DNA from: Pontixanthobacter aestiaquae
GTDB lineage: Bacteria > Pseudomonadota > Alphaproteobacteria > Sphingomonadales > Sphingomonadaceae
Assembly: GCF_009827455.1 (NCBI RefSeq)
Contig: NZ_WTYZ01000001.1
Coordinates: 2,613,001 to 2,677,000 of the forward strand
Direction of reading: 5' to 3'
Length of the DNA: 64,000 nt
This document shows, piece after piece, positions 1 through 64,000 of this stretch. The notes below the pieces were generated by a model, which was not told the DNA's origin, did no database searches, and saw only the letters and a program-made list of their open reading frames with translations. Each line of letters starts with the position of its first letter. The stretch's first letter is position 1. A program made the position numbers and the translations under genes.

Positions 1-437
1 GGGTCGATGCCGGTGATATCGGTGCCGGACATCAGGTAACTGCGATTTACGAAGTTGTTCCCGCCGGTGCCAAAGGCTGGGTCGGTACGCTTCGTTATGG
101 CGAGCCTTCGGCCAAGATGACCGCCGACAAAGAACATCTGACCGAAGCAGCCTATGTGAAGCTCCGTTACAAAATGCCTGATGGCGATACGTCAAAGCTG
201 ATCGATACGATCATCCCGTCAAGCGCGTTGCGGAGCGCCAGCGCGCCGAGTGGTGACTTCGCCTTTGCAACGGCAGTTGCAGCCTTTGGCCAGAAACTCC
301 GTAAAGATGATTTGCTGGGTGATTATGATTTCGACGATATTGAGAAACTCGCTGGCAATCAGCGCGATTTCTGGCGGCAGGAATTCAAGCGCCTGACTGA
401 CGTTGCTGGTAGCATGGACAGCCAATTGGGCGGATAG
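1..437 (+). CDS. YfbK-like VWA/DUF3520 protein, C-terminal part (cut by window edge)
   Basis: The gene is cut by the left window edge. The frame is open from base 3 to the TAG at 435-437, leaving the last 144 residues. The visible start (VDAGDIGAGHQVTAIYEVVP) and the following WVGTLRYGEP match the C-terminal DUF3520 region of YfbK-type von Willebrand factor A proteins. These are envelope-associated proteins whose role is poorly known. The VWA domain and its metal site would lie upstream and cannot be seen. The tail is charged and ends MDSQLGG. An OmpA-domain gene follows after 49 bases on the same strand. The family call rests on the DUF3520-like stretch alone. Confidence 0.75.
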   Translation, partial: VDAGDIGAGHQVTAIYEVVPAGAKGWVGTLRYGEPSAKMTADKEHLTEAAYVKLRYKMPDGDTSKLIDTIIPSSALRSASAPSGDFAFATAVAAFGQKLRKDDLLGDYDFDDIEKLAGNQRDFWRQEFKRLTDVAGSMDSQLGG

Positions 438-486
438 AACGCAACACCCTCTTTCCGGCAGCGTCAGGCATGGCTAAGACCACGCC

Positions 487-1227
487 ATGCCCGTTCGCCC
501 TACCATTGCTATCGCCGCCGGAGCCTTAGGGAGTATCGCGCTGGCGTTTGCCGGGTCCGTGTGGACCGCCGATGACATCGTCGCCCAATTGTCGCAGCGC
601 GCAGCAGCTGCGGCGGCCGATGCGGGCGCGCCCGATGTCACGGCAGATTTCACTGCGATCAATGGCTGGCCGTCGCGTCATCCGCTGCTTGTCGGCGGCG
701 AAGATCTGGGCGAACAAACCCGCGCTGACGCGGCGCAGGCCATTGCCGCAATCCCCGGGGTCGGCGGGATTCGCTGGTCGGACGGAACCATGGCTGCCGA
801 AAGCGGCGCAGTACCGCTCAAGCCGATGCATTGTCAGGACGATGTCGAAGCGCTGCTGCGCGCCCGTACCGTTCGCTTTGAGGAATCTTCCAGTGCAATG
901 GATACCGCAAGCCGTGAATTGCTGGACGAGGTGGAAGCGGCTTTGCGCCCTTGCCTCGGCTCCATCATCGCGATCACCGGGCACACCGATAATTCCGGGC
1001 CGGAGCCGGGCAACCTTGCTTTGTCGAGAGAACGTGCCAACGCGGTGCGCAATGCTTTGATCAGCCGCGGAATTCCCGCCGACGGGCTGCGCGCTATTGG
1101 CCGTGGATCAAGCAACCCGGTTGACGGTCTCGACCCTGCCGACCCTGCCAACCGCCGCATCGAGTTTTCAGTCATCGCGACCGAGCCGCTCGCTCCCACT
1201 CCCGTCGACACACCGGGAGCGCGCTGA
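487..1227 (+). CDS. OmpA-family peptidoglycan-binding protein
   Basis: A 246-residue protein. Residues 1-27 form a hydrophobic signal or anchor segment. A middle region looks like BON/OmpA-type repeats (about 50-105). The C-terminal OmpA/MotB domain (about 125-230) carries ITGHTDNSG, then LSRERANAVRNAL, and ends with NRRIEF, the standard features for binding the diaminopimelate stem of peptidoglycan. It probably sits in the periplasm, attached to the inner membrane. A 43-residue membrane protein gene starts 1 base after its stop and an HhH-domain gene follows, so the three look like one operon. The ribosome-binding site in front of this ATG is weak. Confidence 0.85.
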   Translation: MPVRPTIAIAAGALGSIALAFAGSVWTADDIVAQLSQRAAAAAADAGAPDVTADFTAINGWPSRHPLLVGGEDLGEQTRADAAQAIAAIPGVGGIRWSDGTMAAESGAVPLKPMHCQDDVEALLRARTVRFEESSSAMDTASRELLDEVEAALRPCLGSIIAITGHTDNSGPEPGNLALSRERANAVRNALISRGIPADGLRAIGRGSSNPVDGLDPADPANRRIEFSVIATEPLAPTPVDTPGAR

Positions 1228-1228
1228 C

Positions 1229-1360
1229 ATGCCGATTTGGTTTGAACTCATCGTGATGATGCTCGCAGCCTACGCAGTCGGCCTTACGATTGGCTGGGCG
1301 TTGTGGGGCCGCAAACCGGCAACAGATATTATCGATAGTGAAGAGGAAGCAGAGCAATGA
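1229..1360 (+). CDS. Small single-span membrane protein (43 aa)
   Basis: A short gene that starts with ATG one base after the OmpA-family stop and ends in a 4-base ATGA overlap with the next gene. The protein begins MPIWFELIVMMLAAYAVGLT, a hydrophobic segment of about 20 residues, followed by GWALWGRKP and an acidic tail ending SEEEAEQ. The expected topology is N-out or N-in with one membrane helix and a cytoplasmic acidic tail. The tight coupling on both sides supports it as a real gene. I do not recognise a family. Confidence 0.7.
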   Translation: MPIWFELIVMMLAAYAVGLTIGWALWGRKPATDIIDSEEEAEQ

Positions 1361-1899
1361 TGGAATTGGCGCAAGCCAACTGGCCGCTTTTGGTGGCCGC
1401 TTTGGTCATCGGCCTATTGGCCGCGTGGTGGATCTTCGTCGCAATGCGGCGAACGAAGGTGGACACCGACACATCCGATGTTTTGGATGAAGGCAAAGGA
1501 CCGGCAAACCGCAATCAGGCGCTGATCGATGCGCCCGCGGCAGCTGAAACTCCACCAATTGCAGTACCTGCAGCGGGAATTGCGGGCGCCGGAACTGCTG
1601 TTGCGGCAGCCACGGAGCATGCGGTTGAAGCCGCCAAAGCGAACGCGGATACCAGCAATGAGGCGGACGATCTGACGCGGATCAAAGGCGTTGGCCCCAA
1701 GCTCAAATCGTTGCTGATATCGCTCGGCGTGACCAAGTTTGAACAGATCGCCAATTGGACCGATGCTGAGATCGACGAAATAGACGCGCAATTGGGCCGT
1801 TTCGAAGGGCGCATCCGCCGTGACAATTGGATGGAGCAGGCGAAGTTCTTAGCCGCCGACGACACAGCCGGTTACGAAGGTAAATTCGGCAAACTCTAA
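1357..1899 (+). CDS. Membrane-anchored helix-hairpin-helix protein
   Basis: A 180-residue protein. One membrane helix lies near the N-terminus (WPLLVAALVIGLLAAWWIFV, about residues 9-28). An Ala-rich linker (about 55-95) follows. The C-terminal domain begins DDLTRIKGVGPKLKSLLISLG (about 105-125), a helix-hairpin-helix of the kind found in the so-called flap-endonuclease-like and NuoE-C-terminal proteins, with the motif WTDAEIDEIDAQLG after it. HhH motifs bind DNA backbone, but in this family the fold is often found without a demonstrated nuclease. Its start overlaps the preceding small membrane gene (ATGA). The function is unknown. Confidence 0.75.
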   Translation: MMELAQANWPLLVAALVIGLLAAWWIFVAMRRTKVDTDTSDVLDEGKGPANRNQALIDAPAAAETPPIAVPAAGIAGAGTAVAAATEHAVEAAKANADTSNEADDLTRIKGVGPKLKSLLISLGVTKFEQIANWTDAEIDEIDAQLGRFEGRIRRDNWMEQAKFLAADDTAGYEGKFGKL

Positions 1900-1920
1900 A
1901 GTATCGCAGGAGATTATTGA

Positions 1921-3873
1921 GTGACTGACGCAATTTTTCCGGTGTCCGACGAATGGGCCAAAAACGCGCTGATCGACGACGCGACCTATCTGGAAAAATA
2001 CCAGCGTTCTATCGATGACCCGGACGGCTTCTGGCGAGAGGAAGCGCAGCGGATTGACTGGATTGAACCGTTCCACACGGTCAAAGACACGTCCTACGAT
2101 AAAGACGATTTTCATATCACATGGTTCGAAGGCGGTACGCTCAATATCGCAGCCAACGCGCTGGATCGTCATCTGGCTAAGCGCGGTGATCAGATCGCGA
2201 TTATCTGGGAGCCCGATGATCCTTCGGAAGAAGGCCGCACCCTCACCTACCGCGAGCTTCACGCAGAAGTGTGCCGTTTCGCAAATGTGCTCAAGGCGAA
2301 CCGTGTCAACAAAGGCGATCGCGTCACAATCTATCTGCCGATGGTGCCGGAGGCCGCGATTGCGATGCTGGCCTGCGCGCGGATTGGCGCGGTGCATTCA
2401 GTCGTGTTTGCCGGTTTCAGTCCCGATGCGCTGGCTGGGCGGATCGAAGATTGTCAGTCCAATATCGTGCTGACGGCGGACGAAGGTCTGCGCGGCGGCA
2501 AGCCTATTCCGCTCAAGGCCAATGTTGATGCTGCATGTGAGAAAGTCTCGGTCGATACGGTAATCGTGCTCAAACGTACCGGCGCGGATGTGCCCGTGAT
2601 TGCAGGCCGCGATGTCGATTGGGCCGAGGCGATGGCGGCTTCTTCCGAAGACTGTCCGCCCGAAGTGATGGACGCGGAAGACCCGCTGTTCATTCTCTAC
2701 ACATCGGGCTCCACCGGCAAGCCTAAGGGTGTACTGCACACTACCGGCGGCTACGCCGTGTGGACGAGCATGACGCAGGAATATGTGTTCGATTACCAAC
2801 CCAAGGCGGATGGATCGATGCCGGTTTACTGGTGCGCCGCCGATGTCGGTTGGGTCACCGGTCACTCCTATGTCGTCTATGCCCCGCTGTTTAATGGCGC
2901 GACGCAGGTGATGTTCGAAGGCGTCCCCAATTACCCCGATCACTCGCGCTTCTGGAACGTTATCGACAAGCATCAGGTCGAGATTTTCTACGCCGCGCCA
3001 ACTGCGTTGCGCGCGCTGATGCGCGAGGGCGATGAGTATGTCACCAAGACCAGCCGCAAGAGCCTGCGCCTGCTTGGCTCGGTCGGTGAGCCCATAAATC
3101 CCGAAGCATGGGACTGGTATCATCGCGTGGTCGGCGAGCGGCGCTGCCCGATCGTTGATACGTGGTGGCAGACCGAAACAGGCGCAGCAATGATCACGCC
3201 TATGCCGGGCGCAACCGCGCTCAAACCCGGCAGCGCCACGCGCCCGATGTTCGGTGTAAAGCCAGCCATTCTCGATCCCGAGAAAGGCACCGTGCTCGAA
3301 GGCGCTACGCAGGGCGCACTGGTCATCACCGATAGCTGGCCCGGCCAGATGCGGACGGTCTATGGCGATCATGAACGTTTTTTTGACACCTATTTCAGCC
3401 AATATCCCGGCTACTATTTCACCGGCGATGGCTGCCGCCGCGACGAGGATAATTACTACTGGATCACCGGCCGGATCGACGATGTAATCAACGTCTCCGG
3501 CCACCGGATGGGTACAGCAGAGGTCGAAAGCGCGCTGGTTGCGCATGAGCTGGTTTCCGAAGCCGCCGTTGTGGGCATGCCGCACGATATTAAAGGGCAA
3601 GGCATCTACGCCTATGTGACCACCAATGCAGGGGTTGAGGACAGCGAGGAATTGCGCGCCGAGCTGGTCAAATGGGTCCGCAAGGAAATCGGCCCGATTG
3701 CAACGCCTGACGTGCTGCAATTTGCCCCGGGTCTACCGAAGACCCGCAGCGGCAAAATCATGCGGCGCATCCTGCGCAAAATCGCCGAGAATGACACGAG
3801 CAATCTGGGTGACATATCGACACTCGCCGATCCGGGTGTCGTCGATGATTTGGTAGCCAACAGGGGTAGCTAA
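1921..3873 (+). CDS. acs: Acetyl-CoA synthetase (acetate--CoA ligase)
   Basis: A 650-residue AMP-forming acetate--CoA ligase, full family length, starting at GTG with AGGAG a few bases upstream. The adenylation P-loop [11 protein letters not shown] lies at about residues 260-270, the EWVGDPSW-equivalent and WWQTETG region near 417-423, and the C-terminal [11 protein letters not shown] with the catalytic lysine at position 612. That lysine is the one controlled by reversible acetylation in studied homologues. The enzyme activates acetate in the cytoplasm through acetyl-AMP for entry into central metabolism. It is followed after 24 bases by gamma-glutamyltransferase, with no obvious functional link. 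Confidence 0.96.
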
Positions 3874-3897
3874 GCTGCTCCCCCGAAGGAGAATTTC

Positions 3898-5709
3898 GTG
3901 AAAAAATCGATAGCATTGCTCACCGCTCTGGCACCTCTTGCTGTGATAGCAACGCCGGCACAGGCCCAAGATAGCGAAGCCGAACCGGTTGCACAGAAGC
4001 CCGACTTCAAAGAATCCATCGGTCCAGGCGGGCGCCCTGTCGGTGCAGATTGGTCACGCAGTCCGGTCTATGCCGAAAACGGGATGGCGGCGACCGCGCA
4101 TCCGCTGGCTAGCCAGATTGCCATCGATGTCCTCAAACAAGGCGGCAACGCGGTTGATGCCGCGATTGCAGCCAACGCTGCACTGGGCCTGATGGAGCCG
4201 ACCGGCAACGGCATCGGCGGCGATCTTTACGCGATTATTTGGGATCCCAAAACACAAAAACTCTACGGCATCAATGGCTCGGGCCGATCGCCCAAGAACC
4301 AGACTCTCGATCAATTAAAGGAAAAGCTCGGGGATCGCGACAGCCTTCCCCCTGTCGGACCGCTGCCAATCACAATTCCCGGTACGGTCGATGCGTGGTT
4401 TGAAATGCATGGCGAGTTCGGCAAGCTCTCGATGGCCGATATTCTGGCGCCGACGGTGGAGTACGCGCGCGAAGGCCATCCGGTCGCGCCGATTATTGCG
4501 ATGTATTTGGATCGCAGCCTGCGCGCTTATGAGCGACGGCAGGAAGCCACACCTTTCGATTTCTCCAATGCCCGCGCGACGTGGTTCGCCAACGGCGCGC
4601 CCAAAGCGGGCGAGATTTTCAAAAACCCTGACCTTGCGAACACGCTGGAAACTATCGGACGCGGTGGCCGCGCAGCATTCTATGATGGCGAGCTCACCAA
4701 AGTGATGGTCGATTATCTCCAACGCCAAGGCTCGGCCTTCGAATATGAAGACTTTGCCGAGCATACCAGCGAATGGGTCGAGGTTGCCTGCGCCGGGTAC
4801 AAGGATGGCTACGAACTGTGCGAACTACCACCTAACGGGCAAGGCTTCGCTGCTTTGCAAATTGTCAATATCCTCAAGAATATCGACCTCTCGCAATGGG
4901 AACGCGGCAGCCCCGAAGTGCTGCATTATATCACCGAAGCCAAGCGCCTGGCCTACGCCGATGTGGCGCGTTTCTACGCCGACACCGATTTCTCGAAGTT
5001 TCCGATGGAATTGCTGAGCGAGGAATATGGCAAGAAGCGTTTCGCGCTGATTGATCCGGCTAAGGCGACGCCCGATTACCGGCCCGGCGAACCCAAGCTG
5101 GAAGGTCCCGGCGACACAACGTATCTCACCGTCGCCGACAAAGACGGGATGATGGTCAGCTTGATCCAGTCCAATTATCGCGGCATGGGCGGCGGGCTGA
5201 CACCGGATGGGCTCGGCTTTATGTTTCAAGATCGCGGGGAATTATTCAGCCTCGATCCCGCGCATCCCAATGTTTATGAACCGAACAAGCGGCCATTCCA
5301 CACGATTATACCGGCCTTCGTGAAGAAAGACGGCGGCCCCTATATGACACTTGGCCTGATGGGCGGCGGAATGCAGCCTCAGGGGCATGTCCAAGTGCTC
5401 ATCAATATGGTCGACTACGGCATGAATATTCAGGAGGCGGGCGATGCTGCGCGGCTGAACCATGATGGCGGCCGCCAACCGACCGACGATCTGGCGGGTA
5501 CAGGAGCGGACCTGCTCGGAACTCTGCACGTCGAACCGGGGATTTCGGCGGAAACCATCGCGGCGCTCGAAGCTATGGGCCACAAGGTCGAAGTCGTCGA
5601 TAACGGCATCATGTTCGGCGGATATCAGGCGATCCGCCGCGATCCGGAAACCGGCGTCTATTCGGGCGCGACCGAAATGCGCAAAGACGGTCAGGCTATT
5701 GGCTATTGA
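3898..5709 (+). CDS. ggt: Gamma-glutamyltransferase
   Basis: A 603-residue precursor with GTG start and a signal peptide (KKSIALLTALAPLAVIATPAQA, cleavage about residue 24). The enzyme is made as one chain and cleaves itself before a threonine that becomes the nucleophile. Here that is the first Thr of DTTYLTVAD (about residue 407). The glycine-rich RGMGGGLTP and the GLMGGGMQPQGHVQ segment are typical of the small subunit. It acts in the periplasm on glutathione and other gamma-glutamyl compounds. The spacing to acs (24 bases) allows co-transcription. An inverted-repeat element follows. Confidence 0.93.
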   Translation: MKKSIALLTALAPLAVIATPAQAQDSEAEPVAQKPDFKESIGPGGRPVGADWSRSPVYAENGMAATAHPLASQIAIDVLKQGGNAVDAAIAANAALGLMEPTGNGIGGDLYAIIWDPKTQKLYGINGSGRSPKNQTLDQLKEKLGDRDSLPPVGPLPITIPGTVDAWFEMHGEFGKLSMADILAPTVEYAREGHPVAPIIAMYLDRSLRAYERRQEATPFDFSNARATWFANGAPKAGEIFKNPDLANTLETIGRGGRAAFYDGELTKVMVDYLQRQGSAFEYEDFAEHTSEWVEVACAGYKDGYELCELPPNGQGFAALQIVNILKNIDLSQWERGSPEVLHYITEAKRLAYADVARFYADTDFSKFPMELLSEEYGKKRFALIDPAKATPDYRPGEPKLEGPGDTTYLTVADKDGMMVSLIQSNYRGMGGGLTPDGLGFMFQDRGELFSLDPAHPNVYEPNKRPFHTIIPAFVKKDGGPYMTLGLMGGGMQPQGHVQVLINMVDYGMNIQEAGDAARLNHDGGRQPTDDLAGTGADLLGTLHVEPGISAETIAALEAMGHKVEVVDNGIMFGGYQAIRRDPETGVYSGATEMRKDGQAIGY

Positions 5710-5725
5710 GTGTGAGTGAAGCAAA

Positions 5726-5860
5726 GTTCCCCCTCTTCTTTAGAGGAGTCGGTTAGGGGGTGGTGTTGGCGGACACAGAGTTGTGCCAAAACATCACCCC
5801 ACTGCGACTAGGCTCTGCTCCGCATCGCTAAGTCTCGCTGCCCCTCCTCTAAAGAACAGG
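5726..5860. repeat. REP-like intergenic inverted repeat
   Basis: The 170-base gap between ggt and the CitE-like gene holds a perfect 13-base inverted repeat, TTCTTTAGAGGAG at 5736-5748 and CTCCTCTAAAGAA at 5844-5856. Just inside it is a near-perfect pair, GGGGTGGTGTT at 5757-5767 and AACATCACCCC at about 5790-5800. The whole could fold into a long cruciform or RNA stem. Its look resembles the palindromic intergenic elements common in alphaproteobacteria. Whether other copies exist cannot be judged from this window. Confidence 0.6.
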
Positions 5861-5879
5861 GACCATAATAGGATCGATC

Positions 5880-6740
5880 ATGACCATTCGCCCTTTGCGT
5901 TCCGCCCTTTATCTCCCAGCCAATCGGGCGAGCGCGGTCGAGAAAGCGCGCCGCGCAGATTGCGATGCGGTAATCCTTGATCTGGAGGATGCTGTCGCGC
6001 CGGAGGCCAAGGTAGACGCCCGGGCGGCGGCGGTCGCAGCCGTCAATGAAGGCGGCTTCGGTCACCGGATTCTGGTCGTTCGGGTCAATGCGCTCGATAC
6101 CGAATGGGGACCGGCAGATATTACCGCCCTCGCCGGATGCGGGCCCGATGCGGTTCTGGTTCCGAAGCTTTGCCATCCTGATGAAGCGGGTATCTACCGG
6201 CAACAGCTTGGCACTGGTCCGGAATTGTGGGCGATGCTGGAAACCTGCATTGCGTTTACTCAGCTCAGCGCGATCTCTGCAAAAGCGGCGGCGGCCGAAC
6301 TGACTACCTATGTGATGGGCACCAACGATCTTGCGCTGGAAATGCGGGCGAAGCTGGATACAGCGCGCGCACCGTTCCAGCCTGTGCTTGCTCAAGCGGT
6401 TATCAACGCCCGAGCTTACGGACTGTCGGTGCTCGACGGCGTGTTTAACGATATCGGCGACGAGGAAGGCTTGGCTACGCAATGCCGCGAAGGTGCCGAT
6501 ATGGGCTTCGATGGCAAAACACTGATCCATCCCAAACAACTCGCGATTGCCAATGCTGCCTTCAGTCCATCTGCCGCTGAGGTGCGTACAGCGCAATCAA
6601 TCCGCGATGCCTTCGCCGCGCCTGAGAACGCGGGAAAGGGTGTGATCAAAGTCGGTGGGCGAATGACGGAAATTCTCCATTTGCGTGAAGCGGAGCGTAC
6701 ACTCGCACTCCACGCAGCAACGCAGCGCAACCCCTCTTGA
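5880..6740 (+). CDS. CitE-like CoA ester lyase (HpcH/HpaI aldolase family)
   Basis: A 286-residue TIM-barrel protein of the CitE/malyl-CoA lyase group. Family features are [17 protein letters not shown] at the N-terminus, the metal-binding stretch [10 protein letters not shown] (about 30-39), a conserved VMGTNDLA (about 140-147) and [10 protein letters not shown] (about 213-222). Relatives cleave or form beta-hydroxyacyl-CoA esters such as malyl-, citramalyl- or beta-methylmalyl-CoA with Mg2+. The exact substrate is not decided by sequence. It is followed after 67 bases by glutaryl-CoA dehydrogenase, which suggests a role in acyl-CoA breakdown. Confidence 0.85.
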
Positions 6741-6807
6741 TAAGACTGCACTTGCGGCGCAGGATGAGTCCTGCAAGAGGCACACTAAACTAGTTTCAGG
6801 AGTAACT

Positions 6808-7992
6808 ATGGCTGGCATGGTGCCATTCAACTGGGAAGATCCGTTCAATCTGGAATCCCAGCTGACCGAAGAAGAGCGGATGATCCGCGACGCCGCGCAT
6901 GGCTTTGCGCAGAGCGAGTTGCAGCCACGCGTTCAAGAGGCCTATCGCAACGAAACCAGCGCGCCTGAACTGTTCCCGTTGATGGGCCAGGCGGGACTGC
7001 TCGGTGCGACTATTCCAGAGGAATATGGCGGCGCAGATGCCAGTTATGTGTCCTACGGCCTGATCGCACGTGAGATTGAGCGGGTCGATTCCGGCTACCG
7101 ATCGATGGCTTCCGTCCAGTCAAGTCTCGTGATGCACCCGATCTATGCATATGGATCAGCCGAACAGTGCCAGAAATATCTTCCCGGCCTGGCTAGCGGC
7201 GAATTGATCGGCTGCTTCGGCCTGACCGAACCCGATGCCGGCAGCGATCCCGGATCGATGCGTACCTATGCCAAGAAAGACGGCGATGGCTATTCGCTTT
7301 CGGGTGCCAAGACCTGGATTTCCAACTCACCCTTCGCGGACGTGTTTGTTGTGTGGGCGAAGAGCGAAGCCCATGCCGACGGGATCCGCGGTTTTGTGCT
7401 GGAGAAGGGCATGGAAGGCCTTTCCGCACCGAAGATTGAGGGCAAGCTGAGCCTGCGGGCTTCGACCACCGGTATGATTATGATGGATGAGGTCAAACTG
7501 CCTGCAGAGGCGCTGTTGCCCAATGTCCAAGGGCTTAAGGGCCCGTTCGGCTGCCTCAATCGCGCACGCTACGGGATTAGCTGGGGCAGCATGGGCGCGG
7601 CAGAATTCTGCTTCCATGCGGCGCGCCAATATGGCCTTGATCGCAAGCAGTTCGGCCGCCCGCTGGCGAACACACAGCTTTATCAAAAGAAGCTCGCCGA
7701 TATGATGAGCGACATCGCGCTCGGCTTGCAAGCATCATTGCAAGTCGGTCGTCTGATGGACCAAGAGGCATTCGCGCCGGAAATGATCAGCATCGTCAAG
7801 CGCAACAATGTCGGCAAAGCGCTCGATATCGCTCGTCAGGCGCGCGATATGCATGGCGGCAACGGCATTAGCGATGAATACCAAGTGATCCGGCATATGG
7901 TGAACCTCGAAACGGTGAACACCTATGAAGGTACACATGATGTCCACGCGCTGATCCTTGGCCGCGCAATCACTGGGCTGGCGGCATTTTGA
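6808..7992 (+). CDS. gcdH: Glutaryl-CoA dehydrogenase
   Basis: A 394-residue acyl-CoA dehydrogenase. I chose the ATG at 6808 because TTTCAGGAG precedes it by 5 bases, although the frame is open further upstream into the previous gene. The motifs [14 protein letters not shown] and [17 protein letters not shown], the substrate-site arginine in [14 protein letters not shown], and the catalytic base Glu374 in NTYEGTHD are those of glutaryl-CoA dehydrogenase. This FAD enzyme oxidises and decarboxylates glutaryl-CoA to crotonyl-CoA in lysine and tryptophan degradation. The flanking genes (CitE-like lyase, tyrosine-pathway enzymes) fit a local amino-acid catabolism group. Confidence 0.93.
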
Positions 7993-8034
7993 TCGCTGCT
8001 GTCCTACTGGCGCAGCGTATGGCAGAAAGGCGCC

Positions 8035-8160
8035 ATGACGCACCACAAACCCACTTTCGAGATAGCTCGCATGGTGGTTTTAGGCATGGAACTTCTTTGC
8101 TATTGGACCGTGTTCCATGTGTTCCATCCTGTAGGATTTACCGAGGGTAGAATCGGCTGA
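8035..8160 (+). CDS. Possible 41-aa protein upstream of maiA
   Basis: The 169-base gap before maiA contains an open frame of 41 codons starting with ATG and preceded by GAAAGG. It ends with TGA one base before the maiA ATG, an arrangement seen in translational coupling. The protein has a hydrophobic centre (MVVLGMELLCYWTVFHVFH) and no recognised family. The evidence is position and ribosome-binding site only, so it may be chance. Confidence 0.3.
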   Translation: MTHHKPTFEIARMVVLGMELLCYWTVFHVFHPVGFTEGRIG

Positions 8161-8161
8161 G

Positions 8162-8818
8162 ATGATGAAGCTTCACGGATATTATCGCAGCTCGACCAGC
8201 TACCGGTTGCGCATCGCACTGGAGCTAAAGGCGCTGGAATACGAGAGTGTGCCGGTTAATCTGCTCAAAGGCGAGCAGAAAGGCGAGGCGTTCAGGGGCC
8301 GCAACCCGTTTGCAACCGTACCGATGCTGGAAGCCGGTGGCCGCGACCGTGCGCAAAGTATGGCGCTCATTGAATGGCTGGATGAAGCCTATCCGGATGC
8401 GCCGCTTCTGCCATCCACACCCGAGGACCGCTACACCGCCCGCGAACTCACCTATGCCATTGCAACTGAACTGCACGCACCGTTGAACCTGCCGGTGCTG
8501 AAATTCCTCAAGGAGGAATATGGCAAATCACAGGATGAAGTCGGCAAATGGTATCGCCACTGGCTCGCAAAAACGCTCGTCCCGGTCGAAGCACGACTGG
8601 CACAGCTGGGTAGTGGCGATTTTCTGTTCGATACGCCCGGTATCTTCGAGGTCGTTCTGCTACCGCAGCTCTACAATGCGCGGCGGTTTGAATACGATCT
8701 CGGGAACAGCCCGCATATGACGCGCATTGAAACAGCATGCCTCGCGCTCGAAACTTTCCAGCGCGCGCACCCAGATAATCAACCCGACAGTCCAGAGAAT
8801 GGCCCAGAGAAAGTATAA
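8162..8818 (+). CDS. maiA: Maleylacetoacetate isomerase
   Basis: A 218-residue protein of the zeta-class glutathione S-transferase family. The N-terminal thioredoxin-like domain has the active-site run YYRSSTSYRLRIALELK and the VPVNLLKGEQ segment, followed by NPFATVPML with the cis-proline. The all-helical C-terminal domain includes KWYRHWL. The enzyme isomerises maleylacetoacetate to fumarylacetoacetate using glutathione, the penultimate step of tyrosine degradation. The FAA hydrolase gene that acts next in the pathway begins 4 bases downstream, which strongly supports the call. The second Met (8165) is an alternative start. Confidence 0.93.
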   Translation: MMKLHGYYRSSTSYRLRIALELKALEYESVPVNLLKGEQKGEAFRGRNPFATVPMLEAGGRDRAQSMALIEWLDEAYPDAPLLPSTPEDRYTARELTYAIATELHAPLNLPVLKFLKEEYGKSQDEVGKWYRHWLAKTLVPVEARLAQLGSGDFLFDTPGIFEVVLLPQLYNARRFEYDLGNSPHMTRIETACLALETFQRAHPDNQPDSPENGPEKV

Positions 8819-8821
8819 TCC

Positions 8822-9832
8822 ATGAAACTTGCAACGCTCAAAGACGGTACCCGCGATGGCAAGCTGGTTGTCGTATCCAAAGACATCACCCGCTATTGCG
8901 CAGCGGACAATATCGCGCCGACGATGCAATATGCGCTCGACAATTGGGATGAAGTCGCGCCCAACCTCGAGGCGCTATACCGTGACGTCGAGCATCAGAC
9001 TGTGCCTTGCGAGCGTTTCCACGAGAATGACGCGCATTCACCCCTGCCCCGCGCCTATCAATGGGCCGATGGCAGCGCTTACATCAACCACGTCGAACTG
9101 GTCCGCAAAGCGCGCAATTCCGAAGTTCCAGACAGCTTCTACCACGATCCGCTGATGTATCAGGGCGGCAGCGACACTTTCCTCGCTCCGCGCCAGGACA
9201 TCCCGCTCGGCGACACCGCTTGGGGCTGTGACATGGAGGGCGAAGTCGCTGTGATTACGGGCGATGTGCCAATGGGCGTGTCTGCGGAGAATGCGGCGGA
9301 TCACATTAAACTGGTAATGCTCGTCAACGATGTGTCGCTCCGCGGTCTGATCCCGGGCGAATTGGCAAAAGGCTTCGGCTTCTTCCAATCCAAACCCTCC
9401 AGCGCATTCTCACCCGTTGCCGTCACACCTGATGAACTGGGCGACGCGTGGAAGGACAGCCTGATCCATCTTCCACTGCTGGTGGATTACAACCGCGAAG
9501 CTTTCGGCCGGGCGGAAGCCGGCGTCGATGCGACATTCAACCTCGCGCAATTGGTCGCGCATGCTGCCAAGACCCGCAATCTGGCTGCAGGCACAATAAT
9601 CGGATCAGGAACAGTTTCCAACAAAGGCGAAGATGGCGGCCCGGGTAAGCCGGTGAGCGAAGGGGGCTCAGGCTATAGCTGTATCGCCGAAATCCGGATG
9701 ATCGAAACGATCTATGATGGCGGTCCCAAAACGCGCTTTATGCAGCCCGGCGATACCGTGAAGATCGAAATGAAGGACAAGGACGGCCATACGATCTTCG
9801 GCGCGATCAAACAGGAAGTCGTACAGGCCTGA
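8822..9832 (+). CDS. Fumarylacetoacetate hydrolase family protein
   Basis: A 336-residue protein of the FAA hydrolase family, starting 4 bases after maiA. Acidic metal ligands appear in WGCDMEGEVAVITGDV (about 139-154). The segments LVNDVSLRGL, FGFFQSKPSSAFSP and IIGSGTVSNKGEDGG follow the order seen in short bacterial fumarylacetoacetases. It probably cleaves fumarylacetoacetate to fumarate and acetoacetate, completing tyrosine breakdown with MaiA. Other members of the family use different acylpyruvates, so the substrate rests on the operon context. Confidence 0.88.
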   Translation: MKLATLKDGTRDGKLVVVSKDITRYCAADNIAPTMQYALDNWDEVAPNLEALYRDVEHQTVPCERFHENDAHSPLPRAYQWADGSAYINHVELVRKARNSEVPDSFYHDPLMYQGGSDTFLAPRQDIPLGDTAWGCDMEGEVAVITGDVPMGVSAENAADHIKLVMLVNDVSLRGLIPGELAKGFGFFQSKPSSAFSPVAVTPDELGDAWKDSLIHLPLLVDYNREAFGRAEAGVDATFNLAQLVAHAAKTRNLAAGTIIGSGTVSNKGEDGGPGKPVSEGGSGYSCIAEIRMIETIYDGGPKTRFMQPGDTVKIEMKDKDGHTIFGAIKQEVVQA

Positions 9833-9881
9833 CTGCGCACTCGTTGGACCTGAACCAAGGTCTATGGGGGTAAAGTCAAAA

Positions 9882-9951
9882 CCCGTTTGACTGCCACCGC
9901 GCTTTCGCGGATGGTCCTCCCTTACAGCGGCGGGGGAACCGCCCGTTTGAC
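9882..9951 (+). repeat. Short direct repeat in the gap before the symporter gene
   Basis: The 130-base gap between the FAA hydrolase and symporter genes contains the 10-base sequence CCCGTTTGAC twice, at 9882-9891 and 9942-9951, exactly 60 bases apart. The second copy lies just upstream of the symporter start. It could be a pair of regulator sites, but nothing else supports this. Confidence 0.3.
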
Positions 9952-9962
9952 AGGGATCTGCG

Positions 9963-11222
9963 ATGTTTAAAGTCTGGTTTTCCATTCCCCTTTGGCAACG
10001 CGTTATCGGGGCGCTGATAGTCGGTACAGCGCTCGGCTGGGCGTGGCAGGAATATGGTCTGTTCGGCGGCGCGGATCCAACCAGCATCAAGTGGATCGGC
10101 GACCTGTTCATCAAGGCGATCAAGATGCTGATCGTCCCACTCATTTTCTTCTCGCTCGTTTCGGGAATCGCCGCGCTGGGCGATCTGAAAAAGCTCGGCA
10201 ATGTGGGCGGCAAAGCATTGATGATTTTCGCTGCGACTGCCGCGTTCTCGGTCTCGCTGGGCCTGACTATGGCGACTGTGGCTGGCCTCGGCAAAGGTCT
10301 TGATGTGCAATTGCCCGAAGGCGCGGACGTGCCGGACGCAGCGACGACCACTGCAGTAGATATGATCCTGTCAATGGTGACCGACAATCCGGTCGCGACA
10401 ATGGCCGAAGGGCAAGTTCTGCCGCTGATCATCTTCGCATTGCTTTTCGGTATATCGGTGCTGATGGCGGGTAAGGAGGCCGCCCCCATCGTCAAAGCGA
10501 TGGATGCCGGCGCCGCTGTCATGCAGCGAATGACCATGATCGTGATGGAATTGGCGCCATTCGGTGTGTTTGCGCTGATGGTCTGGGTAGCTGGGACACT
10601 CGGCTTGGACGTGCTCCAAAGCCTCGCTCAGGTCGTGCTCTTCAATTATATCGGTTGCTTTATCATAATCTTGGTAGCCTACCCGACGATCATCAAGTTT
10701 ATCGCAAAGCTGCCAGTCGTCGATTTCTTCCGCGGTATTGTCGATGCTCAGGTCGTTGCATTCTCGACCGCTTCATCGAATGCCGCGCTGCCGGTGACAC
10801 TGCGCTGCGTACAGCGCAATCTGGGCGTATCGCGGTCCGTTTCCAGCTTCGTTGTCGCGCTTGGCGCAACAATCAATATGAACGGCACAGCGATGTATCT
10901 TGGGCTCGTTGCGGTGTTCGGTGCCAATGTCTACGGGATCGAGCTGTCTTGGATGTCTTATGTACTGATAGCGATTACCGCGACTCTGGGCTCTGTCGGA
11001 GCTGCCGGGATCCCCGGGTCAGGCCTAATCATGCTGACACTGGTTCTGACCTCCATCGGAGTACCACTGGAAACAGTCGCGCTTGTAGCGGGTATCAACC
11101 ACATTATGGACATGATGCGCACCATGACCAACGTTACAGGCGACGCGACCGTGGCGGTGGCTGTTGGCCGGATGGCGGGTGAAATCGACGTGGAAGAATA
11201 TGTCTCCGCCGACGATATCTAA
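9963..11222 (+). CDS. Dicarboxylate/amino acid:cation symporter (DAACS family)
   Basis: A 419-residue membrane transporter of the GltP/DctA family with about eight transmembrane helices and two re-entrant hairpins. The hallmark serine-rich hairpin is STASSNAALPVTL (about 261-273). The NMNGTAMY motif in helix 7 and the IPGSGLIML and MDMMRTMTNVTGD segments in hairpin 2 and helix 8 bind substrate and Na+/H+. It imports C4-dicarboxylates or glutamate/aspartate across the inner membrane. MRTMTNVTGD resembles the substrate-selective region of these carriers, but the exact substrate cannot be assigned. It sits beside amino-acid degradation genes. Confidence 0.92.
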   Translation: MFKVWFSIPLWQRVIGALIVGTALGWAWQEYGLFGGADPTSIKWIGDLFIKAIKMLIVPLIFFSLVSGIAALGDLKKLGNVGGKALMIFAATAAFSVSLGLTMATVAGLGKGLDVQLPEGADVPDAATTTAVDMILSMVTDNPVATMAEGQVLPLIIFALLFGISVLMAGKEAAPIVKAMDAGAAVMQRMTMIVMELAPFGVFALMVWVAGTLGLDVLQSLAQVVLFNYIGCFIIILVAYPTIIKFIAKLPVVDFFRGIVDAQVVAFSTASSNAALPVTLRCVQRNLGVSRSVSSFVVALGATINMNGTAMYLGLVAVFGANVYGIELSWMSYVLIAITATLGSVGAAGIPGSGLIMLTLVLTSIGVPLETVALVAGINHIMDMMRTMTNVTGDATVAVAVGRMAGEIDVEEYVSADDI

Positions 11223-11237
11223 TCGGGTACACCGCAT

Positions 11238-12602
11238 ATGAGAAAACGTAACATTGCACTCGGTATAGTAGGCGTACTCGCCGCCGGGGCAGCCGCAACA
11301 GCATATGTTGTTTCGCCAACAATCCATGCTGGTGAAAGCGGGGAGACACCCGAACTGGGCCGGACCGGCGATTATGCGGTCGGCACATTTGTGCAAGACT
11401 ACAGCCTGCCGGGCCGGACACAGATCGGCGGAATGAGCATGGTGGCGGGCGGCCTGAACGAGAATGAGCGCACGCTGTCCGTTCGTTTCTGGTATCCTGC
11501 CGAAGCAGGCAATGCAGGCGAGATCGTCGCTTACGACCATGTGATGGAGCCGCAGGGCCAAGACCCTGTCGAAGTATCGACCAAGGGTATCGCCCGCGCT
11601 GGTGCCGCCGCGCTGACCGGCGAGAAGTTCCCGCTGGTCATCATGTCGCATGGCTATCGCGGATGGCGCGAGCAGTTCAGCAATCTGGGAGAGCACCTCG
11701 CGTCGCGTGGCTATGTGGTCGCATCCATTGATCACGCCGACATGCCGGCCGATGGACTTGCTTCGTTGGCGATTTCATTCAGCAATGTTCTAGTCGATCG
11801 AACGCAGGATCAACGGCAGGTGCTGACTGCAATCCATGAGCAAGCTGGCGCGGAGGATGACGCAAGCTTTGCACTGATCGACACCGAAAGAACCGGTCTG
11901 ATCGGCTATTCAATGGGAGGATATGGCGCTCTTGCCACCGCTGGGGCGTCCTATCAGTTCGCCAATGACCCTATGTCCAACATTCCTGCAGAAGCGCAAC
12001 GCAAGCTCGCCGAAGTCACCGCAGAAGCAGCGCCGATTGATGCGCTTGTGACTTTCGCGCCTTGGGGCGGACAACCGGATAACCGCGCATGGTCTGCCGG
12101 GGCACTCGCCAAGATCGAAATTCCCGTCCTGGTCGTCTCGGGCAATCAGGATGATGTCGTCAATTTCGACGAGGGCGTGACATGGCTTTTTAACAACCTC
12201 ACCGGCGCGGATCGGCATATGCTGGTATTCCGCGAGGCGCGGCACAATATTGTCGGCAATAATTTTCAAACCGCCGCCGATACAGGTTTCCAAGCGATTG
12301 AGTTCATCAGTGAGCCCGTGTGGCGCGGCGACCGGCTCAACGGAATCAACCAGCATTTTGTGACCGCATTCCTCGATCTGCATCTGAAAGGCGATTCTGA
12401 CAAAGCGAGTTACCTCAATGTCCCGACCATCGACTCCAATGACAGCACTTGGGATGTTGCCTTTCGCGAGCAATTGAACGGGAGGCTGGCTGGCCCCGAA
12501 CAAGACCAGCATTGGCGCGGTTTTCAGCGGCGCTGGGCCCTCGGCCTAGAGATGTATCGCGCGGAAAAAGGTAGTGGCGGGATTTCTACCAACGCCAAAT
12601 AG
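11238..12602 (+). CDS. Exported alpha/beta hydrolase
   Basis: A 454-residue protein with an N-terminal signal or anchor (RKRNIALGIVGVLAAGAAAT). A dienelactone-hydrolase/PAF-acetylhydrolase-like alpha/beta fold follows. The oxyanion strand reads LVIMSHGYRGWREQF, the nucleophile elbow is GYSMGG with Ser at about residue 219, the acid region is VVSGNQDDVV, and a candidate catalytic histidine occurs in REARHNIVG. The predicted location is periplasmic or envelope. It begins 15 bases after the symporter gene, so co-transcription is likely. The substrate is unknown. Confidence 0.82.
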   Translation: MRKRNIALGIVGVLAAGAAATAYVVSPTIHAGESGETPELGRTGDYAVGTFVQDYSLPGRTQIGGMSMVAGGLNENERTLSVRFWYPAEAGNAGEIVAYDHVMEPQGQDPVEVSTKGIARAGAAALTGEKFPLVIMSHGYRGWREQFSNLGEHLASRGYVVASIDHADMPADGLASLAISFSNVLVDRTQDQRQVLTAIHEQAGAEDDASFALIDTERTGLIGYSMGGYGALATAGASYQFANDPMSNIPAEAQRKLAEVTAEAAPIDALVTFAPWGGQPDNRAWSAGALAKIEIPVLVVSGNQDDVVNFDEGVTWLFNNLTGADRHMLVFREARHNIVGNNFQTAADTGFQAIEFISEPVWRGDRLNGINQHFVTAFLDLHLKGDSDKASYLNVPTIDSNDSTWDVAFREQLNGRLAGPEQDQHWRGFQRRWALGLEMYRAEKGSGGISTNAK

Positions 12603-12791
12603 CCGCCGATCAGCGCTCTGGATTGGCGTAAACCGATAGCTACATTGAAACTACTAGAAACCTATTCATATTCGGCGCGTTGGTGCGGCAAGTTCCGTGG
12701 CAATTCAGTTAAACGTAGCTGCAGAAACACTGTGATAGAGAAGATGCGACATGGCGAACTGCGCCAACATTTTGTAATTTGAGGGATTTCC

Positions 12792-13961
12792 ATGCTGGGA
12801 AAGACAAACATTTTCGTTAAGTCAATCAGCGTCGCGGCTTTGCTGTTCACCGGCACAGCCTTGTCGGCGCAAACGCCTTCTCCACAAGTGGCATTGGCGC
12901 AAGCGAACGAGAAATTTGCTCGCTTTGTGCCAAAGGCCCATCCGGTAAGAACCAAGATTGATTACTCGATTTGGGACGAAGCGCTGAGCTTCTTCGTTGT
13001 GCCGATGGGTTCCTCCATACGCGAAGGTGCCCCTCGGGTGGATGGCCGCACCGGCACAAGGCGTGTTTATGGCCATGACTCACGTTTTCGTTTAGAAGGC
13101 AATCGTATAGGGTTTTCGTTCTTCACCGATGAAGTGACACAGTCGCTCGTTGAGTACCGGGTCGATCTGCAACAAACAGCGGACGCTGTTAACATCAGCA
13201 CTCTCAGTAAAAACGAACAACTCGCTTTTTGGCTCAACCTTCATAACGTAGCGATTATCGAACAAATTGCCTTGCAGTATCCACTGAGTCAGCCATCGCA
13301 GCTTACTGTTGGCGGCAGCCCTGAGTTACTCGACGAAGCCCCTTTTATAACCGTGGCCGGGGTCGCGATGAGTCCCAAAGATATTCGGACAAAGATCGTC
13401 TATCCGAATTGGAAAGATCCCAAAGTAATATATGGCTTTTTTCGCGGAGATATTGGCGGACCATCAATCCAAAGAGAGGCATTTAATGGTAATAATCTGA
13501 GCGGCCTCCTGGATCGATCAGCGAGAGAGTTCATCAACTCGCTCCGCGGTACCGACAAATCAGGCAAGAAGTTGCGTGTTTCAAAAATTTTCGAAGAAGC
13601 GCGATCATTTTACTTTAGCGATTGGCCACGTGCCATTCGCGCCCACTATGCGAAGTACGCCAACGATCCAGTCAAAGAGATCATGGACAAGACTATCGGT
13701 GCCGAGGCAACTATTTACGAAACAGATATTGCCGATCTCTCCAATGGAGAGCGAGATCCAAATTTGAGCACGATAGAGGATGCGCTAGATAATGGCAGAG
13801 GGCGGCAAGGACTTCAAATACCAACGGCAATCGCCCGCCTCATGGTTGAACGGCAACAAAAGATAGAGAAAATAATCAAGCGCGGCGGGCGCCAAGGAAC
13901 TGTGACTTTTGTAGATGTCGATCTCGACGGCGATGGTAGCGGCCCGGAAGTCGTCGAATAA
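12792..13961 (+). CDS. DUF547 domain exported protein
   Basis: A 389-residue protein with a signal peptide (residues about 1-27, ending ALSAQ). The central region has LSKNEQLAFWLNLHNVAIIEQIALQ (about 139-163), the signature of DUF547, and the following APFITVAGVAMSPKDIR and VIYGFFRGDIGGPSI segments fit too. The C-terminus ends with DVDLDGDGSG, which resembles a calcium-binding loop. Relatives are secreted or periplasmic proteins without a known activity. Base composition is more A/T-rich than in its neighbours. A 189-base gap without other recognisable features separates it from the previous gene. Confidence 0.83.
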   Translation: MLGKTNIFVKSISVAALLFTGTALSAQTPSPQVALAQANEKFARFVPKAHPVRTKIDYSIWDEALSFFVVPMGSSIREGAPRVDGRTGTRRVYGHDSRFRLEGNRIGFSFFTDEVTQSLVEYRVDLQQTADAVNISTLSKNEQLAFWLNLHNVAIIEQIALQYPLSQPSQLTVGGSPELLDEAPFITVAGVAMSPKDIRTKIVYPNWKDPKVIYGFFRGDIGGPSIQREAFNGNNLSGLLDRSAREFINSLRGTDKSGKKLRVSKIFEEARSFYFSDWPRAIRAHYAKYANDPVKEIMDKTIGAEATIYETDIADLSNGERDPNLSTIEDALDNGRGRQGLQIPTAIARLMVERQQKIEKIIKRGGRQGTVTFVDVDLDGDGSGPEVVE

Positions 13962-14110
13962 AGTGTTGCGCAAAAAGGTGCACACGAATGCCGAAATACC
14001 CAATTCCACCTAACACAAACTGATTGGGCAGACCGTCTCGTAGCGGTTCTTAGCAGCTGACAATTATCGTTCTGGACACTTTTGGGACCCGGATCCCGAA
14101 AACTGCATCC

Positions 14111-14151
14111 AGGCAAAAAAGAGCGGCAGCACTTATTACGTGCCGCCGCTC
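14111..14151 (-). terminator. Intrinsic terminator for the S9 peptidase gene
   Basis: An 11-base stem, GAGCGGCAGCA at 14121-14131 with TGCCGCCGCTC at 14141-14151, has one G-T pair. Read on the minus strand it is followed by a run of six T (from AAAAAA at 14115-14120). It therefore terminates minus-strand transcription leaving the peptidase gene. The 3' flank on the plus strand is only mildly T-rich, so a role for the DUF547 gene is possible but weaker. Confidence 0.75.
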
Positions 14152-14198
14152 TTCATTATTACGTACGCTGTACGGCTGGTACCTATATTAAGCGGCTA

Positions 14199-16199
14199 TT
14201 ACAGGCCGTCTGGGCCGCAATCATTAGCGAGATAGTCTAGCATCTTGGTGTATAATGCCTGCTGGTGGCTATACATCCAAGTGTTAGAGAAGTGGTCTGC
14301 TCCGTCGACTGTCATAAACTGACCGACTTTGCCCGCCGCTTCGAATGCCTTCTTGTAGTCTGTGAAGTTGAAGTACATTACCCGGCGATCCTGTTTCGGA
14401 TGGACCATGAGCAGCGGGATGTTAACCTTCGCCACTTCGTTGATCGGGTTAATACCGATCGTACCGCGGCGTTTGCTCCAATCATCGAGTGCTTTCGGCG
14501 GGTTAGTGCCGCGGCGACCGATGTAAACTTTCTCCGCATCGGCTACAGCTGCAACAGCGATTGAACATTGATAGAGGTTTTCTTCGCGCGAGGCCGCAAC
14601 CAGTGCCGCATACCCGCCATAAGACCAGCCGAAGAAAGCTACTCGATCCGGATCGGCCAAGCCCTGCTCAATCAGGTACTTTACGCCATCGTCCTTATCG
14701 TCCTGCATAGCGAGACCATGCTCACCATAACCCGCGTCAAAGTGCTTCTGGCCCCAACCGGTAGAAATACGGTTCTGGGGATACAGCACCATATATCCGG
14801 CATTGGCGAACATCTGGTTCATTTCCCCAAAGCCGATCACGGCGTTGACGTGGGGACCGCCATTGTGCTGGACGATCAGCGGAAACGGACCTTCACCTTT
14901 CGGGATTGTAACGTACGCTGGGATTTCAAGACCATCACGAGCAGTGTAACGGATGTATTTCACATCCGAAAGCTGAGCCGGGTCAAGCAGTGGATTTCGG
15001 CTGCCCACCTTGATCATTTTTTCGTCCATGACCAACCAATAAGAACCCGGATCACGTGGGCCACGGTTATTGACGATCATTTTCTTCCCGTCACGCGACC
15101 GGCTGCTGATGCTGATCTGATGGGCATGCGGTATTTCGCGCTGCAAGTTTTCGAAAAGCTGCTTTTCTTCTTCATCAAACCAATGACGCTCATACTTCGC
15201 GCCAGGGTAAATGGCGGCGACAAGTTTATTGTCGCCCGCCCAAGCCATAGAGCTGGTTTGGATACCTATAACGTCAGCATCAGGGTGTTCAAAAAGTTTC
15301 TCGCCTAGCTGGCCGGTGTCAAAGTTAAATTCATATAGCGCGGCTTTATCGCCTTCCGGATTGTCGATGAAATATCCGATATTCGGATTGTCCTGCTTGA
15401 ATCCCTGCAATCCTTGGAAGCCGCCTAGAACACGGTAAAGATTATCAGGGTCATCAAGATCATAGCTCTGAAATTCAGTCCACGAGCTATCACCGGGCTT
15501 ACGGTAATAGAACGTCTGCTTTTTTGAGCCAGCGTCATAGCTGGTAGTGAAGCGCGGATTGCCCTCATTGTCAAAAACCGCTGTCGGATACTTCTCACTA
15601 CCCCTGAGGACAAGCGAACGAGTACCAGTCTTCAAGTTAAATTTATAATACGAGCGCGGCCGGAATGCCGCGAACGGATCAACGCCGGTCGCGTCACTCA
15701 CTGCGGTCCCGGTCGCGATCAACACATTGTTATCGTCTTCGGGCAGGTTATTGACGATGTTGAAGTTACCGGAAACTTTCGAGAATTTTTTCGTCTCGGT
15801 ATCAAACGAAAAAGCAAGATAGTCACGAATGTCCTGCTCGGGACGTTTCACTGATTTACGCTTTACCTGCCAGGCAGTTCCGAAAATATATCGGTCATTT
15901 ACCCAGCGCGCAGCAATGATCTCCATCGGGTCTGCTTTAGTCCGGATAGGCTTACCGGTAAGGTTGTTCGTATCATGGATCTCCATGATATATTCGCCCT
16001 CTTTGCTCTCCAATTTCATCAGGAGCAGTTTGTCACCACTGGGCGATAGAGACACGTTCGTCATGAGATCGCGCAATGCCCAAGCTTCGACTGGAATGGT
16101 CGACGCATTTTGGGTTTGAGCAGTTACACTAACTGAGCCACCGCTGAGCACCATGGCTCCAGCAGCAGCGGCGAGGAATGTCGATTTTAGAAGTTTCAT
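14199..16199 (-). CDS. S9-family serine peptidase (acyl-peptide/dipeptidyl type), exported
   Basis: A 666-residue protein with a signal peptide (MKLLKSTFLAAAAGAMVLSG, cleavage near SVTAQ). A beta-propeller-like N-terminal domain (about 40-400) precedes a prolyl-oligopeptidase catalytic domain. The catalytic serine lies in FFGWSYGGYAAL, the Asp in VHPKQDRRV and the His in DGADHFSN, in the correct order. It likely cleaves short peptides in the periplasm. The TonB-dependent receptor gene immediately upstream on the same strand suggests a peptide uptake and digestion pair. A stem-loop between the two genes may limit read-through. Confidence 0.92.
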   Translation of the reverse strand: MKLLKSTFLAAAAGAMVLSGGSVSVTAQTQNASTIPVEAWALRDLMTNVSLSPSGDKLLLMKLESKEGEYIMEIHDTNNLTGKPIRTKADPMEIIAARWVNDRYIFGTAWQVKRKSVKRPEQDIRDYLAFSFDTETKKFSKVSGNFNIVNNLPEDDNNVLIATGTAVSDATGVDPFAAFRPRSYYKFNLKTGTRSLVLRGSEKYPTAVFDNEGNPRFTTSYDAGSKKQTFYYRKPGDSSWTEFQSYDLDDPDNLYRVLGGFQGLQGFKQDNPNIGYFIDNPEGDKAALYEFNFDTGQLGEKLFEHPDADVIGIQTSSMAWAGDNKLVAAIYPGAKYERHWFDEEEKQLFENLQREIPHAHQISISSRSRDGKKMIVNNRGPRDPGSYWLVMDEKMIKVGSRNPLLDPAQLSDVKYIRYTARDGLEIPAYVTIPKGEGPFPLIVQHNGGPHVNAVIGFGEMNQMFANAGYMVLYPQNRISTGWGQKHFDAGYGEHGLAMQDDKDDGVKYLIEQGLADPDRVAFFGWSYGGYAALVAASREENLYQCSIAVAAVADAEKVYIGRRGTNPPKALDDWSKRRGTIGINPINEVAKVNIPLLMVHPKQDRRVMYFNFTDYKKAFEAAGKVGQFMTVDGADHFSNTWMYSHQQALYTKMLDYLANDCGPDGL

Positions 16200-16239
16200 T
16201 TTGCTACCCTAAGAAAATTCTGATGAACGTAGGTCTAAC

Positions 16240-16273
16240 AGAAAACGGCCCCATAACAAGGTTACGGGGCCGT
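16240..16273 (-). terminator. Stem-loop between the TonB receptor and peptidase genes
   Basis: A 13-base stem, ACGGCCCCATAAC at 16245-16257 pairing with GTTACGGGGCCGT at 16261-16273 with one wobble, and a 3-base loop. On the minus strand it is followed by TTTCTGTT. It fits an intrinsic terminator or attenuator after the TonB-dependent receptor gene, placed 30 bases before the start of the peptidase gene. Confidence 0.7.
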
Positions 16274-16304
16274 CTCTTAGTTAGTTTTCAGATAGGACGA
16301 GAAC

Positions 16305-19300
16305 TTAAAACTCTTTCCGAACAGAAAAGAAGAACTCACGTCCATCGTAATCGTAACCTAGGCCGATCGCGGTATTCGCAACCGAGGTCACTTCAGTTGG
16401 ATCAACCAGCGGTGGTGCCGTGTTGAAGATGTTGTCAACACCCGCAATCAGGGTCCAGTCGCCATCACGATAGCGGACCGATGCAGTATGCAGGAACTGC
16501 TCCGATGCGAAGCCGACGTCGCGACAGAACACACCATCGCCAGCTACTGCGCCACCATCACCACCACCGGTACAGGTGTTACCAAACTGGTTGGGTGTCA
16601 CATCGCCATTAGGAGCAACCGGGAAACCACCGTCCGGACCGTTCTGAAACGCGTCAGCGAAAGCGTCGATACCGTCAATATCCTGCTCGACCGGGCCGGT
16701 GTAACGCACCTGCCAGGTAAGACGGAACTTATCGATATCGGCAGTGAACACCGCACGACCAGTCCACTTCGGCAGACCGAATTCGCCAGCATCCTCGTCA
16801 AACGTGACATTGCCGTTATCGTCAACGAAAGTCGTGCTTCGTTCGATCAGGTGATTGGCACGAACGTTCAGCCCCAAGTCAACCAGCGTCCCGAACATGG
16901 TAACTTCTTTACCAAAGAAGGTATTGATATCGATACCACGTACGCTTTCGGTGTCGAAGTTCAGGAAGTTGTTCTCAATCCTGCTAACCAGACCGGCGTC
17001 ACGAGGGTTCGCGCCCGTAGCACCGTTCAGTGGCTGGAAGGAGAGGCGATCACAGAATGCACTGCGGTTTCCGTCCTCACGGGCGAAGCAATCGAAGATA
17101 ATGAAGCCTGGATTTGCTTCGACGATCGAATCCTTCAACTTGATGTCGTAGTAGTTGAAGTTGACCGAAACATCATATCCGTCGCCAAAGGTCTCTTCGA
17201 ACGCAAACCCGGCGGTCAGCGATCGTGAAGTTTCCGGGTCGATATCGAACGACCCCCCCGAGACAATCTGCGCGCTGTTAGTCTGTTGCGAACCTGCGAC
17301 ATTCGCTATGAGGCCCACTTGCAACGGGTCACGCCCTTCTCGCCGACAGTTGTCGAAAATTGCCTGAGAACGTGGATCGTTGGCTGGGTTATAACCAGTA
17401 CCGCCCAATGTATCGATGGCGACAGCTGGAACTGCGCATGGATCGAATACGGTGTTGAACGAGGTCTGTTGACGCAGGAAGTTTTCACGCAGGTTCGGCG
17501 CACGGAAAGAGGTGCCGTAGCTGAGTTTCATCAGCAGCGGCTCGATCGGGCGCCACCCACCTTTGATCGAGTAAGTGAAGTTCGTTCCGTAGAACTCTTC
17601 TTTGGTCACACGTCCTGAGAGGTTGAGGCTTAGTTCTTCGACCCAGTCTTTACCGGAAACCAGCGGAAGGTCGAGTTCGCCGAAGCCTTCGAGGATATAT
17701 TTCTCCCCCGCAGCTCCTTGATCAGCATTGAAATTCAGGAAAAGCCCATTCGAAAAGGCGGCATCCGGCTCGGATTCGATCGAATCGGTCCTGTATTCGG
17801 CACCCAGCACAAGACCGACTGGACCACCTTGAAGGTCAAACAAATTTCCCGTCATAAACGCAGACAGGACTTTCTGTTCATAAATTGTATCGAAGCCGCG
17901 CTGTCCAATGAGGTAATCCCGCTCCGCCTGCGAGGCAAATTCGCCAACCAGTGAATTGAGTAGGCTCGGGGCAAACAGATTGACCGGCACACAGCCATCT
18001 AGCAGGTCAGGCATCGCCGCGCCAGGATTTGCCAAGGCATTAGCATCGCAGGGTGTAATGCCTGGGTTGTTGTAAATGGCGTTATTCCCGAATTGCACGT
18101 CAGGATCATAATCGTCGGCAATACCATCGCCGGTGTTGTCGAATATCCCGTCGTTATTGAAGTCGGCCGTCGGGTCGATACCCAAAGAAAACGCAAGCTT
18201 ATCTTCACGCAGGCCGTTACGCACGGTCTTACCGACCGAACGGGAGTAAACGAACGACGCATCGAAGCTCCAGCTTGGGGAGATGAAAGGCAGGTCGCCG
18301 CGGACGCCTAGAACGCCGCGATACTGCTCCTGTGTAATCTCGACATTGTTACGATCACCTGCCACAGCCACGAACGGTTGTACGGTCACGCTCTGGCCGA
18401 TGTCGAATTGCGGTAAAGGAGGAAACAATCCACCGGGCCCATAAATTGGCGGCCTGCCGGTTGTAGCTTGAAAGAGCCCGTTGGTTACAACGCGGCAATC
18501 CACACCCGTTTGAACATTACAAGGATTGAACGCATTATCCGCAGGCACCCTTGGATCGATACGAAGGACGCCGAAATTGTCATTAGTGATCTCCGCACGG
18601 CTGTAATTCACCTCGAAGTACGGAGTAATATTGGCTTCACCCGGCAAAGTGTATTCGCCATACGCCATGACGTTGATCAGATTCTGTTCGCTCAGAAACA
18701 CCTGTTCCTGATTTTGTCCTGCACCAAGATAATTGGCGCTGTTGACATCTTGCAGACCATCCCCGTCCAAATCAAGTGGGTCAAGAACCTGATTCTCACG
18801 CGTACCGAAACCTGGCAGACCGAATTGAGTCAGGTTGTCGAAATCGCCGTTCCGTACTGCAAAAACAGAGTTTAGGAATGTATCATTGACAACAAAACGC
18901 CCCTGAAAGTCGCTGGTAAAGCCGGTAATCCGACACGGACTATCGAGAGTGGAGATTGCGCCATTACTGTCACTCTGCACAATTGCATTCGTCCGCTTGT
19001 CGACCGTCAAGATGTTGCCATCCTGATCAACTTCATAATCGCTAGCACAGCCTTGGAAAAAGCGGCGATCATTGAAACGGATTGCGTCACGGTGGTCATA
19101 TTCGACACCGATTCCGATAAAGCCGCGATCCAGATTGATCCCGTATGCGCCGCTGATCGAATAATCCTCGCCAGCGCCCTGAGGATTAATTTCGCCGCGT
19201 GCGAACAATTCCAGACCATCAAAGTCTTTACGCAGGATGATGTTACCAACACCCGCAACCGCGTCTGAGCCATAAATCGAGCTCGCGCCATCGAGCAGCA

Positions 19301-19817
19301 AGTCGAAACGGTCAATAAGCGATGACGGCAGCAAGTTAATGGATGGGTTCGAAGGAGCCCCCTCCACACCAGCAGGAGCCAGACGCCGACCGTTTACGAG
19401 CAGAAGCGTGCGATCCGCACCAAGGCCGCGCAGGTTCAGCGTCGCAGATCCTGGACCATTATCGACTACGAAACCAGCAAAGGTTGCATCGATCTGCTGA
19501 CCTGCAGCCGATTCATCGCGCTGCAGAATTTGCGAGGCGTCAAACAAACCCACTTCGCGAGATTGCTCGGTAGTGATAACCTGAAGCGGCGAAATGCTGG
19601 AATAGGTGTCGCGCTTGATCCGCGAACCGGTAACAACGATTGCACCGTCCTCTTCGCCACCGGCCTCGCCGGTTTCGGTAACATCAACCTGCTCTTCTTC
19701 CTCTTCGGCCGGCTCTGGATCGGTATCCTGCGCCATGACAGGTGCGGATAGGATCATCGCCATTGCTGATACTGAGCAGGCCAAGCCCTTCAGCGCGCTC
19801 TCTTGAAACTTTTTCAT
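16305..19817 (-). CDS. TonB-dependent outer-membrane receptor
   Basis: A 1170-residue protein. I chose the ATG at 19817, preceded by CCGGAG, because it gives a proper signal peptide (MKKFQESALKGLACSVSAMA, ending PVMAQD). A very acidic stretch (EPAEEEEEQ) follows, then the plug domain with GAIVVTGSRIKRDTY, NLRGLGADRTLLLVNGRRL and DGASSIYGSDAVAGVGNIIL. A 22-strand barrel ends in FFFSVRKEF with the terminal Phe of the assembly signal. It imports an unknown ligand using TonB energy. Long Asn/Asp-rich loops and the adjacent S9 peptidase point to peptides, which is inference. It is larger than siderophore receptors. Confidence 0.93.
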   Translation of the reverse strand: MKKFQESALKGLACSVSAMAMILSAPVMAQDTDPEPAEEEEEQVDVTETGEAGGEEDGAIVVTGSRIKRDTYSSISPLQVITTEQSREVGLFDASQILQRDESAAGQQIDATFAGFVVDNGPGSATLNLRGLGADRTLLLVNGRRLAPAGVEGAPSNPSINLLPSSLIDRFDLLLDGASSIYGSDAVAGVGNIILRKDFDGLELFARGEINPQGAGEDYSISGAYGINLDRGFIGIGVEYDHRDAIRFNDRRFFQGCASDYEVDQDGNILTVDKRTNAIVQSDSNGAISTLDSPCRITGFTSDFQGRFVVNDTFLNSVFAVRNGDFDNLTQFGLPGFGTRENQVLDPLDLDGDGLQDVNSANYLGAGQNQEQVFLSEQNLINVMAYGEYTLPGEANITPYFEVNYSRAEITNDNFGVLRIDPRVPADNAFNPCNVQTGVDCRVVTNGLFQATTGRPPIYGPGGLFPPLPQFDIGQSVTVQPFVAVAGDRNNVEITQEQYRGVLGVRGDLPFISPSWSFDASFVYSRSVGKTVRNGLREDKLAFSLGIDPTADFNNDGIFDNTGDGIADDYDPDVQFGNNAIYNNPGITPCDANALANPGAAMPDLLDGCVPVNLFAPSLLNSLVGEFASQAERDYLIGQRGFDTIYEQKVLSAFMTGNLFDLQGGPVGLVLGAEYRTDSIESEPDAAFSNGLFLNFNADQGAAGEKYILEGFGELDLPLVSGKDWVEELSLNLSGRVTKEEFYGTNFTYSIKGGWRPIEPLLMKLSYGTSFRAPNLRENFLRQQTSFNTVFDPCAVPAVAIDTLGGTGYNPANDPRSQAIFDNCRREGRDPLQVGLIANVAGSQQTNSAQIVSGGSFDIDPETSRSLTAGFAFEETFGDGYDVSVNFNYYDIKLKDSIVEANPGFIIFDCFAREDGNRSAFCDRLSFQPLNGATGANPRDAGLVSRIENNFLNFDTESVRGIDINTFFGKEVTMFGTLVDLGLNVRANHLIERSTTFVDDNGNVTFDEDAGEFGLPKWTGRAVFTADIDKFRLTWQVRYTGPVEQDIDGIDAFADAFQNGPDGGFPVAPNGDVTPNQFGNTCTGGGDGGAVAGDGVFCRDVGFASEQFLHTASVRYRDGDWTLIAGVDNIFNTAPPLVDPTEVTSVANTAIGLGYDYDGREFFFSVRKEF

Positions 19818-20160
19818 AATTACTCCGGTTGCGACTTTTAGCGACGTTTGAGTGCATGACATTCTATTGCTGAACTATGATTCTCAAACATATTGAGCGT
19901 TAGCAATAGCTTATCGGAGACCCCCAGTCCCTAGATGGTCGGTTAACTGCAATAGGCGGCATGGCTTGTCAAAGCGGTTCCCATGAGATGCACACTTTTC
20001 GCCTTGCTGTTGCGTTAATCACACAGTCAGCCTCCATGGCGGTGTGCAATCCTATGCGGGCCGGCGCCATAACCGGTTGCGGATCACAACCGAAGAGCAC
20101 GAAGGACAGGCGGGCAATTTTGCGGTAAGACACGCAAATAATCGGACTGGAGGGGCTACT
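19818..20160. promoter_or_regulatory. Divergent intergenic region with nested inverted repeat
   Basis: This 343-base stretch separates the TonB receptor gene (-) from the DUF3422 gene (+) and must hold both promoters. Close to the receptor side it contains CTATTGCT at 19864-19871 and AGCAATAG at 19902-19909. Nested inside is CTCAA at 19883-19887 with TTGAG at 19893-19897. This could be an operator or an RNA hairpin in the receptor leader. I see no gene or other clear signal in the rest. Confidence 0.4.
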
Positions 20161-21432
20161 ATGCGACCGACCGACCATCCGCTGAGGCAATGGGCCGTCA
20201 ACGAAATGCATCTGCGCAAATTTGCGCCGGTTCCCGGGCATTGCGAGATATATCAGGCTGTCCGGCTGCTAAGCGCCGACGATCGTCACAAAGAAGATGG
20301 CCGCTTGATGGGCGACAAACCCGATTTTGATGAATGGGCCGTGCGCGAACGCTACGCCGCCGGGCATTGCAAATCGGGCATTCACTTTCTGTGGGAACGC
20401 CATTCCGAGGCGACAACGCTCACGCTGATCCTGCCGAACGGCGGAACGGAAGAAGCGAATGCACCATACATCCGGTGGTTGGAGGAATGGAACGGTCCGG
20501 TCATACGGGCCACTCGCGTGTTTGTGATCCCCGATGCGAGCAACATCGACCAGCATTTGCAGACCCATGGAATGGATCTGAACGAGCTCGTCTGCTCGGA
20601 TGTCAGTGGCGATCTCAGGATTTGGTCTGACTTCGGCATTCGCGGTGACGGATATGGACGCCTGATTGCCACCGCAGGCGATGTTTCCGCCCCGGAACGA
20701 GGCAGGATCATCCAGCGCCTGCAAGAGCTCGGCAATTATCGAAACTTGGCGTTGTTGGGCCTGCCTTTGGTTCAGGAATACGGCCCAAAAGCCGACGCCT
20801 TAGAGGCCCAGCTTTCCGATCACGCGGAGCGAGTAGCATTAGCCGAAGATGGAGCCCACGATGATGATCTGCTGCAGGAGCTGATCGAGATATCATCCAA
20901 ATTGGAAGTTATCCGTTCTGCAACAGGATTTCGGCTGAGCGCGACCGCAGCCTATGCTGGAGTAGCTGCCGACCGCCTCGCCGGCCTGTCGATAAAAACC
21001 GTGTCAAACTTGCAAAGTCTCACCGAATTTACCGAGCGGCGACTGGTTCCTGCGGCCCGCACGTGCTCGGTATTTACCGACCGCCTTGCCCGGATCGCAG
21101 AGCGCATTTCCCGCGTGATGCACACGCTTGATGTGCGTGTCGATACGCGGATCAAAGAGCAGAACCTCATCCTGACCAAGCGCATGGAGCGATCTATACA
21201 ATTGCAATTCCGCTTGCAAAGTCTGGTCGAGGGTTTGTCGGTCATTGCGGCGGCCTATTATCTGGTCGGCCTGATCGGATTCCTGATTAAAGGCGTATGG
21301 GCCTGGCCGAGCGGCTCTTCTGCAGATCTGGTCATCGCAGCTGTGACGCTGCCGGTAATCGGCCTGATCTATGCATTTGTTCACCGCACTCGAGGGACCG
21401 TTTTGAAGGAAACGGATTTGGAATCCAATTAG
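20161..21432 (+). CDS. DUF3422 family membrane protein
   Basis: A 423-residue protein. I chose the ATG at 20161 because GGAGGGG lies 6 bases upstream; the frame extends further but without a ribosome-binding site. It begins MRPTDHPLRQWAVNEMHLR and contains RHSEATTLTLILP, DLRIWSDFGIRGDGYGR and QLQFRLQSLVEGLSVIAAAYYLVGLIG, all typical of DUF3422. Two predicted membrane helices lie near the C-terminus (about 360-405), after a region rich in helix-forming and possibly coiled-coil sequence. The function of the family is unknown. The cytochrome gene is 106 bases downstream. Confidence 0.88.
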   Translation: MRPTDHPLRQWAVNEMHLRKFAPVPGHCEIYQAVRLLSADDRHKEDGRLMGDKPDFDEWAVRERYAAGHCKSGIHFLWERHSEATTLTLILPNGGTEEANAPYIRWLEEWNGPVIRATRVFVIPDASNIDQHLQTHGMDLNELVCSDVSGDLRIWSDFGIRGDGYGRLIATAGDVSAPERGRIIQRLQELGNYRNLALLGLPLVQEYGPKADALEAQLSDHAERVALAEDGAHDDDLLQELIEISSKLEVIRSATGFRLSATAAYAGVAADRLAGLSIKTVSNLQSLTEFTERRLVPAARTCSVFTDRLARIAERISRVMHTLDVRVDTRIKEQNLILTKRMERSIQLQFRLQSLVEGLSVIAAAYYLVGLIGFLIKGVWAWPSGSSADLVIAAVTLPVIGLIYAFVHRTRGTVLKETDLESN

Positions 21433-21538
21433 GCATTCGAGTACCGGCAGTATGCTCAGGGGTTAAACCCTTCCAATTACAGCCTTAGTAGGTTAGTCTG
21501 ATCGCGGGAGACACGGAGTCTTGTGAAAGGGAGTTAGT

Positions 21539-22057
21539 ATGCGAAAAATTAATGCACTGGCAGGCGTGGCCGCTTTGGCGATCATGACTGCGGCATGTTC
21601 CGGTGGTGGTTCTGAACCGGCCGAACCGGCAGCTGAAGAACCGGCGGCGGAAGCGCCTGCTGAAGAGCCAGCCGAAGAAGCGCCCGCTGCTGAACCAGCG
21701 GCTGACGGCGACCCGATGGCAACTACCGACGGAATTAGCTACGCCAGCCTGACCGGAGACGCAGCAGCCGGGAAAGCCGTGTTTGCACAATGCCGCACCT
21801 GTCACGAAACGAAAGAAGGCGTAAACAAAACTGGTCCGTCATTGGCTGGTATTGTCGGTCGGCCTGCGGGTTCGGTTGACGGCTTCAACTATTCGCCAGC
21901 CAACGCAAATAGTGGCCTGACTTGGACCGAAGAGCAATTGTATGTCTATCTGGAAGACCCTCAGCGGACTATTCCGAAGACCAAAATGATTTTCCCTGGC
22001 CTGCCAAAGGCTCAGGACCGTGCCAATGTGATTGCGTATTTGAAAGATCCAAGCTGA
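21539..22057 (+). CDS. Lipid-anchored class I cytochrome c
   Basis: A 172-residue lipoprotein cytochrome. Its signal ends in the lipobox TAAC with Cys20. A low-complexity acidic Ala/Glu/Pro linker spans about 25-60. The heme site is CRTCH (Cys85, Cys88, His89) and the likely axial methionine is Met150 in PKTKMIFPGL. The segments GPSLAGIVGR and FNYSPANANSG match cytochrome c2/c550-type carriers. AGGGAG lies just before the ATG. Located immediately outside the hemA end of the photosynthesis cluster, and with no pufC in view, it is a plausible membrane-tethered electron donor to the reaction centre. That role is inference; it could equally serve a terminal oxidase. Confidence 0.9.
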   Translation: MRKINALAGVAALAIMTAACSGGGSEPAEPAAEEPAAEAPAEEPAEEAPAAEPAADGDPMATTDGISYASLTGDAAAGKAVFAQCRTCHETKEGVNKTGPSLAGIVGRPAGSVDGFNYSPANANSGLTWTEEQLYVYLEDPQRTIPKTKMIFPGLPKAQDRANVIAYLKDPS

Positions 22058-22077
22058 TCTGACGGTGCGTTAAAAAT

Positions 22078-22110
22078 GAAAAGGGGCCGGATTTCCGGCC
22101 CCTTTTTCTT
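22078..22110. terminator. Bidirectional terminator between cytochrome c and hemA
   Basis: A perfect 8-base GC stem, GGGGCCGG at 22083-22090 with CCGGCCCC at 22095-22102, and an ATTT loop. T-rich sequence follows on the plus strand (TTTTTCTTTG) and A-rich sequence precedes it, so it works in both directions. It ends the cytochrome transcript and the long photosynthesis superoperon whose last gene is hemA. Confidence 0.9.
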
Positions 22111-22144
22111 TGTCATCTTTTGCCGGGAGTCATTGGCTCAGCAT

Positions 22145-23365
22145 TCACGCAGCAACGTCGCGCCTTGCCAATTCGCATCGCGACCAGATTTCACTGAGCG
22201 CGGTCAGCAAGCGGTCGATATCTCCATCGGTATGCACCGGGGACGGCGTCAGGCGCAGGCGCTCTTCACCGCGCGGAACAGTCGGATAATTGATCGGCTG
22301 CACGTAAATGCCGTGATTGTCCATCAGCCAATCGCTGATGAATTTACACTTATGCGCATCACCCACCATCACCGGGATGATGTGGCTCGGATTGTCGAGA
22401 TGCGGAATCCCCAATCGGTCCAACGCACCGCGTACCTTCGCAACACGCTCTTTCTGGCGGTCGCGCTCATGATTGCTTTGCTTCAGATGCTTGATACTCG
22501 CGCAGGCACCGGCCGCAATCGTCGGCGGCAAAGCCGTCGTAAAGATGAAGCCACTGGCGAAAGTACGGACATAATCACACAGATTCTTCGACGCCGCGAT
22601 ATAGCCGCCCATTACGCCGAATGCCTTGCCCAGCGTACCTTCGATAACGGTGATCCGGTCCATCAAGCCTTCACGTTCGGCAACCCCGCCGCCGCGCGGA
22701 CCATACAGGCCAACCGCATGCACTTCGTCGATATAGCTCATCGCATTATGCGCTTCGCACACATCCAGAATTTCCGCGATGGGCGCAATGTCGCCATCCA
22801 TCGAATAGACGCTTTCAAACGCCACCAGTTTTGGCCGGTCGGGATCAAGCGTCGCCAATTTACGATCAAGGTCCTCGGGCGAATTATGCTCGAAAATCAT
22901 CCGGTCCGCTTTACTGTGGCGTATACCTTCGATCATTGAGGCATGGTTGAGCGCATCGGATAGCACCATACAACCAGGGATGCGCGCCGCGAGGGTTCCG
23001 AGCGCTGCCCAGTTGGATACATAGCCAGAGGTAAACAACAACGCGTCTTCCTTACAATGGAGGTCGGCAAGTTCGTTTTCCAGAAGGACGTGATGGTGGT
23101 TGGTGCCGGAAATATTGCGCGTGCCCCCGGCCCCAGCACCGCAATCGTCGAGCACTTTATGCATCGCGTCGATCACGGTTGGGTGCTGGCCCATTCCTAG
23201 ATAATCATTGGAGCACCACACGGTGACATCGCTTGTCTCACCTGCGACATAACGCGTTGCTTGAGGGAACTGCCCCCGCTTGCGTTCGATTTCGGCAAAG
23301 ACACGGTAGCGGCCTTCATCCCTTACGGATTGCAGTTGGCTGCCAAAAAATGTCTCATAATCCAT
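22145..23365 (-). CDS. hemA: 5-Aminolevulinate synthase
   Basis: A 406-residue PLP enzyme that condenses glycine and succinyl-CoA to 5-aminolevulinate, the first step to heme and bacteriochlorophyll. The ATG at 23365 has GAGGGG 8 bases upstream; an in-frame TTG two codons earlier is less likely. The family motifs are [39 protein letters not shown] and the PLP lysine in [14 protein letters not shown] (about residue 245). It is the last gene of the bchF-to-hemA superoperon, 17 bases after puhE, so ALA supply is coupled to photosynthesis gene expression. Other heme genes are not in this window. Confidence 0.97.
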
Positions 23366-23382
23366 AGTCAAAGCCCCTCAAT

Positions 23383-24165
23383 TCAACCTTCTGTCCGATC
23401 CGCCCGTCCGTCAAGTGCCCATTGCCACAGGGCGGAATCGCGGAAAGGTATTGCAAGAAATATGTGTTCGAGCGCGGCCAGCAGGCACAGGCAGCACAAC
23501 AGCGCATTCTGGATGGCCAGACCCGAGATTGTCGCCGCAGATGCAGCAAGCGCGAAGTAAATCGCAAGTCCGCCAATTGCCGCGATGCTGAGCAGCAGAA
23601 TGGGTCTCAGACGCTTCGGGCCGAAGTAGCTTTTTAGATATGCCATATGCTTCGGCAGCAGTTCATCGCTCATATTCGGCACGCCCCAATAGATATTGAG
23701 CTTCGATGAGAGCCGGAAGATCAGCAGCAACGCGAAAGTATAGGCACCAGTTGCATTGCCGGTGAAGGCCGCAAGAGACAGTAGCAATCCTGCCGTCATT
23801 GCCAGCGCGATTTCATGATGGATCAGCGCCGTTGTCGCTGCGGAAAACCGCTCCCAGCCTTTGGCGCCTTGCGGACAAGGATCGCGGTGAGACCCGGCAA
23901 CGGCCCCCGTAAGAAAGCTGATCTCATGCCAGCTCCAGATCAGCAAACCGCCAACGAAAGACGCATAGATCGCCCAATCAGCCATAACGTTACTGGTCAG
24001 CACAACCAATGACAGACCGCCAATCGCGCACACGCCGGAAATTGCCAGAGTGCGGGCCAATGACTGCCGCAACCTATGATTCAGCATAGCCACCAGGCCC
24101 GTGCTCACAAACCACAGCGTAACCACAACCGCAAAAGGCAAGCCAAGATCGGTCACTGCTACCAT
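23383..24165 (-). CDS. puhE: PuhE, photosynthetic complex assembly membrane protein (DUF3623)
   Basis: A 260-residue protein with about seven hydrophobic helices and the conserved stretches [29 protein letters not shown] and [19 protein letters not shown] that mark PuhE (DUF3623). In Rhodobacter capsulatus PuhE affects bacteriochlorophyll synthesis and reaction-centre levels. The chosen ATG at 24165 overlaps the end of acsF by 7 bases; the frame continues upstream but that part lies inside acsF. It acts in the inner membrane. hemA follows after 17 bases. Confidence 0.92.
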
Positions 24166-25235
24166 GCAGGGGCAAGCCGGACAGTTTGTGGAAGCTCGTT
24201 CTTTTTCGGCGTCATCAAATACATGCGCGCAAAGGCAAAGCCAGCCTTGGCCATGTATTTCGCTTTGCTCAACGACCCGGCCATACCCCCGCATGCCTTG
24301 GCATCTTCAATGCCGTTCGAGGCGAGGCGTAAATCTTCCATCGCTTTACGAAACTTCGGATTGTCCGTGTCCAGTTCAACCGGGAACACTTGCTTGCTGA
24401 TCTCGGTGCAGATCGAGAAGACCTTGTAGCCATACTCGGCCGGATCGACGCCCAGCGCCTTATGGAACAAAGGTCGGTTGTGATCGCGCACATACATCGT
24501 CGCATAGACCGACAGCAGGAAGAAGCGGATCCACAGCTTGTTGTGACCTTTCAGCAGCTTCGGATCGGCGCGCAGCAACAGCGCAAATGCCTCGCCGTGA
24601 CGGAACTCGTCATTGCACCACTCCTCGAACCAATCGAAGATCGGGTGGAACTTGTTCTCCGGGTTCTTGGCCAGTTCACGGAAAATCGTGATGTAGCGGG
24701 CATAACCGATTTTCTCCGACAGATAGACGGCGTAGAAAATAAATTTCGGACGGAAATAGGTGTATTTCTTGGTCTTGGTCAGAAAGCTCAAATCAACCCC
24801 AATCCCGGAGCCCTTCAGCGTTTCATTGATGAAACCAGCATGGCGGCTTTCATCACGGGCGAGCAGCTTGAACAGTTTTTTCATATCCGGATTTTTGGTC
24901 CGGCGGGCGATCTCGGCATAGAGAATACAACCGGAAAACTCGGAAGTGAGCGAACTGGCGAGGAAGTCGATAAACTCCTTGCGAAGTTCCGGCTCAAGCC
25001 CTTCAATCACACCGTCAAACTTATCCGTCTTTTTGAAGTGCTTTTTGTTGGGATCGCCTTCCATTTCGGCCATGAGCTCGTCCCATTCCCTGCGGACGAG
25101 CGACACGTCGAGTTTATCCATCGCCTCATAATCAGTCGTATAGAATCGCGGCGCGAGCACCGTATCCTGTTGCGCGATTTCCATCGTATTGGGCGCATCG
25201 GCCAGTTCAGGTGCGATTTTGGTATGGGCGTTCAT
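24159..25235 (-). CDS. acsF: Mg-protoporphyrin IX monomethyl ester oxidative cyclase, aerobic type
   Basis: A 358-residue diiron oxygenase that forms the fifth ring of the chlorin using O2. The ATG at 25235 follows GGGAGG and overlaps the preceding stop (TGATG). The iron-binding carboxylate/histidine motifs are visible as [24 protein letters not shown] and [14 protein letters not shown]. Its presence, with no bchE seen, implies oxygen-dependent bacteriochlorophyll synthesis, which fits an aerobic phototroph. It is placed between the small orf98 and puhE, as in other alphaproteobacterial puh operons. Confidence 0.97.
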
Positions 25236-25531
25236 CAGAGCCTCCCGGGATTGAAGCTGACTTCGTAAAGTTCGGCCATCTCGAAATGGCCAGCGAGTTT
25301 TGTCCACGCGCGGCGCAGCGGGCTCGCGCGTCGGACGGTAGCATTGCGGTCAAAGGTCACCTTTTCGCCAAAGGAAACCATCACAGGTTCACCGTGGACC
25401 TGCACGCTGTCGCCCGGGTAAATCGGAACGTTGCCGTCCAGCCTCACATGTGCGTGAAAGTGATCGGGGCTCTGCTCGATCTCTATCCGGCATCCGGTGT
25501 CGAATGATTCAGATGCGAAAAATGCAATCAC
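25235..25531 (-). CDS. Conserved small photosynthesis-cluster protein between puhC and acsF (98 aa)
   Basis: A 98-residue soluble-looking protein starting [13 protein letters not shown], with [20 protein letters not shown] and [21 protein letters not shown]. Its start overlaps the puhC stop by 4 bases and its stop overlaps the acsF start, so translation of all three is coupled. A gene of this size often occupies this position in proteobacterial photosynthesis clusters. No domain with known activity is recognised. Position suggests a role in AcsF function or complex assembly, which is inference. Confidence 0.8.
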
Positions 25532-26004
25532 GATTTGGCTCCTTCGAGCAATTCGGCAAAGGCGGCGCTGTGATCCGCGCCATAGCCGTGGATTTCAGCA
25601 TGCTCGCCGGTCTGCGGATCATGCAGAGACAATGCTCCGTTTTCCCAGCGCGTAAGAGTGAATGGCGGCTCTGCGCCGATGCCCGCTGCTGCGCGGCGCT
25701 TGGCCAGACGGCGTAAGGTTGCGCGCGTGAAGCCTTCTTCACCATAGCCGATGACTTTGACTGTCTCGCCCGTAGCATGATCGGAAATGACCACTGCTCC
25801 GTCGTCGCGGTCGGCGAAGTGCAAGTCACGTTGCTCCGCAGGCGCAACATTGGAGGCAGCACGCGATGCTTCCGGATTGGCTTCCTGCGGCATCAGGCCC
25901 GACGTCACCGCGCCGGTCAGACCGAGTATGACCAGCAGGAGCGCGCCAGCGGCGATCAATGCCTCTTTCGGAACAGTCGGGTCATGATCGTGCGCGTGGC
26001 TCAT
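25528..26004 (-). CDS. puhC: PuhC, photosynthetic complex assembly protein
   Basis: A 158-residue protein with a short His/Asp-rich N-terminus (MSHAHDHDPTVPKE), one membrane helix (about 15-37) and a periplasmic domain with FADRDDGAVVISDHATGE and GFTRATLRRLAKRRAAAGIG. The features agree with PuhC, needed for reaction-centre and LH1 organisation in Rhodobacter. It overlaps puhB by 4 bases upstream and orf98 by 4 bases downstream. The N-terminal histidines might bind metal, but nothing in the sequence proves this. Confidence 0.9.
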   Translation of the reverse strand: MSHAHDHDPTVPKEALIAAGALLLVILGLTGAVTSGLMPQEANPEASRAASNVAPAEQRDLHFADRDDGAVVISDHATGETVKVIGYGEEGFTRATLRRLAKRRAAAGIGAEPPFTLTRWENGALSLHDPQTGEHAEIHGYGADHSAAFAELLEGAKS

Positions 26005-26609
26005 GCTGGCAGCCCTTCTGTGCTTGGCACAGAGACAGCATCGTCAATTTGAGCGATTGGCTGCATCGCGCTCGTTGCATCGAACATCGACTTCGCAACC
26101 TTCCGTGCATCCGGAATAGCACGCAACATCGGCTGGGGACGCACAAAGCGGAGCGAGCGCGCGTGCGGCCATAACATGATGTATCCCATCCGCGGCATGC
26201 CTTTGAGAGTCATCACGATGCTGCCGGTATCGCCCGATAACATTTTCAGATTGGCTGTTTCGATCTCGCTAAGCGGGATATTGATGCACTTGTTGAGCGC
26301 TACCCCAATCCGCAGAACGATCCGCTTATTGGTCAGCGTGTAAACGGTGGTCCGGCCCACTCCATAGGAAAACAGCGCGAAGAACGCCGTCACCAGCAAC
26401 GCAAAGGCTACCATCGCTGCGGCCGTAGTCGGATCGCCGCGAGTCAGCGCCACCCCGGCGATAATCGCGAAGTAGAACAACGAGAGCCGGATATGCAGCG
26501 CAGAGGCAGCCATCTGCTTCCAGTCGGGTGCTCCTTGCCAAATGATATGCTCATCCTCCGGTAGCGCCTCTGGCAGCCCCCGTATGGGTTCATGGTCATA
26601 TTCGCTCAT
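26001..26609 (-). CDS. puhB: PuhB, reaction-centre assembly protein
   Basis: A 202-residue protein starting MSEYDHEPIRGLPEALPEDE with GEHIIWQG-like PEDEHIIWQGAPDW (about 17-30), two to three membrane helices and a PH-like domain (bPH2) with TVYTLTNKRIVLRIGVALN and GDTGSIVMTLKGM. PuhB of Rhodobacter is a dimeric assembly factor for the reaction centre. Both gene borders are 4-base overlaps (puhA stop, puhC start), which suggests balanced production with PuhA and PuhC. It sits in the inner membrane. Confidence 0.93.
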   Translation of the reverse strand: MSEYDHEPIRGLPEALPEDEHIIWQGAPDWKQMAASALHIRLSLFYFAIIAGVALTRGDPTTAAAMVAFALLVTAFFALFSYGVGRTTVYTLTNKRIVLRIGVALNKCINIPLSEIETANLKMLSGDTGSIVMTLKGMPRMGYIMLWPHARSLRFVRPQPMLRAIPDARKVAKSMFDATSAMQPIAQIDDAVSVPSTEGLPA

Positions 26610-27376
26610 AGCAACGGCTCCTGCCGTTCACGATTGGCGTAGAGGTAACCGCCGCCGAAATAGGCCACGACGCGCTCTTCCTCGTAGAAAGTTATTTCAT
26701 TCTTCTTCGCGGGTACGGGTGCAGCTGCGAAATCAGCTGCGTTTAGCGCATCGATAATGACGGTATTATTCTTACCCCTCACGACTGACATCGCCATCGG
26801 GGCAAGCACTTTGTTGGTACCGGTATCCACTTCCAGATAGCGGATCTGGTGCTCTGCACGGTCGATCCAGATATCTGTGACTGTGCCAGCCTCTTCACCG
26901 TCAGCGCCCAGTACGGTCATACCGCGCGGATCAGAGTCCTTTTTGTGGACTGTAATTGAGGGCGTGGTGCTGATTGGCACAATTCGGTTATGCCCTTCCG
27001 CGTCCAGATCGGGATGTTTCGCACGATCTGCCCACGCTGCAGGGCCAAGGCCGTCTTCCAGCGGATTGCCGGTCGGATAATATGGCGCGCCAGGCGAACG
27101 GAACGTACGTTCCCCAGCAACGTCAACCTTCTCGCGGCCTTTGGTCGGAGTAGTTACGGGATCACGCCCGAACGGCATGATGAAGGTTTTACCCGTTGCG
27201 CTATGCATCGGCCCGGCTTCGGTATCGAGGCGGCCGGTAACTTCATCTTCCAGTGGATACCCCTCGCGGCGATCTTCGCGGCGCAGGTAGAAAACGAGCA
27301 CGATAAAGAACAGCGTGAAGGCGAGGAAAACCAACTCCGTCACGTCATACGTGCCTACTATCTTTACATCATCCAT
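26606..27376 (-). CDS. puhA: Reaction-centre H subunit
   Basis: A 256-residue protein with one N-terminal membrane helix (VTELVFLAFTLFFIVLVFYL, about 13-32), followed by RREDRREGYPLE, the hallmark of the H subunit. The cytoplasmic part includes PFGRDPVTTP, VPISTTPSITV, DIWIDRAEHQIRYLEV and the PRC-barrel fold that caps the L/M core and tunes electron transfer to QB. It is separated from lhaA by 32 bases and overlaps puhB by 4 bases. Length and motifs are normal for the family. Confidence 0.97.
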   Translation of the reverse strand: MDDVKIVGTYDVTELVFLAFTLFFIVLVFYLRREDRREGYPLEDEVTGRLDTEAGPMHSATGKTFIMPFGRDPVTTPTKGREKVDVAGERTFRSPGAPYYPTGNPLEDGLGPAAWADRAKHPDLDAEGHNRIVPISTTPSITVHKKDSDPRGMTVLGADGEEAGTVTDIWIDRAEHQIRYLEVDTGTNKVLAPMAMSVVRGKNNTVIIDALNAADFAAAPVPAKKNEITFYEEERVVAYFGGGYLYANRERQEPLL

Positions 27377-27408
27377 CTCACACTCTCCTACTCAACATCT
27401 ACCAACGC

Positions 27409-28841
27409 TCAGGTCGGGAATTCCCTTAACCCCAGGCCGCTACGACCATCTTCCTTGTTAGTTTGGTTTAGGCTGACGATCCGACCAACTACGGGGCCGA
27501 GAACCAGTAAGGTCACCAGCAGCAGCACAATCTCCAAAGCATAGACCGTGCCGTATCCTGTTCCGCGATCAGCCAATGTACTGCCCATTGCGCTGCTCAT
27601 AGCGACATGCGTCATCCCGTCGCGGATCAGCCCGCCCAAAGCGATCCCGAGACCAGCAGTGCTTGCCTGCACCGCGCCCCACGCGCCCAAAGCCATGCCT
27701 GCTGCGCCGTCCTTAACGAGCCCCATGGCGGCGATCATTGTACCGACCGAAAACAGACCCGTACCAAAACCAATCGCGCCTGCTCCCGCAAACAGCAGCG
27801 GCGCGGATGCCAGCGGACCGGCAAACAGGGTCATGAGAAATGCGGCAATCCCCACCACTACGCCGAAGCCAGCCAAGCGCAGCGGATCGGACCCACCGGG
27901 CAGACGGTTCGCGCAGACACCGAAGGCGATGAGCGCGCCCAACGACCACGCGCCGGTCAGGCTCGTTGTCGAACCGACTGAAAGGCCTAATATTTCTCCC
28001 CCATAGGGCTCCAGCAACGCATCCTGCATCGCGAAAGCCATCGCGCCAACGCCAATGGCCAGCAGCAGGCGCTTGGTATTTGGCTGGCTGGTGAATGATG
28101 CCCACATTTCTGAGAATTTCGGATCGGACGCCTTGGACATTGTCTTCGCAGCGTTGCGCGCTTCCTGCTTCCACAGCGCGACAATGTTCAAGATCATCGT
28201 CAGCGCAGCTGCGCCTTGGATAATCTGAATAAGGCCGGTCTTGGTGAAATCGAGCAGCAAATTGCCGATGGTGAATGCTGCCGCCATCATGCCAACCAGC
28301 AGCATGACGTAAAGCAAAGCTACCACGCTCGGCCGCTTATCCTCCGGCGCAAGATCCGTAGCTAAGGCCAGACCAGCCGTTTGCGTTACGTGCATACCTG
28401 CTCCGGTTAGCAGGAATGCGAGGCAAGCTGCCGCCAACCCTACCGCAAACGTATCTGGACGCGTCAGCAGAACCAGCGCGAATGGCATAATTGCAAGCCC
28501 TCCAAACTGGGCCAGTGTTCCGAACCAGATGTAGGGCACACGCCGCCACCCGAGCACCGATTTGTGGGTGTCGCTGCGATAGCCGATCAACGCGCGGAAC
28601 GGCGCGATCAGCAGCGGGATCGCGATCATCAGTGCGACGATCCACGTCGGGGTTTCCAGCTCGACAATCATCACCCGATTGAGCGTGCCATTGAGCAAAA
28701 CTGCAGCAATGCCCACGCTTACTTGGAACAGTGCAAGCCGCAGAATACGCGACAGAGGCAGCTTTTCGCTGGCCGCATCCGCGAAAGGCAAAAAGCGTGT
28801 TCCAACACCTTGCCAAAACGTCGCGGATGATGGCCGTTCAC

Positions 28842-28845
<4 letters not shown>
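27409..28845 (-). CDS. lhaA: LhaA, PucC/BCD-family light-harvesting 1 assembly protein
   Basis: A 478-residue membrane protein of the bacteriochlorophyll-delivery (BCD) branch of the major facilitator superfamily, with about 12 helices. Features are LNGTLNRVMIVELETP, RALIGYRSDTHKSVLGWRRVPYIW and MQDALLEPYGGEILGLSVG. LhaA helps insert bacteriochlorophyll into the LH1 antenna. It starts with GTG in a 4-base overlap with the bchM stop. Its paralogue (40952-42295) sits in the plus-strand block. The position between bchM and puhA is the usual one in purple bacteria. Confidence 0.94.
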
Positions 28846-34014
<5,169 letters not shown>

Positions 34015-34025
<11 letters not shown>

Positions 34026-35553
34026 AATGAGCCTTCGCTTCGTAGAGCGTTTCGAGTTCGATAGTCGCGATGCCCTGCTCTGCGGCAAAAGCTTCGGTGT
34101 TCTTGCGCGCCTTGCCGCGGACGAAAAACGGTATTTTCTTTAGCTCGCGCTGCGCGTCCTCGCTCCACGCAGCTTCGGTGTCGTTGGCCGGCTCGGTGAT
34201 TGGCTCGGGTGCTGGCGCAGAATGGCCGGAGCCGAGGTGCGATGGTACCGCGCCGTCGTTAAACTCAAAATCGTCACGGAACATCGTGAGCAAGTGCTCT
34301 TCCAGCCCCATTACAAGTGGGTGGACCCACTCGTCGAACAGCACGTTCGCGCCTTCAAAGCCCATATGCGGCGAGTACCGCGCGGGGAAATCCTGCACAT
34401 GGACCGGCGATGAAATGACCGAACAACCAATGCCAAAGCGTTTGGCGATATGGCGTTCCATCTGCGTGCCAAGAACCAGTTCGGGCTGTGCTTCCTCGAT
34501 AGCTTTCTCGACCGCAAGATGGTCGTCAGTGATGAGCGGTTCAACGCCATATTTCTTGGCAGCCGCTCGGACATCGCGGGCGTATTCGCGGTTGTAGCAG
34601 CCCAGCCCGACGACTTCGAAACCCATTTCTTCATGCGCGACGCGGGCCGCCGCGACGGCATGGGTGCCATCGCCAAAGATAAAGACGCGTTTACCGGTGA
34701 GATAATTGGAATCCACCGAGCGGCTCCACCAGGCTAGGCGCGAAAGGCCTTCTTGGAGCATCGGTTCGGGATCGACACCGGCAACTTCAGCAACTTCTCG
34801 GACAAAGTCCTGCGTCGCGCCGACACCGATGGGCACGGTGCGGATCGCCTGCTGACCGAATTCGCGCTTGAGATAATCCGCTGCGAGATCGCCCGTTTCC
34901 GGATACATCACGATGTTGAAATCCGCTTCGCCCAGTTTTGCGATATCTGATGCGCCTGCACCGAGCGGCGCGACGACATTCACGCCAACGCCCAGTTTGG
35001 CGAGCAAGCTCGTCACTTCGACAATGTCGTCGCGGTGACGGAAGCCCAATGCGGTCGGACCGAGAAGGTTCGCCAGCGGGCGACGCCCCTCCAGATCGCT
35101 TGCCGTGCGGCTCTTGTCGGACAGAGTGCGAACAATCTGATAGAATGTCTCGGCCGCGCCCCAATGTTCTTTGCGCTGATAGCTGGGGAGTTCGAGTGGA
35201 ATCACCGGAATGGGCAAGCCCATCTTTTCGACGAGCCCAGCCGGATCATCTTGGATGAGTTCGGCAGTACATGATGCACCGACCAGCATAGCGTCGGGCT
35301 TAAAGCGCTCGATCAATTCCTGCGCGGCGTCCTGGAATAGCTGAGACGTATCCTTACCCAGATCGCGCGCCTGGAAAGTGGTGTACGTAACTGGCGGGCG
35401 CTGGTCACGCCGCTCAATCATCGTGAACAACAAATCGGCGTAAGTGTCACCCTGCGGCGAATGCAGAAGATAATGGATGCCCTTCATTCCCGTTGCGACG
35501 CGCATTGCGCCCACATGCGGCGGGCCTTCATATGTCCAGACGGATAGCTGCAT
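34015..35553 (-). CDS. bchB: Light-independent protochlorophyllide reductase subunit B
   Basis: A 512-residue catalytic subunit of dark-operative protochlorophyllide reductase. The N-terminus [20 protein letters not shown] and [19 protein letters not shown] are typical. Asp36 in QGDTYAD is the unusual oxygen ligand of the NB-cluster in studied enzymes. The start at 35553 follows GGAGG in the end of bchN. The C-terminal domain ([18 protein letters not shown]) is the part that contacts BchL-bound substrate. It overlaps bchH by 11 bases. Confidence 0.97.
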
Positions 35554-35555
35554 TT

Positions 35556-37393
<1,838 letters not shown>

Positions 37394-37406
37394 CTTATAT
37401 ACGGGG

Positions 37407-37464
37407 AGGCTAGGACCTGTCAGAGCAAAGTGTCAAGTTTTTTGGACATCAAAAAAAGTTGACA
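37407..37464. promoter_or_regulatory. PpsR site and promoter between bchF and ppaA
   Basis: A perfect TGT-N12-ACA palindrome, the PpsR/CrtJ consensus, spans 37431-37448 (TGTCAAGTTTTTTGGACA). On the minus strand its first half reads TTGACA, a consensus -35, with a TAGCCT hexamer 18 bases on at 37407-37412. This predicts a start point about 6-7 bases before the bchF GTG. On the plus strand a second TTGACA lies at 37459-37464, which could serve ppaA. One bound PpsR tetramer could control both directions. Confidence 0.75.
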
Positions 37465-37582
37465 CTCGTAAATTGCAAAAGCGATTGATTTCGCATAGCT
37501 TGCGAGTCGCGCGAGGCAGAATACTGCCCGCATGGCCGACGTTATGCCACGCCGACCAGACTTCTTAAGGGAGAGTCTGAAT

Positions 37583-38545
37583 ATGGCTTCAGATTTCGGA
37601 TTATCAGTACTTCGGTCGAGGTTCGATGAGTGGCGTCAGGGCCGCAAGGACGATGACACTCAACTGGATGGGCTGATCTCAGAAGATAAAGCGCGTGATA
37701 AAAGGCTCCCATGCTCAATCATTGATGATCCGCGCGGTTCCGCTAATTTGTCCCTGTTGCTTGAAAATGTCGTAATCCCGAAACTGATAGCAGATCGCGG
37801 CAATCCAAATATTCGCCTGAGCAAACAAGGCTTAGCCGAAACTGTTGGCAGCAATCGCAAACGCCCGATTAATCGGCACGATGTCGTCACATTTACTGGG
37901 CTAACTCTCACAGGCGATGCAAGCGCGCTGCTCGATTTCATCGACAATTGCCTCGCAACGGGTAGTTCGGTCGAGTCAATTTATGTCGATTTGCTGGCCC
38001 CCTCTGCACGGAGACTGGGCGAGTTCTGGGAAGATGACTCGGAAGATTTCGTGGACGTCACAATGGGACTTTGGCGGATACAGGAGGTCTTACGGGAATT
38101 GGCTTTGCGTGTCCCCCCGCCTGCAGTGGCGGGCCAAGGATCGCGCTCTGCGTTGTTCTCTACAATGCCAGGCGAACAGCACAGTCTGGGCACTCTTATG
38201 GTCGCCGAATGTTTCTTGCGCGCTGGCTGGGACGCTGACGTCTTGATCGAACCGTCGCAGTCCGAACTGACTGCCAAGTTTGCCAACAGGCATTACGATC
38301 TGGTTGGATTGACGCTCAGTAACGACTACCCTAGTGGACAGCTCGCCGGCCTGATCTCGACGATCAGGGGTGTATCAAGAAACTCGGGAATTTACGTTAT
38401 GATCGGCGGCCGTCTCGTCAACGAGAATCCGGATTTGGCCGGGCTATGTGGTGCAGATGCGACCGCCGTTGACGCGCCATCTGCAATTGAAGTTGCCAAC
38501 GCGCTCGTCCCACTGCTGACTTCCCGTCCACAGCAACTGACATAA
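37583..38545 (+). CDS. ppaA: PpaA/AerR-type regulator with B12-binding domain
   Basis: A 320-residue protein. I chose the ATG at 37583 because GGGAGAG precedes it. The C-terminal half is a cobalamin-binding domain: LFSTMPGEQHSLGTLMV with a His (about residue 200) in the ExHxxG context, followed by GLTLSNDYPSGQ and YVMIGGRLVNENP. AerR/PpaA proteins bind B12 and modulate PpsR/CrtJ repression of photosynthesis genes. The gene is directly upstream of ppsR (14 bases) and divergent from the bchF operon, the standard arrangement. Confidence 0.92.
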   Translation: MASDFGLSVLRSRFDEWRQGRKDDDTQLDGLISEDKARDKRLPCSIIDDPRGSANLSLLLENVVIPKLIADRGNPNIRLSKQGLAETVGSNRKRPINRHDVVTFTGLTLTGDASALLDFIDNCLATGSSVESIYVDLLAPSARRLGEFWEDDSEDFVDVTMGLWRIQEVLRELALRVPPPAVAGQGSRSALFSTMPGEQHSLGTLMVAECFLRAGWDADVLIEPSQSELTAKFANRHYDLVGLTLSNDYPSGQLAGLISTIRGVSRNSGIYVMIGGRLVNENPDLAGLCGADATAVDAPSAIEVANALVPLLTSRPQQLT

Positions 38546-38559
38546 GGTCTGCAGCAACG

Positions 38560-39972
38560 ATGGACCAGCCCACATCCGAGAACCCACGGATACCCTTTAA
38601 TGATGCCGAAGCGATGTTCGCAGGCTTCAGCAAAGATGATTTTATCGAGCTCGCCTATTGCGCTGGCGATTTTATGCTTGCGATTGATGAAAGCAGTATC
38701 GTCCGCGATGTTGCGATTAACACCAAAGAGTATGCGCTTGCGAATGAATGGATTGGCAAGAAATTTGTCGATATCGTAACCGTCGAAAGTAAGCCGAAAA
38801 TCGAACGGATGCTCGACACACGCCAAGGTATCGACGCCACTTGGCGGCAGGTCAATCACCGCCATGATGGTGACGATATTCCAATCAAATATCGCGCGAT
38901 TAGACCAGCTGATGGGCCTTGGACCATCGCTGTCGGGCGTGACATGCGCGTTGTGTCGGCGCTGCAGCAGCGCTTGTTGAAAACGCAGCAATCGATGGAG
39001 CGCGACTATCTGAATTTGCGTCAGACCGAAACGCGCTATCGGCTGTTGTTCGACAACATTTCATATCCTGTGGTTATCGTTGACGCTGATAACCTGCAAA
39101 TCCAGCAGGCCAATCGCGCGCTGCATGCATTAATCAGTGCATCGCCGGGAAGCTTGGACGGGAAAGCCCTGACCAGCCTTGTCGATGACGGTTCGAGAGA
39201 TTCTCTGGTTGCGCACATAGGAGCCGCATCCGTCAGCAATACAACCGAAGCAGTTGATGTTGTGCTTTCCGGACAGGCAGAACCAGTGCGGTTATCGATG
39301 TCGGCGTTCCGTCAGGCTGGGAAGCCATATTGGCTGATCAATATCGACGATGGCGAGCACAACGTGCCCAGCAATCAATCGGACCGTTACATTCTTGATG
39401 CAGTCGAGAAAATGCCGGACGCGTTTGTGCTGGCCAATGCCAATCAAGAAATCATCGTTGCCAACCGCGCGTTTGCTGAGCTGGTACAAGTGGGCTCTGT
39501 GGAGCAATTGGTCGGAGTTTCACTGAACCAATTTATCGGACGCCCTGATGTCGATCTGAACCTTTTGCGTAAACAGCTCAAAGACCACGAGAATGTTCGG
39601 AATTTCAGCTCTGTGGTCAACGATCTGAACGGAAGCGAAGAACCGGTCGAGATATCGGCAATCATGATCGAGCGTGACCAGCCTCTATTTGGCTATTCAG
39701 TTCGCACTATAGGCCGGCGTGAACGCGACCTTCCAACCCCGGGCGAAGAACTCCGCTCTGTCGATCAGCTGACCGAGTTGGTCGGGCGCAAACCGCTCAA
39801 GGAAATCGTTCGCGAGAGCAGCGATCTGATCGAACGGATGTGTATTGAAGCGGCGCTGATCCACACGTCTGACAACCGCGCTTCAGCAGCGGAGATTTTG
39901 GGCCTGAGCCGCCAGAGCCTGTACTCGAAATTACACCGGCACGGACTGGGTAATTTGCGGGATAAAAACTAG
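38560..39972 (+). CDS. ppsR: PpsR/CrtJ transcriptional repressor of photosynthesis genes
   Basis: A 470-residue regulator with an N-terminal domain, two or three PAS domains (YRLLFDNISYPVVIVDADN, about 155-175; MPDAFVLANANQEIIVANRAF, about 285-305) and a Fis-type helix-turn-helix at the C-terminus (NRASAAEILGLSRQSLYSKL). It represses bch, crt and puf genes at TGT-N12-ACA sites, which are present in this window. The HTH cysteine is kept (Cys428), but the PAS-linked cysteine that forms the redox disulfide in Rhodobacter is absent; the only other cysteine is Cys34. Confidence 0.95.
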   Translation: MDQPTSENPRIPFNDAEAMFAGFSKDDFIELAYCAGDFMLAIDESSIVRDVAINTKEYALANEWIGKKFVDIVTVESKPKIERMLDTRQGIDATWRQVNHRHDGDDIPIKYRAIRPADGPWTIAVGRDMRVVSALQQRLLKTQQSMERDYLNLRQTETRYRLLFDNISYPVVIVDADNLQIQQANRALHALISASPGSLDGKALTSLVDDGSRDSLVAHIGAASVSNTTEAVDVVLSGQAEPVRLSMSAFRQAGKPYWLINIDDGEHNVPSNQSDRYILDAVEKMPDAFVLANANQEIIVANRAFAELVQVGSVEQLVGVSLNQFIGRPDVDLNLLRKQLKDHENVRNFSSVVNDLNGSEEPVEISAIMIERDQPLFGYSVRTIGRRERDLPTPGEELRSVDQLTELVGRKPLKEIVRESSDLIERMCIEAALIHTSDNRASAAEILGLSRQSLYSKLHRHGLGNLRDKN

Positions 39973-40005
39973 CGGAAGCCGTATAGAAATCTTACCCAAT
40001 AGAAC

Positions 40006-40052
40006 TGTCCAAAACATTTGACACTTGGGGGGATGAGGCATAGCCTCTGCCC
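40006..40052 (+). promoter_or_regulatory. PpsR site and promoter of bchG
   Basis: A perfect TGT-N12-ACA palindrome (TGTCCAAAACATTTGACA) spans 40006-40023. Its right half forms the -35 hexamer TTGACA (40018-40023), followed after exactly 17 bases by TAGCCT (40041-40046) as the likely -10. The predicted start point falls at or next to the bchG ATG at 40053, so the transcript would be leaderless. No Shine-Dalgarno sequence is present in the usual place. Confidence 0.75.
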
Positions 40053-40955
40053 ATGACAGACTCGTCAATTCCAGCAACGTCTCCGCGCATTCCCGCGCTG
40101 AAGGATATTGTCGAACTGACGAAGCCTGTAACATGGTTCCCGCCCATGTGGGCCTTCATGTGCGGCGTAGTGTCGTCGGGTGTTTCAATTGCCGATAACT
40201 GGACCTTTCTGCTTGCAGGAATTCTCCTGACTGGACCGATCGTGTGCGGCACGAGCCAAGTCATCAACGATTGGTGTGATCGCGAGGTCGACGCCATTAA
40301 TGAACCCGACCGCCCTATTCCCTCCGGCCGTACACCGGGGCGTTGGGGCGTTTGGATTGCGCTGACTGGTACCGGCATATCCTTGGTGGTCGGAGCCTTA
40401 CTCGGCACTTGGGTATTTATCGCCACCTGCGTCGCGCTGTTCTTCGGCTGGGCGTACAGCTCGCCGCCTTTGCGTTTAAAGCGTAGTGGATGGTGGGGGC
40501 CCGCTGCGTGCGCCCTGAGCTATGAGGGTCTTTCATGGTTTACTGGCGCCACCGTGATGCTGGGCGCCGTGCCCGGAACAGATCTACTCGCGGTGCTATT
40601 GCTGTATAGTCTGGGCGCGCACGGCATCATGACTCTCAATGATTTCAAAGCGGTCGAAGGTGATACCGCTACCGGTCTGCGATCGCTTCCCGTCATAATG
40701 GGTGTGCGCAACGCGGCGCTGACGGCCTGCGCGGTGATGGCCCTGTCGCAAGTTGCGGTGATCGCGCTGCTTATCCAACAGCAACTCGCTCTGTCTGCGG
40801 CAATCGTTTCGGTTTTGCTGTTCATACAAGTCGCTTGCATGGTCCGGTTAATACGCGATCCGAAACAATATGCGCCTTGGTACAACGCCACCGGCGTCTT
40901 GCTTTATGTGCTGGGCATGCTTGCCTCTGCATTGGGGTTGGGAGGCTATTTGTGA
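40053..40955 (+). CDS. bchG: Bacteriochlorophyll synthase
   Basis: A 300-residue UbiA-type prenyltransferase with about nine membrane helices. It joins geranylgeranyl or phytyl diphosphate to bacteriochlorophyllide a. The first aspartate-rich motif is NDWCDREVDAINEPDRPIPS (about 72-91) and the second is LNDFKAVEGD (about 193-202). The ATG at 40053 lacks an upstream ribosome-binding site and a promoter with a PpsR site sits right before it. The stop overlaps the following gene by 4 bases (GTGA). Confidence 0.96.
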   Translation: MTDSSIPATSPRIPALKDIVELTKPVTWFPPMWAFMCGVVSSGVSIADNWTFLLAGILLTGPIVCGTSQVINDWCDREVDAINEPDRPIPSGRTPGRWGVWIALTGTGISLVVGALLGTWVFIATCVALFFGWAYSSPPLRLKRSGWWGPAACALSYEGLSWFTGATVMLGAVPGTDLLAVLLLYSLGAHGIMTLNDFKAVEGDTATGLRSLPVIMGVRNAALTACAVMALSQVAVIALLIQQQLALSAAIVSVLLFIQVACMVRLIRDPKQYAPWYNATGVLLYVLGMLASALGLGGYL

Positions 40956-42295
40956 CAGCACTTTCACGGCGATCGGACATTAGCCAAGAGGGCTTGGGGT
41001 GGTTCGGCATAATTCGCGTCGGCACAGTTCAGGCCGCAATCGGCGCTATGGTCATGCTCGCGACATCGCTGCTAAACCGCGTGATGGTAGTGGAGTATTC
41101 GGTCGCTGCAGCCGTCCCGGCCGCACTCGTGGCTTGGCATTATGCGGTGCAGCTCACGCGCCCCTTATGGGGCCACAAGTCGGACCAATCGCGCAGCCGC
41201 ACCCCTTGGATCGTCGGCGGTATGTGCATCCTTGCCTTCGGGTCGGTACTGGCTGTTGACGCGACAATCTGGATGGCAAAGCCAGACCTTGGAGCAGTGA
41301 TACTCGCTATCGCAAGCTTCACCATGATTGGTTTTGGTGTGGGCATGTCGGGCACCGCCCTTCTCGCATTACTTGCCTCGCGCGTGACGGCAGAGCGCAA
41401 GCCCGCCGCCGCTGCAATCAGTTGGACGATGATGATCGCGGGAATTGTGATCGCAGCGGGCTTATCCGGCGCATTCCTCGATCCATTTAGCGAGCCGCGC
41501 TTGGCCATTGTGACTAGCATAGTCGTGCTTGTTGCGTTTTGTTTGGCAATGCTGGCACTGCGCAATCTTGAGGCAAAGAACCCTCCGATTATCCAGGCGA
41601 ACGGATCTGAAAAAACGCAAAGCTTCCCCGAAGCCTTGCGCGAGATTTGGCAAGAGAAAGAAGCGCGGCGTTTTACATTTTTCGTGTTCATTTCGATGCT
41701 CGCATACTCAATGCAGGATCTGATTATGGAGCCTTTCGCAGGTTTTCTTTTCGAAATGACACCCGGTGAATCCACGCAGCTATCCAGCCTTCAACACAGC
41801 GGGATCCTAGTCGGTATGTTGGCGTCAGGCGTAGGCGGCAGCCTTTATACAAAATGCTTTGGTCAAAACCTCAAACTATGGATCGTGATCGGCTGCGTTG
41901 GCTCTGCCGTCATGCTCGGCGGATTGTCTTTCGCAGCGACGCAGGGCGTCAGTTGGCCACTGAAAGCCAATGTGTTCGGCCTCGGCCTCGCCAATGGAAT
42001 TTTCGCGGTAGCGGCCGTGGGCGCGATGCTTGGCCTCGCCAGCAAAGGGCGTCGATCGGGAGAAGGCGCGCGCATGGGCGTGTGGGGCGCATCGCAAGCA
42101 ATTGCCTTTGGCCTAGGCGGCCTGACCGGAGCAGTGCTGGTTGATCAATTGCGCGCCTCTACCGGTCAGGACGCTACAGCATTCCAGATCGTATTCTCGA
42201 TTGAGGCATTACTGTTCGTGGCTGCGGCACTGGTCGCCACTGGCACCACGCTGATTCGGCCATCGGGCGAGCAAAAAGAGGGACTAACCGCATGA
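40952..42295 (+). CDS. PucC/BCD-family membrane protein in the bchG-bchP operon
   Basis: A 447-residue MFS protein of the bacteriochlorophyll-delivery family, about 12 helices. The start is GTG at 40952, overlapping the bchG stop. Family features are MLATSLLNRVMVVEYSV, LWGHKSDQSRSRTPWIVGG, SMQDLIMEPFAGFLFEM and GEGARMGVWGASQAIAFGLGG. A gene of this type commonly sits between bchG and bchP in purple bacteria. It probably handles bacteriochlorophyll or its lipid tail during pigment-protein assembly; the exact role is not established. It overlaps bchP by 4 bases. Confidence 0.9.
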   Translation: MTALSRRSDISQEGLGWFGIIRVGTVQAAIGAMVMLATSLLNRVMVVEYSVAAAVPAALVAWHYAVQLTRPLWGHKSDQSRSRTPWIVGGMCILAFGSVLAVDATIWMAKPDLGAVILAIASFTMIGFGVGMSGTALLALLASRVTAERKPAAAAISWTMMIAGIVIAAGLSGAFLDPFSEPRLAIVTSIVVLVAFCLAMLALRNLEAKNPPIIQANGSEKTQSFPEALREIWQEKEARRFTFFVFISMLAYSMQDLIMEPFAGFLFEMTPGESTQLSSLQHSGILVGMLASGVGGSLYTKCFGQNLKLWIVIGCVGSAVMLGGLSFAATQGVSWPLKANVFGLGLANGIFAVAAVGAMLGLASKGRRSGEGARMGVWGASQAIAFGLGGLTGAVLVDQLRASTGQDATAFQIVFSIEALLFVAAALVATGTTLIRPSGEQKEGLTA

Positions 42296-43488
42296 GCACA
42301 GAGCCAGACTTCGACGTAGTGGTCGTGGGCGGGGGTCCTTCCGGTGCAACCGCTGCACACGATCTGACAATGCAGGGTCACAAGGTTATGCTACTCGACA
42401 AAGCAGGGCGGATCAAACCATGCGGCGGCGCAGTACCTCCTCGCCTGCTTAAAGACTTCGACATTCCCGAAAGCCTGCTGGTGGCGCATGCCAAGTCGGC
42501 GCGGATTATTGCGCCCTCCAACACCAAGGTGAATATGCCCTGCGGTGATGGTTATGTCGGTATGGTTGATCGTGACCAATTTGACGAATGGCTGCGCACC
42601 CGCGCCAGCGAAGCAGGGGCAACGCGCGTAACCGGCAAATGCGAAGATGTGCTGGACCGGCCCGATGGTTTAGCGACTGTCGCCTATCGAACTGATCGCA
42701 ACGCGAAACTGACAACCGTAACCGCGCGCTGCGTGATTGGCGCTGATGGAGCGCGCTCCCGCGTTGCCCAGCAATGCATTCCCAATGGCGAGAATGTAAA
42801 ATGCGTCTTTGCCTATCACGAGATTGTGAAGGTGCCAGAAGATAATACGGCAGACTATGAGCCCGACCGCTGCGACGTCTATTATCAGGGCCATCTATCG
42901 CCCGACTTCTACGCTTGGGTTTTCCCGCATGGTAAAACTGCCAGCATCGGCCTTGGCAGTGCCAACAAGGGCTTCCCGCTGCGTGAAACCACCAAGTTAA
43001 TGCGAGAGCAAACCGGATTCTCCAAATGGGAAACCATCCGCAAGGAAGGCGCGCCCATTCCGCTGAAACCGCTCAAACGGTGGGACAATGGCCGCAATGT
43101 GCTCGTTGCAGGAGACGCCGCCGGTGTTGTCGCACCATCATCTGGCGAAGGCATTTACTATGCGATGTATGCCGGCCGGATGAGTGCCGATGCGGTCAAC
43201 CAATTCTTAGTCACCGGTAATGCCAAAGCACTGAGAGGCGCGCGCAAGGCCTTTATGAAAGCGCATGGCCGCGTGTTCTGGATTCTCGGCGTGATGCAGT
43301 ATTTCTGGTACAGCAGCGACAAACGCCGCGAACGCTTTGTGAAAATGTGCGATGATCCCGACGTCCAACGCTTGACGTGGGAAGCCTATATGAACAAGGA
43401 ATTGGTCAGGCGGGACCCGATGGCACATATTCGAATTTTCATTAAAGACACCGCGCATCTTCTTGGGCTGAGACCTGCCAAAGCATGA
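42292..43488 (+). CDS. bchP: Geranylgeranyl reductase
   Basis: A 398-residue flavoprotein that reduces the geranylgeranyl tail of bacteriochlorophyll to phytyl. The FAD-binding start is DVVVVGGGPSGATAAHDL, with VIGADGARSRVAQQC in the middle and the conserved VAGDAAGVVAPSSGEGIYYA (about 266-285). The start overlaps the preceding gene and the stop overlaps tspO, each by 4 bases (ATGA). Length is normal. The reductase works at the inner membrane surface after BchG. Confidence 0.96.
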   Translation: MSTEPDFDVVVVGGGPSGATAAHDLTMQGHKVMLLDKAGRIKPCGGAVPPRLLKDFDIPESLLVAHAKSARIIAPSNTKVNMPCGDGYVGMVDRDQFDEWLRTRASEAGATRVTGKCEDVLDRPDGLATVAYRTDRNAKLTTVTARCVIGADGARSRVAQQCIPNGENVKCVFAYHEIVKVPEDNTADYEPDRCDVYYQGHLSPDFYAWVFPHGKTASIGLGSANKGFPLRETTKLMREQTGFSKWETIRKEGAPIPLKPLKRWDNGRNVLVAGDAAGVVAPSSGEGIYYAMYAGRMSADAVNQFLVTGNAKALRGARKAFMKAHGRVFWILGVMQYFWYSSDKRRERFVKMCDDPDVQRLTWEAYMNKELVRRDPMAHIRIFIKDTAHLLGLRPAKA

Positions 43489-43967
43489 GCCGCGCTTCCC
43501 TACTTCCGATTACGATCGCCGCCCTGCTGGTGCTGGTCACTGCCTTTGTTGGTGAAACCATCACCGTTCTGGACGAATGGTATTATAGCCTGACGCAACC
43601 GAGCTGGGCCCCGCCCAGCTATATGTTCGGCATTATCTGGACAGCCGTATTCGCATTAATCGCCATTGCAGGTGTCTTTGCATGGGAGAAGGCACCCAGC
43701 CGGAGGCATACCGAAATCATGCTCGGCATGTTTGCGTTTAACGGCTTTCTGAACTTGCTTTGGAGCTTCCTGTTCTTCCGGATGCAGCGCCCCGATTGGG
43801 CGTTTTACGAGCTGATCGTTCTTTGGCTTTCGATTGCGATCTTGATCCTTTTTTGTGGCCGCTTCTCGAAAGTGGCTTCGCTACTGCTGCTACCGTATCT
43901 GATCTGGGTAACCATCGCGGGCGCACTGAATTATCAAGTCATCCAACTCAACGGCCCTTTCGGCTGA
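43485..43967 (+). CDS. tspO: TspO/MBR tryptophan-rich sensory protein
   Basis: A 160-residue five-helix membrane protein with the conserved TQPSWAPPSYMFGIIWT (about 38-54) and NGFLNLLWSFLFF (about 86-98) that line the porphyrin/ligand pocket. In Rhodobacter sphaeroides, TspO (CrtK) regulates photosynthesis gene expression in response to oxygen, possibly by exporting or degrading tetrapyrroles. Here it is translationally coupled to bchP (ATGA overlap), which supports a tetrapyrrole role. Confidence 0.94.
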   Translation: MSRASLLPITIAALLVLVTAFVGETITVLDEWYYSLTQPSWAPPSYMFGIIWTAVFALIAIAGVFAWEKAPSRRHTEIMLGMFAFNGFLNLLWSFLFFRMQRPDWAFYELIVLWLSIAILILFCGRFSKVASLLLLPYLIWVTIAGALNYQVIQLNGPFG

Positions 43968-43976
43968 GCGCAGGAG

Positions 43977-44243
43977 GTGGAGGAATTTTTCTCCAGCGGA
44001 CGCGCGGTCGATGTGGTGTTGGCCGTTCTGGTAATGGAGGCAATCTGGCTCAAATGGCGCGGCAGTGGTTGGGCGGATATTCTACCCGCGCTCGTTCCTG
44101 CTATTTTGATGATGATTGCGTTAAGGGCGGCCCTGACCGGGTTAGGCTGGATCTACATCTCGGTACCATTGATGGCCGCGTTTCCGGTTCACCTTTATGA
44201 CCTTCATCGGCGTGAAATGCTTCGCTCACGCGATCAGAATTAA
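43977..44243 (+). CDS. Small membrane protein (about 88 aa) after tspO
   Basis: An 88-codon frame 9 bases downstream of tspO. The proposed GTG at 43977 overlaps the AGGAGG sequence that would be its ribosome-binding site, so the true start may be an internal GTG about 12 codons later. The protein has two to three hydrophobic helices (VLAVLVMEAIWLKW, LVPAILMMIALRAAL, YISVPLMAAFPVHLYDLHRR). I do not recognise a family. Co-orientation and spacing suggest it is part of the bchG-tspO operon. Confidence 0.65.
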   Translation: MEEFFSSGRAVDVVLAVLVMEAIWLKWRGSGWADILPALVPAILMMIALRAALTGLGWIYISVPLMAAFPVHLYDLHRREMLRSRDQN

Positions 44244-44351
44244 CCAGCGATCCAGATTACAGGTTCGACGCCCACGCATTGTCACGAAAGTCTTTTGCTC
44301 CGGTTCGAAACCCTTGTACGCTTTGCATGAAAAGAGCCGGGAGATCATTTT

Positions 44352-44672
44352 ATGACCTATAAAGCGACCAAGGTCGTCATCATCACGGAGAAGGTGATCT
44401 TTGACGGCGTTGCCGATATAATCGAAGAAATGGGCGGCACTGGCTACACTGTCGTTGCCGCCGGCGGACGTGGTAGCCGCGGCGTTCGATCAGCAAGCGG
44501 TGCATCGATTGTCGATGCTTTTCGCAACATCAAGGTCGAGGTGATTGTTAGCGAATTGGCAATGGCAGAAAAAATCGCAGATGCCGTAGCAGAGCGGTAC
44601 TTCCAGAATTATTCGGGTATCACCTATCTGGAAGAGGTCGATATTCTGAGGCCGCACAAGTTTCACCACTAA
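44352..44672 (+). CDS. SbtB-like PII-family protein
   Basis: A 106-residue PII-like protein preceded by GGGAG. It matches the cyanobacterial carbon-sensing PII-like protein SbtB: KVVIITEKVIFDGVADIIEE, GYTVVAAGGRGSRGVRS (the nucleotide-binding T-loop region), VEVIVSELAMAEKIADAVAERYF and a C-terminal YSGITYLEEVDIL. SbtB trimers bind adenyl nucleotides including cAMP and regulate SbtA. The redox-active C-terminal Cys-containing extension found in some cyanobacterial SbtB is absent. The sbtA-like gene lies 24 bases downstream on the opposite strand. Confidence 0.88.
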   Translation: MTYKATKVVIITEKVIFDGVADIIEEMGGTGYTVVAAGGRGSRGVRSASGASIVDAFRNIKVEVIVSELAMAEKIADAVAERYFQNYSGITYLEEVDILRPHKFHH

Positions 44673-44696
44673 GGAGAGGCTTACGGCTGTTCAGCG

Positions 44697-45698
44697 TCAG
44701 AATACCATCTGCGCAAGCGCCAAATAGAGAGGTATTCCAATCGCGATAGCCACCGGTGTGCCGATACTTGTCGAGGAACCGATATAAGAGGACGGATTTG
44801 CCGTTGGGATTGCCGCTCTCAATGTCGGCGGTCCGGAAATGTCCGAGCTTGATCCGGCTAGCACCGACAGGAGCACAACACCGCCTGGGCTAAAACCAGT
44901 CGTGACGTGCAGTAGATACCCCAATCCGAATGCGATTAAACCATGCGTCAGCGGTGCGGCAAAAGCGTAAACCGCATACCAATGCGCTACTTTGCGAAGT
45001 TCATTCAACCGCTGATAGGCTTCCATTCCCATGATGAGCATGAGGATAGACAGCAAGCCGCGAAATAGCGGATCGTAAAAGCCCTCGAAAACTTGCTCAG
45101 GCCGAGTTAGGAGCCCCAGCGCCAAACCCAATATCAGCGCCGATAAGGCCGAGCCGCGCAGGCTGTCTTTGATGATCGACCATATTTTCGGACCATTACC
45201 GGATGCACCATCTTGCTTGGCCAGATGGAGGTTGGCGAGGACGATGGCCAGAACCAATGCAGGAATGTCCATGAACGGATAAAGCGCGGGCACCCAGGCC
45301 TCATAGAAAATATCTTCCTCTTCCAGAATGACCATGGCTGCCGCCAGTGTCGACGCGCTAACGGCACCGAACAGACCGGCGGTAGCAATGGCGTCCTCCA
45401 TTTTGACGCCAGGCAAATAAGCCAGCGTGAACCGGCCCAAAAGAACAATTAGACACCCGAGCGCTATTGTCACCAGTGCCGGCAACAGCATTTCTGCAAA
45501 GCTGGCATCGCGAATTTCCAGCCCGCCTTCGATGCCGATCCGCATCAACAGCATGAACACAGCAAATTTGTAGATCGCGTCAGGTATTTCGAGTTGACTG
45601 CGAAACGCGGCCAACGCCATCCCGCCAATCAAGAACGCCAATGCCGGAGACTGGAATTGTGTAACTAAGCGAGACAGAAAATCAGCGACCAAGTCCAT
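44697..45698 (-). CDS. sbtA: SbtA-like sodium-dependent bicarbonate transporter
   Basis: A 333-residue membrane protein with about 10 helices. As I recall the cyanobacterial SbtA sequence it aligns along its whole length: LTQFQSPALAFLIGGMALAA-like start, GLFGAVSASTLAAAMVILEE, YEAWVPALYPFMDIPALV, FEGFYDPLFRGLLSILMLIMGMEA and SSSDISGPPTLRAAIP. The central cytoplasmic loop is shorter, which accounts for the smaller size. SbtA imports HCO3- with Na+. The gene converges with the SbtB-like gene. No RuBisCO gene is in the window, so bicarbonate would feed anaplerotic carboxylation; this is inference. Confidence 0.92.
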   Translation of the reverse strand: MDLVADFLSRLVTQFQSPALAFLIGGMALAAFRSQLEIPDAIYKFAVFMLLMRIGIEGGLEIRDASFAEMLLPALVTIALGCLIVLLGRFTLAYLPGVKMEDAIATAGLFGAVSASTLAAAMVILEEEDIFYEAWVPALYPFMDIPALVLAIVLANLHLAKQDGASGNGPKIWSIIKDSLRGSALSALILGLALGLLTRPEQVFEGFYDPLFRGLLSILMLIMGMEAYQRLNELRKVAHWYAVYAFAAPLTHGLIAFGLGYLLHVTTGFSPGGVVLLSVLAGSSSDISGPPTLRAAIPTANPSSYIGSSTSIGTPVAIAIGIPLYLALAQMVF

Positions 45699-45798
45699 GA
45701 TCTGCCCCTAACAGAAAGTGCTTGGCAAGCCGAGCAAAAACACCGGTACTCGGCTCACCGAATTTAATCTTAAGCTATGCCTGCCACTTAAGGCAGAA

Positions 45799-46074
45799 TC
45801 AGCGCACCTCGGCCGGATCAGTATCGGATGGCTCGACATCTTCCGGTATTACTGGCTCGTTGGGGTTATCGGCCTCACCCGCTGCACGGCCACCCCCTTC
45901 TTGAATCTCGGGGGCACCGGAATTCATTTCGTCTGCTACTGTCCCGTCACCTGCGTCTTCAGCGAGTTGCATATCTTTGTCGGCATCGGCGACGGCTTCG
46001 GGTTCTCCACCACAAGCAGCCAGTGCGAGTGCCAAAGCTGAAATTGCAGAAATTGATCGGTACGGCTTTACCAT
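45799..46074 (-). CDS. Small acidic lipoprotein downstream of pufM
   Basis: A 91-residue protein with a lipoprotein signal (KPYRSISAISALALALAACG, lipobox Cys21). The mature part is about 70 residues, strongly acidic and without tryptophan or other cysteines; nothing indicates a folded domain or cofactor site. GAAAGG lies before the ATG. It is the next gene after pufM on the same strand, separated by 100 bases, where many purple bacteria carry pufC (tetraheme cytochrome). Here no heme motif exists, so it is not PufC. A TATTAT sequence upstream may be its own promoter. The function is unknown. Confidence 0.75.
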   Translation of the reverse strand: MVKPYRSISAISALALALAACGGEPEAVADADKDMQLAEDAGDGTVADEMNSGAPEIQEGGGRAAGEADNPNEPVIPEDVEPSDTDPAEVR

Positions 46075-46174
46075 GACAATTGCCTTTCACATGCTTGATA
46101 ATCGAAGATAATACGCTGCCTAGAATTCCCCAAATCAATATTCCGCGGAAACTGCCGGCGCGCGCAAGGGGCGA

Positions 46175-47104
46175 TCAATATTCAGGGGCATAGTGGTGCT
46201 CAATCGCCCACAGGTACCAATTGTCGACCACTGTCCCAGTCAGCAGGATACCAATACCGCCAGTGAAGGTACACAATACAGCGAACCACCACGCCCAACG
46301 GTGGATCGACTCCATCGTCGCATTGAAGCCCATGGTCCAGCGCCAGAATAATGCCGCACGCTCTGACGCAGTACCGCGATCAGTAATCTGTTCAAGCTCG
46401 CGCTCGCCGCCGTAACGGCCAACTGCAAGGATAGTTGCGCCATGCATGGCGAATAGCAAAGCCGAGCCATACAGGAACACAATCGAAAGAGCATGGAACG
46501 GATTGTAGAACAGGTTTCCGTAAAGCAGCGAGAAATTGTTCGTCCACTCGAGATGCGGGAAGATGCCAAACGGCACCGCCTCGGCCCATGATCCCATGAA
46601 CATCGGGCGAATAAATCCGAGCACCAGATAAAGCCAGATTGCGCTCATAAATGCCCAAGCTACATGCGTGCCCATGCCAAGCGCGCGGGCTCGGCGATAG
46701 GTCCGCACCCACCATAACAATATCGATAGCGTCAGGAAGAAACCCGCAAGTATCCACCAGCCACCATCGTTGAGCGGCACAAATGGACTGAAACCGTATT
46801 CAGGCCCTGGAGGCGCAAGGCCAAGCCAGAAAAATTGACGAACGAATTCGATCGGGTCCCAATTAACCGATGCGAGCATGTTGAGCCCGATGATCTCGAT
46901 CGCAAGGAAGCCGAACAGGAGCGACGCGATGCCGAGCCAGCCGAGATATATCGGCCCGATTTGTGCCTGACCGAATTTGCCCATCCAATAGCTAAACGCA
47001 GTATCCTTGGTCCGGTCACCCTGCTCTTCCGGCGGAAGAGGGATTCCCATTTCAGGCGCGTGAGCAAGCTGGACTTGCGTGAATATGTTTTGATAGCGTG
47101 CCAT
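46175..47104 (-). CDS. pufM: Reaction-centre M subunit
   Basis: A 309-residue subunit with five membrane helices. Characteristic stretches are [40 protein letters not shown] with the ligand to bacteriochlorophyll, [26 protein letters not shown], and [22 protein letters not shown] with histidines for the non-heme iron and quinone pocket. With PufL and PuhA it forms the type II photochemical core. It starts 13 bases after pufL. It ends at EHHYAPEY with no pufC downstream. Confidence 0.98.
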
Positions 47105-47117
47105 TATCTATTCCCCC

Positions 47118-47942
47118 TCACGACCAGATCGGCATGTTGCGCCACCATTCCCACCATTCCGGCCAGCCTTCAGCATAAAGCGGCCCGGCGATGAAGATGC
47201 ACACTGCACTCCAGAAACCGGCATTCAATGCGAGGAACAGCCCCAAACGGTGGATGCCGATAGTGCCCACGGAATAACCGATGAAATCACGGAAAAACGT
47301 GTCTTCATATTCGGGCGTTTTGACTTCCTGCCCCTTTTTCGGGTTCACCGCTGACAGGATTAATGCCCCGTGCAGAGCCAGCGCAAATGTCGTCACGAAG
47401 AAGAACGACACTGCGATCATATGAGCGGGGTTGTAATGGAAGTTTACATATTGATAGCCGGTGTTCGACACCCAATCGAGGTGACTGAATATCCCGTAAG
47501 GGAAGCCGTGTCCCCAAGCGCCCATAAAGAACGGCCGGATGACGACCAAGGTTACATAGGCGAAAATTGCGACGCCAAAAGCTATCGGGACATGATAGCC
47601 CATCCCCAGCTTGCGGCAGATTTCCACCTCTCGCAGCGCCCATGAACTGAAGGCCACGATCGCGCAGATGGTAATAATCTGCCAGAAACCACCTTCGTTG
47701 AGCGGGGCGAACCCCAGCCCATAGGCAATGTCCGGCGGATTGATCGAAATGAGCCAGGGATTCCACGTTGGCCCCTGCGAGGCCGCGTAGAATATCAGCG
47801 CCGTCCCGAGTATTGCGGATATTGCCGAAACAACCCCGAAAAACCCGACATAGAAAGGCCCGATCCAAAAATCGAACAGATCGCCTCCAATCAGGGTACC
47901 GCCCCTGACCCGATATTTTCGCTCGAAACTTAACAGCGACAT
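47118..47942 (-). CDS. pufL: Reaction-centre L subunit
   Basis: A 274-residue subunit that binds the special pair and QB with PufM. The N-terminus [26 protein letters not shown] is typical. [22 protein letters not shown] carries histidine ligands for bacteriochlorophyll, and [20 protein letters not shown] holds iron and QB residues. The gene follows pufA after 123 bases that contain hairpins. Length and motif order are normal. Confidence 0.98.
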
Positions 47943-47972
47943 GGCATTTCCCCTGCGCGCTCATCCTTGCCA

Positions 47973-48038
47973 CCTGCGGCGCAGGCGGACGTTTACACAT
48001 TACTGAAACCGGCGTCCCTGCGGGAGGCACGACGCCGG
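47973..48038 (-). promoter_or_regulatory. pufA-pufL intercistronic hairpins
   Basis: Between pufA and pufL lies a strong hairpin, CCGGCGTC at 48009-48016 pairing with GACGCCGG at 48031-48038, plus a smaller one, CCTGC/GCAGG, at 47973-47985. In Rhodobacter, hairpins at this position stabilise the upstream pufBA mRNA and give more LH1 than reaction centre. The same role is likely here, but this is by analogy. Confidence 0.65.
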
Positions 48039-48065
48039 AACGCCGTGTCCTCCAAAGGGCCGGGG

Positions 48066-48254
48066 TCAGGTTAGTCGTTCTGACTGTTCGACGGTGACAG
48101 AAGCCACAGCCGGGTCTGCACCTGGTCCTTCGATCCAGTTGAAGCGATCAGTGCTCAACAGGATGAAATGGATCAGCAGTGCGAGTACGAACAGGAAGAT
48201 CGCGAGAGCGACCAGCGTCCGACGTGGGTCGAAAATTAACCATAGTCTCCACAT
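48066..48254 (-). CDS. pufA: Light-harvesting 1 alpha polypeptide
   Basis: A 62-residue LH1 alpha chain: [20 protein letters not shown], then [20 protein letters not shown]. The histidine in LLIHFILL binds bacteriochlorophyll and the Trp downstream contacts the acetyl group. It has one membrane helix. The C-terminal tail ([20 protein letters not shown]) is somewhat long. The start lies 10 bases after the pufB stop. With PufB it forms the ring around the reaction centre. Confidence 0.96.
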
Positions 48255-48264
48255 AGTCGTTCTC

Positions 48265-48495
48265 CTATCCTAACAGTGGCATCAAAGTGGCTTGAGCAAC
48301 CCGGATTCCATCATCCAAAGCCGCATAGCCGTTGACCCCTGGGAACCAGGGACGCCACATCCACACCAACACATGCGCGATGATCGCGATGATGGTGAAG
48401 CCGATGAAGCTGCTCACAAATATCTTGTGAAACTCCTTGGCTTCTTCTGGGGTCAAATATGCCCCCGGACCGAAGCGGTCGTTATCTTCACTCAT
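48265..48495 (-). CDS. pufB: Light-harvesting 1 beta polypeptide
   Basis: A 76-residue LH1 beta chain. The cytoplasmic N-terminus ([20 protein letters not shown]) leads to [20 protein letters not shown] and [12 protein letters not shown] with the bacteriochlorophyll-binding His (about residue 41). The start has GGAGAAGG a few bases upstream. The 130 bases between bchZ and pufB contain no pufQ-like gene and no TGT-N12-ACA site. PufB and PufA are expected to be the most abundant products of the operon. Confidence 0.96.
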
Positions 48496-48625
48496 ATTTC
48501 CTTCTCCAGTTTAGCCCCCTGCAAGCCGCCAGAGGCGCCTCCCACGGGTATTGCTCGATCGGTTGAAACAACCGGGCGAGTTGCGGATGCCAGATATAGA
48601 TCCGGCAAATATATTGAGCGGTGCA

Positions 48626-50071
48626 TCATGCGTTCGCTCCATCAAGAAGTGCTGCTGCCAATCGGTCAGCAGAGACATGTTTCTCACCCGCCAGCCGGGC
48701 ATGACGCTCGGCCGCATCGCGCAGGTTTTTCGCGGCTGAAATGCGCACCAGAACCGGCTGCGCTTCGACAATCGCATCCAGTTTCTCTTTGGCTTCCACA
48801 TCCCATTCGAGCGGCGCATGAGACCGCGCCGGTGTAGACTCACCGGCGTCCATCTGGGTCGATAGGGGCAGAATATGGAACAGCGCGTCGAACAGCGCAT
48901 TGCACACTTCCTGAACCAGATAAGTCGCGCCGGAATAGCCCATATAAGGTGTGCCGGTATGGCGACGAATGGCAGCACCGGGGAATGACGCCGGAATGAA
49001 TATCCCGCGCGCTCCAGCCTCGGCCATATACATCCGCTCATTGTAACTGCCGAACACCACTATTGGCGGGTTCTCGAAGATTGCGGCACGGACAGCTTGA
49101 TTGTCTGGCTTCACGCCTGCACTGCGGCTGAAAGAGAACGAACACGGCAAACCCATGTCATTCTCGAGGAAATTGCGAATACCGCGCGCGTATGTTTCGT
49201 TCGCTACGATCCCGAAATTGGCGGTGCCAAAGAAATCTTGCGTTACCGACCGCCACAAATCCCAAAGCGGCTTGATTGTGGTGTGCTTTTCCTTGGTGAT
49301 GAATGGTTCCGGATCGATACCCGTCATTTCACCCAACTGGCGCAGGAATTTCGTGGTAGAATCCAGTCCCACAGGTGCTTGTAAATAAGGCCGCTCCAGC
49401 TTTTCGCACAGATTGCGGCCGAACTCGCGGTACATGCAGATATTGACCGACGCATTGGCTAGCTGACGGATGTCGGCAAGGTGACTGCCCAGCGGGAAAA
49501 CCATATTTACTTCGGCGCCGATGCCTTCGATTAGTCGGCGGATCTCCGCGACATCGGACGGCATATTGAACATGCCGTAGGATGGACCAATGATATTGAC
49601 TTTCGGCTTTTCACCTTCGGCCAGTTTCTTTGGCTCCGGCATTTTCTTCGGGCCGAATTCGGTCCACAGCCAGGTTAATGCACGATCTTCCGACTGCCAT
49701 TGATCTTCATCGATAGTGCGCGGGAGGAAGCGCTTGATATTCGTCCCCTCAGGTGTAACCCCGCCACCGATCATCTCGGCGATAGACCCTGTTACCACAA
49801 CAGCCGGAAGATCCGGATCGAGCGATTGCCAAGCACGTTTCATCGCGCCTTCAGTACCAGTTTTACCCAGCTCCTCTTCGCCAAGACCCGTGACGACAAT
49901 CGGCAGCTCATGCGGCGGAAGGCCATCGGTGTAATGAAGTACGGATGTCACCGGCAGGTTTTCGCATCCGACTGGGCCGTCAATAATAACCTGCAATCCC
50001 TTGATCGCAGTGAAAGCGTAGACAGCCCCCCAATAGCCACCAGCCCGGTCGTGATCGAGGATTAGCGTCAC
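48626..50071 (-). CDS. bchZ: Chlorophyllide a reductase subunit Z
   Basis: A 481-residue subunit of chlorophyllide a oxidoreductase, which reduces ring B to give the bacteriochlorin. The family start is [20 protein letters not shown] with [21 protein letters not shown], where Cys36 is an iron-sulfur ligand candidate. The gene starts with GTG in a 4-base overlap with the bchY stop. It pairs with BchY and takes electrons from BchX. The gene is followed by pufB, so bchCXYZ and pufBALM can be co-transcribed. Confidence 0.97.
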
Positions 50072-51618
50072 GAGCCTACCGCCTCTGCCGCCTTCGCGGC
50101 CATGGCATTTTGGGCGGCGTATTTCTTTTTAAACTTTGGACGGTCTTCCGGCGTTTCAGTCCAGATACCGCTGGCATAGCCTTCGCCCACACCTTCAAAA
50201 AACTCAGTCATGCGTTCAAAGCGTTCTTTGTTACCCATCGCCGCATTGACGACTTGGGCAAGGCTGCCCGCACCTGCCGGCCCCATAAGCGGACGGGCCG
50301 AAATGAGATTGGTGAAGTACAGCGCCGGAATGGCTTTCGCTTTCGCGTGCTGGACGACAGGCGTGGTGCCAATCGATAAATTGGGGCCAAACTCCTCAAC
50401 CGCTGCGATGTCTTCTTCTAGGCTTGCACGATAATTGACCCGCACGCCCTCGGCCTCGAGCCATTCGCGGTCTGGATCAGACCATTTGGTGCGCGGGCAC
50501 GCCGTGCCGACATAGGGTACTTCCGCTCCGCTTTCGATCAGCAGCCGAGCAACCAGCAGCTCCGATCCCTCATAACCCGAAACAGTAATCCGCCCCTTGA
50601 TTGGCATGGCGTTGAGCGCGCCATCAATCGCAGGCAGCATCGCATTCTGCGCGGCGGAGATTTGGGCAGCGCTCGCGCCCGTGGCTTCACCGATAGCTTG
50701 CAGCCACGCGGCTGTGCCGTCGCGGCCAACCGGAGCTGACCCGACAACCTTGCGGCCCGCTGCTTCAAACTCGCGAATGCTCGCGGTGTAGAAGGGATGG
50801 ATCGCAGCGATCACCGCACCGTCCAAAGCCGTGTAAAGGTCGCGCCACTCGCGTGTCGGCACAACCGGTCCAGCCGCCAAACCGAGCGGCGCAAGCATGT
50901 GGCCGATGCCGACCGGGTCAGCCGGGAACATTTCACCCAGCAGCGTTACAGACGGCTTGTCAGCGCGTTCTTTCGGTGCTGCGACGGGGCCTTGCTCCGC
51001 CTCGTCGCGCGCATATTTAAGCATTGCGCCCGCAAGCACGTCTTTTGCTTCCGCATGCGTCGGCACCCCAAAACCTGGCACATCAATGCCGACGATGCGG
51101 ACTCCATTGATCGCGTCTGGCAGCAACCGCAGCGGCACACCACTCGCAGTCGGAACACAGAGATTCGTGACGACAATCGTGTCGTAATTCTCAGGGTCAG
51201 CCATCTGTTCGACGGCTTCCTTGATGTCTTCGAACAGCTTGCCGGTAACCAGTGTTTCGCTGCTAAAGGGAACATAGCCGACGCTACGCCGCGCTCCGTA
51301 GAAATGCGACGTGAAGGTCAAACCGTAAACACAGCAGGCAGAGCCTGACAAGATCGTTGCAGTGCGCCGCATGCGCAGGCCAACACGGAGCGACCCGAAG
51401 GCCGGGCACATGCTTTGCGGCTGATCGTGCGGACCGACCGGATAATCTTTCTCATATTGATCGAGAATATCGCTTTTGCCCGCCTTCTTGGCGGCTTCAC
51501 GCATCGTCTCTGCACCGCCGTGACAGCCCGCGCTCTCGGCTTCCAGCGCCGGAGCGAGATCGATCCGGTCCGGAGCACGTTTGGCCGGTCTGGCCGTCGG
51601 GGCGAAGGCATCACTCAT
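50068..51618 (-). CDS. bchY: Chlorophyllide a reductase subunit Y
   Basis: A 516-residue subunit homologous to NifD/BchN. Conserved parts include [40 protein letters not shown] and the cysteine-rich [15 protein letters not shown]. With BchZ it binds chlorophyllide a and the [4Fe-4S] cluster. The start follows the bchX stop after 3 bases, and its end overlaps bchZ. The call is secure by motifs and by the bchX-Y-Z order. Confidence 0.97.
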
Positions 51619-51621
51619 GCA

Positions 51622-52605
51622 TCAAATCTCGTCGTAAATGATTTCAAGGGATGGCCTCTCTTCGAACGTGCCGCCGCGCATATCGGCCTGTGTCGCAGGG
51701 ACGAGCTCGATGTTGCCGCCGGTTTCTTCGGGGGAGAACAGATCAAGTAGTCCATCTTGCTCGAGCGGCTTTGGCTGCTGCGGTGGAGCTTCCGCGACGT
51801 TGGTCGCCAGCTCTTCAAACAAGCCGCCCCACTCGCTGCCGGGTATACCGATGATCTGGTAATTGGCTGACTTGCGGCGAATATCCTCATTGGCCGGGAT
51901 CGCTGTGAGAACCGGAATATCGACGGCGTCGGCAAATGCCTGCGCCTCGCCGGTGCCGTCATCTTTATTGATAATCATGCCGGCGACGCCGACATTGCCG
52001 CCCATCTTGCGGAAATATTCAACCGCTTTGCACACGTTGTTAGCGACGTAGAGCGATTGCATATCGTTCGACCCGACCACGATAACTTTCTGGCACATGT
52101 CGCGCGCAATCGGCAGACCAAACCCGCCGCAAACAACATCGCCCAAGAAATCTAGCAGAACGTAATCAAAGCCCCATTCGTGGAAGCCAAGTTTTTCAAG
52201 CAGTTCAAATCCATGGATGATCCCGCGCCCGCCACACCCGCGACCGACTTCCGGACCGCCGAGCTCCATCGCGAATACACCGTCGCGTTGGAAGCAGACA
52301 TCTTCGATAGTCACTTCCTCGCCAGCGAGCTTTTTCTTCGACGATGTCTCGATGATCGTCGGGCATGATTTGCCGCCAAACAGTAAACTGGTTGTGTCCG
52401 ATTTCGGATCGCAGCCAATCAGCAGGACCCGCTTACCTTGCTGCGCCATCATGTAACTGAGATTGGAAAGTGCAAAGCTCTTGCCCGAACCGCCTTTGCC
52501 GTAAATCGCGATGACTTGCGTCTCTGATTTGACCTCACCAGTATGGACCGGATCAGGCTCTTGGGCTGCTTCTTTGCGAAGTGTATCGACGTCCAGTACG
52601 CTCAT
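51622..52605 (-). CDS. bchX: Chlorophyllide a reductase iron protein
   Basis: A 327-residue homologue of NifH/BchL. The P-loop is YGKGGSGKSFALSNL (about 36-50), and the cluster cysteines appear in GRGCGGRGI and [10 protein letters not shown] chose the ATG at 52605, which overlaps the bchC stop (ATGA) and has GGAGAG 7 bases upstream; a Met two codons earlier is also possible. It supplies electrons to BchYZ with ATP hydrolysis in the cytoplasm. Confidence 0.96.
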   Translation of the reverse strand: MSVLDVDTLRKEAAQEPDPVHTGEVKSETQVIAIYGKGGSGKSFALSNLSYMMAQQGKRVLLIGCDPKSDTTSLLFGGKSCPTIIETSSKKKLAGEEVTIEDVCFQRDGVFAMELGGPEVGRGCGGRGIIHGFELLEKLGFHEWGFDYVLLDFLGDVVCGGFGLPIARDMCQKVIVVGSNDMQSLYVANNVCKAVEYFRKMGGNVGVAGMIINKDDGTGEAQAFADAVDIPVLTAIPANEDIRRKSANYQIIGIPGSEWGGLFEELATNVAEAPPQQPKPLEQDGLLDLFSPEETGGNIELVPATQADMRGGTFEERPSLEIIYDEI

Positions 52606-53537
52606 GCGCATTCTCTCCAATCGAGCACCATTTTCAGGCAATCGGGATCATCAAAAGCTGTAGGGTAAGCCGTCTCGGCATCATTCGCCGGTTCGACATT
52701 GGTGATCAGGCCCGAAAGGTCGAGCGCCCCCGTTTCGATCAGTGCATTGATCGAAGCAAGATCATCGGGCTGCCATTCAGCGGCAATCCGGATGCGTGCC
52801 TCGCGCTGGAAGGCCGGAGGAAAAGCGAAGCTGATGGGTTGATTGTAAAAGCCCGCAAGAACAAGTTCGCCGCCTTTGGCCAGCCGTGCAATGAAGCTCT
52901 CGATTGAACCTGCATCGCCGCTAACATCATAGATATTCGCGTAGTCATGGCGATCATCATCATCGGGATGGACAACCGAATAGCCCTGCCCGCCGGTTTG
53001 GCGACTGGAATTGGTGTCCCACACAACGGGCGGCTTAGAGCCTGCTGCAACGGTCAAGCGGGCTAGCAAGCGGCCGAGTACACCGTGACCCACGATTAAT
53101 TCCGGCGCATCACCATGCGCAATGGCATGAAGCGCCGTCGCCGCCAGCGCGTAAAGAATACCGTCCCGGCCAAGCTGCTCCGATACAGGAAGCGCTCTCG
53201 CTGTCGGCAGAATAACGGTTTTCGCCGAGCCGCCAAACAAACCGCGGGCATCGCGGTAGCAATTAGCGCCTGGTACAAAGACCCACTCGCCAAGGCGTGC
53301 TTCAGCTTCGGCTCCAGCATCAACCACACAACCGACTGACTCATAGCCCGGCACCAGCGGATATCCCATTCCGGGGAAGTTCGGCATCTTGCCGGTCCAA
53401 AGAAGCTTCTCCGTACCTGTGCTAATTCCGCTCCAGTGAATATCGACCTGCACATCGCCCGCTTCCATAGGGTTCAGCACGGTTTCCCGCATCGCCAAAC
53501 GCTCAGGTGCGTCAAGAATGATGGCCGATGTTTCCAA
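52602..53537 (-). CDS. bchC: Bacteriochlorophyllide a dehydrogenase
   Basis: A 311-residue medium-chain-dehydrogenase-fold protein that oxidises the 3-hydroxyethyl group to acetyl. It starts with TTG (53537) behind GAGGGA. Features are WSGISTGTEKLLWTGKMPNF, GYPLVPGYESVG and the Rossmann region LIVGHGVLGRLLARLTVAAG. The zinc-binding cysteines of classical alcohol dehydrogenases are missing, as usual in BchC. It heads the bchCXYZ-puf transcription unit, and the stop overlaps bchX. Confidence 0.95.
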   Translation of the reverse strand: METSAIILDAPERLAMRETVLNPMEAGDVQVDIHWSGISTGTEKLLWTGKMPNFPGMGYPLVPGYESVGCVVDAGAEAEARLGEWVFVPGANCYRDARGLFGGSAKTVILPTARALPVSEQLGRDGILYALAATALHAIAHGDAPELIVGHGVLGRLLARLTVAAGSKPPVVWDTNSSRQTGGQGYSVVHPDDDDRHDYANIYDVSGDAGSIESFIARLAKGGELVLAGFYNQPISFAFPPAFQREARIRIAAEWQPDDLASINALIETGALDLSGLITNVEPANDAETAYPTAFDDPDCLKMVLDWRECA

Positions 53538-53583
53538 AAGGTCCCTCTCTGGATCCCCGTTTCATGACAGGGACTCCGTCAAG

Positions 53584-53627
53584 TGTTAAACTACCGGAAC
53601 ATTATCTATTGTCAACTAAACTGGACA
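53584..53627 (-). promoter_or_regulatory. Tandem PpsR sites upstream of bchC
   Basis: Two perfect TGT-N12-ACA palindromes lie in the 99-base gap between crtF and bchC: TGTTAAACTACCGGAACA at 53584-53601 and TGTCAACTAAACTGGACA at 53610-53627. They are 26 bases apart start to start. On the minus strand the second contains TTGACA, a consensus -35, and the first would cover the -10 region. The arrangement predicts tight repression of bchCXYZ-puf by cooperative PpsR binding. Confidence 0.8.
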
Positions 53628-53636
53628 CCTTGGCTG

Positions 53637-54764
53637 TCACTTGTGCGCGACAAGCGCCTGAGCGATGATCGGAAGAGGCGTGTTTATCGCTTTAACCCCT
53701 GAAAAGCCTGCATTCTTCAACATTTTCCGGTTCTCTGTGGATGAGCGCGGCCGACCAGAGCCCATCGCCCACAAATACATCCCGAAATAGGCATCACCCA
53801 TGCCTTCAGCGAGTCGAGTCTCCGCCATCGGCTCGGCAATCAGCAATCGTCCTCCCACCGCGAGCGACTCGTAAACCGCCTTGAGCAGCTGCGCGGCAAC
53901 ATCATCGTTATGGTCATGCAAAATGCGGATAAGGGTGACGAGATCATAGCCCAGCGGGATCGGATCAGCGCGGAAGCTCCCGCTATGAATGGTCACACGC
54001 TTCTCCAGCGGCGTATTAGCAAACCGCGCCTCCGCCAAATGGGCCACATCGGCTAGATCAAAGATGCCGAGCTCGATTCTTGGAGCGGTGCCGGCAACTG
54101 CCTCGACAAAAGCCCCTGAGCCGCCGCCGATATCTAGCATCTTTCTATGCTGCCTGAAGGAATAACGCCCAATGATCTGCTCCCATACCATGGGCTGCGT
54201 TGCTTGCATTAGTTCGGAATAGGGAGTCGCGCCGCCTTCGCGATCCTGCGCATAGGTCCAAAACTGCGACAGTTCGCTATCCACCCCGCCTTGCCGCGAG
54301 AGCAAGGCCATCGGATCGGCCATATCGCGATAAAGCAATGCGTGATGCCGGACCATCGCCATCGCTCCCTCGTTCACCGAAAGGGCCGCGCCTACCTCTC
54401 CCAAAAGCCACAAATCGTATTGCGGCGACTCGCACAGTTTAAGCGCGGCACCAGCCTTCAGAATGCGGTCCGTAGCTTCTCTCTGAAAGCCGAGAAATTC
54501 AGCAACATCATCAAACTGCCTCGGCCCTTCCCTCAGGAAATCGATCAGTCCCGATTGCACGAAAACATAGGTTATCTGTGTATAGACAAAGCCCGCAATC
54601 AGATGGAATTGCCCAGCCGCTTTACGCCGCGCAATGCGCCGGAAAATCAGCGTTTTTGCGGCCCAGTTCTGGAACCTCTGACTGCCCAGAACCCTGTTGC
54701 GACACAGCGCCCATCGGGTCCGCCAATTCGGTGTGGTTAGTTCAGAGTCTTTGATGTTAGACAT
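53637..54764 (-). CDS. crtF: Hydroxyneurosporene O-methyltransferase
   Basis: A 375-residue SAM-dependent methyltransferase that methylates the tertiary hydroxyl of acyclic carotenoids such as hydroxyneurosporene. The SAM motif is MLDIGGGSGAFVEAVAG (about 205-221), followed by LGIFDLADVAHLA. An N-terminal dimerisation region is seen before it. The ATG at 54764 lies inside a 14-base palindrome. crtF is transcribed on the same strand as bchC, but the PpsR sites between them suggest bchC also has its own promoter. Confidence 0.93.
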   Translation of the reverse strand: MSNIKDSELTTPNWRTRWALCRNRVLGSQRFQNWAAKTLIFRRIARRKAAGQFHLIAGFVYTQITYVFVQSGLIDFLREGPRQFDDVAEFLGFQREATDRILKAGAALKLCESPQYDLWLLGEVGAALSVNEGAMAMVRHHALLYRDMADPMALLSRQGGVDSELSQFWTYAQDREGGATPYSELMQATQPMVWEQIIGRYSFRQHRKMLDIGGGSGAFVEAVAGTAPRIELGIFDLADVAHLAEARFANTPLEKRVTIHSGSFRADPIPLGYDLVTLIRILHDHNDDVAAQLLKAVYESLAVGGRLLIAEPMAETRLAEGMGDAYFGMYLWAMGSGRPRSSTENRKMLKNAGFSGVKAINTPLPIIAQALVAHK

Positions 54765-54798
54765 AATATTATGTCCATTCTGATGGACCTATGATAAT
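54761..54798. promoter_or_regulatory. crtF-crtD divergent control region
   Basis: The 75-base region between crtF (-) and crtD (+) holds a variant PpsR site, TGTCCATTCTGATGGACC at 54772-54789, with ACC in place of ACA. Its core GTCCAT-N4-ATGGAC is a perfect inverted repeat. It overlaps a second palindrome, ACATAATATTATGT at 54761-54774, that includes the crtF start codon. GATAAT at 54793-54798 may be the -10 of crtD. Confidence 0.55.
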
Positions 54799-54839
54799 CA
54801 TCCGTCAAACCGAAACTCTTGGGAGCGGGCGGAGAGAGC

Positions 54840-56396
54840 GTGGCGGAGACCCCGACAGTCATCATTGGCGCAGGCATTGGCGGCCTGACCAGCGCGGCGT
54901 TGCTGTCCGCGCAAGGCGTGCCGGTGACTGTGCTGGAGAAGGAAGCCATGTCGGGCGGAAAAATCCGGCAATTGGATGTCGATGGTTCGCCGATAGATGC
55001 TGGCCCGACCGTGTTTACAATGCGCAGCGTCATCGACGCGATTTTTGAAAGTGCGGGCGCATCAACCGACCATTATCTAACGTTGACCAAAGCTGACACG
55101 CTCGCGCGGCATGCATGGGACAGAGCAGGCTATTTGGACTTGTTTGCCGATCACGAGAAGAGCGTCGATGCAGTCGGACAATTCGCCGGCGCGAAAGCTG
55201 CTCAGGGGTTCCGCAGTTTCTCTGCTGAAGCCAAACACATCTTCGACATTCTCGACGAGCCGATGCTACGCGGAAGCAAAGTCAGCTGGCCAGTCCCGCT
55301 AATGCGGCGGATTGGCCTGTCACGCATCGGGGCAATGCTAGCGATCCGGCCCTATGAAAGCCTTTGGAAAGTGCTCGGCGAGCATTTCGACGACGTCCGG
55401 CTGCGCCAATTGTTTGGCCGTTACACCACCTATTGCGGGTCTTCACCCTTCCATACTCCCGCCACGCTGATGCTGATCGCGCATGTCGAAGCGCAAGGTG
55501 TCTGGTCGATTAGAGGCGGCATGAGCGCACTCTCCTCAGCTCTAGAAGCTGTCGCCCGCAAAAACGGCGCTCGTTTCCGGTTTGGCGCACATGTCGATGA
55601 AATCCGTACCGACCGTAAAGGCGTGCGCGCAGTCCACCTTGAGAGCGGCGAAACGATTACCACACGCGCGGTCATCTGCAACGCCGATCCTGCGGCGTTG
55701 GCGGCAGGTCAATTCGGTCGCGAAACAGCGCGAGCGGCGAGGATAATGAAATCTAAGAGCCGGTCACTTTCCGCAATGGTGTGGCTTGCGAAAAGTAAGG
55801 CTAGCGGGTTCGCGCTGGACCATCACAATGTGTTCTTTTCGGGCGATTATCCGGCTGAGTTTGCCGAGATCAAATCGGGCCACCCGCCACAAAATCCCAC
55901 AGCTTATGTATGCGCCTTGGATCATGATACCGGAGCCCAATCGGACACAGCGCAACGCTATCAAATCATCGTCAACGCACCCGCCAATGGCGACACCCAC
56001 GAGTATTCTGCCGAGGAGAAAGACCAATGCACGTCGAACATGCTGAAACGCCTGAGCGCATGCGGGTTGGAGCTGGAGACGCCGCTGCGGCACGAACTGG
56101 TCACGCCGAACGATTTCTCGCAACTCTTCCCGGCGACCGGCGGGGCGCTTTATGGCAGGGCTTCGCACGGGTGGGCGGCCTCCTTCCTCCGGCCCGGCTG
56201 CCGGACGAAGATCCGTGGGCTCTATTGCACGGGCGGAGCGACCCATCCTGGCGCGGGCGTCCCGATGGCCGCCTTGTCGGGGAAACTCGCGAGCGAAGCC
56301 GTGCTGTCAGACCGTATTTCGACGCGTTGGTACCACCGCAAGGATACCGCTGGTGGTATGTCGATGCCCTCAGCGATGACGGAAGCTACGGGCTAA
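54840..56396 (+). CDS. crtD: Carotenoid 3,4-desaturase (methoxyneurosporene dehydrogenase)
   Basis: A 518-residue FAD-dependent desaturase. I chose the GTG at 54840, preceded by GGAGAG, which places TPTVIIGAGIGGLTSAALLS at the N-terminus. The second FAD region is GLYCTGGATHPGAGVPMAAL near the C-terminus. CrtD introduces the 3,4-double bond during spheroidene or spirilloxanthin synthesis. The last 25 or so residues (after LASEAVLSDR) are not family-like, because this DNA also encodes the start of CrtC in another frame. Confidence 0.93.
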   Translation: MAETPTVIIGAGIGGLTSAALLSAQGVPVTVLEKEAMSGGKIRQLDVDGSPIDAGPTVFTMRSVIDAIFESAGASTDHYLTLTKADTLARHAWDRAGYLDLFADHEKSVDAVGQFAGAKAAQGFRSFSAEAKHIFDILDEPMLRGSKVSWPVPLMRRIGLSRIGAMLAIRPYESLWKVLGEHFDDVRLRQLFGRYTTYCGSSPFHTPATLMLIAHVEAQGVWSIRGGMSALSSALEAVARKNGARFRFGAHVDEIRTDRKGVRAVHLESGETITTRAVICNADPAALAAGQFGRETARAARIMKSKSRSLSAMVWLAKSKASGFALDHHNVFFSGDYPAEFAEIKSGHPPQNPTAYVCALDHDTGAQSDTAQRYQIIVNAPANGDTHEYSAEEKDQCTSNMLKRLSACGLELETPLRHELVTPNDFSQLFPATGGALYGRASHGWAASFLRPGCRTKIRGLYCTGGATHPGAGVPMAALSGKLASEAVLSDRISTRWYHRKDTAGGMSMPSAMTEATG

Positions 56397-57232
56397 CCAT
56401 CATTGGCTTTATCGGAAGCGTATTCTCCCCTTACTACAAGAAATCCGGTCGCGATCTGCCACTCGATCACAGCTGCTTGAACATTGCACTTTACGGGAAA
56501 AACGGTGCTCGTTGGGTGATGACCGAACGCGGCGCTGCAGACACATCACAAGCACGCGACGAATTGCAAATTGGCCCAAGCGCGATGCGTTGGGACAAGG
56601 AAAGGCTAATAATCGATATTGAAGAGCGCGATATCCGCCTTGGCATTCCGTGGCGGCGGCGTGTCAAAGGACAAATCACCCTGACACCCGAAGTGCTCAA
56701 TGCGCACAGCTTCAAACTGGACGCAGAGGGCAAGCACAATTGGCACACCATTGCCCCTCGCGCGCGGATAGAGGTGAAGATGGATCGCCCCGACGTCAGC
56801 TGGTCAGGCAGTGCCTATCTTGATGGGAATCATGGCAGCGAACCCATCGAAGACGGTTTCCGTGACTGGCATTGGTGCCGCGCCCATGCGGGTCACGATG
56901 TTGGCGTCATCTATGAAGGCAATCGCCGCGATGGCAGCCATTTTGCCAGCGCATTGCGCTTTGACAGGCACGGCACTCCGCACGAAGAAGAACTACCTTT
57001 GGTCGCACCCTTGCCGCCAACTTTGTGGGCTATGAAACGGCAGACACGGGCCGATCGCGGCCATGCCTCGGTCATCAAGACATGGGAAGATTCACCGTTT
57101 TATGCGCGGTCTGCGTTATCCATGCGGCTGTTCGGTAAGCAAGTGACAGCGGTGCAGGAGAGCATTTCGCTCGATCGTCTGATCAATCCGGTGGTGCAAT
57201 TTATGCTGCCGTATAAAATGCCCAGAGAATAA
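56027..57232 (+). CDS. crtC: Hydroxyneurosporene synthase (carotenoid 1,2-hydratase), start uncertain
   Basis: CrtC adds water to the psi-end of acyclic carotenoids. The conserved part begins at about 56318 with FDALVPPQGYRWWYVDALSD and continues SVFSPYYKKSGR, SWSGSAYLDGNHGSEP and DWHWCRAH to the end, about 305 residues. The frame is open back to an ATG at 56027, but everything before 56318 overlaps crtD and does not look like protein sequence of the family. Later in-frame starts are GTG 56171, TTG 56225 and TTG 56327. Any of them gives an overlap with crtD of at least 70 bases. The boundaries here give the longest frame. Confidence 0.88.
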   Translation: MHVEHAETPERMRVGAGDAAAARTGHAERFLATLPGDRRGALWQGFARVGGLLPPARLPDEDPWALLHGRSDPSWRGRPDGRLVGETRERSRAVRPYFDALVPPQGYRWWYVDALSDDGSYGLTIIGFIGSVFSPYYKKSGRDLPLDHSCLNIALYGKNGARWVMTERGAADTSQARDELQIGPSAMRWDKERLIIDIEERDIRLGIPWRRRVKGQITLTPEVLNAHSFKLDAEGKHNWHTIAPRARIEVKMDRPDVSWSGSAYLDGNHGSEPIEDGFRDWHWCRAHAGHDVGVIYEGNRRDGSHFASALRFDRHGTPHEEELPLVAPLPPTLWAMKRQTRADRGHASVIKTWEDSPFYARSALSMRLFGKQVTAVQESISLDRLINPVVQFMLPYKMPRE

Positions 57233-57250
57233 AATCCCGCGAAACGCGGG
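57231..57250 (-). terminator. Terminator after the orf53 gene
   Basis: A 6-base GC stem, CCCGCG at 57236-57241 with CGCGGG at 57245-57250, and an AAA loop. Read on the minus strand it is followed by ATTTTATT. It probably ends the bchI-D-O-orf53 transcript. It lies 3 bases after the crtC stop, so it may also help stop crtDC transcription. Confidence 0.65.
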
Positions 57251-57260
57251 CAGAGTAAGT

Positions 57261-57422
57261 TTATTTGGCCTCTTCAGATGATTTTTTCGCGTCTGCCTTG
57301 GCCTTATCCTTGGCGATTTCGCGGTTGACGGACCATAATTGCCAAAAGCCGAAACCTAGCGCGACGGCCCCGCTGAACACGATCTCGATCCATCCCAGAT
57401 TGTCCCAAACGCTGGCTTCCAT
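57261..57422 (-). CDS. Small membrane protein downstream of bchO (53 aa)
   Basis: A 53-residue protein beginning MEASVWDNLGWIEIVFSGAV, with one hydrophobic segment (IEIVFSGAVALGFGFWQLW, about 12-30) and a charged Lys-rich tail (NREIAKDKAKADAKKSSEEA). It starts 11 bases after the bchO stop on the same strand and is followed by a terminator, so it is the last gene of the bchIDO operon. Codon use and composition fit a coding sequence. I do not recognise a named family. It may be a small factor in Mg-chelatase or pigment assembly; this is inference. Confidence 0.7.
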   Translation of the reverse strand: MEASVWDNLGWIEIVFSGAVALGFGFWQLWSVNREIAKDKAKADAKKSSEEAK

Positions 57423-57433
57423 AATGTCCGCTC

Positions 57434-58327
57434 CTACTCGCTCGACCCGGCGACAAATGCCGCGATCAGATCGGCAATCTGCTCCGGCTGTTCCTCATGT
57501 GCAAGGTGGCCGACATTCTTAACCTCCTCAAACACACAGCCCGGTATCAGCGCGCACGCTTGTTTAATCGCCGATTTCGGGATCGCATTGTCGAGACTGC
57601 CGTGAACCAACACAGTGTGAGAAGAGAGTCGGGGCAGCCTGCGCTGCAACTCTTCCAATTCCCAACTCGCCATCATCCGGATGGCCCCGTCGCAATGTCC
57701 CGAGCGCGTCAGCAGCCTGTGATACAAATCGACCCCAGCGCGGTCGATTGTCGACCCGGTGGACTTACGCATAAACCGGTCCACCTCGCTCGGTGACCGC
57801 ATCATCCGCGCAAAAATGCGCGATACGAACGGATTGGTGAACAGGATTTTCGCCAAAGTTGGAAACAGTTTGGCAGCCAACCCCGGAAATGGGAGAAGCG
57901 CCGGGTTCAGGCCGACAAGCGCAGTGTTCCAGCCATTATCAAGCAGCAACTGCACACCAATCGCAGCGCCAGCCGAATGGCCTATAATGACATCGGGTTT
58001 GGCACCGAGTTCTTCCAGCAAGACACCAACCGAAGCCGTCATTTGCGGCAGTGACACGCGCCGCGCATGACTTGGTTTGGTAAACCCGTGCCCCGGCAAA
58101 TCGATCGCGATCACGCGGTACGTTTTCGCCAGGATCGGCATCACATCACGCCAGCTATGCGTCGCAGCGCCGGTGCCATGAATCAGCAAGCAAACCGGTG
58201 CATTCTCCGCATCAGGCACCATCTCCTGCACATGCCAGCGATAGGTGTCCGCCTCCACGAAGCGGCTTGAATCACGGTTGGGCCAGTCGCGTCCTTCCAT
58301 CTCCCAACGCGGATAACGCTGGCTCAC
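57434..58327 (-). CDS. bchO: BchO, alpha/beta-fold putative Mg-chelatase accessory protein
   Basis: A 297-residue alpha/beta hydrolase-fold protein. The nucleophile elbow GHSAGAA contains Ser at about residue 116; LLIHGTGAATHSWRDVMP gives the oxyanion strand, and GHLAHEEQPEQIADLI carries the candidate His. BchO is found next to bchD in many purple bacteria; its activity is not settled. It starts with GTG in a 4-base overlap with the bchD stop. The protein is probably cytoplasmic. Confidence 0.92.
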   Translation of the reverse strand: MSQRYPRWEMEGRDWPNRDSSRFVEADTYRWHVQEMVPDAENAPVCLLIHGTGAATHSWRDVMPILAKTYRVIAIDLPGHGFTKPSHARRVSLPQMTASVGVLLEELGAKPDVIIGHSAGAAIGVQLLLDNGWNTALVGLNPALLPFPGLAAKLFPTLAKILFTNPFVSRIFARMMRSPSEVDRFMRKSTGSTIDRAGVDLYHRLLTRSGHCDGAIRMMASWELEELQRRLPRLSSHTVLVHGSLDNAIPKSAIKQACALIPGCVFEEVKNVGHLAHEEQPEQIADLIAAFVAGSSE

Positions 58328-60012
58328 GCATCGGCTCCGGTGCCGATACTATCAATGGCCTCGACCATCGCAGCGCTTTTGGCGCGAGGCAGCGCCAGAT
58401 ATTTGCCCAGTAGTGCCGCTGCCAGCTCCGCAGCTTCCTCGCGCGGCCGCGGCGAAATATCGATCACAATGGAGTGGTGGCCTGCCGCGGCAATGCCCTT
58501 GGCTACATCCGCGACTTCTTTCGCAGCTATTGTCCGGTCGGCTTCACCAGCCAAGGTTACATTGGCTTTACCGTCAGTCAGCAGGGCAATCGTCGGAGTT
58601 TGTCCGCGTTTTTCAGCAGCATCTGCGAGCAGGCGCGCCTCAAGCAGGCCGGCCGCCAATGGCGTTCCGCCGCCGCCCGGGAATGCGCTTAGCGCCCGCC
58701 GTGCACGAGTGAGCGATCGCGTTGGCGGGAGCAAGATTTCCGCGCCGGTTTGTCTGAACGCGATCAATGCCACTTGCGAGCGTTTCACATGCGCTTCTGC
58801 CAGCATCAGCTCGACAGCTCCCTTCGCTTCCGCCAGCCGCGACAAGGCCGATGAGCCTGACGCATCTACAGCGAAGATTGTCAGCGTTTCGCGGTTCTGT
58901 TCAAACCTACGTATGCGCAAATCCGACTTGCGGATATGCAGCCCATCATCACCAGCCTCCTTCCGCCGAATGGTCTGCCATGGCGCAGCTGCGCGCAAAG
59001 TGTCGATCAAAGCCAGCTTGCAGCCGTCTCCGGGAACACCAGGATGCGACCCGCGCGGACGGCCGCGCCTGGTAGATTTTTCCTTCTGCCCGGATTTGCC
59101 CGATCGACCACCGGAGGCCCGCACGGTGCCTTTGGAAATGCCGTCCAAAATATATTGCGGGATTGCCGCTTCAGCAGCCTCCAATAATAAATCGTCAAGC
59201 GAGATATCGTCGAGGTTCTTGTCGTCGTCCGTTGGTTCGGAATCGTTGCCAGGTTGTCTAGGCTCCTCTGCGGGAGGAGGCGGCTCATGTGCCTCAGGCA
59301 ACTGCCGGGCGCGCGGACCGATGACCACCCGGATGGCCGCTTGCAATGTATCATCACCTACGGTTTCCGCGCTGGCCAATTGCGCGAAGTGGCGAGCCGC
59401 CTTCTCTGTCATTACCATCGGCCGCACGGAATGCACACCGACGGCTGCAGCAGTCGCAGAAATAGCTTTTCGCTGGGACATTGTAAGCGCTTTGCCCTGC
59501 GTGTCTCGGTTGCGGCGCCCGTGAAGCACAAAATCCAAATCTCGGATAGCAGTCAGATCGCAATGAAACGCCGCCCTTTCCAGCAAAACGCCTGGGGGGA
59601 CCTCATCGCTTTCAATACCGTCATCGAGCGCAATCACTGCGATCTCGCCACTATCCATCGCCTGCGCCAGATGCGCGGCAACATTCGCCGAAACACGCTC
59701 GGCCATTGGTACAAGCACGACACCGCCGCGGGCCTGTTCGAGTAAACCGGCACGTCGAACAGCCGTGCCTTTTGCGAGCGTCTCTGTGAGATCCAGTCCG
59801 CCGAGCAATTGCTCGCTATCGACATTGATCGGAATTCTGATCACAGGCCCGCGCTGGGCAAGCTGCTCTGCCATTTGCGCAAGCAATCGGTCTCGAACTG
59901 GTCCGGAACCGCGCAGGACAATTCCGCCGAATGTGTGTGGGTTATTCAGGAATAGCCGGGCCGCAAGGATTACATCTGCCAGACCGGCATTGGCTTGCCC
60001 GGCCTCAATCAA
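58324..60012 (-). CDS. bchD: Magnesium chelatase subunit D
   Basis: A 562-residue subunit. The N-terminal AAA+-like domain (about 1-215) lacks an intact Walker A. An acidic Pro-rich linker follows (about 237-270, with EPPPPAEEPRQP and DDDKNLDD). The C-terminal von Willebrand A domain carries the MIDAS sequence FAVDASGSSALSRLAEAKGA (near 380). It starts with TTG in a 4-base overlap (TTGA) with the bchI stop. With BchI it forms the motor complex that drives Mg2+ insertion into protoporphyrin on BchH. Confidence 0.95.
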   Translation of the reverse strand: MIEAGQANAGLADVILAARLFLNNPHTFGGIVLRGSGPVRDRLLAQMAEQLAQRGPVIRIPINVDSEQLLGGLDLTETLAKGTAVRRAGLLEQARGGVVLVPMAERVSANVAAHLAQAMDSGEIAVIALDDGIESDEVPPGVLLERAAFHCDLTAIRDLDFVLHGRRNRDTQGKALTMSQRKAISATAAAVGVHSVRPMVMTEKAARHFAQLASAETVGDDTLQAAIRVVIGPRARQLPEAHEPPPPAEEPRQPGNDSEPTDDDKNLDDISLDDLLLEAAEAAIPQYILDGISKGTVRASGGRSGKSGQKEKSTRRGRPRGSHPGVPGDGCKLALIDTLRAAAPWQTIRRKEAGDDGLHIRKSDLRIRRFEQNRETLTIFAVDASGSSALSRLAEAKGAVELMLAEAHVKRSQVALIAFRQTGAEILLPPTRSLTRARRALSAFPGGGGTPLAAGLLEARLLADAAEKRGQTPTIALLTDGKANVTLAGEADRTIAAKEVADVAKGIAAAGHHSIVIDISPRPREEAAELAAALLGKYLALPRAKSAAMVEAIDSIGTGADA

Positions 60013-61010
60013 CCGAACAGCTCTGCCAGCGCAAGTTCGATCCGCACGGTCGAACCCGTTTCGTCCAGCACATCGCGGCGCAAGCGGTGGCGGAGTGCCA
60101 ATGGCGCCATGGTTTCGAGATGCTTGCGCGTGACCGATGCATCGCTATCCAGCGCCGCCAAAGCTCGTGCGCTTCGCATAAGGGTCAACTCTCCGCGCAA
60201 TCCGTCCGCGCCCACCGCTTTGCACAGGGCCGCAGTGTCCCTCAGAATTTTAGCTGGCGTCTTGACCTTCGGCAGCGCTTTTTTCGCACGCTCAATCTGA
60301 CGCAGGATTTTGGCGTCCTCGCCTTTCCACTTGGCAGCAAACTTGGCTGCATCGCGTTCCATCGCATCGCAGCGGCGCATGATCTCGACCCGCTCGTCAA
60401 TCGAGTCGGGTGTGCGCACTTCAACCGATAATCCGAACCTGTCGAGCAATTGCGGGCGCAGTTCGCCTTCTTCAGGATTGCCGCTGCCGATCAGCACAAA
60501 GCGCGCTTTGTGTTTTACACTCAGCCCATCACGTTCGACTAGATTTTCGCCTGATGCGGCTACATCAAGCAACAGGTCGACTACATGATCCTCCAGCAGG
60601 TTTATCTCGTCGATATACAGAAACCCGCGATGGGCCTTGGCCAGCAATCCGGGTTCGAAATGTTTCTCGCCTTTGGAAAGCGCCTTCTCCAGATCAAGCG
60701 TGCCAAGCACCCTGTCCTCAGTCGAGCCAAGCGGTAGGTCGACAAACGGCACCGCTATCTTGCGGACGCGCTTACTGGTGCAAGGATCGGGGCAATCATC
60801 GCTATCTTCAGGCTCGCAATTATAGCGGCACCCTTCGACTGCCCGTATCGGGGGCAGCGTTGCAGCAAGTGCGCGTGCGGCGGTACTCTTACCCGTCCCG
60901 CGATCACCGAAGATCATCACCCCGCCAATCCGCGCATCGACCGCAGCCGTCAGTAATGCCAGTTTCATTTCTTCCTGGCCGACAATGGCGCTGAACGGGA
61001 ATGCGGACAT
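60009..61010 (-). CDS. bchI: Magnesium chelatase subunit I (AAA+ ATPase)
   Basis: A 333-residue AAA+ ATPase. Walker A is GDRGTGKSTAARAL (about 35-48), Walker B is FLYIDEINLLEDHVVDLLLD (near 150), and the arginine-finger region VEVRTPDSIDERVEIMRRCD follows. The conserved start FPFSAIVGQEEMKLALLTAA is present. It powers Mg-chelatase. The gene heads the bchI-D-O-orf53 operon. Its upstream 92 bases, shared with bciA, contain only an imperfect TGT-N12-GTA sequence and a TATGAT hexamer as a possible -10. Confidence 0.96.
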   Translation of the reverse strand: MSAFPFSAIVGQEEMKLALLTAAVDARIGGVMIFGDRGTGKSTAARALAATLPPIRAVEGCRYNCEPEDSDDCPDPCTSKRVRKIAVPFVDLPLGSTEDRVLGTLDLEKALSKGEKHFEPGLLAKAHRGFLYIDEINLLEDHVVDLLLDVAASGENLVERDGLSVKHKARFVLIGSGNPEEGELRPQLLDRFGLSVEVRTPDSIDERVEIMRRCDAMERDAAKFAAKWKGEDAKILRQIERAKKALPKVKTPAKILRDTAALCKAVGADGLRGELTLMRSARALAALDSDASVTRKHLETMAPLALRHRLRRDVLDETGSTVRIELALAELFG

Positions 61011-61102
61011 GTGCTTTACCTAACATCATGGCAGGGCCGGTCAATCATACGGCGCAAAAGGAGGATGTTTGACCGCAATAGTAGCACTGCTAAGTTGTCC
61101 TC

Positions 61103-62035
61103 ATGAAACCTGCCCCCAATCGCGTTCTGGTCTTCGGTGCGAGCGGAACGATCGGGCAGGCTTGCGTTAGCGAATTCCTCATACGCGGCTATCAAACCAT
61201 TTGTTTTGTCCGGCCTCAGACCGATGCCCGACAGCTGGAGCGCACCGGTGCAGAGGTGAGGAGAGGAGACGTTACCGATCCCGGCTCAATCAAGGATAGC
61301 GCCTTTCGCGGCGAAAGTTTTGATGTCATCGTGTCCTGCCTAGCGTCGCGCACTGGCGAGCCTGAAGACGCATGGCTAATCGATTATCAAGCGAACGCGA
61401 ATATTTTGAAATGCGCACGATCCCTCAATGTAAAACAGATGATTTTGTTATCTGCCATCTGTGTTCAAAAACCGCTGTTGGCATTTCAGCACGCCAAGCT
61501 AGCCTTTGAAAAGGAACTTGCAGAATCGGGCTTGATCCATTCTATCGTCAGGCCGACGGCATTCTTCAAATCACTGTCGGGCCAAATCGAGCGGGTCCGT
61601 GCAGGCAAGCCCTTTGTGATGTTTGGTGATGGGAAGCTGACTTCATGCAAGCCAATCAGTGACCACGACTTGGCTGTCTTTATCGCTGATTGTATCGAGG
61701 ATCAGACCAAGCATGGCGCGATTCTTCCTATTGGCGGCCCGGGCCCGGCAATCACTCCTCTTGATCAAGCGCACATGCTGTTCCAAGCCACCGGGCAGAA
61801 ACCCCGGTTCCGGAAAGTACCGGTAAATCTGCTGGACTTGATAATTTCGGTGCTCGCTACGGCTGGTAAACTCTCGAAAAGGATTAATGCGAAAGCTGAA
61901 TATGCCCGTATTGGAAGATATTACGCCACGCAATCAATGCTAGTGTTCGATCCCGCAATCGAGGCGTACAGCTCGGAACAGACCCCGGAAACCGGCACGG
62001 AAACGCTGCTGGTATATTACAACCATCACAAGTGA
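61103..62035 (+). CDS. bciA: BciA-type divinyl (proto)chlorophyllide 8-vinyl reductase
   Basis: A 310-residue NAD(P)-binding protein of the atypical short-chain dehydrogenase family. The Rossmann motif is VLVFGASGTIGQACVSEF at the N-terminus, then QMILLSAICVQKPLLAFQHA and RPTAFFKSLSGQIERVRAGK. The pattern LSAxCVQxPxLxFQxAKLxFE is that of BciA. It reduces the C8 vinyl of divinyl tetrapyrroles, the step otherwise lacking in this cluster (no bchJ seen). The start lacks a close ribosome-binding site; AAGGAGG lies 39 bases upstream in front of a 13-codon frame whose stop overlaps this ATG. Confidence 0.9.
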   Translation: MKPAPNRVLVFGASGTIGQACVSEFLIRGYQTICFVRPQTDARQLERTGAEVRRGDVTDPGSIKDSAFRGESFDVIVSCLASRTGEPEDAWLIDYQANANILKCARSLNVKQMILLSAICVQKPLLAFQHAKLAFEKELAESGLIHSIVRPTAFFKSLSGQIERVRAGKPFVMFGDGKLTSCKPISDHDLAVFIADCIEDQTKHGAILPIGGPGPAITPLDQAHMLFQATGQKPRFRKVPVNLLDLIISVLATAGKLSKRINAKAEYARIGRYYATQSMLVFDPAIEAYSSEQTPETGTETLLVYYNHHK

Positions 62036-62147
62036 TCCGCAAAGTCGATAGACTACGGCGAGCCAAACTAGTCAGAAACTAGTGCTGGGGTCCGTGGCGG
62101 TGCTGTCAGTCTAATCGCAACTTGTCTCTGACTAAGAAGATCGCGCT
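62036..62147. other. Gap between bciA and KDG kinase
   Basis: A 112-base convergent gap. It contains ACTAGT-CAGAA-ACTAGT at 62067-62083, which can form a short hairpin but lacks a T-run. No tRNA, attachment site or gene is visible. This gap marks the right-hand end of the photosynthesis cluster. Confidence 0.4.
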
Positions 62148-63179
62148 CTACCGCTGAACCCTGCCCGATCCATCACCCGACATGAGCTTTTCAACCTCCG
62201 GAACGGTCACGCGGTTGAAGTCGCCCATGATCGTGTGTTTGAGCGCACTGGCGGCAACCGCGAACTCTAGGCTCTGCTGGCGATCTTCATAGGCATTTAG
62301 CCCGTAGATCAGCGCAGAGGCGAAGCTGTCTCCGCCGCCGACGCGGTCGACGATATCGGTCAGTTCGTATTTCTTCGAGAGTTTGAACCCGCCGTCACGG
62401 GTGCGTAGGCAGGCCGACCAGTTGTTGCGGTCCGCACTCAGGCTTTCGCGCAGCGTAATCGCGATGGTGTGCATATCGGGATAGATGTCGAGCACTTTCT
62501 GGCCCAGCGCTTCGTACTTCTTCGTATCAAGCTCGCCGCTCTCCACATCGACATCGACGGTGATGTCGAGCGATTTCTGACAGTCTTCCTCATTGGCAAT
62601 GCCGACATCGACATATTTGACCAGCTCGCGCATCACTTCGGGAGCGGTCTTGCCGTATTTCCACAGCTTGCCGCGGAAGTTGAAGTCGCAAGAGACGGTA
62701 ACGCCCGCAGCCTTGGCTGCTTTGACGCAGTCCATCGACATATCTGCAGCCGACTGGCTCAGCGCCGGGGTAATGCCGGTGATGTGCAGCCACTTCACGC
62801 CTTTGAAGATGGTCGGCCAATCGAACTCGTCTGCGCTGGCATTGCAGATCGACGAGTTGGCGCGGTCATAGACCACCTTCGAAGGACGCTGGTTCGAACC
62901 GGTCTCGAGGAAGTAGATCCCCACCCTATCGCCCGATCGGCTCACATGTGCGGTATCGACCCCGAACTTGCGCAGTTCCATAATCGCGTTCTCGCCGATG
63001 TCGTTATCGGGCAGCGCGCTCACAAAGCCTGCATCCAGCCCGTAATTCGACAGCGCGACCGCCACATTGGCTTCACCCCCGCCAAAGGTCGCTTCAAACG
63101 CATGCGACTGGAAAAAGCGCTCATTACCCGGCGTCTTCAGCCGAAGCATGATTTCACCAAACGAAAGAAATTTAGACAT
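62148..63179 (-). CDS. kdgK: 2-Keto-3-deoxygluconate kinase (PfkB family)
   Basis: A 343-residue PfkB-type sugar kinase. I chose the ATG at 63179, preceded by GGAG at good distance. The signature 1 region is [20 protein letters not shown] (about 33-52) and the catalytic signature is [20 protein letters not shown] (about 279-298) with the base Asp. The acceptor is probably 2-keto-3-deoxygluconate, judging from overall similarity and the neighbouring alginate lyase gene, which would yield KDG. It acts in the cytoplasm, feeding the Entner-Doudoroff pathway. Confidence 0.87.
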
Positions 63180-63253
63180 TATGTGCTCCAACTGGCTTTG
63201 GCTCTTCAAATTCCGGATGTAGCGGCCCGCGCATGCAATGCCGTGCCCGATCC

Positions 63254-64000
63254 TTAAGGCAGCTTGACCGCCCCTTGCTCCACCGCACCGCGTTCTAGCA
63301 GCACCGCAAGCGAAGCATATTTCGACGCCATCCGGTCGTAGCGTTCACGGTCTTTATCGGTATCGGGAAAGGGCCACTGAGAGGGTGTATCGGCATATTT
63401 TGCCAAGAAGCCCTGCGCTGTGCCGAGGCTGCGGCCGTCGGGCAGCGTCGCATTCCACAAATCGCGGTTCACGCACTCAGCAATCGTTGCGAGGCGCGCT
63501 GCACCATCGACGACGAATATCGAATAATGCCAGCTGCGCGTGCGCTTCAACTCTTCGATAAAGCGCCCTTGCTTGTCCATCTGGACGCCCAGCCGGTATC
63601 GCGGGAAGCTGTCGACAACGCTTGCTGTCGCGCCCTCCAATCCGGCGAACAGCGCAAAATGCGCGAGATAGAAATCGTAGAATACGCCGTGATTGTTGCG
63701 CTTGTTCATCTCGTCTTCGCCAAGATCGCTGGTCGCCATCCATGCAGCGTAATCCGCATACCATTTGCGCAAAGCGCCGCGCTCTTCTTTGGACAGAGCG
63801 CCGGAGGGTTCGATCAGACCAACGGTCTCGACGATGGTCGAGAGATCGGAGGCTTCGATAATCCCCTCGCCGCGGCCATTCACTTTGCCGGGAATGCCTT
63901 GGGCAAAGTTCATATGCGGGTTCATCCGCGTTGCGGGGTCGAGAAACCATGTTCGCACCAAGTGCGCGGCGCGATCCGCGTATCGTCCATCTTCCGTGAC
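63254..64000 (-). CDS. Alginate lyase family protein, C-terminal part (cut by window edge)
   Basis: The frame is open to the right window edge, giving the last 248 residues before the stop. Motifs such as [40 protein letters not shown] and [20 protein letters not shown] belong to the PL5/alginate_lyase domain; the Asn and His residues in NNHG are likely part of the active site. Family members cleave alginate in the periplasm. The KDG kinase gene 74 bases downstream fits a small alginate utilisation group. The signal peptide and N-terminus are outside the window. Confidence 0.87.

What the first reader, a model, noticed from the sequence alone, without database searches (positions are those of the whole stretch)
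44352..45698. SbtA/SbtB-type bicarbonate transporter and PII-like regulator inside a photosynthesis cluster
Seen in sequence: the two genes converge between the bchG-tspO operon and the puf operon, and both match the cyanobacterial SbtA and SbtB proteins along their length (GLFGAVSAST, YDPLFRGLLSILMLIMGMEA, SSSDISGPPTLRA; GYTVVAAGGRGSR, MAEKIADAVAERYF). Established: SbtA imports HCO3- with Na+, and SbtB binds adenyl nucleotides to regulate it. Inference: light-driven ion gradients could power bicarbonate uptake for anaplerotic fixation in a heterotrophic phototroph that lacks RuBisCO here. The convergent order differs from the cyanobacterial sbtA-sbtB order, and the SbtB C-terminal Cys extension is missing. 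Such genes within a PGC suggest horizontal acquisition and light-linked carbon uptake.
Basis: partly seen in the sequence, partly recalled or inferred. Interest (0 to 1): 0.75.

Follow-up and report, generated by a model that had tools for sequence, protein, structure and literature searches.

The report
Bicarbonate importer inside photosynthesis gene cluster
A light-using bacterium that lacks the usual CO2-fixing enzyme carries, among its photosynthesis genes, a gene pair closely resembling the cyanobacterial bicarbonate importer SbtA and its regulator SbtB, and in the samples examined relatives that have such a pair were light-users more often than expected.

Summary
sbtB (+, 44352-44672) and sbtA (-, 44697-45698) converge with 24 bp between them, between bchG-...-tspO-hyp88 and pufLM. 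Both are full-length; SbtA keeps all nine Na+/HCO3- residues reported for Slr1512. The genome has no RuBisCO match, and a second, divergent Sbt_1 + PII-like + carbonic anhydrase operon elsewhere.

Corrections: convergent order and the missing Cys loop are ordinary (24 of 80 fetched relatives converge; 0 of 77 non-cyanobacterial SbtBs read have the loop). Nearest named relatives are Alphaproteobacteria (about 81%), not cyanobacteria (62-66%). The pair is not a conserved cluster gene: 0 of 148 other genomes in a family sample have this SbtA type. One uncultured proteobacterial MAG has sbtAB on the same contig as pufM, 17 kb away.

New here: in an Alphaproteobacteria sample this SbtA is in 5 of 24 other reaction-centre genomes against 2 of 360 without. 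Of 32 phototrophic carriers tested, 21 have no RuBisCO match.

Most likely a Na+/HCO3- symporter gated by adenylate charge, feeding non-Calvin carboxylations. Transport and light coupling are inferred. The anaplerotic idea is in print for another aerobic phototroph (PMC10008586).

The parts
44352..44672 (+). sbtB: PII-like SbtB, 106 aa, T-loop GRGSRGVR, no cysteine (no R-loop)
44697..45698 (-). sbtA: SbtA-type Na+/HCO3- symporter, 333 aa; Na+ site F110 G111 A112 A281 S283 and HCO3- site S114 Y140 S285 S288 in its own numbering
   Evidence: residues from PMC8352866 (whole text read)
44673..44696 (.). 24-bp gap between the two convergent stop codons
45799..46074 (-). 91-aa lipoprotein-like ORF between pufM and sbtA; tblastn found no relative in the fetched loci other than the window's own
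46175..47942 (-). pufM and pufL (reaction centre), same strand as sbtA
43485..43967 (+). tspO in the bchG-G115-bchP-tspO-hyp88 run, same strand as sbtB
43977..44243 (+). hyp88: 88-aa ORF after tspO (membrane-protein-like by eye), at the same place in 9 other PGCs fetched

Best explanation
A genuine SbtA/SbtB bicarbonate-import module that this bacterium (a RuBisCO-less anoxygenic phototroph with an erythrobacter-type photosynthesis cluster) gained, most likely from another proteobacterium, and that lies at the convergent junction between the bchG-...-tspO-hyp88 run and the puf operon. SbtA imports HCO3- with Na+. SbtB, lacking the redox R-loop, senses adenylate charge: with AMP or ADP (dark, starved) its T-loop plugs SbtA, with ATP it lets go. 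The HCO3- feeds non-Calvin carboxylations (PEP carboxylase, pyruvate carboxylase, biosynthesis). Photophosphorylation would raise ATP and the ion gradient, so import would follow light without a dedicated light sensor. Shown by calls: protein identity, conservation of the substrate sites, no RuBisCO match, position, lineage-specific presence, co-occurrence with reaction centres. Inferred: transport, gating, carbon sink, light coupling, donor.
For: Full-length match to Slr1512 and to SbtB; all nine reported Na+/HCO3- positions of Slr1512 conserved, whereas the genome's other Sbt_1 differs at five of nine (the Na+ contacts are main-chain, so identity there counts for less). No PF00016 match in the genome. 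This SbtA type in 0 of 148 other genomes of the family sample. Class sample of 385: in 6 of 25 reaction-centre genomes and 2 of 360 others; without the own genome 5 of 24 against 2 of 360, Fisher p=1.2e-5; 5 of the 6 phototrophic carriers have no RuBisCO match. In one family of 17 genomes 4 of 4 reaction-centre genomes and 1 of 13 others carry it (p=0.002; three of the carriers are also in the class sample). Of 51 carriers tested 32 have reaction-centre genes, and of these 21 have no RuBisCO match, 3 a weak one, 8 a strong one. The two other carriers found in the own family or named Erythrobacter (G392, MO_005.B18) are phototrophs. In print: SbtB suppresses SbtA in E. coli (PMC4275256, passages); R-loop-less SbtB follows adenylate charge (PMC10991534, passages).
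Against: No transport, expression or light data. No PpsR-type site at the pair; co-transcription with puf or the bchG run is only positional, and a terminator-like stem lies before sbtA (number of such stems not above chance). In the own family sample 25 of 26 phototrophs lack this SbtA type, and 19 of 51 carriers have no reaction-centre match. Many carriers are MAGs with similar bin names (mat studies, from recall), so shared habitat could make the association; no phylogenetic correction was made beyond one family. The carboxylases of this genome were not searched. R. denitrificans fixes CO2 by anaplerosis without light enhancement (PMC2749216, passages).
Confidence: 0.6

Rival explanations
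1. The pair is an ordinary bicarbonate-supply module for CO2-poor or alkaline habitats; its place in the PGC is an accident of insertion at a tolerant convergent junction, and its frequency in phototrophs reflects shared habitat, not light-linked use.
For: The hyp88/pufM junction varies from 100 to 3442 bp in 10 PGCs: pufC in two, an SDR-like gene in one, regulator-like and other genes in one (names by eye and tblastn). 19 of 51 carriers have no reaction-centre match, among them four Haliea, two Alteromonadaceae and one Bacillaceae. Presence of SbtA-family transporters follows pH optimum in autotrophs (PMC10880623, passages).
Against: Co-occurrence holds in an evenly drawn class sample and within one family. 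The other Sbt_1 type shows no significant link in the own family (8 of 28 carriers against 18 of 121 non-carriers phototrophic, p=0.10), though that comparison is of another taxonomic depth.
Confidence: 0.3
2. The substrate is another small carboxylate such as formate, or transport is mainly efflux.
For: A Shewanella Sbt-like protein is linked to formate tolerance and possible efflux (PMC12093963, passages).
Against: The substrate of that protein is unproven; the window protein keeps the full HCO3- site of Slr1512 and an adjacent SbtB.
Confidence: 0.05
3. The pair is decaying or non-functional.
For: Only occurrence at this site among the PGCs fetched; no promoter recognised at the pair.
Against: Both frames are intact; SbtA is 74-90% identical to 13 aligned relatives over its full length; composition is close to the neighbours.
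Confidence: 0.05

Closest known systems
SbtA/SbtB of Synechocystis PCC 6803 (Slr1512/Slr1513) and Cyanobium PCC 7001
   Same: Full-length homology, Na+ and HCO3- residues, PII-like partner next door, T-loop; like PCC 7001 (PMC10991534, passages) no R-loop
   Different: Convergent instead of same-strand genes; a roughly 40-residue cytoplasmic loop of Slr1512 is missing; host has no RuBisCO match
Sbt of 'Candidatus Phycosocius' (PMC10008586, one passage seen)
   Same: Aerobic anoxygenic phototroph without RuBisCO; authors propose uptake for anaplerotic CO2 assimilation
   Different: The passage seen names no place in the PGC; its sequence was not compared here
Second Sbt_1 operon of the same genome (L001): Sbt_1 - PII-like - carbonic anhydrase (Pro_CA)
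   Same: Same Pfam families Sbt_1 and P-II
   Different: About 30% identity, five of nine site residues differ; PII-like partner closest to 5d4n (CPII by recall); CA attached
sbtAB of the uncultured proteobacterial MAG in L071 (G901)
   Same: On the same contig as puf, puh, bchG, bchP, tspO
   Different: Same-strand pair, 17 kb from pufM, beside a methyltransferase and a PUCC-family gene; another SbtA subclade

Membership tests
SbtA (Na+/HCO3- symporter, Sbt_1) | Sbt_1 domain over the full length | tested here: met
   E=1.4e-91, profile 1-308 of 308
SbtA (Na+/HCO3- symporter, Sbt_1) | Na+ and HCO3- residues of Slr1512 | tested here: met
   9 of 9 (positions from PMC8352866)
SbtA (Na+/HCO3- symporter, Sbt_1) | Na+-dependent HCO3- uptake | not testable with these tools
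   needs an uptake assay
SbtB (PII-like) | P-II family, closest to SbtB rather than GlnB/GlnK | tested here: met
   SbtB chains E 4e-26 to 6e-24; TTHA0516 1e-11; chains called P-II or GlnB 3e-4 or worse
SbtB (PII-like) | T-loop motif and gene next to sbtA | tested here: met
   GRGSRGVR, 24 bp from sbtA; the strict motif is in 28 of 79 relatives read
SbtB (PII-like) | C-terminal redox R-loop (Cys pair) | tested here: not met
   absent; not a required feature: in roughly half of 460 cyanobacterial SbtBs (PMC10991534, passage)
SbtB (PII-like) | adenyl-nucleotide binding and plugging of SbtA | not testable with these tools
   needs binding and uptake assays
RuBisCO-based CO2-concentrating mechanism | RuBisCO in the genome | tested here: not met
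   no PF00016 match in G000
PpsR-regulated PGC gene | TGTN12ACA site at the promoter | tested here: not met
   12 exact sites in the window (chance mean 8.4), none between 40023 and 53584, so none at the pair; motif from recall

The most novel reading that the evidence does not exclude
Cyanobacterial-type SbtA/SbtB is a recurrently acquired accessory of RuBisCO-less anoxygenic photosynthesis: adenylate charge set by light gates bicarbonate import for anaplerotic carboxylation, and in two separate lineages the pair has been drawn into or next to the photosynthesis gene cluster.
Probability: 0.3. Interest if true: 0.75.

Novelty: new member of a known kind. Interest (0 to 1): 0.5.

Why it matters
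Whether and how aerobic anoxygenic phototrophs use light for CO2 incorporation without a Calvin cycle is an old question. A known, energy-gated bicarbonate importer placed inside the photosynthesis cluster, and over-represented in reaction-centre genomes many of which have no RuBisCO match, gives a single-gene handle on it: delete sbtA and measure light and dark H14CO3- incorporation.

Tried and rejected
Direct gain from cyanobacteria: rejected as the proximate step. In the tree the window protein groups with metagenomic proteins P0002-P0005 and P0007 (83-90%) among Alphaproteobacteria, while the two cyanobacterial plasmid copies (62-66%) branch with Chromatiaceae (quick tree, only two cyanobacterial rows).

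A conserved PGC gene: rejected (0 of 148 other genomes of the family sample have this SbtA type; none in the stretches of up to 20 kb around puf of 25 other genomes). Linkage in the closest SbtA relatives was sought by comparing contig lengths of the 120 listed SbtA and 120 listed TspO proteins: one length, 5616, is in both lists but from different sources (lgn, jgi); P0003 (6787) and P0007 (79694) have no TspO partner, and the best TspO (94%, contig 2449088) has no listed SbtA. This is weak: the lists are capped and the window's own TspO is not in its list.

Replacement of pufC: considered, since pufC stands at this spot in two related PGCs; not concluded, because five related PGCs have only 100-263 bp there, and loss of pufC in Sphingomonadales is in print (PMC3176799, passage).

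Regulation: PpsR sites, promoters, terminators and repeats gave nothing above chance at the pair. Structure prediction was not run; the sequence match to solved SbtA and SbtB made it unnecessary. The reaction-centre state changes 8 times on the SbtA tree among 55 labelled rows (34 positive); no shuffles were run, so nothing is concluded.

Full report
1. The observation. sbtB (44352-44672, +, 106 aa) and sbtA (44697-45698, -, 333 aa) are intact and converge with 24 bp between the stop codons. SbtA fills the Sbt_1 model (E=1.4e-91) and matches Slr1512 from end to end apart from a roughly 40-residue cytoplasmic loop. SbtB is closer to solved SbtB proteins (E 4e-26 to 6e-24) than to chains called P-II or GlnB (3e-4 or worse). 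The Na+ residues (Slr1512 F110, G111, A112, A320, S322; main-chain contacts) and HCO3- residues (S114, Y140, S324, S327; docked and tested by mutation) of PMC8352866 (whole text read) are all present; two cyanobacterial plasmid SbtAs, 65% identical in the alignment, have the same set.

2. The genome. G000 is 2.87 Mb in 2 contigs, 99.99% complete. It has a second Sbt_1 gene about 650 kb away, followed by a 102-aa PII-like gene and a Pro_CA carbonic anhydrase. That Sbt_1 is 31% identical and differs at five of the nine positions; its PII-like partner is nearest to 5d4n. No RuBisCO large-chain match exists.

3. The place. In 10 PGCs (the window and nine others) the run bchG-G115-bchP-tspO-hyp88 faces pufM, with 100 to 3442 bp between hyp88 and pufM (distances between alignment ends). 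Two hold pufC there (G103, G392), one an SDR-like gene (G054), one regulator-like and other genes (G108), and five have 100-263 bp (names by eye). Only the window has sbtBA. In the family sample of 149 genomes 26 have reaction-centre genes over the cut-off and 28 a full Sbt_1 gene, but apart from the PGC copy all of these are of the other type (26-33% identity to the window). In the 25 other phototrophs no sbtA of this type lies in the stretches of up to 20 kb fetched around puf. pufM is in 1 of 8 genomes of the genus, and none of five congeners searched has this SbtA type. Composition is near that of the neighbours: sbtA 53.9% GC, sbtB 51.4% (the lowest of the genes listed), PGC genes 53-62%. 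So the pair looks like a lineage-specific gain, old enough to resemble its surroundings. By its place sbtA follows pufLM and the lipoprotein-like ORF on the same strand, and sbtB follows the bchG run by 108 bp; read-through is possible but unproven. No TGTN12ACA site lies at the pair.

4. Relatives. A scan of genome contigs found 198 encoded relatives, of which the best 80 were kept. Of these 80, 51 have sbtB after sbtA on the same strand, 24 are convergent within 1 kb, one is convergent and one divergent at more than 1 kb, and 3 have no sbtB in the locus (counted by hand from the rows, whose own totals are for 90 loci with repeats). Of 79 SbtBs read (77 non-cyanobacterial, at least one cut by a contig end), only one, cyanobacterial, has a C-terminal Cys pair. 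In the tree (105 rows, quick method) the window protein sits with P0002-P0005 and P0007 among Alphaproteobacteria; the two other carriers of or near the family (L094, L115) stand elsewhere, with long branches and modest support, so at least two gains are likely. In 396 genomes of the order only G000 and G392 have the type (next best 33% identity).

5. Link with phototrophy. In 385 Alphaproteobacteria, 8 have this SbtA (E up to 1e-60) and 25 a reaction centre; 6 have both. Leaving out the own genome: 5 of 24 against 2 of 360, Fisher p=1.2e-5. Three of the five belong to one family; in that family (17 genomes held) 4 of 4 phototrophs and 1 of 13 others carry SbtA. Five of the six phototrophic carriers have no RuBisCO match; G496 has one. 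Of 51 carriers (G392 and 50 of the 80 loci; four overlap the class sample), 32 have reaction-centre genes; of the 32, 8 have a strong RuBisCO match (E under 1e-60), 3 a weak one, 21 none. Of the 19 without, 2 have RuBisCO. Contrast: for the divergent Sbt_1 type in the own family 8 of 28 carriers are phototrophs and 18 of 121 non-carriers, p=0.10. Against the link: within the own family sample 25 of 26 phototrophs lack this SbtA. Caveats: no phylogenetic correction beyond the one family, incomplete MAGs, probably shared mat habitats, and carriers chosen by likeness to the window.

6. Linkage elsewhere. For all 32 phototrophic carriers, stretches around the reaction-centre genes (5-20 kb, several cut by contig ends) show sbtA in one, G901 (L071): sbtA at 5.0-6.0 kb and pufM at 22.8-23.7 kb of a 42.6-kb contig, with tspO, bchP, bchG, lhaA and puh genes between, and a PUCC gene and a methyltransferase next to sbtA. 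The 10-kb flanks of sbtA in the 80 loci agree: PGC genes only in L071. Its SbtA belongs to another subclade, so this is a separate event.

7. Mechanism. From print: SbtB suppressed SbtA uptake in E. coli in four of five pairs (PMC4275256, passages); AMP/ADP favour and ATP hinders binding, and SbtBs without R-loop follow adenylate charge (PMC10991534, passages). Roseobacter denitrificans takes 10-15% of protein carbon from CO2 by anaplerosis without a Calvin cycle, not enhanced by light, whereas Acidiphilium rubrum showed 3-5-fold more in light (PMC2749216, passages). The inference is HCO3- import when photophosphorylation keeps ATP high. PMC10008586 (one passage) proposes Sbt for anaplerotic uptake in another aerobic phototroph, so the idea is not new.

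8. Novelty. Searches for SbtA or bicarbonate transporter with PGC, anoxygenic or bacteriochlorophyll terms listed no paper that, from titles and abstract starts, describes sbtAB in a PGC; one search listed 20 of 69, the others all they found (14, 2, 4). The main texts of PMC3176799 and PMC4919336, two papers on such PGCs, do not contain the word bicarbonate. The protein pair is a new member of a known kind; the position and the co-occurrence are the parts I did not find in print.

Noticed in passing
L001 1468-3397 (G000:C1 about 2005366-2007295): Second operon of the same genome: divergent Sbt_1, PII-like 102 aa, Pro_CA carbonic anhydrase, beside a lipoyl-synthase-like gene (by eye); this Sbt_1 type is in 28 of 149 genomes of the family sample.
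   Followed up: partly
43977-44243: The 88-aa ORF after tspO is kept in 9 other PGCs fetched at the same place and has no Pfam or NCBIfam match: an unnamed PGC gene.
   Followed up: partly
44244-46174 and the same junction in L151, L157, L167, L183: The hyp88/pufM convergent junction is a variable spot: pufC, an SDR-like gene, regulator-like genes or next to nothing in relatives.
   Followed up: partly
45799-46074: 91-aa acidic lipoprotein-like ORF with no relative found in the fetched loci.
   Followed up: no
53584-53652: Three exact TGTN12ACA sites in 69 bp between bchC and the end of crtF; single sites also at 37431 (between bchF and ppaA) and 40006 (before bchG). The total in the window is not above chance.
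   Followed up: no
L161/L171 (G006) and L164/L172 (G100): Two genomes carry two different puf operons each; the second has puhABC close by.
   Followed up: no
L048: A MAG titled Anaerolineae is 94% identical over 3.1 kb to an alphaproteobacterial locus (L059/L176): probably a wrong label.
   Followed up: no
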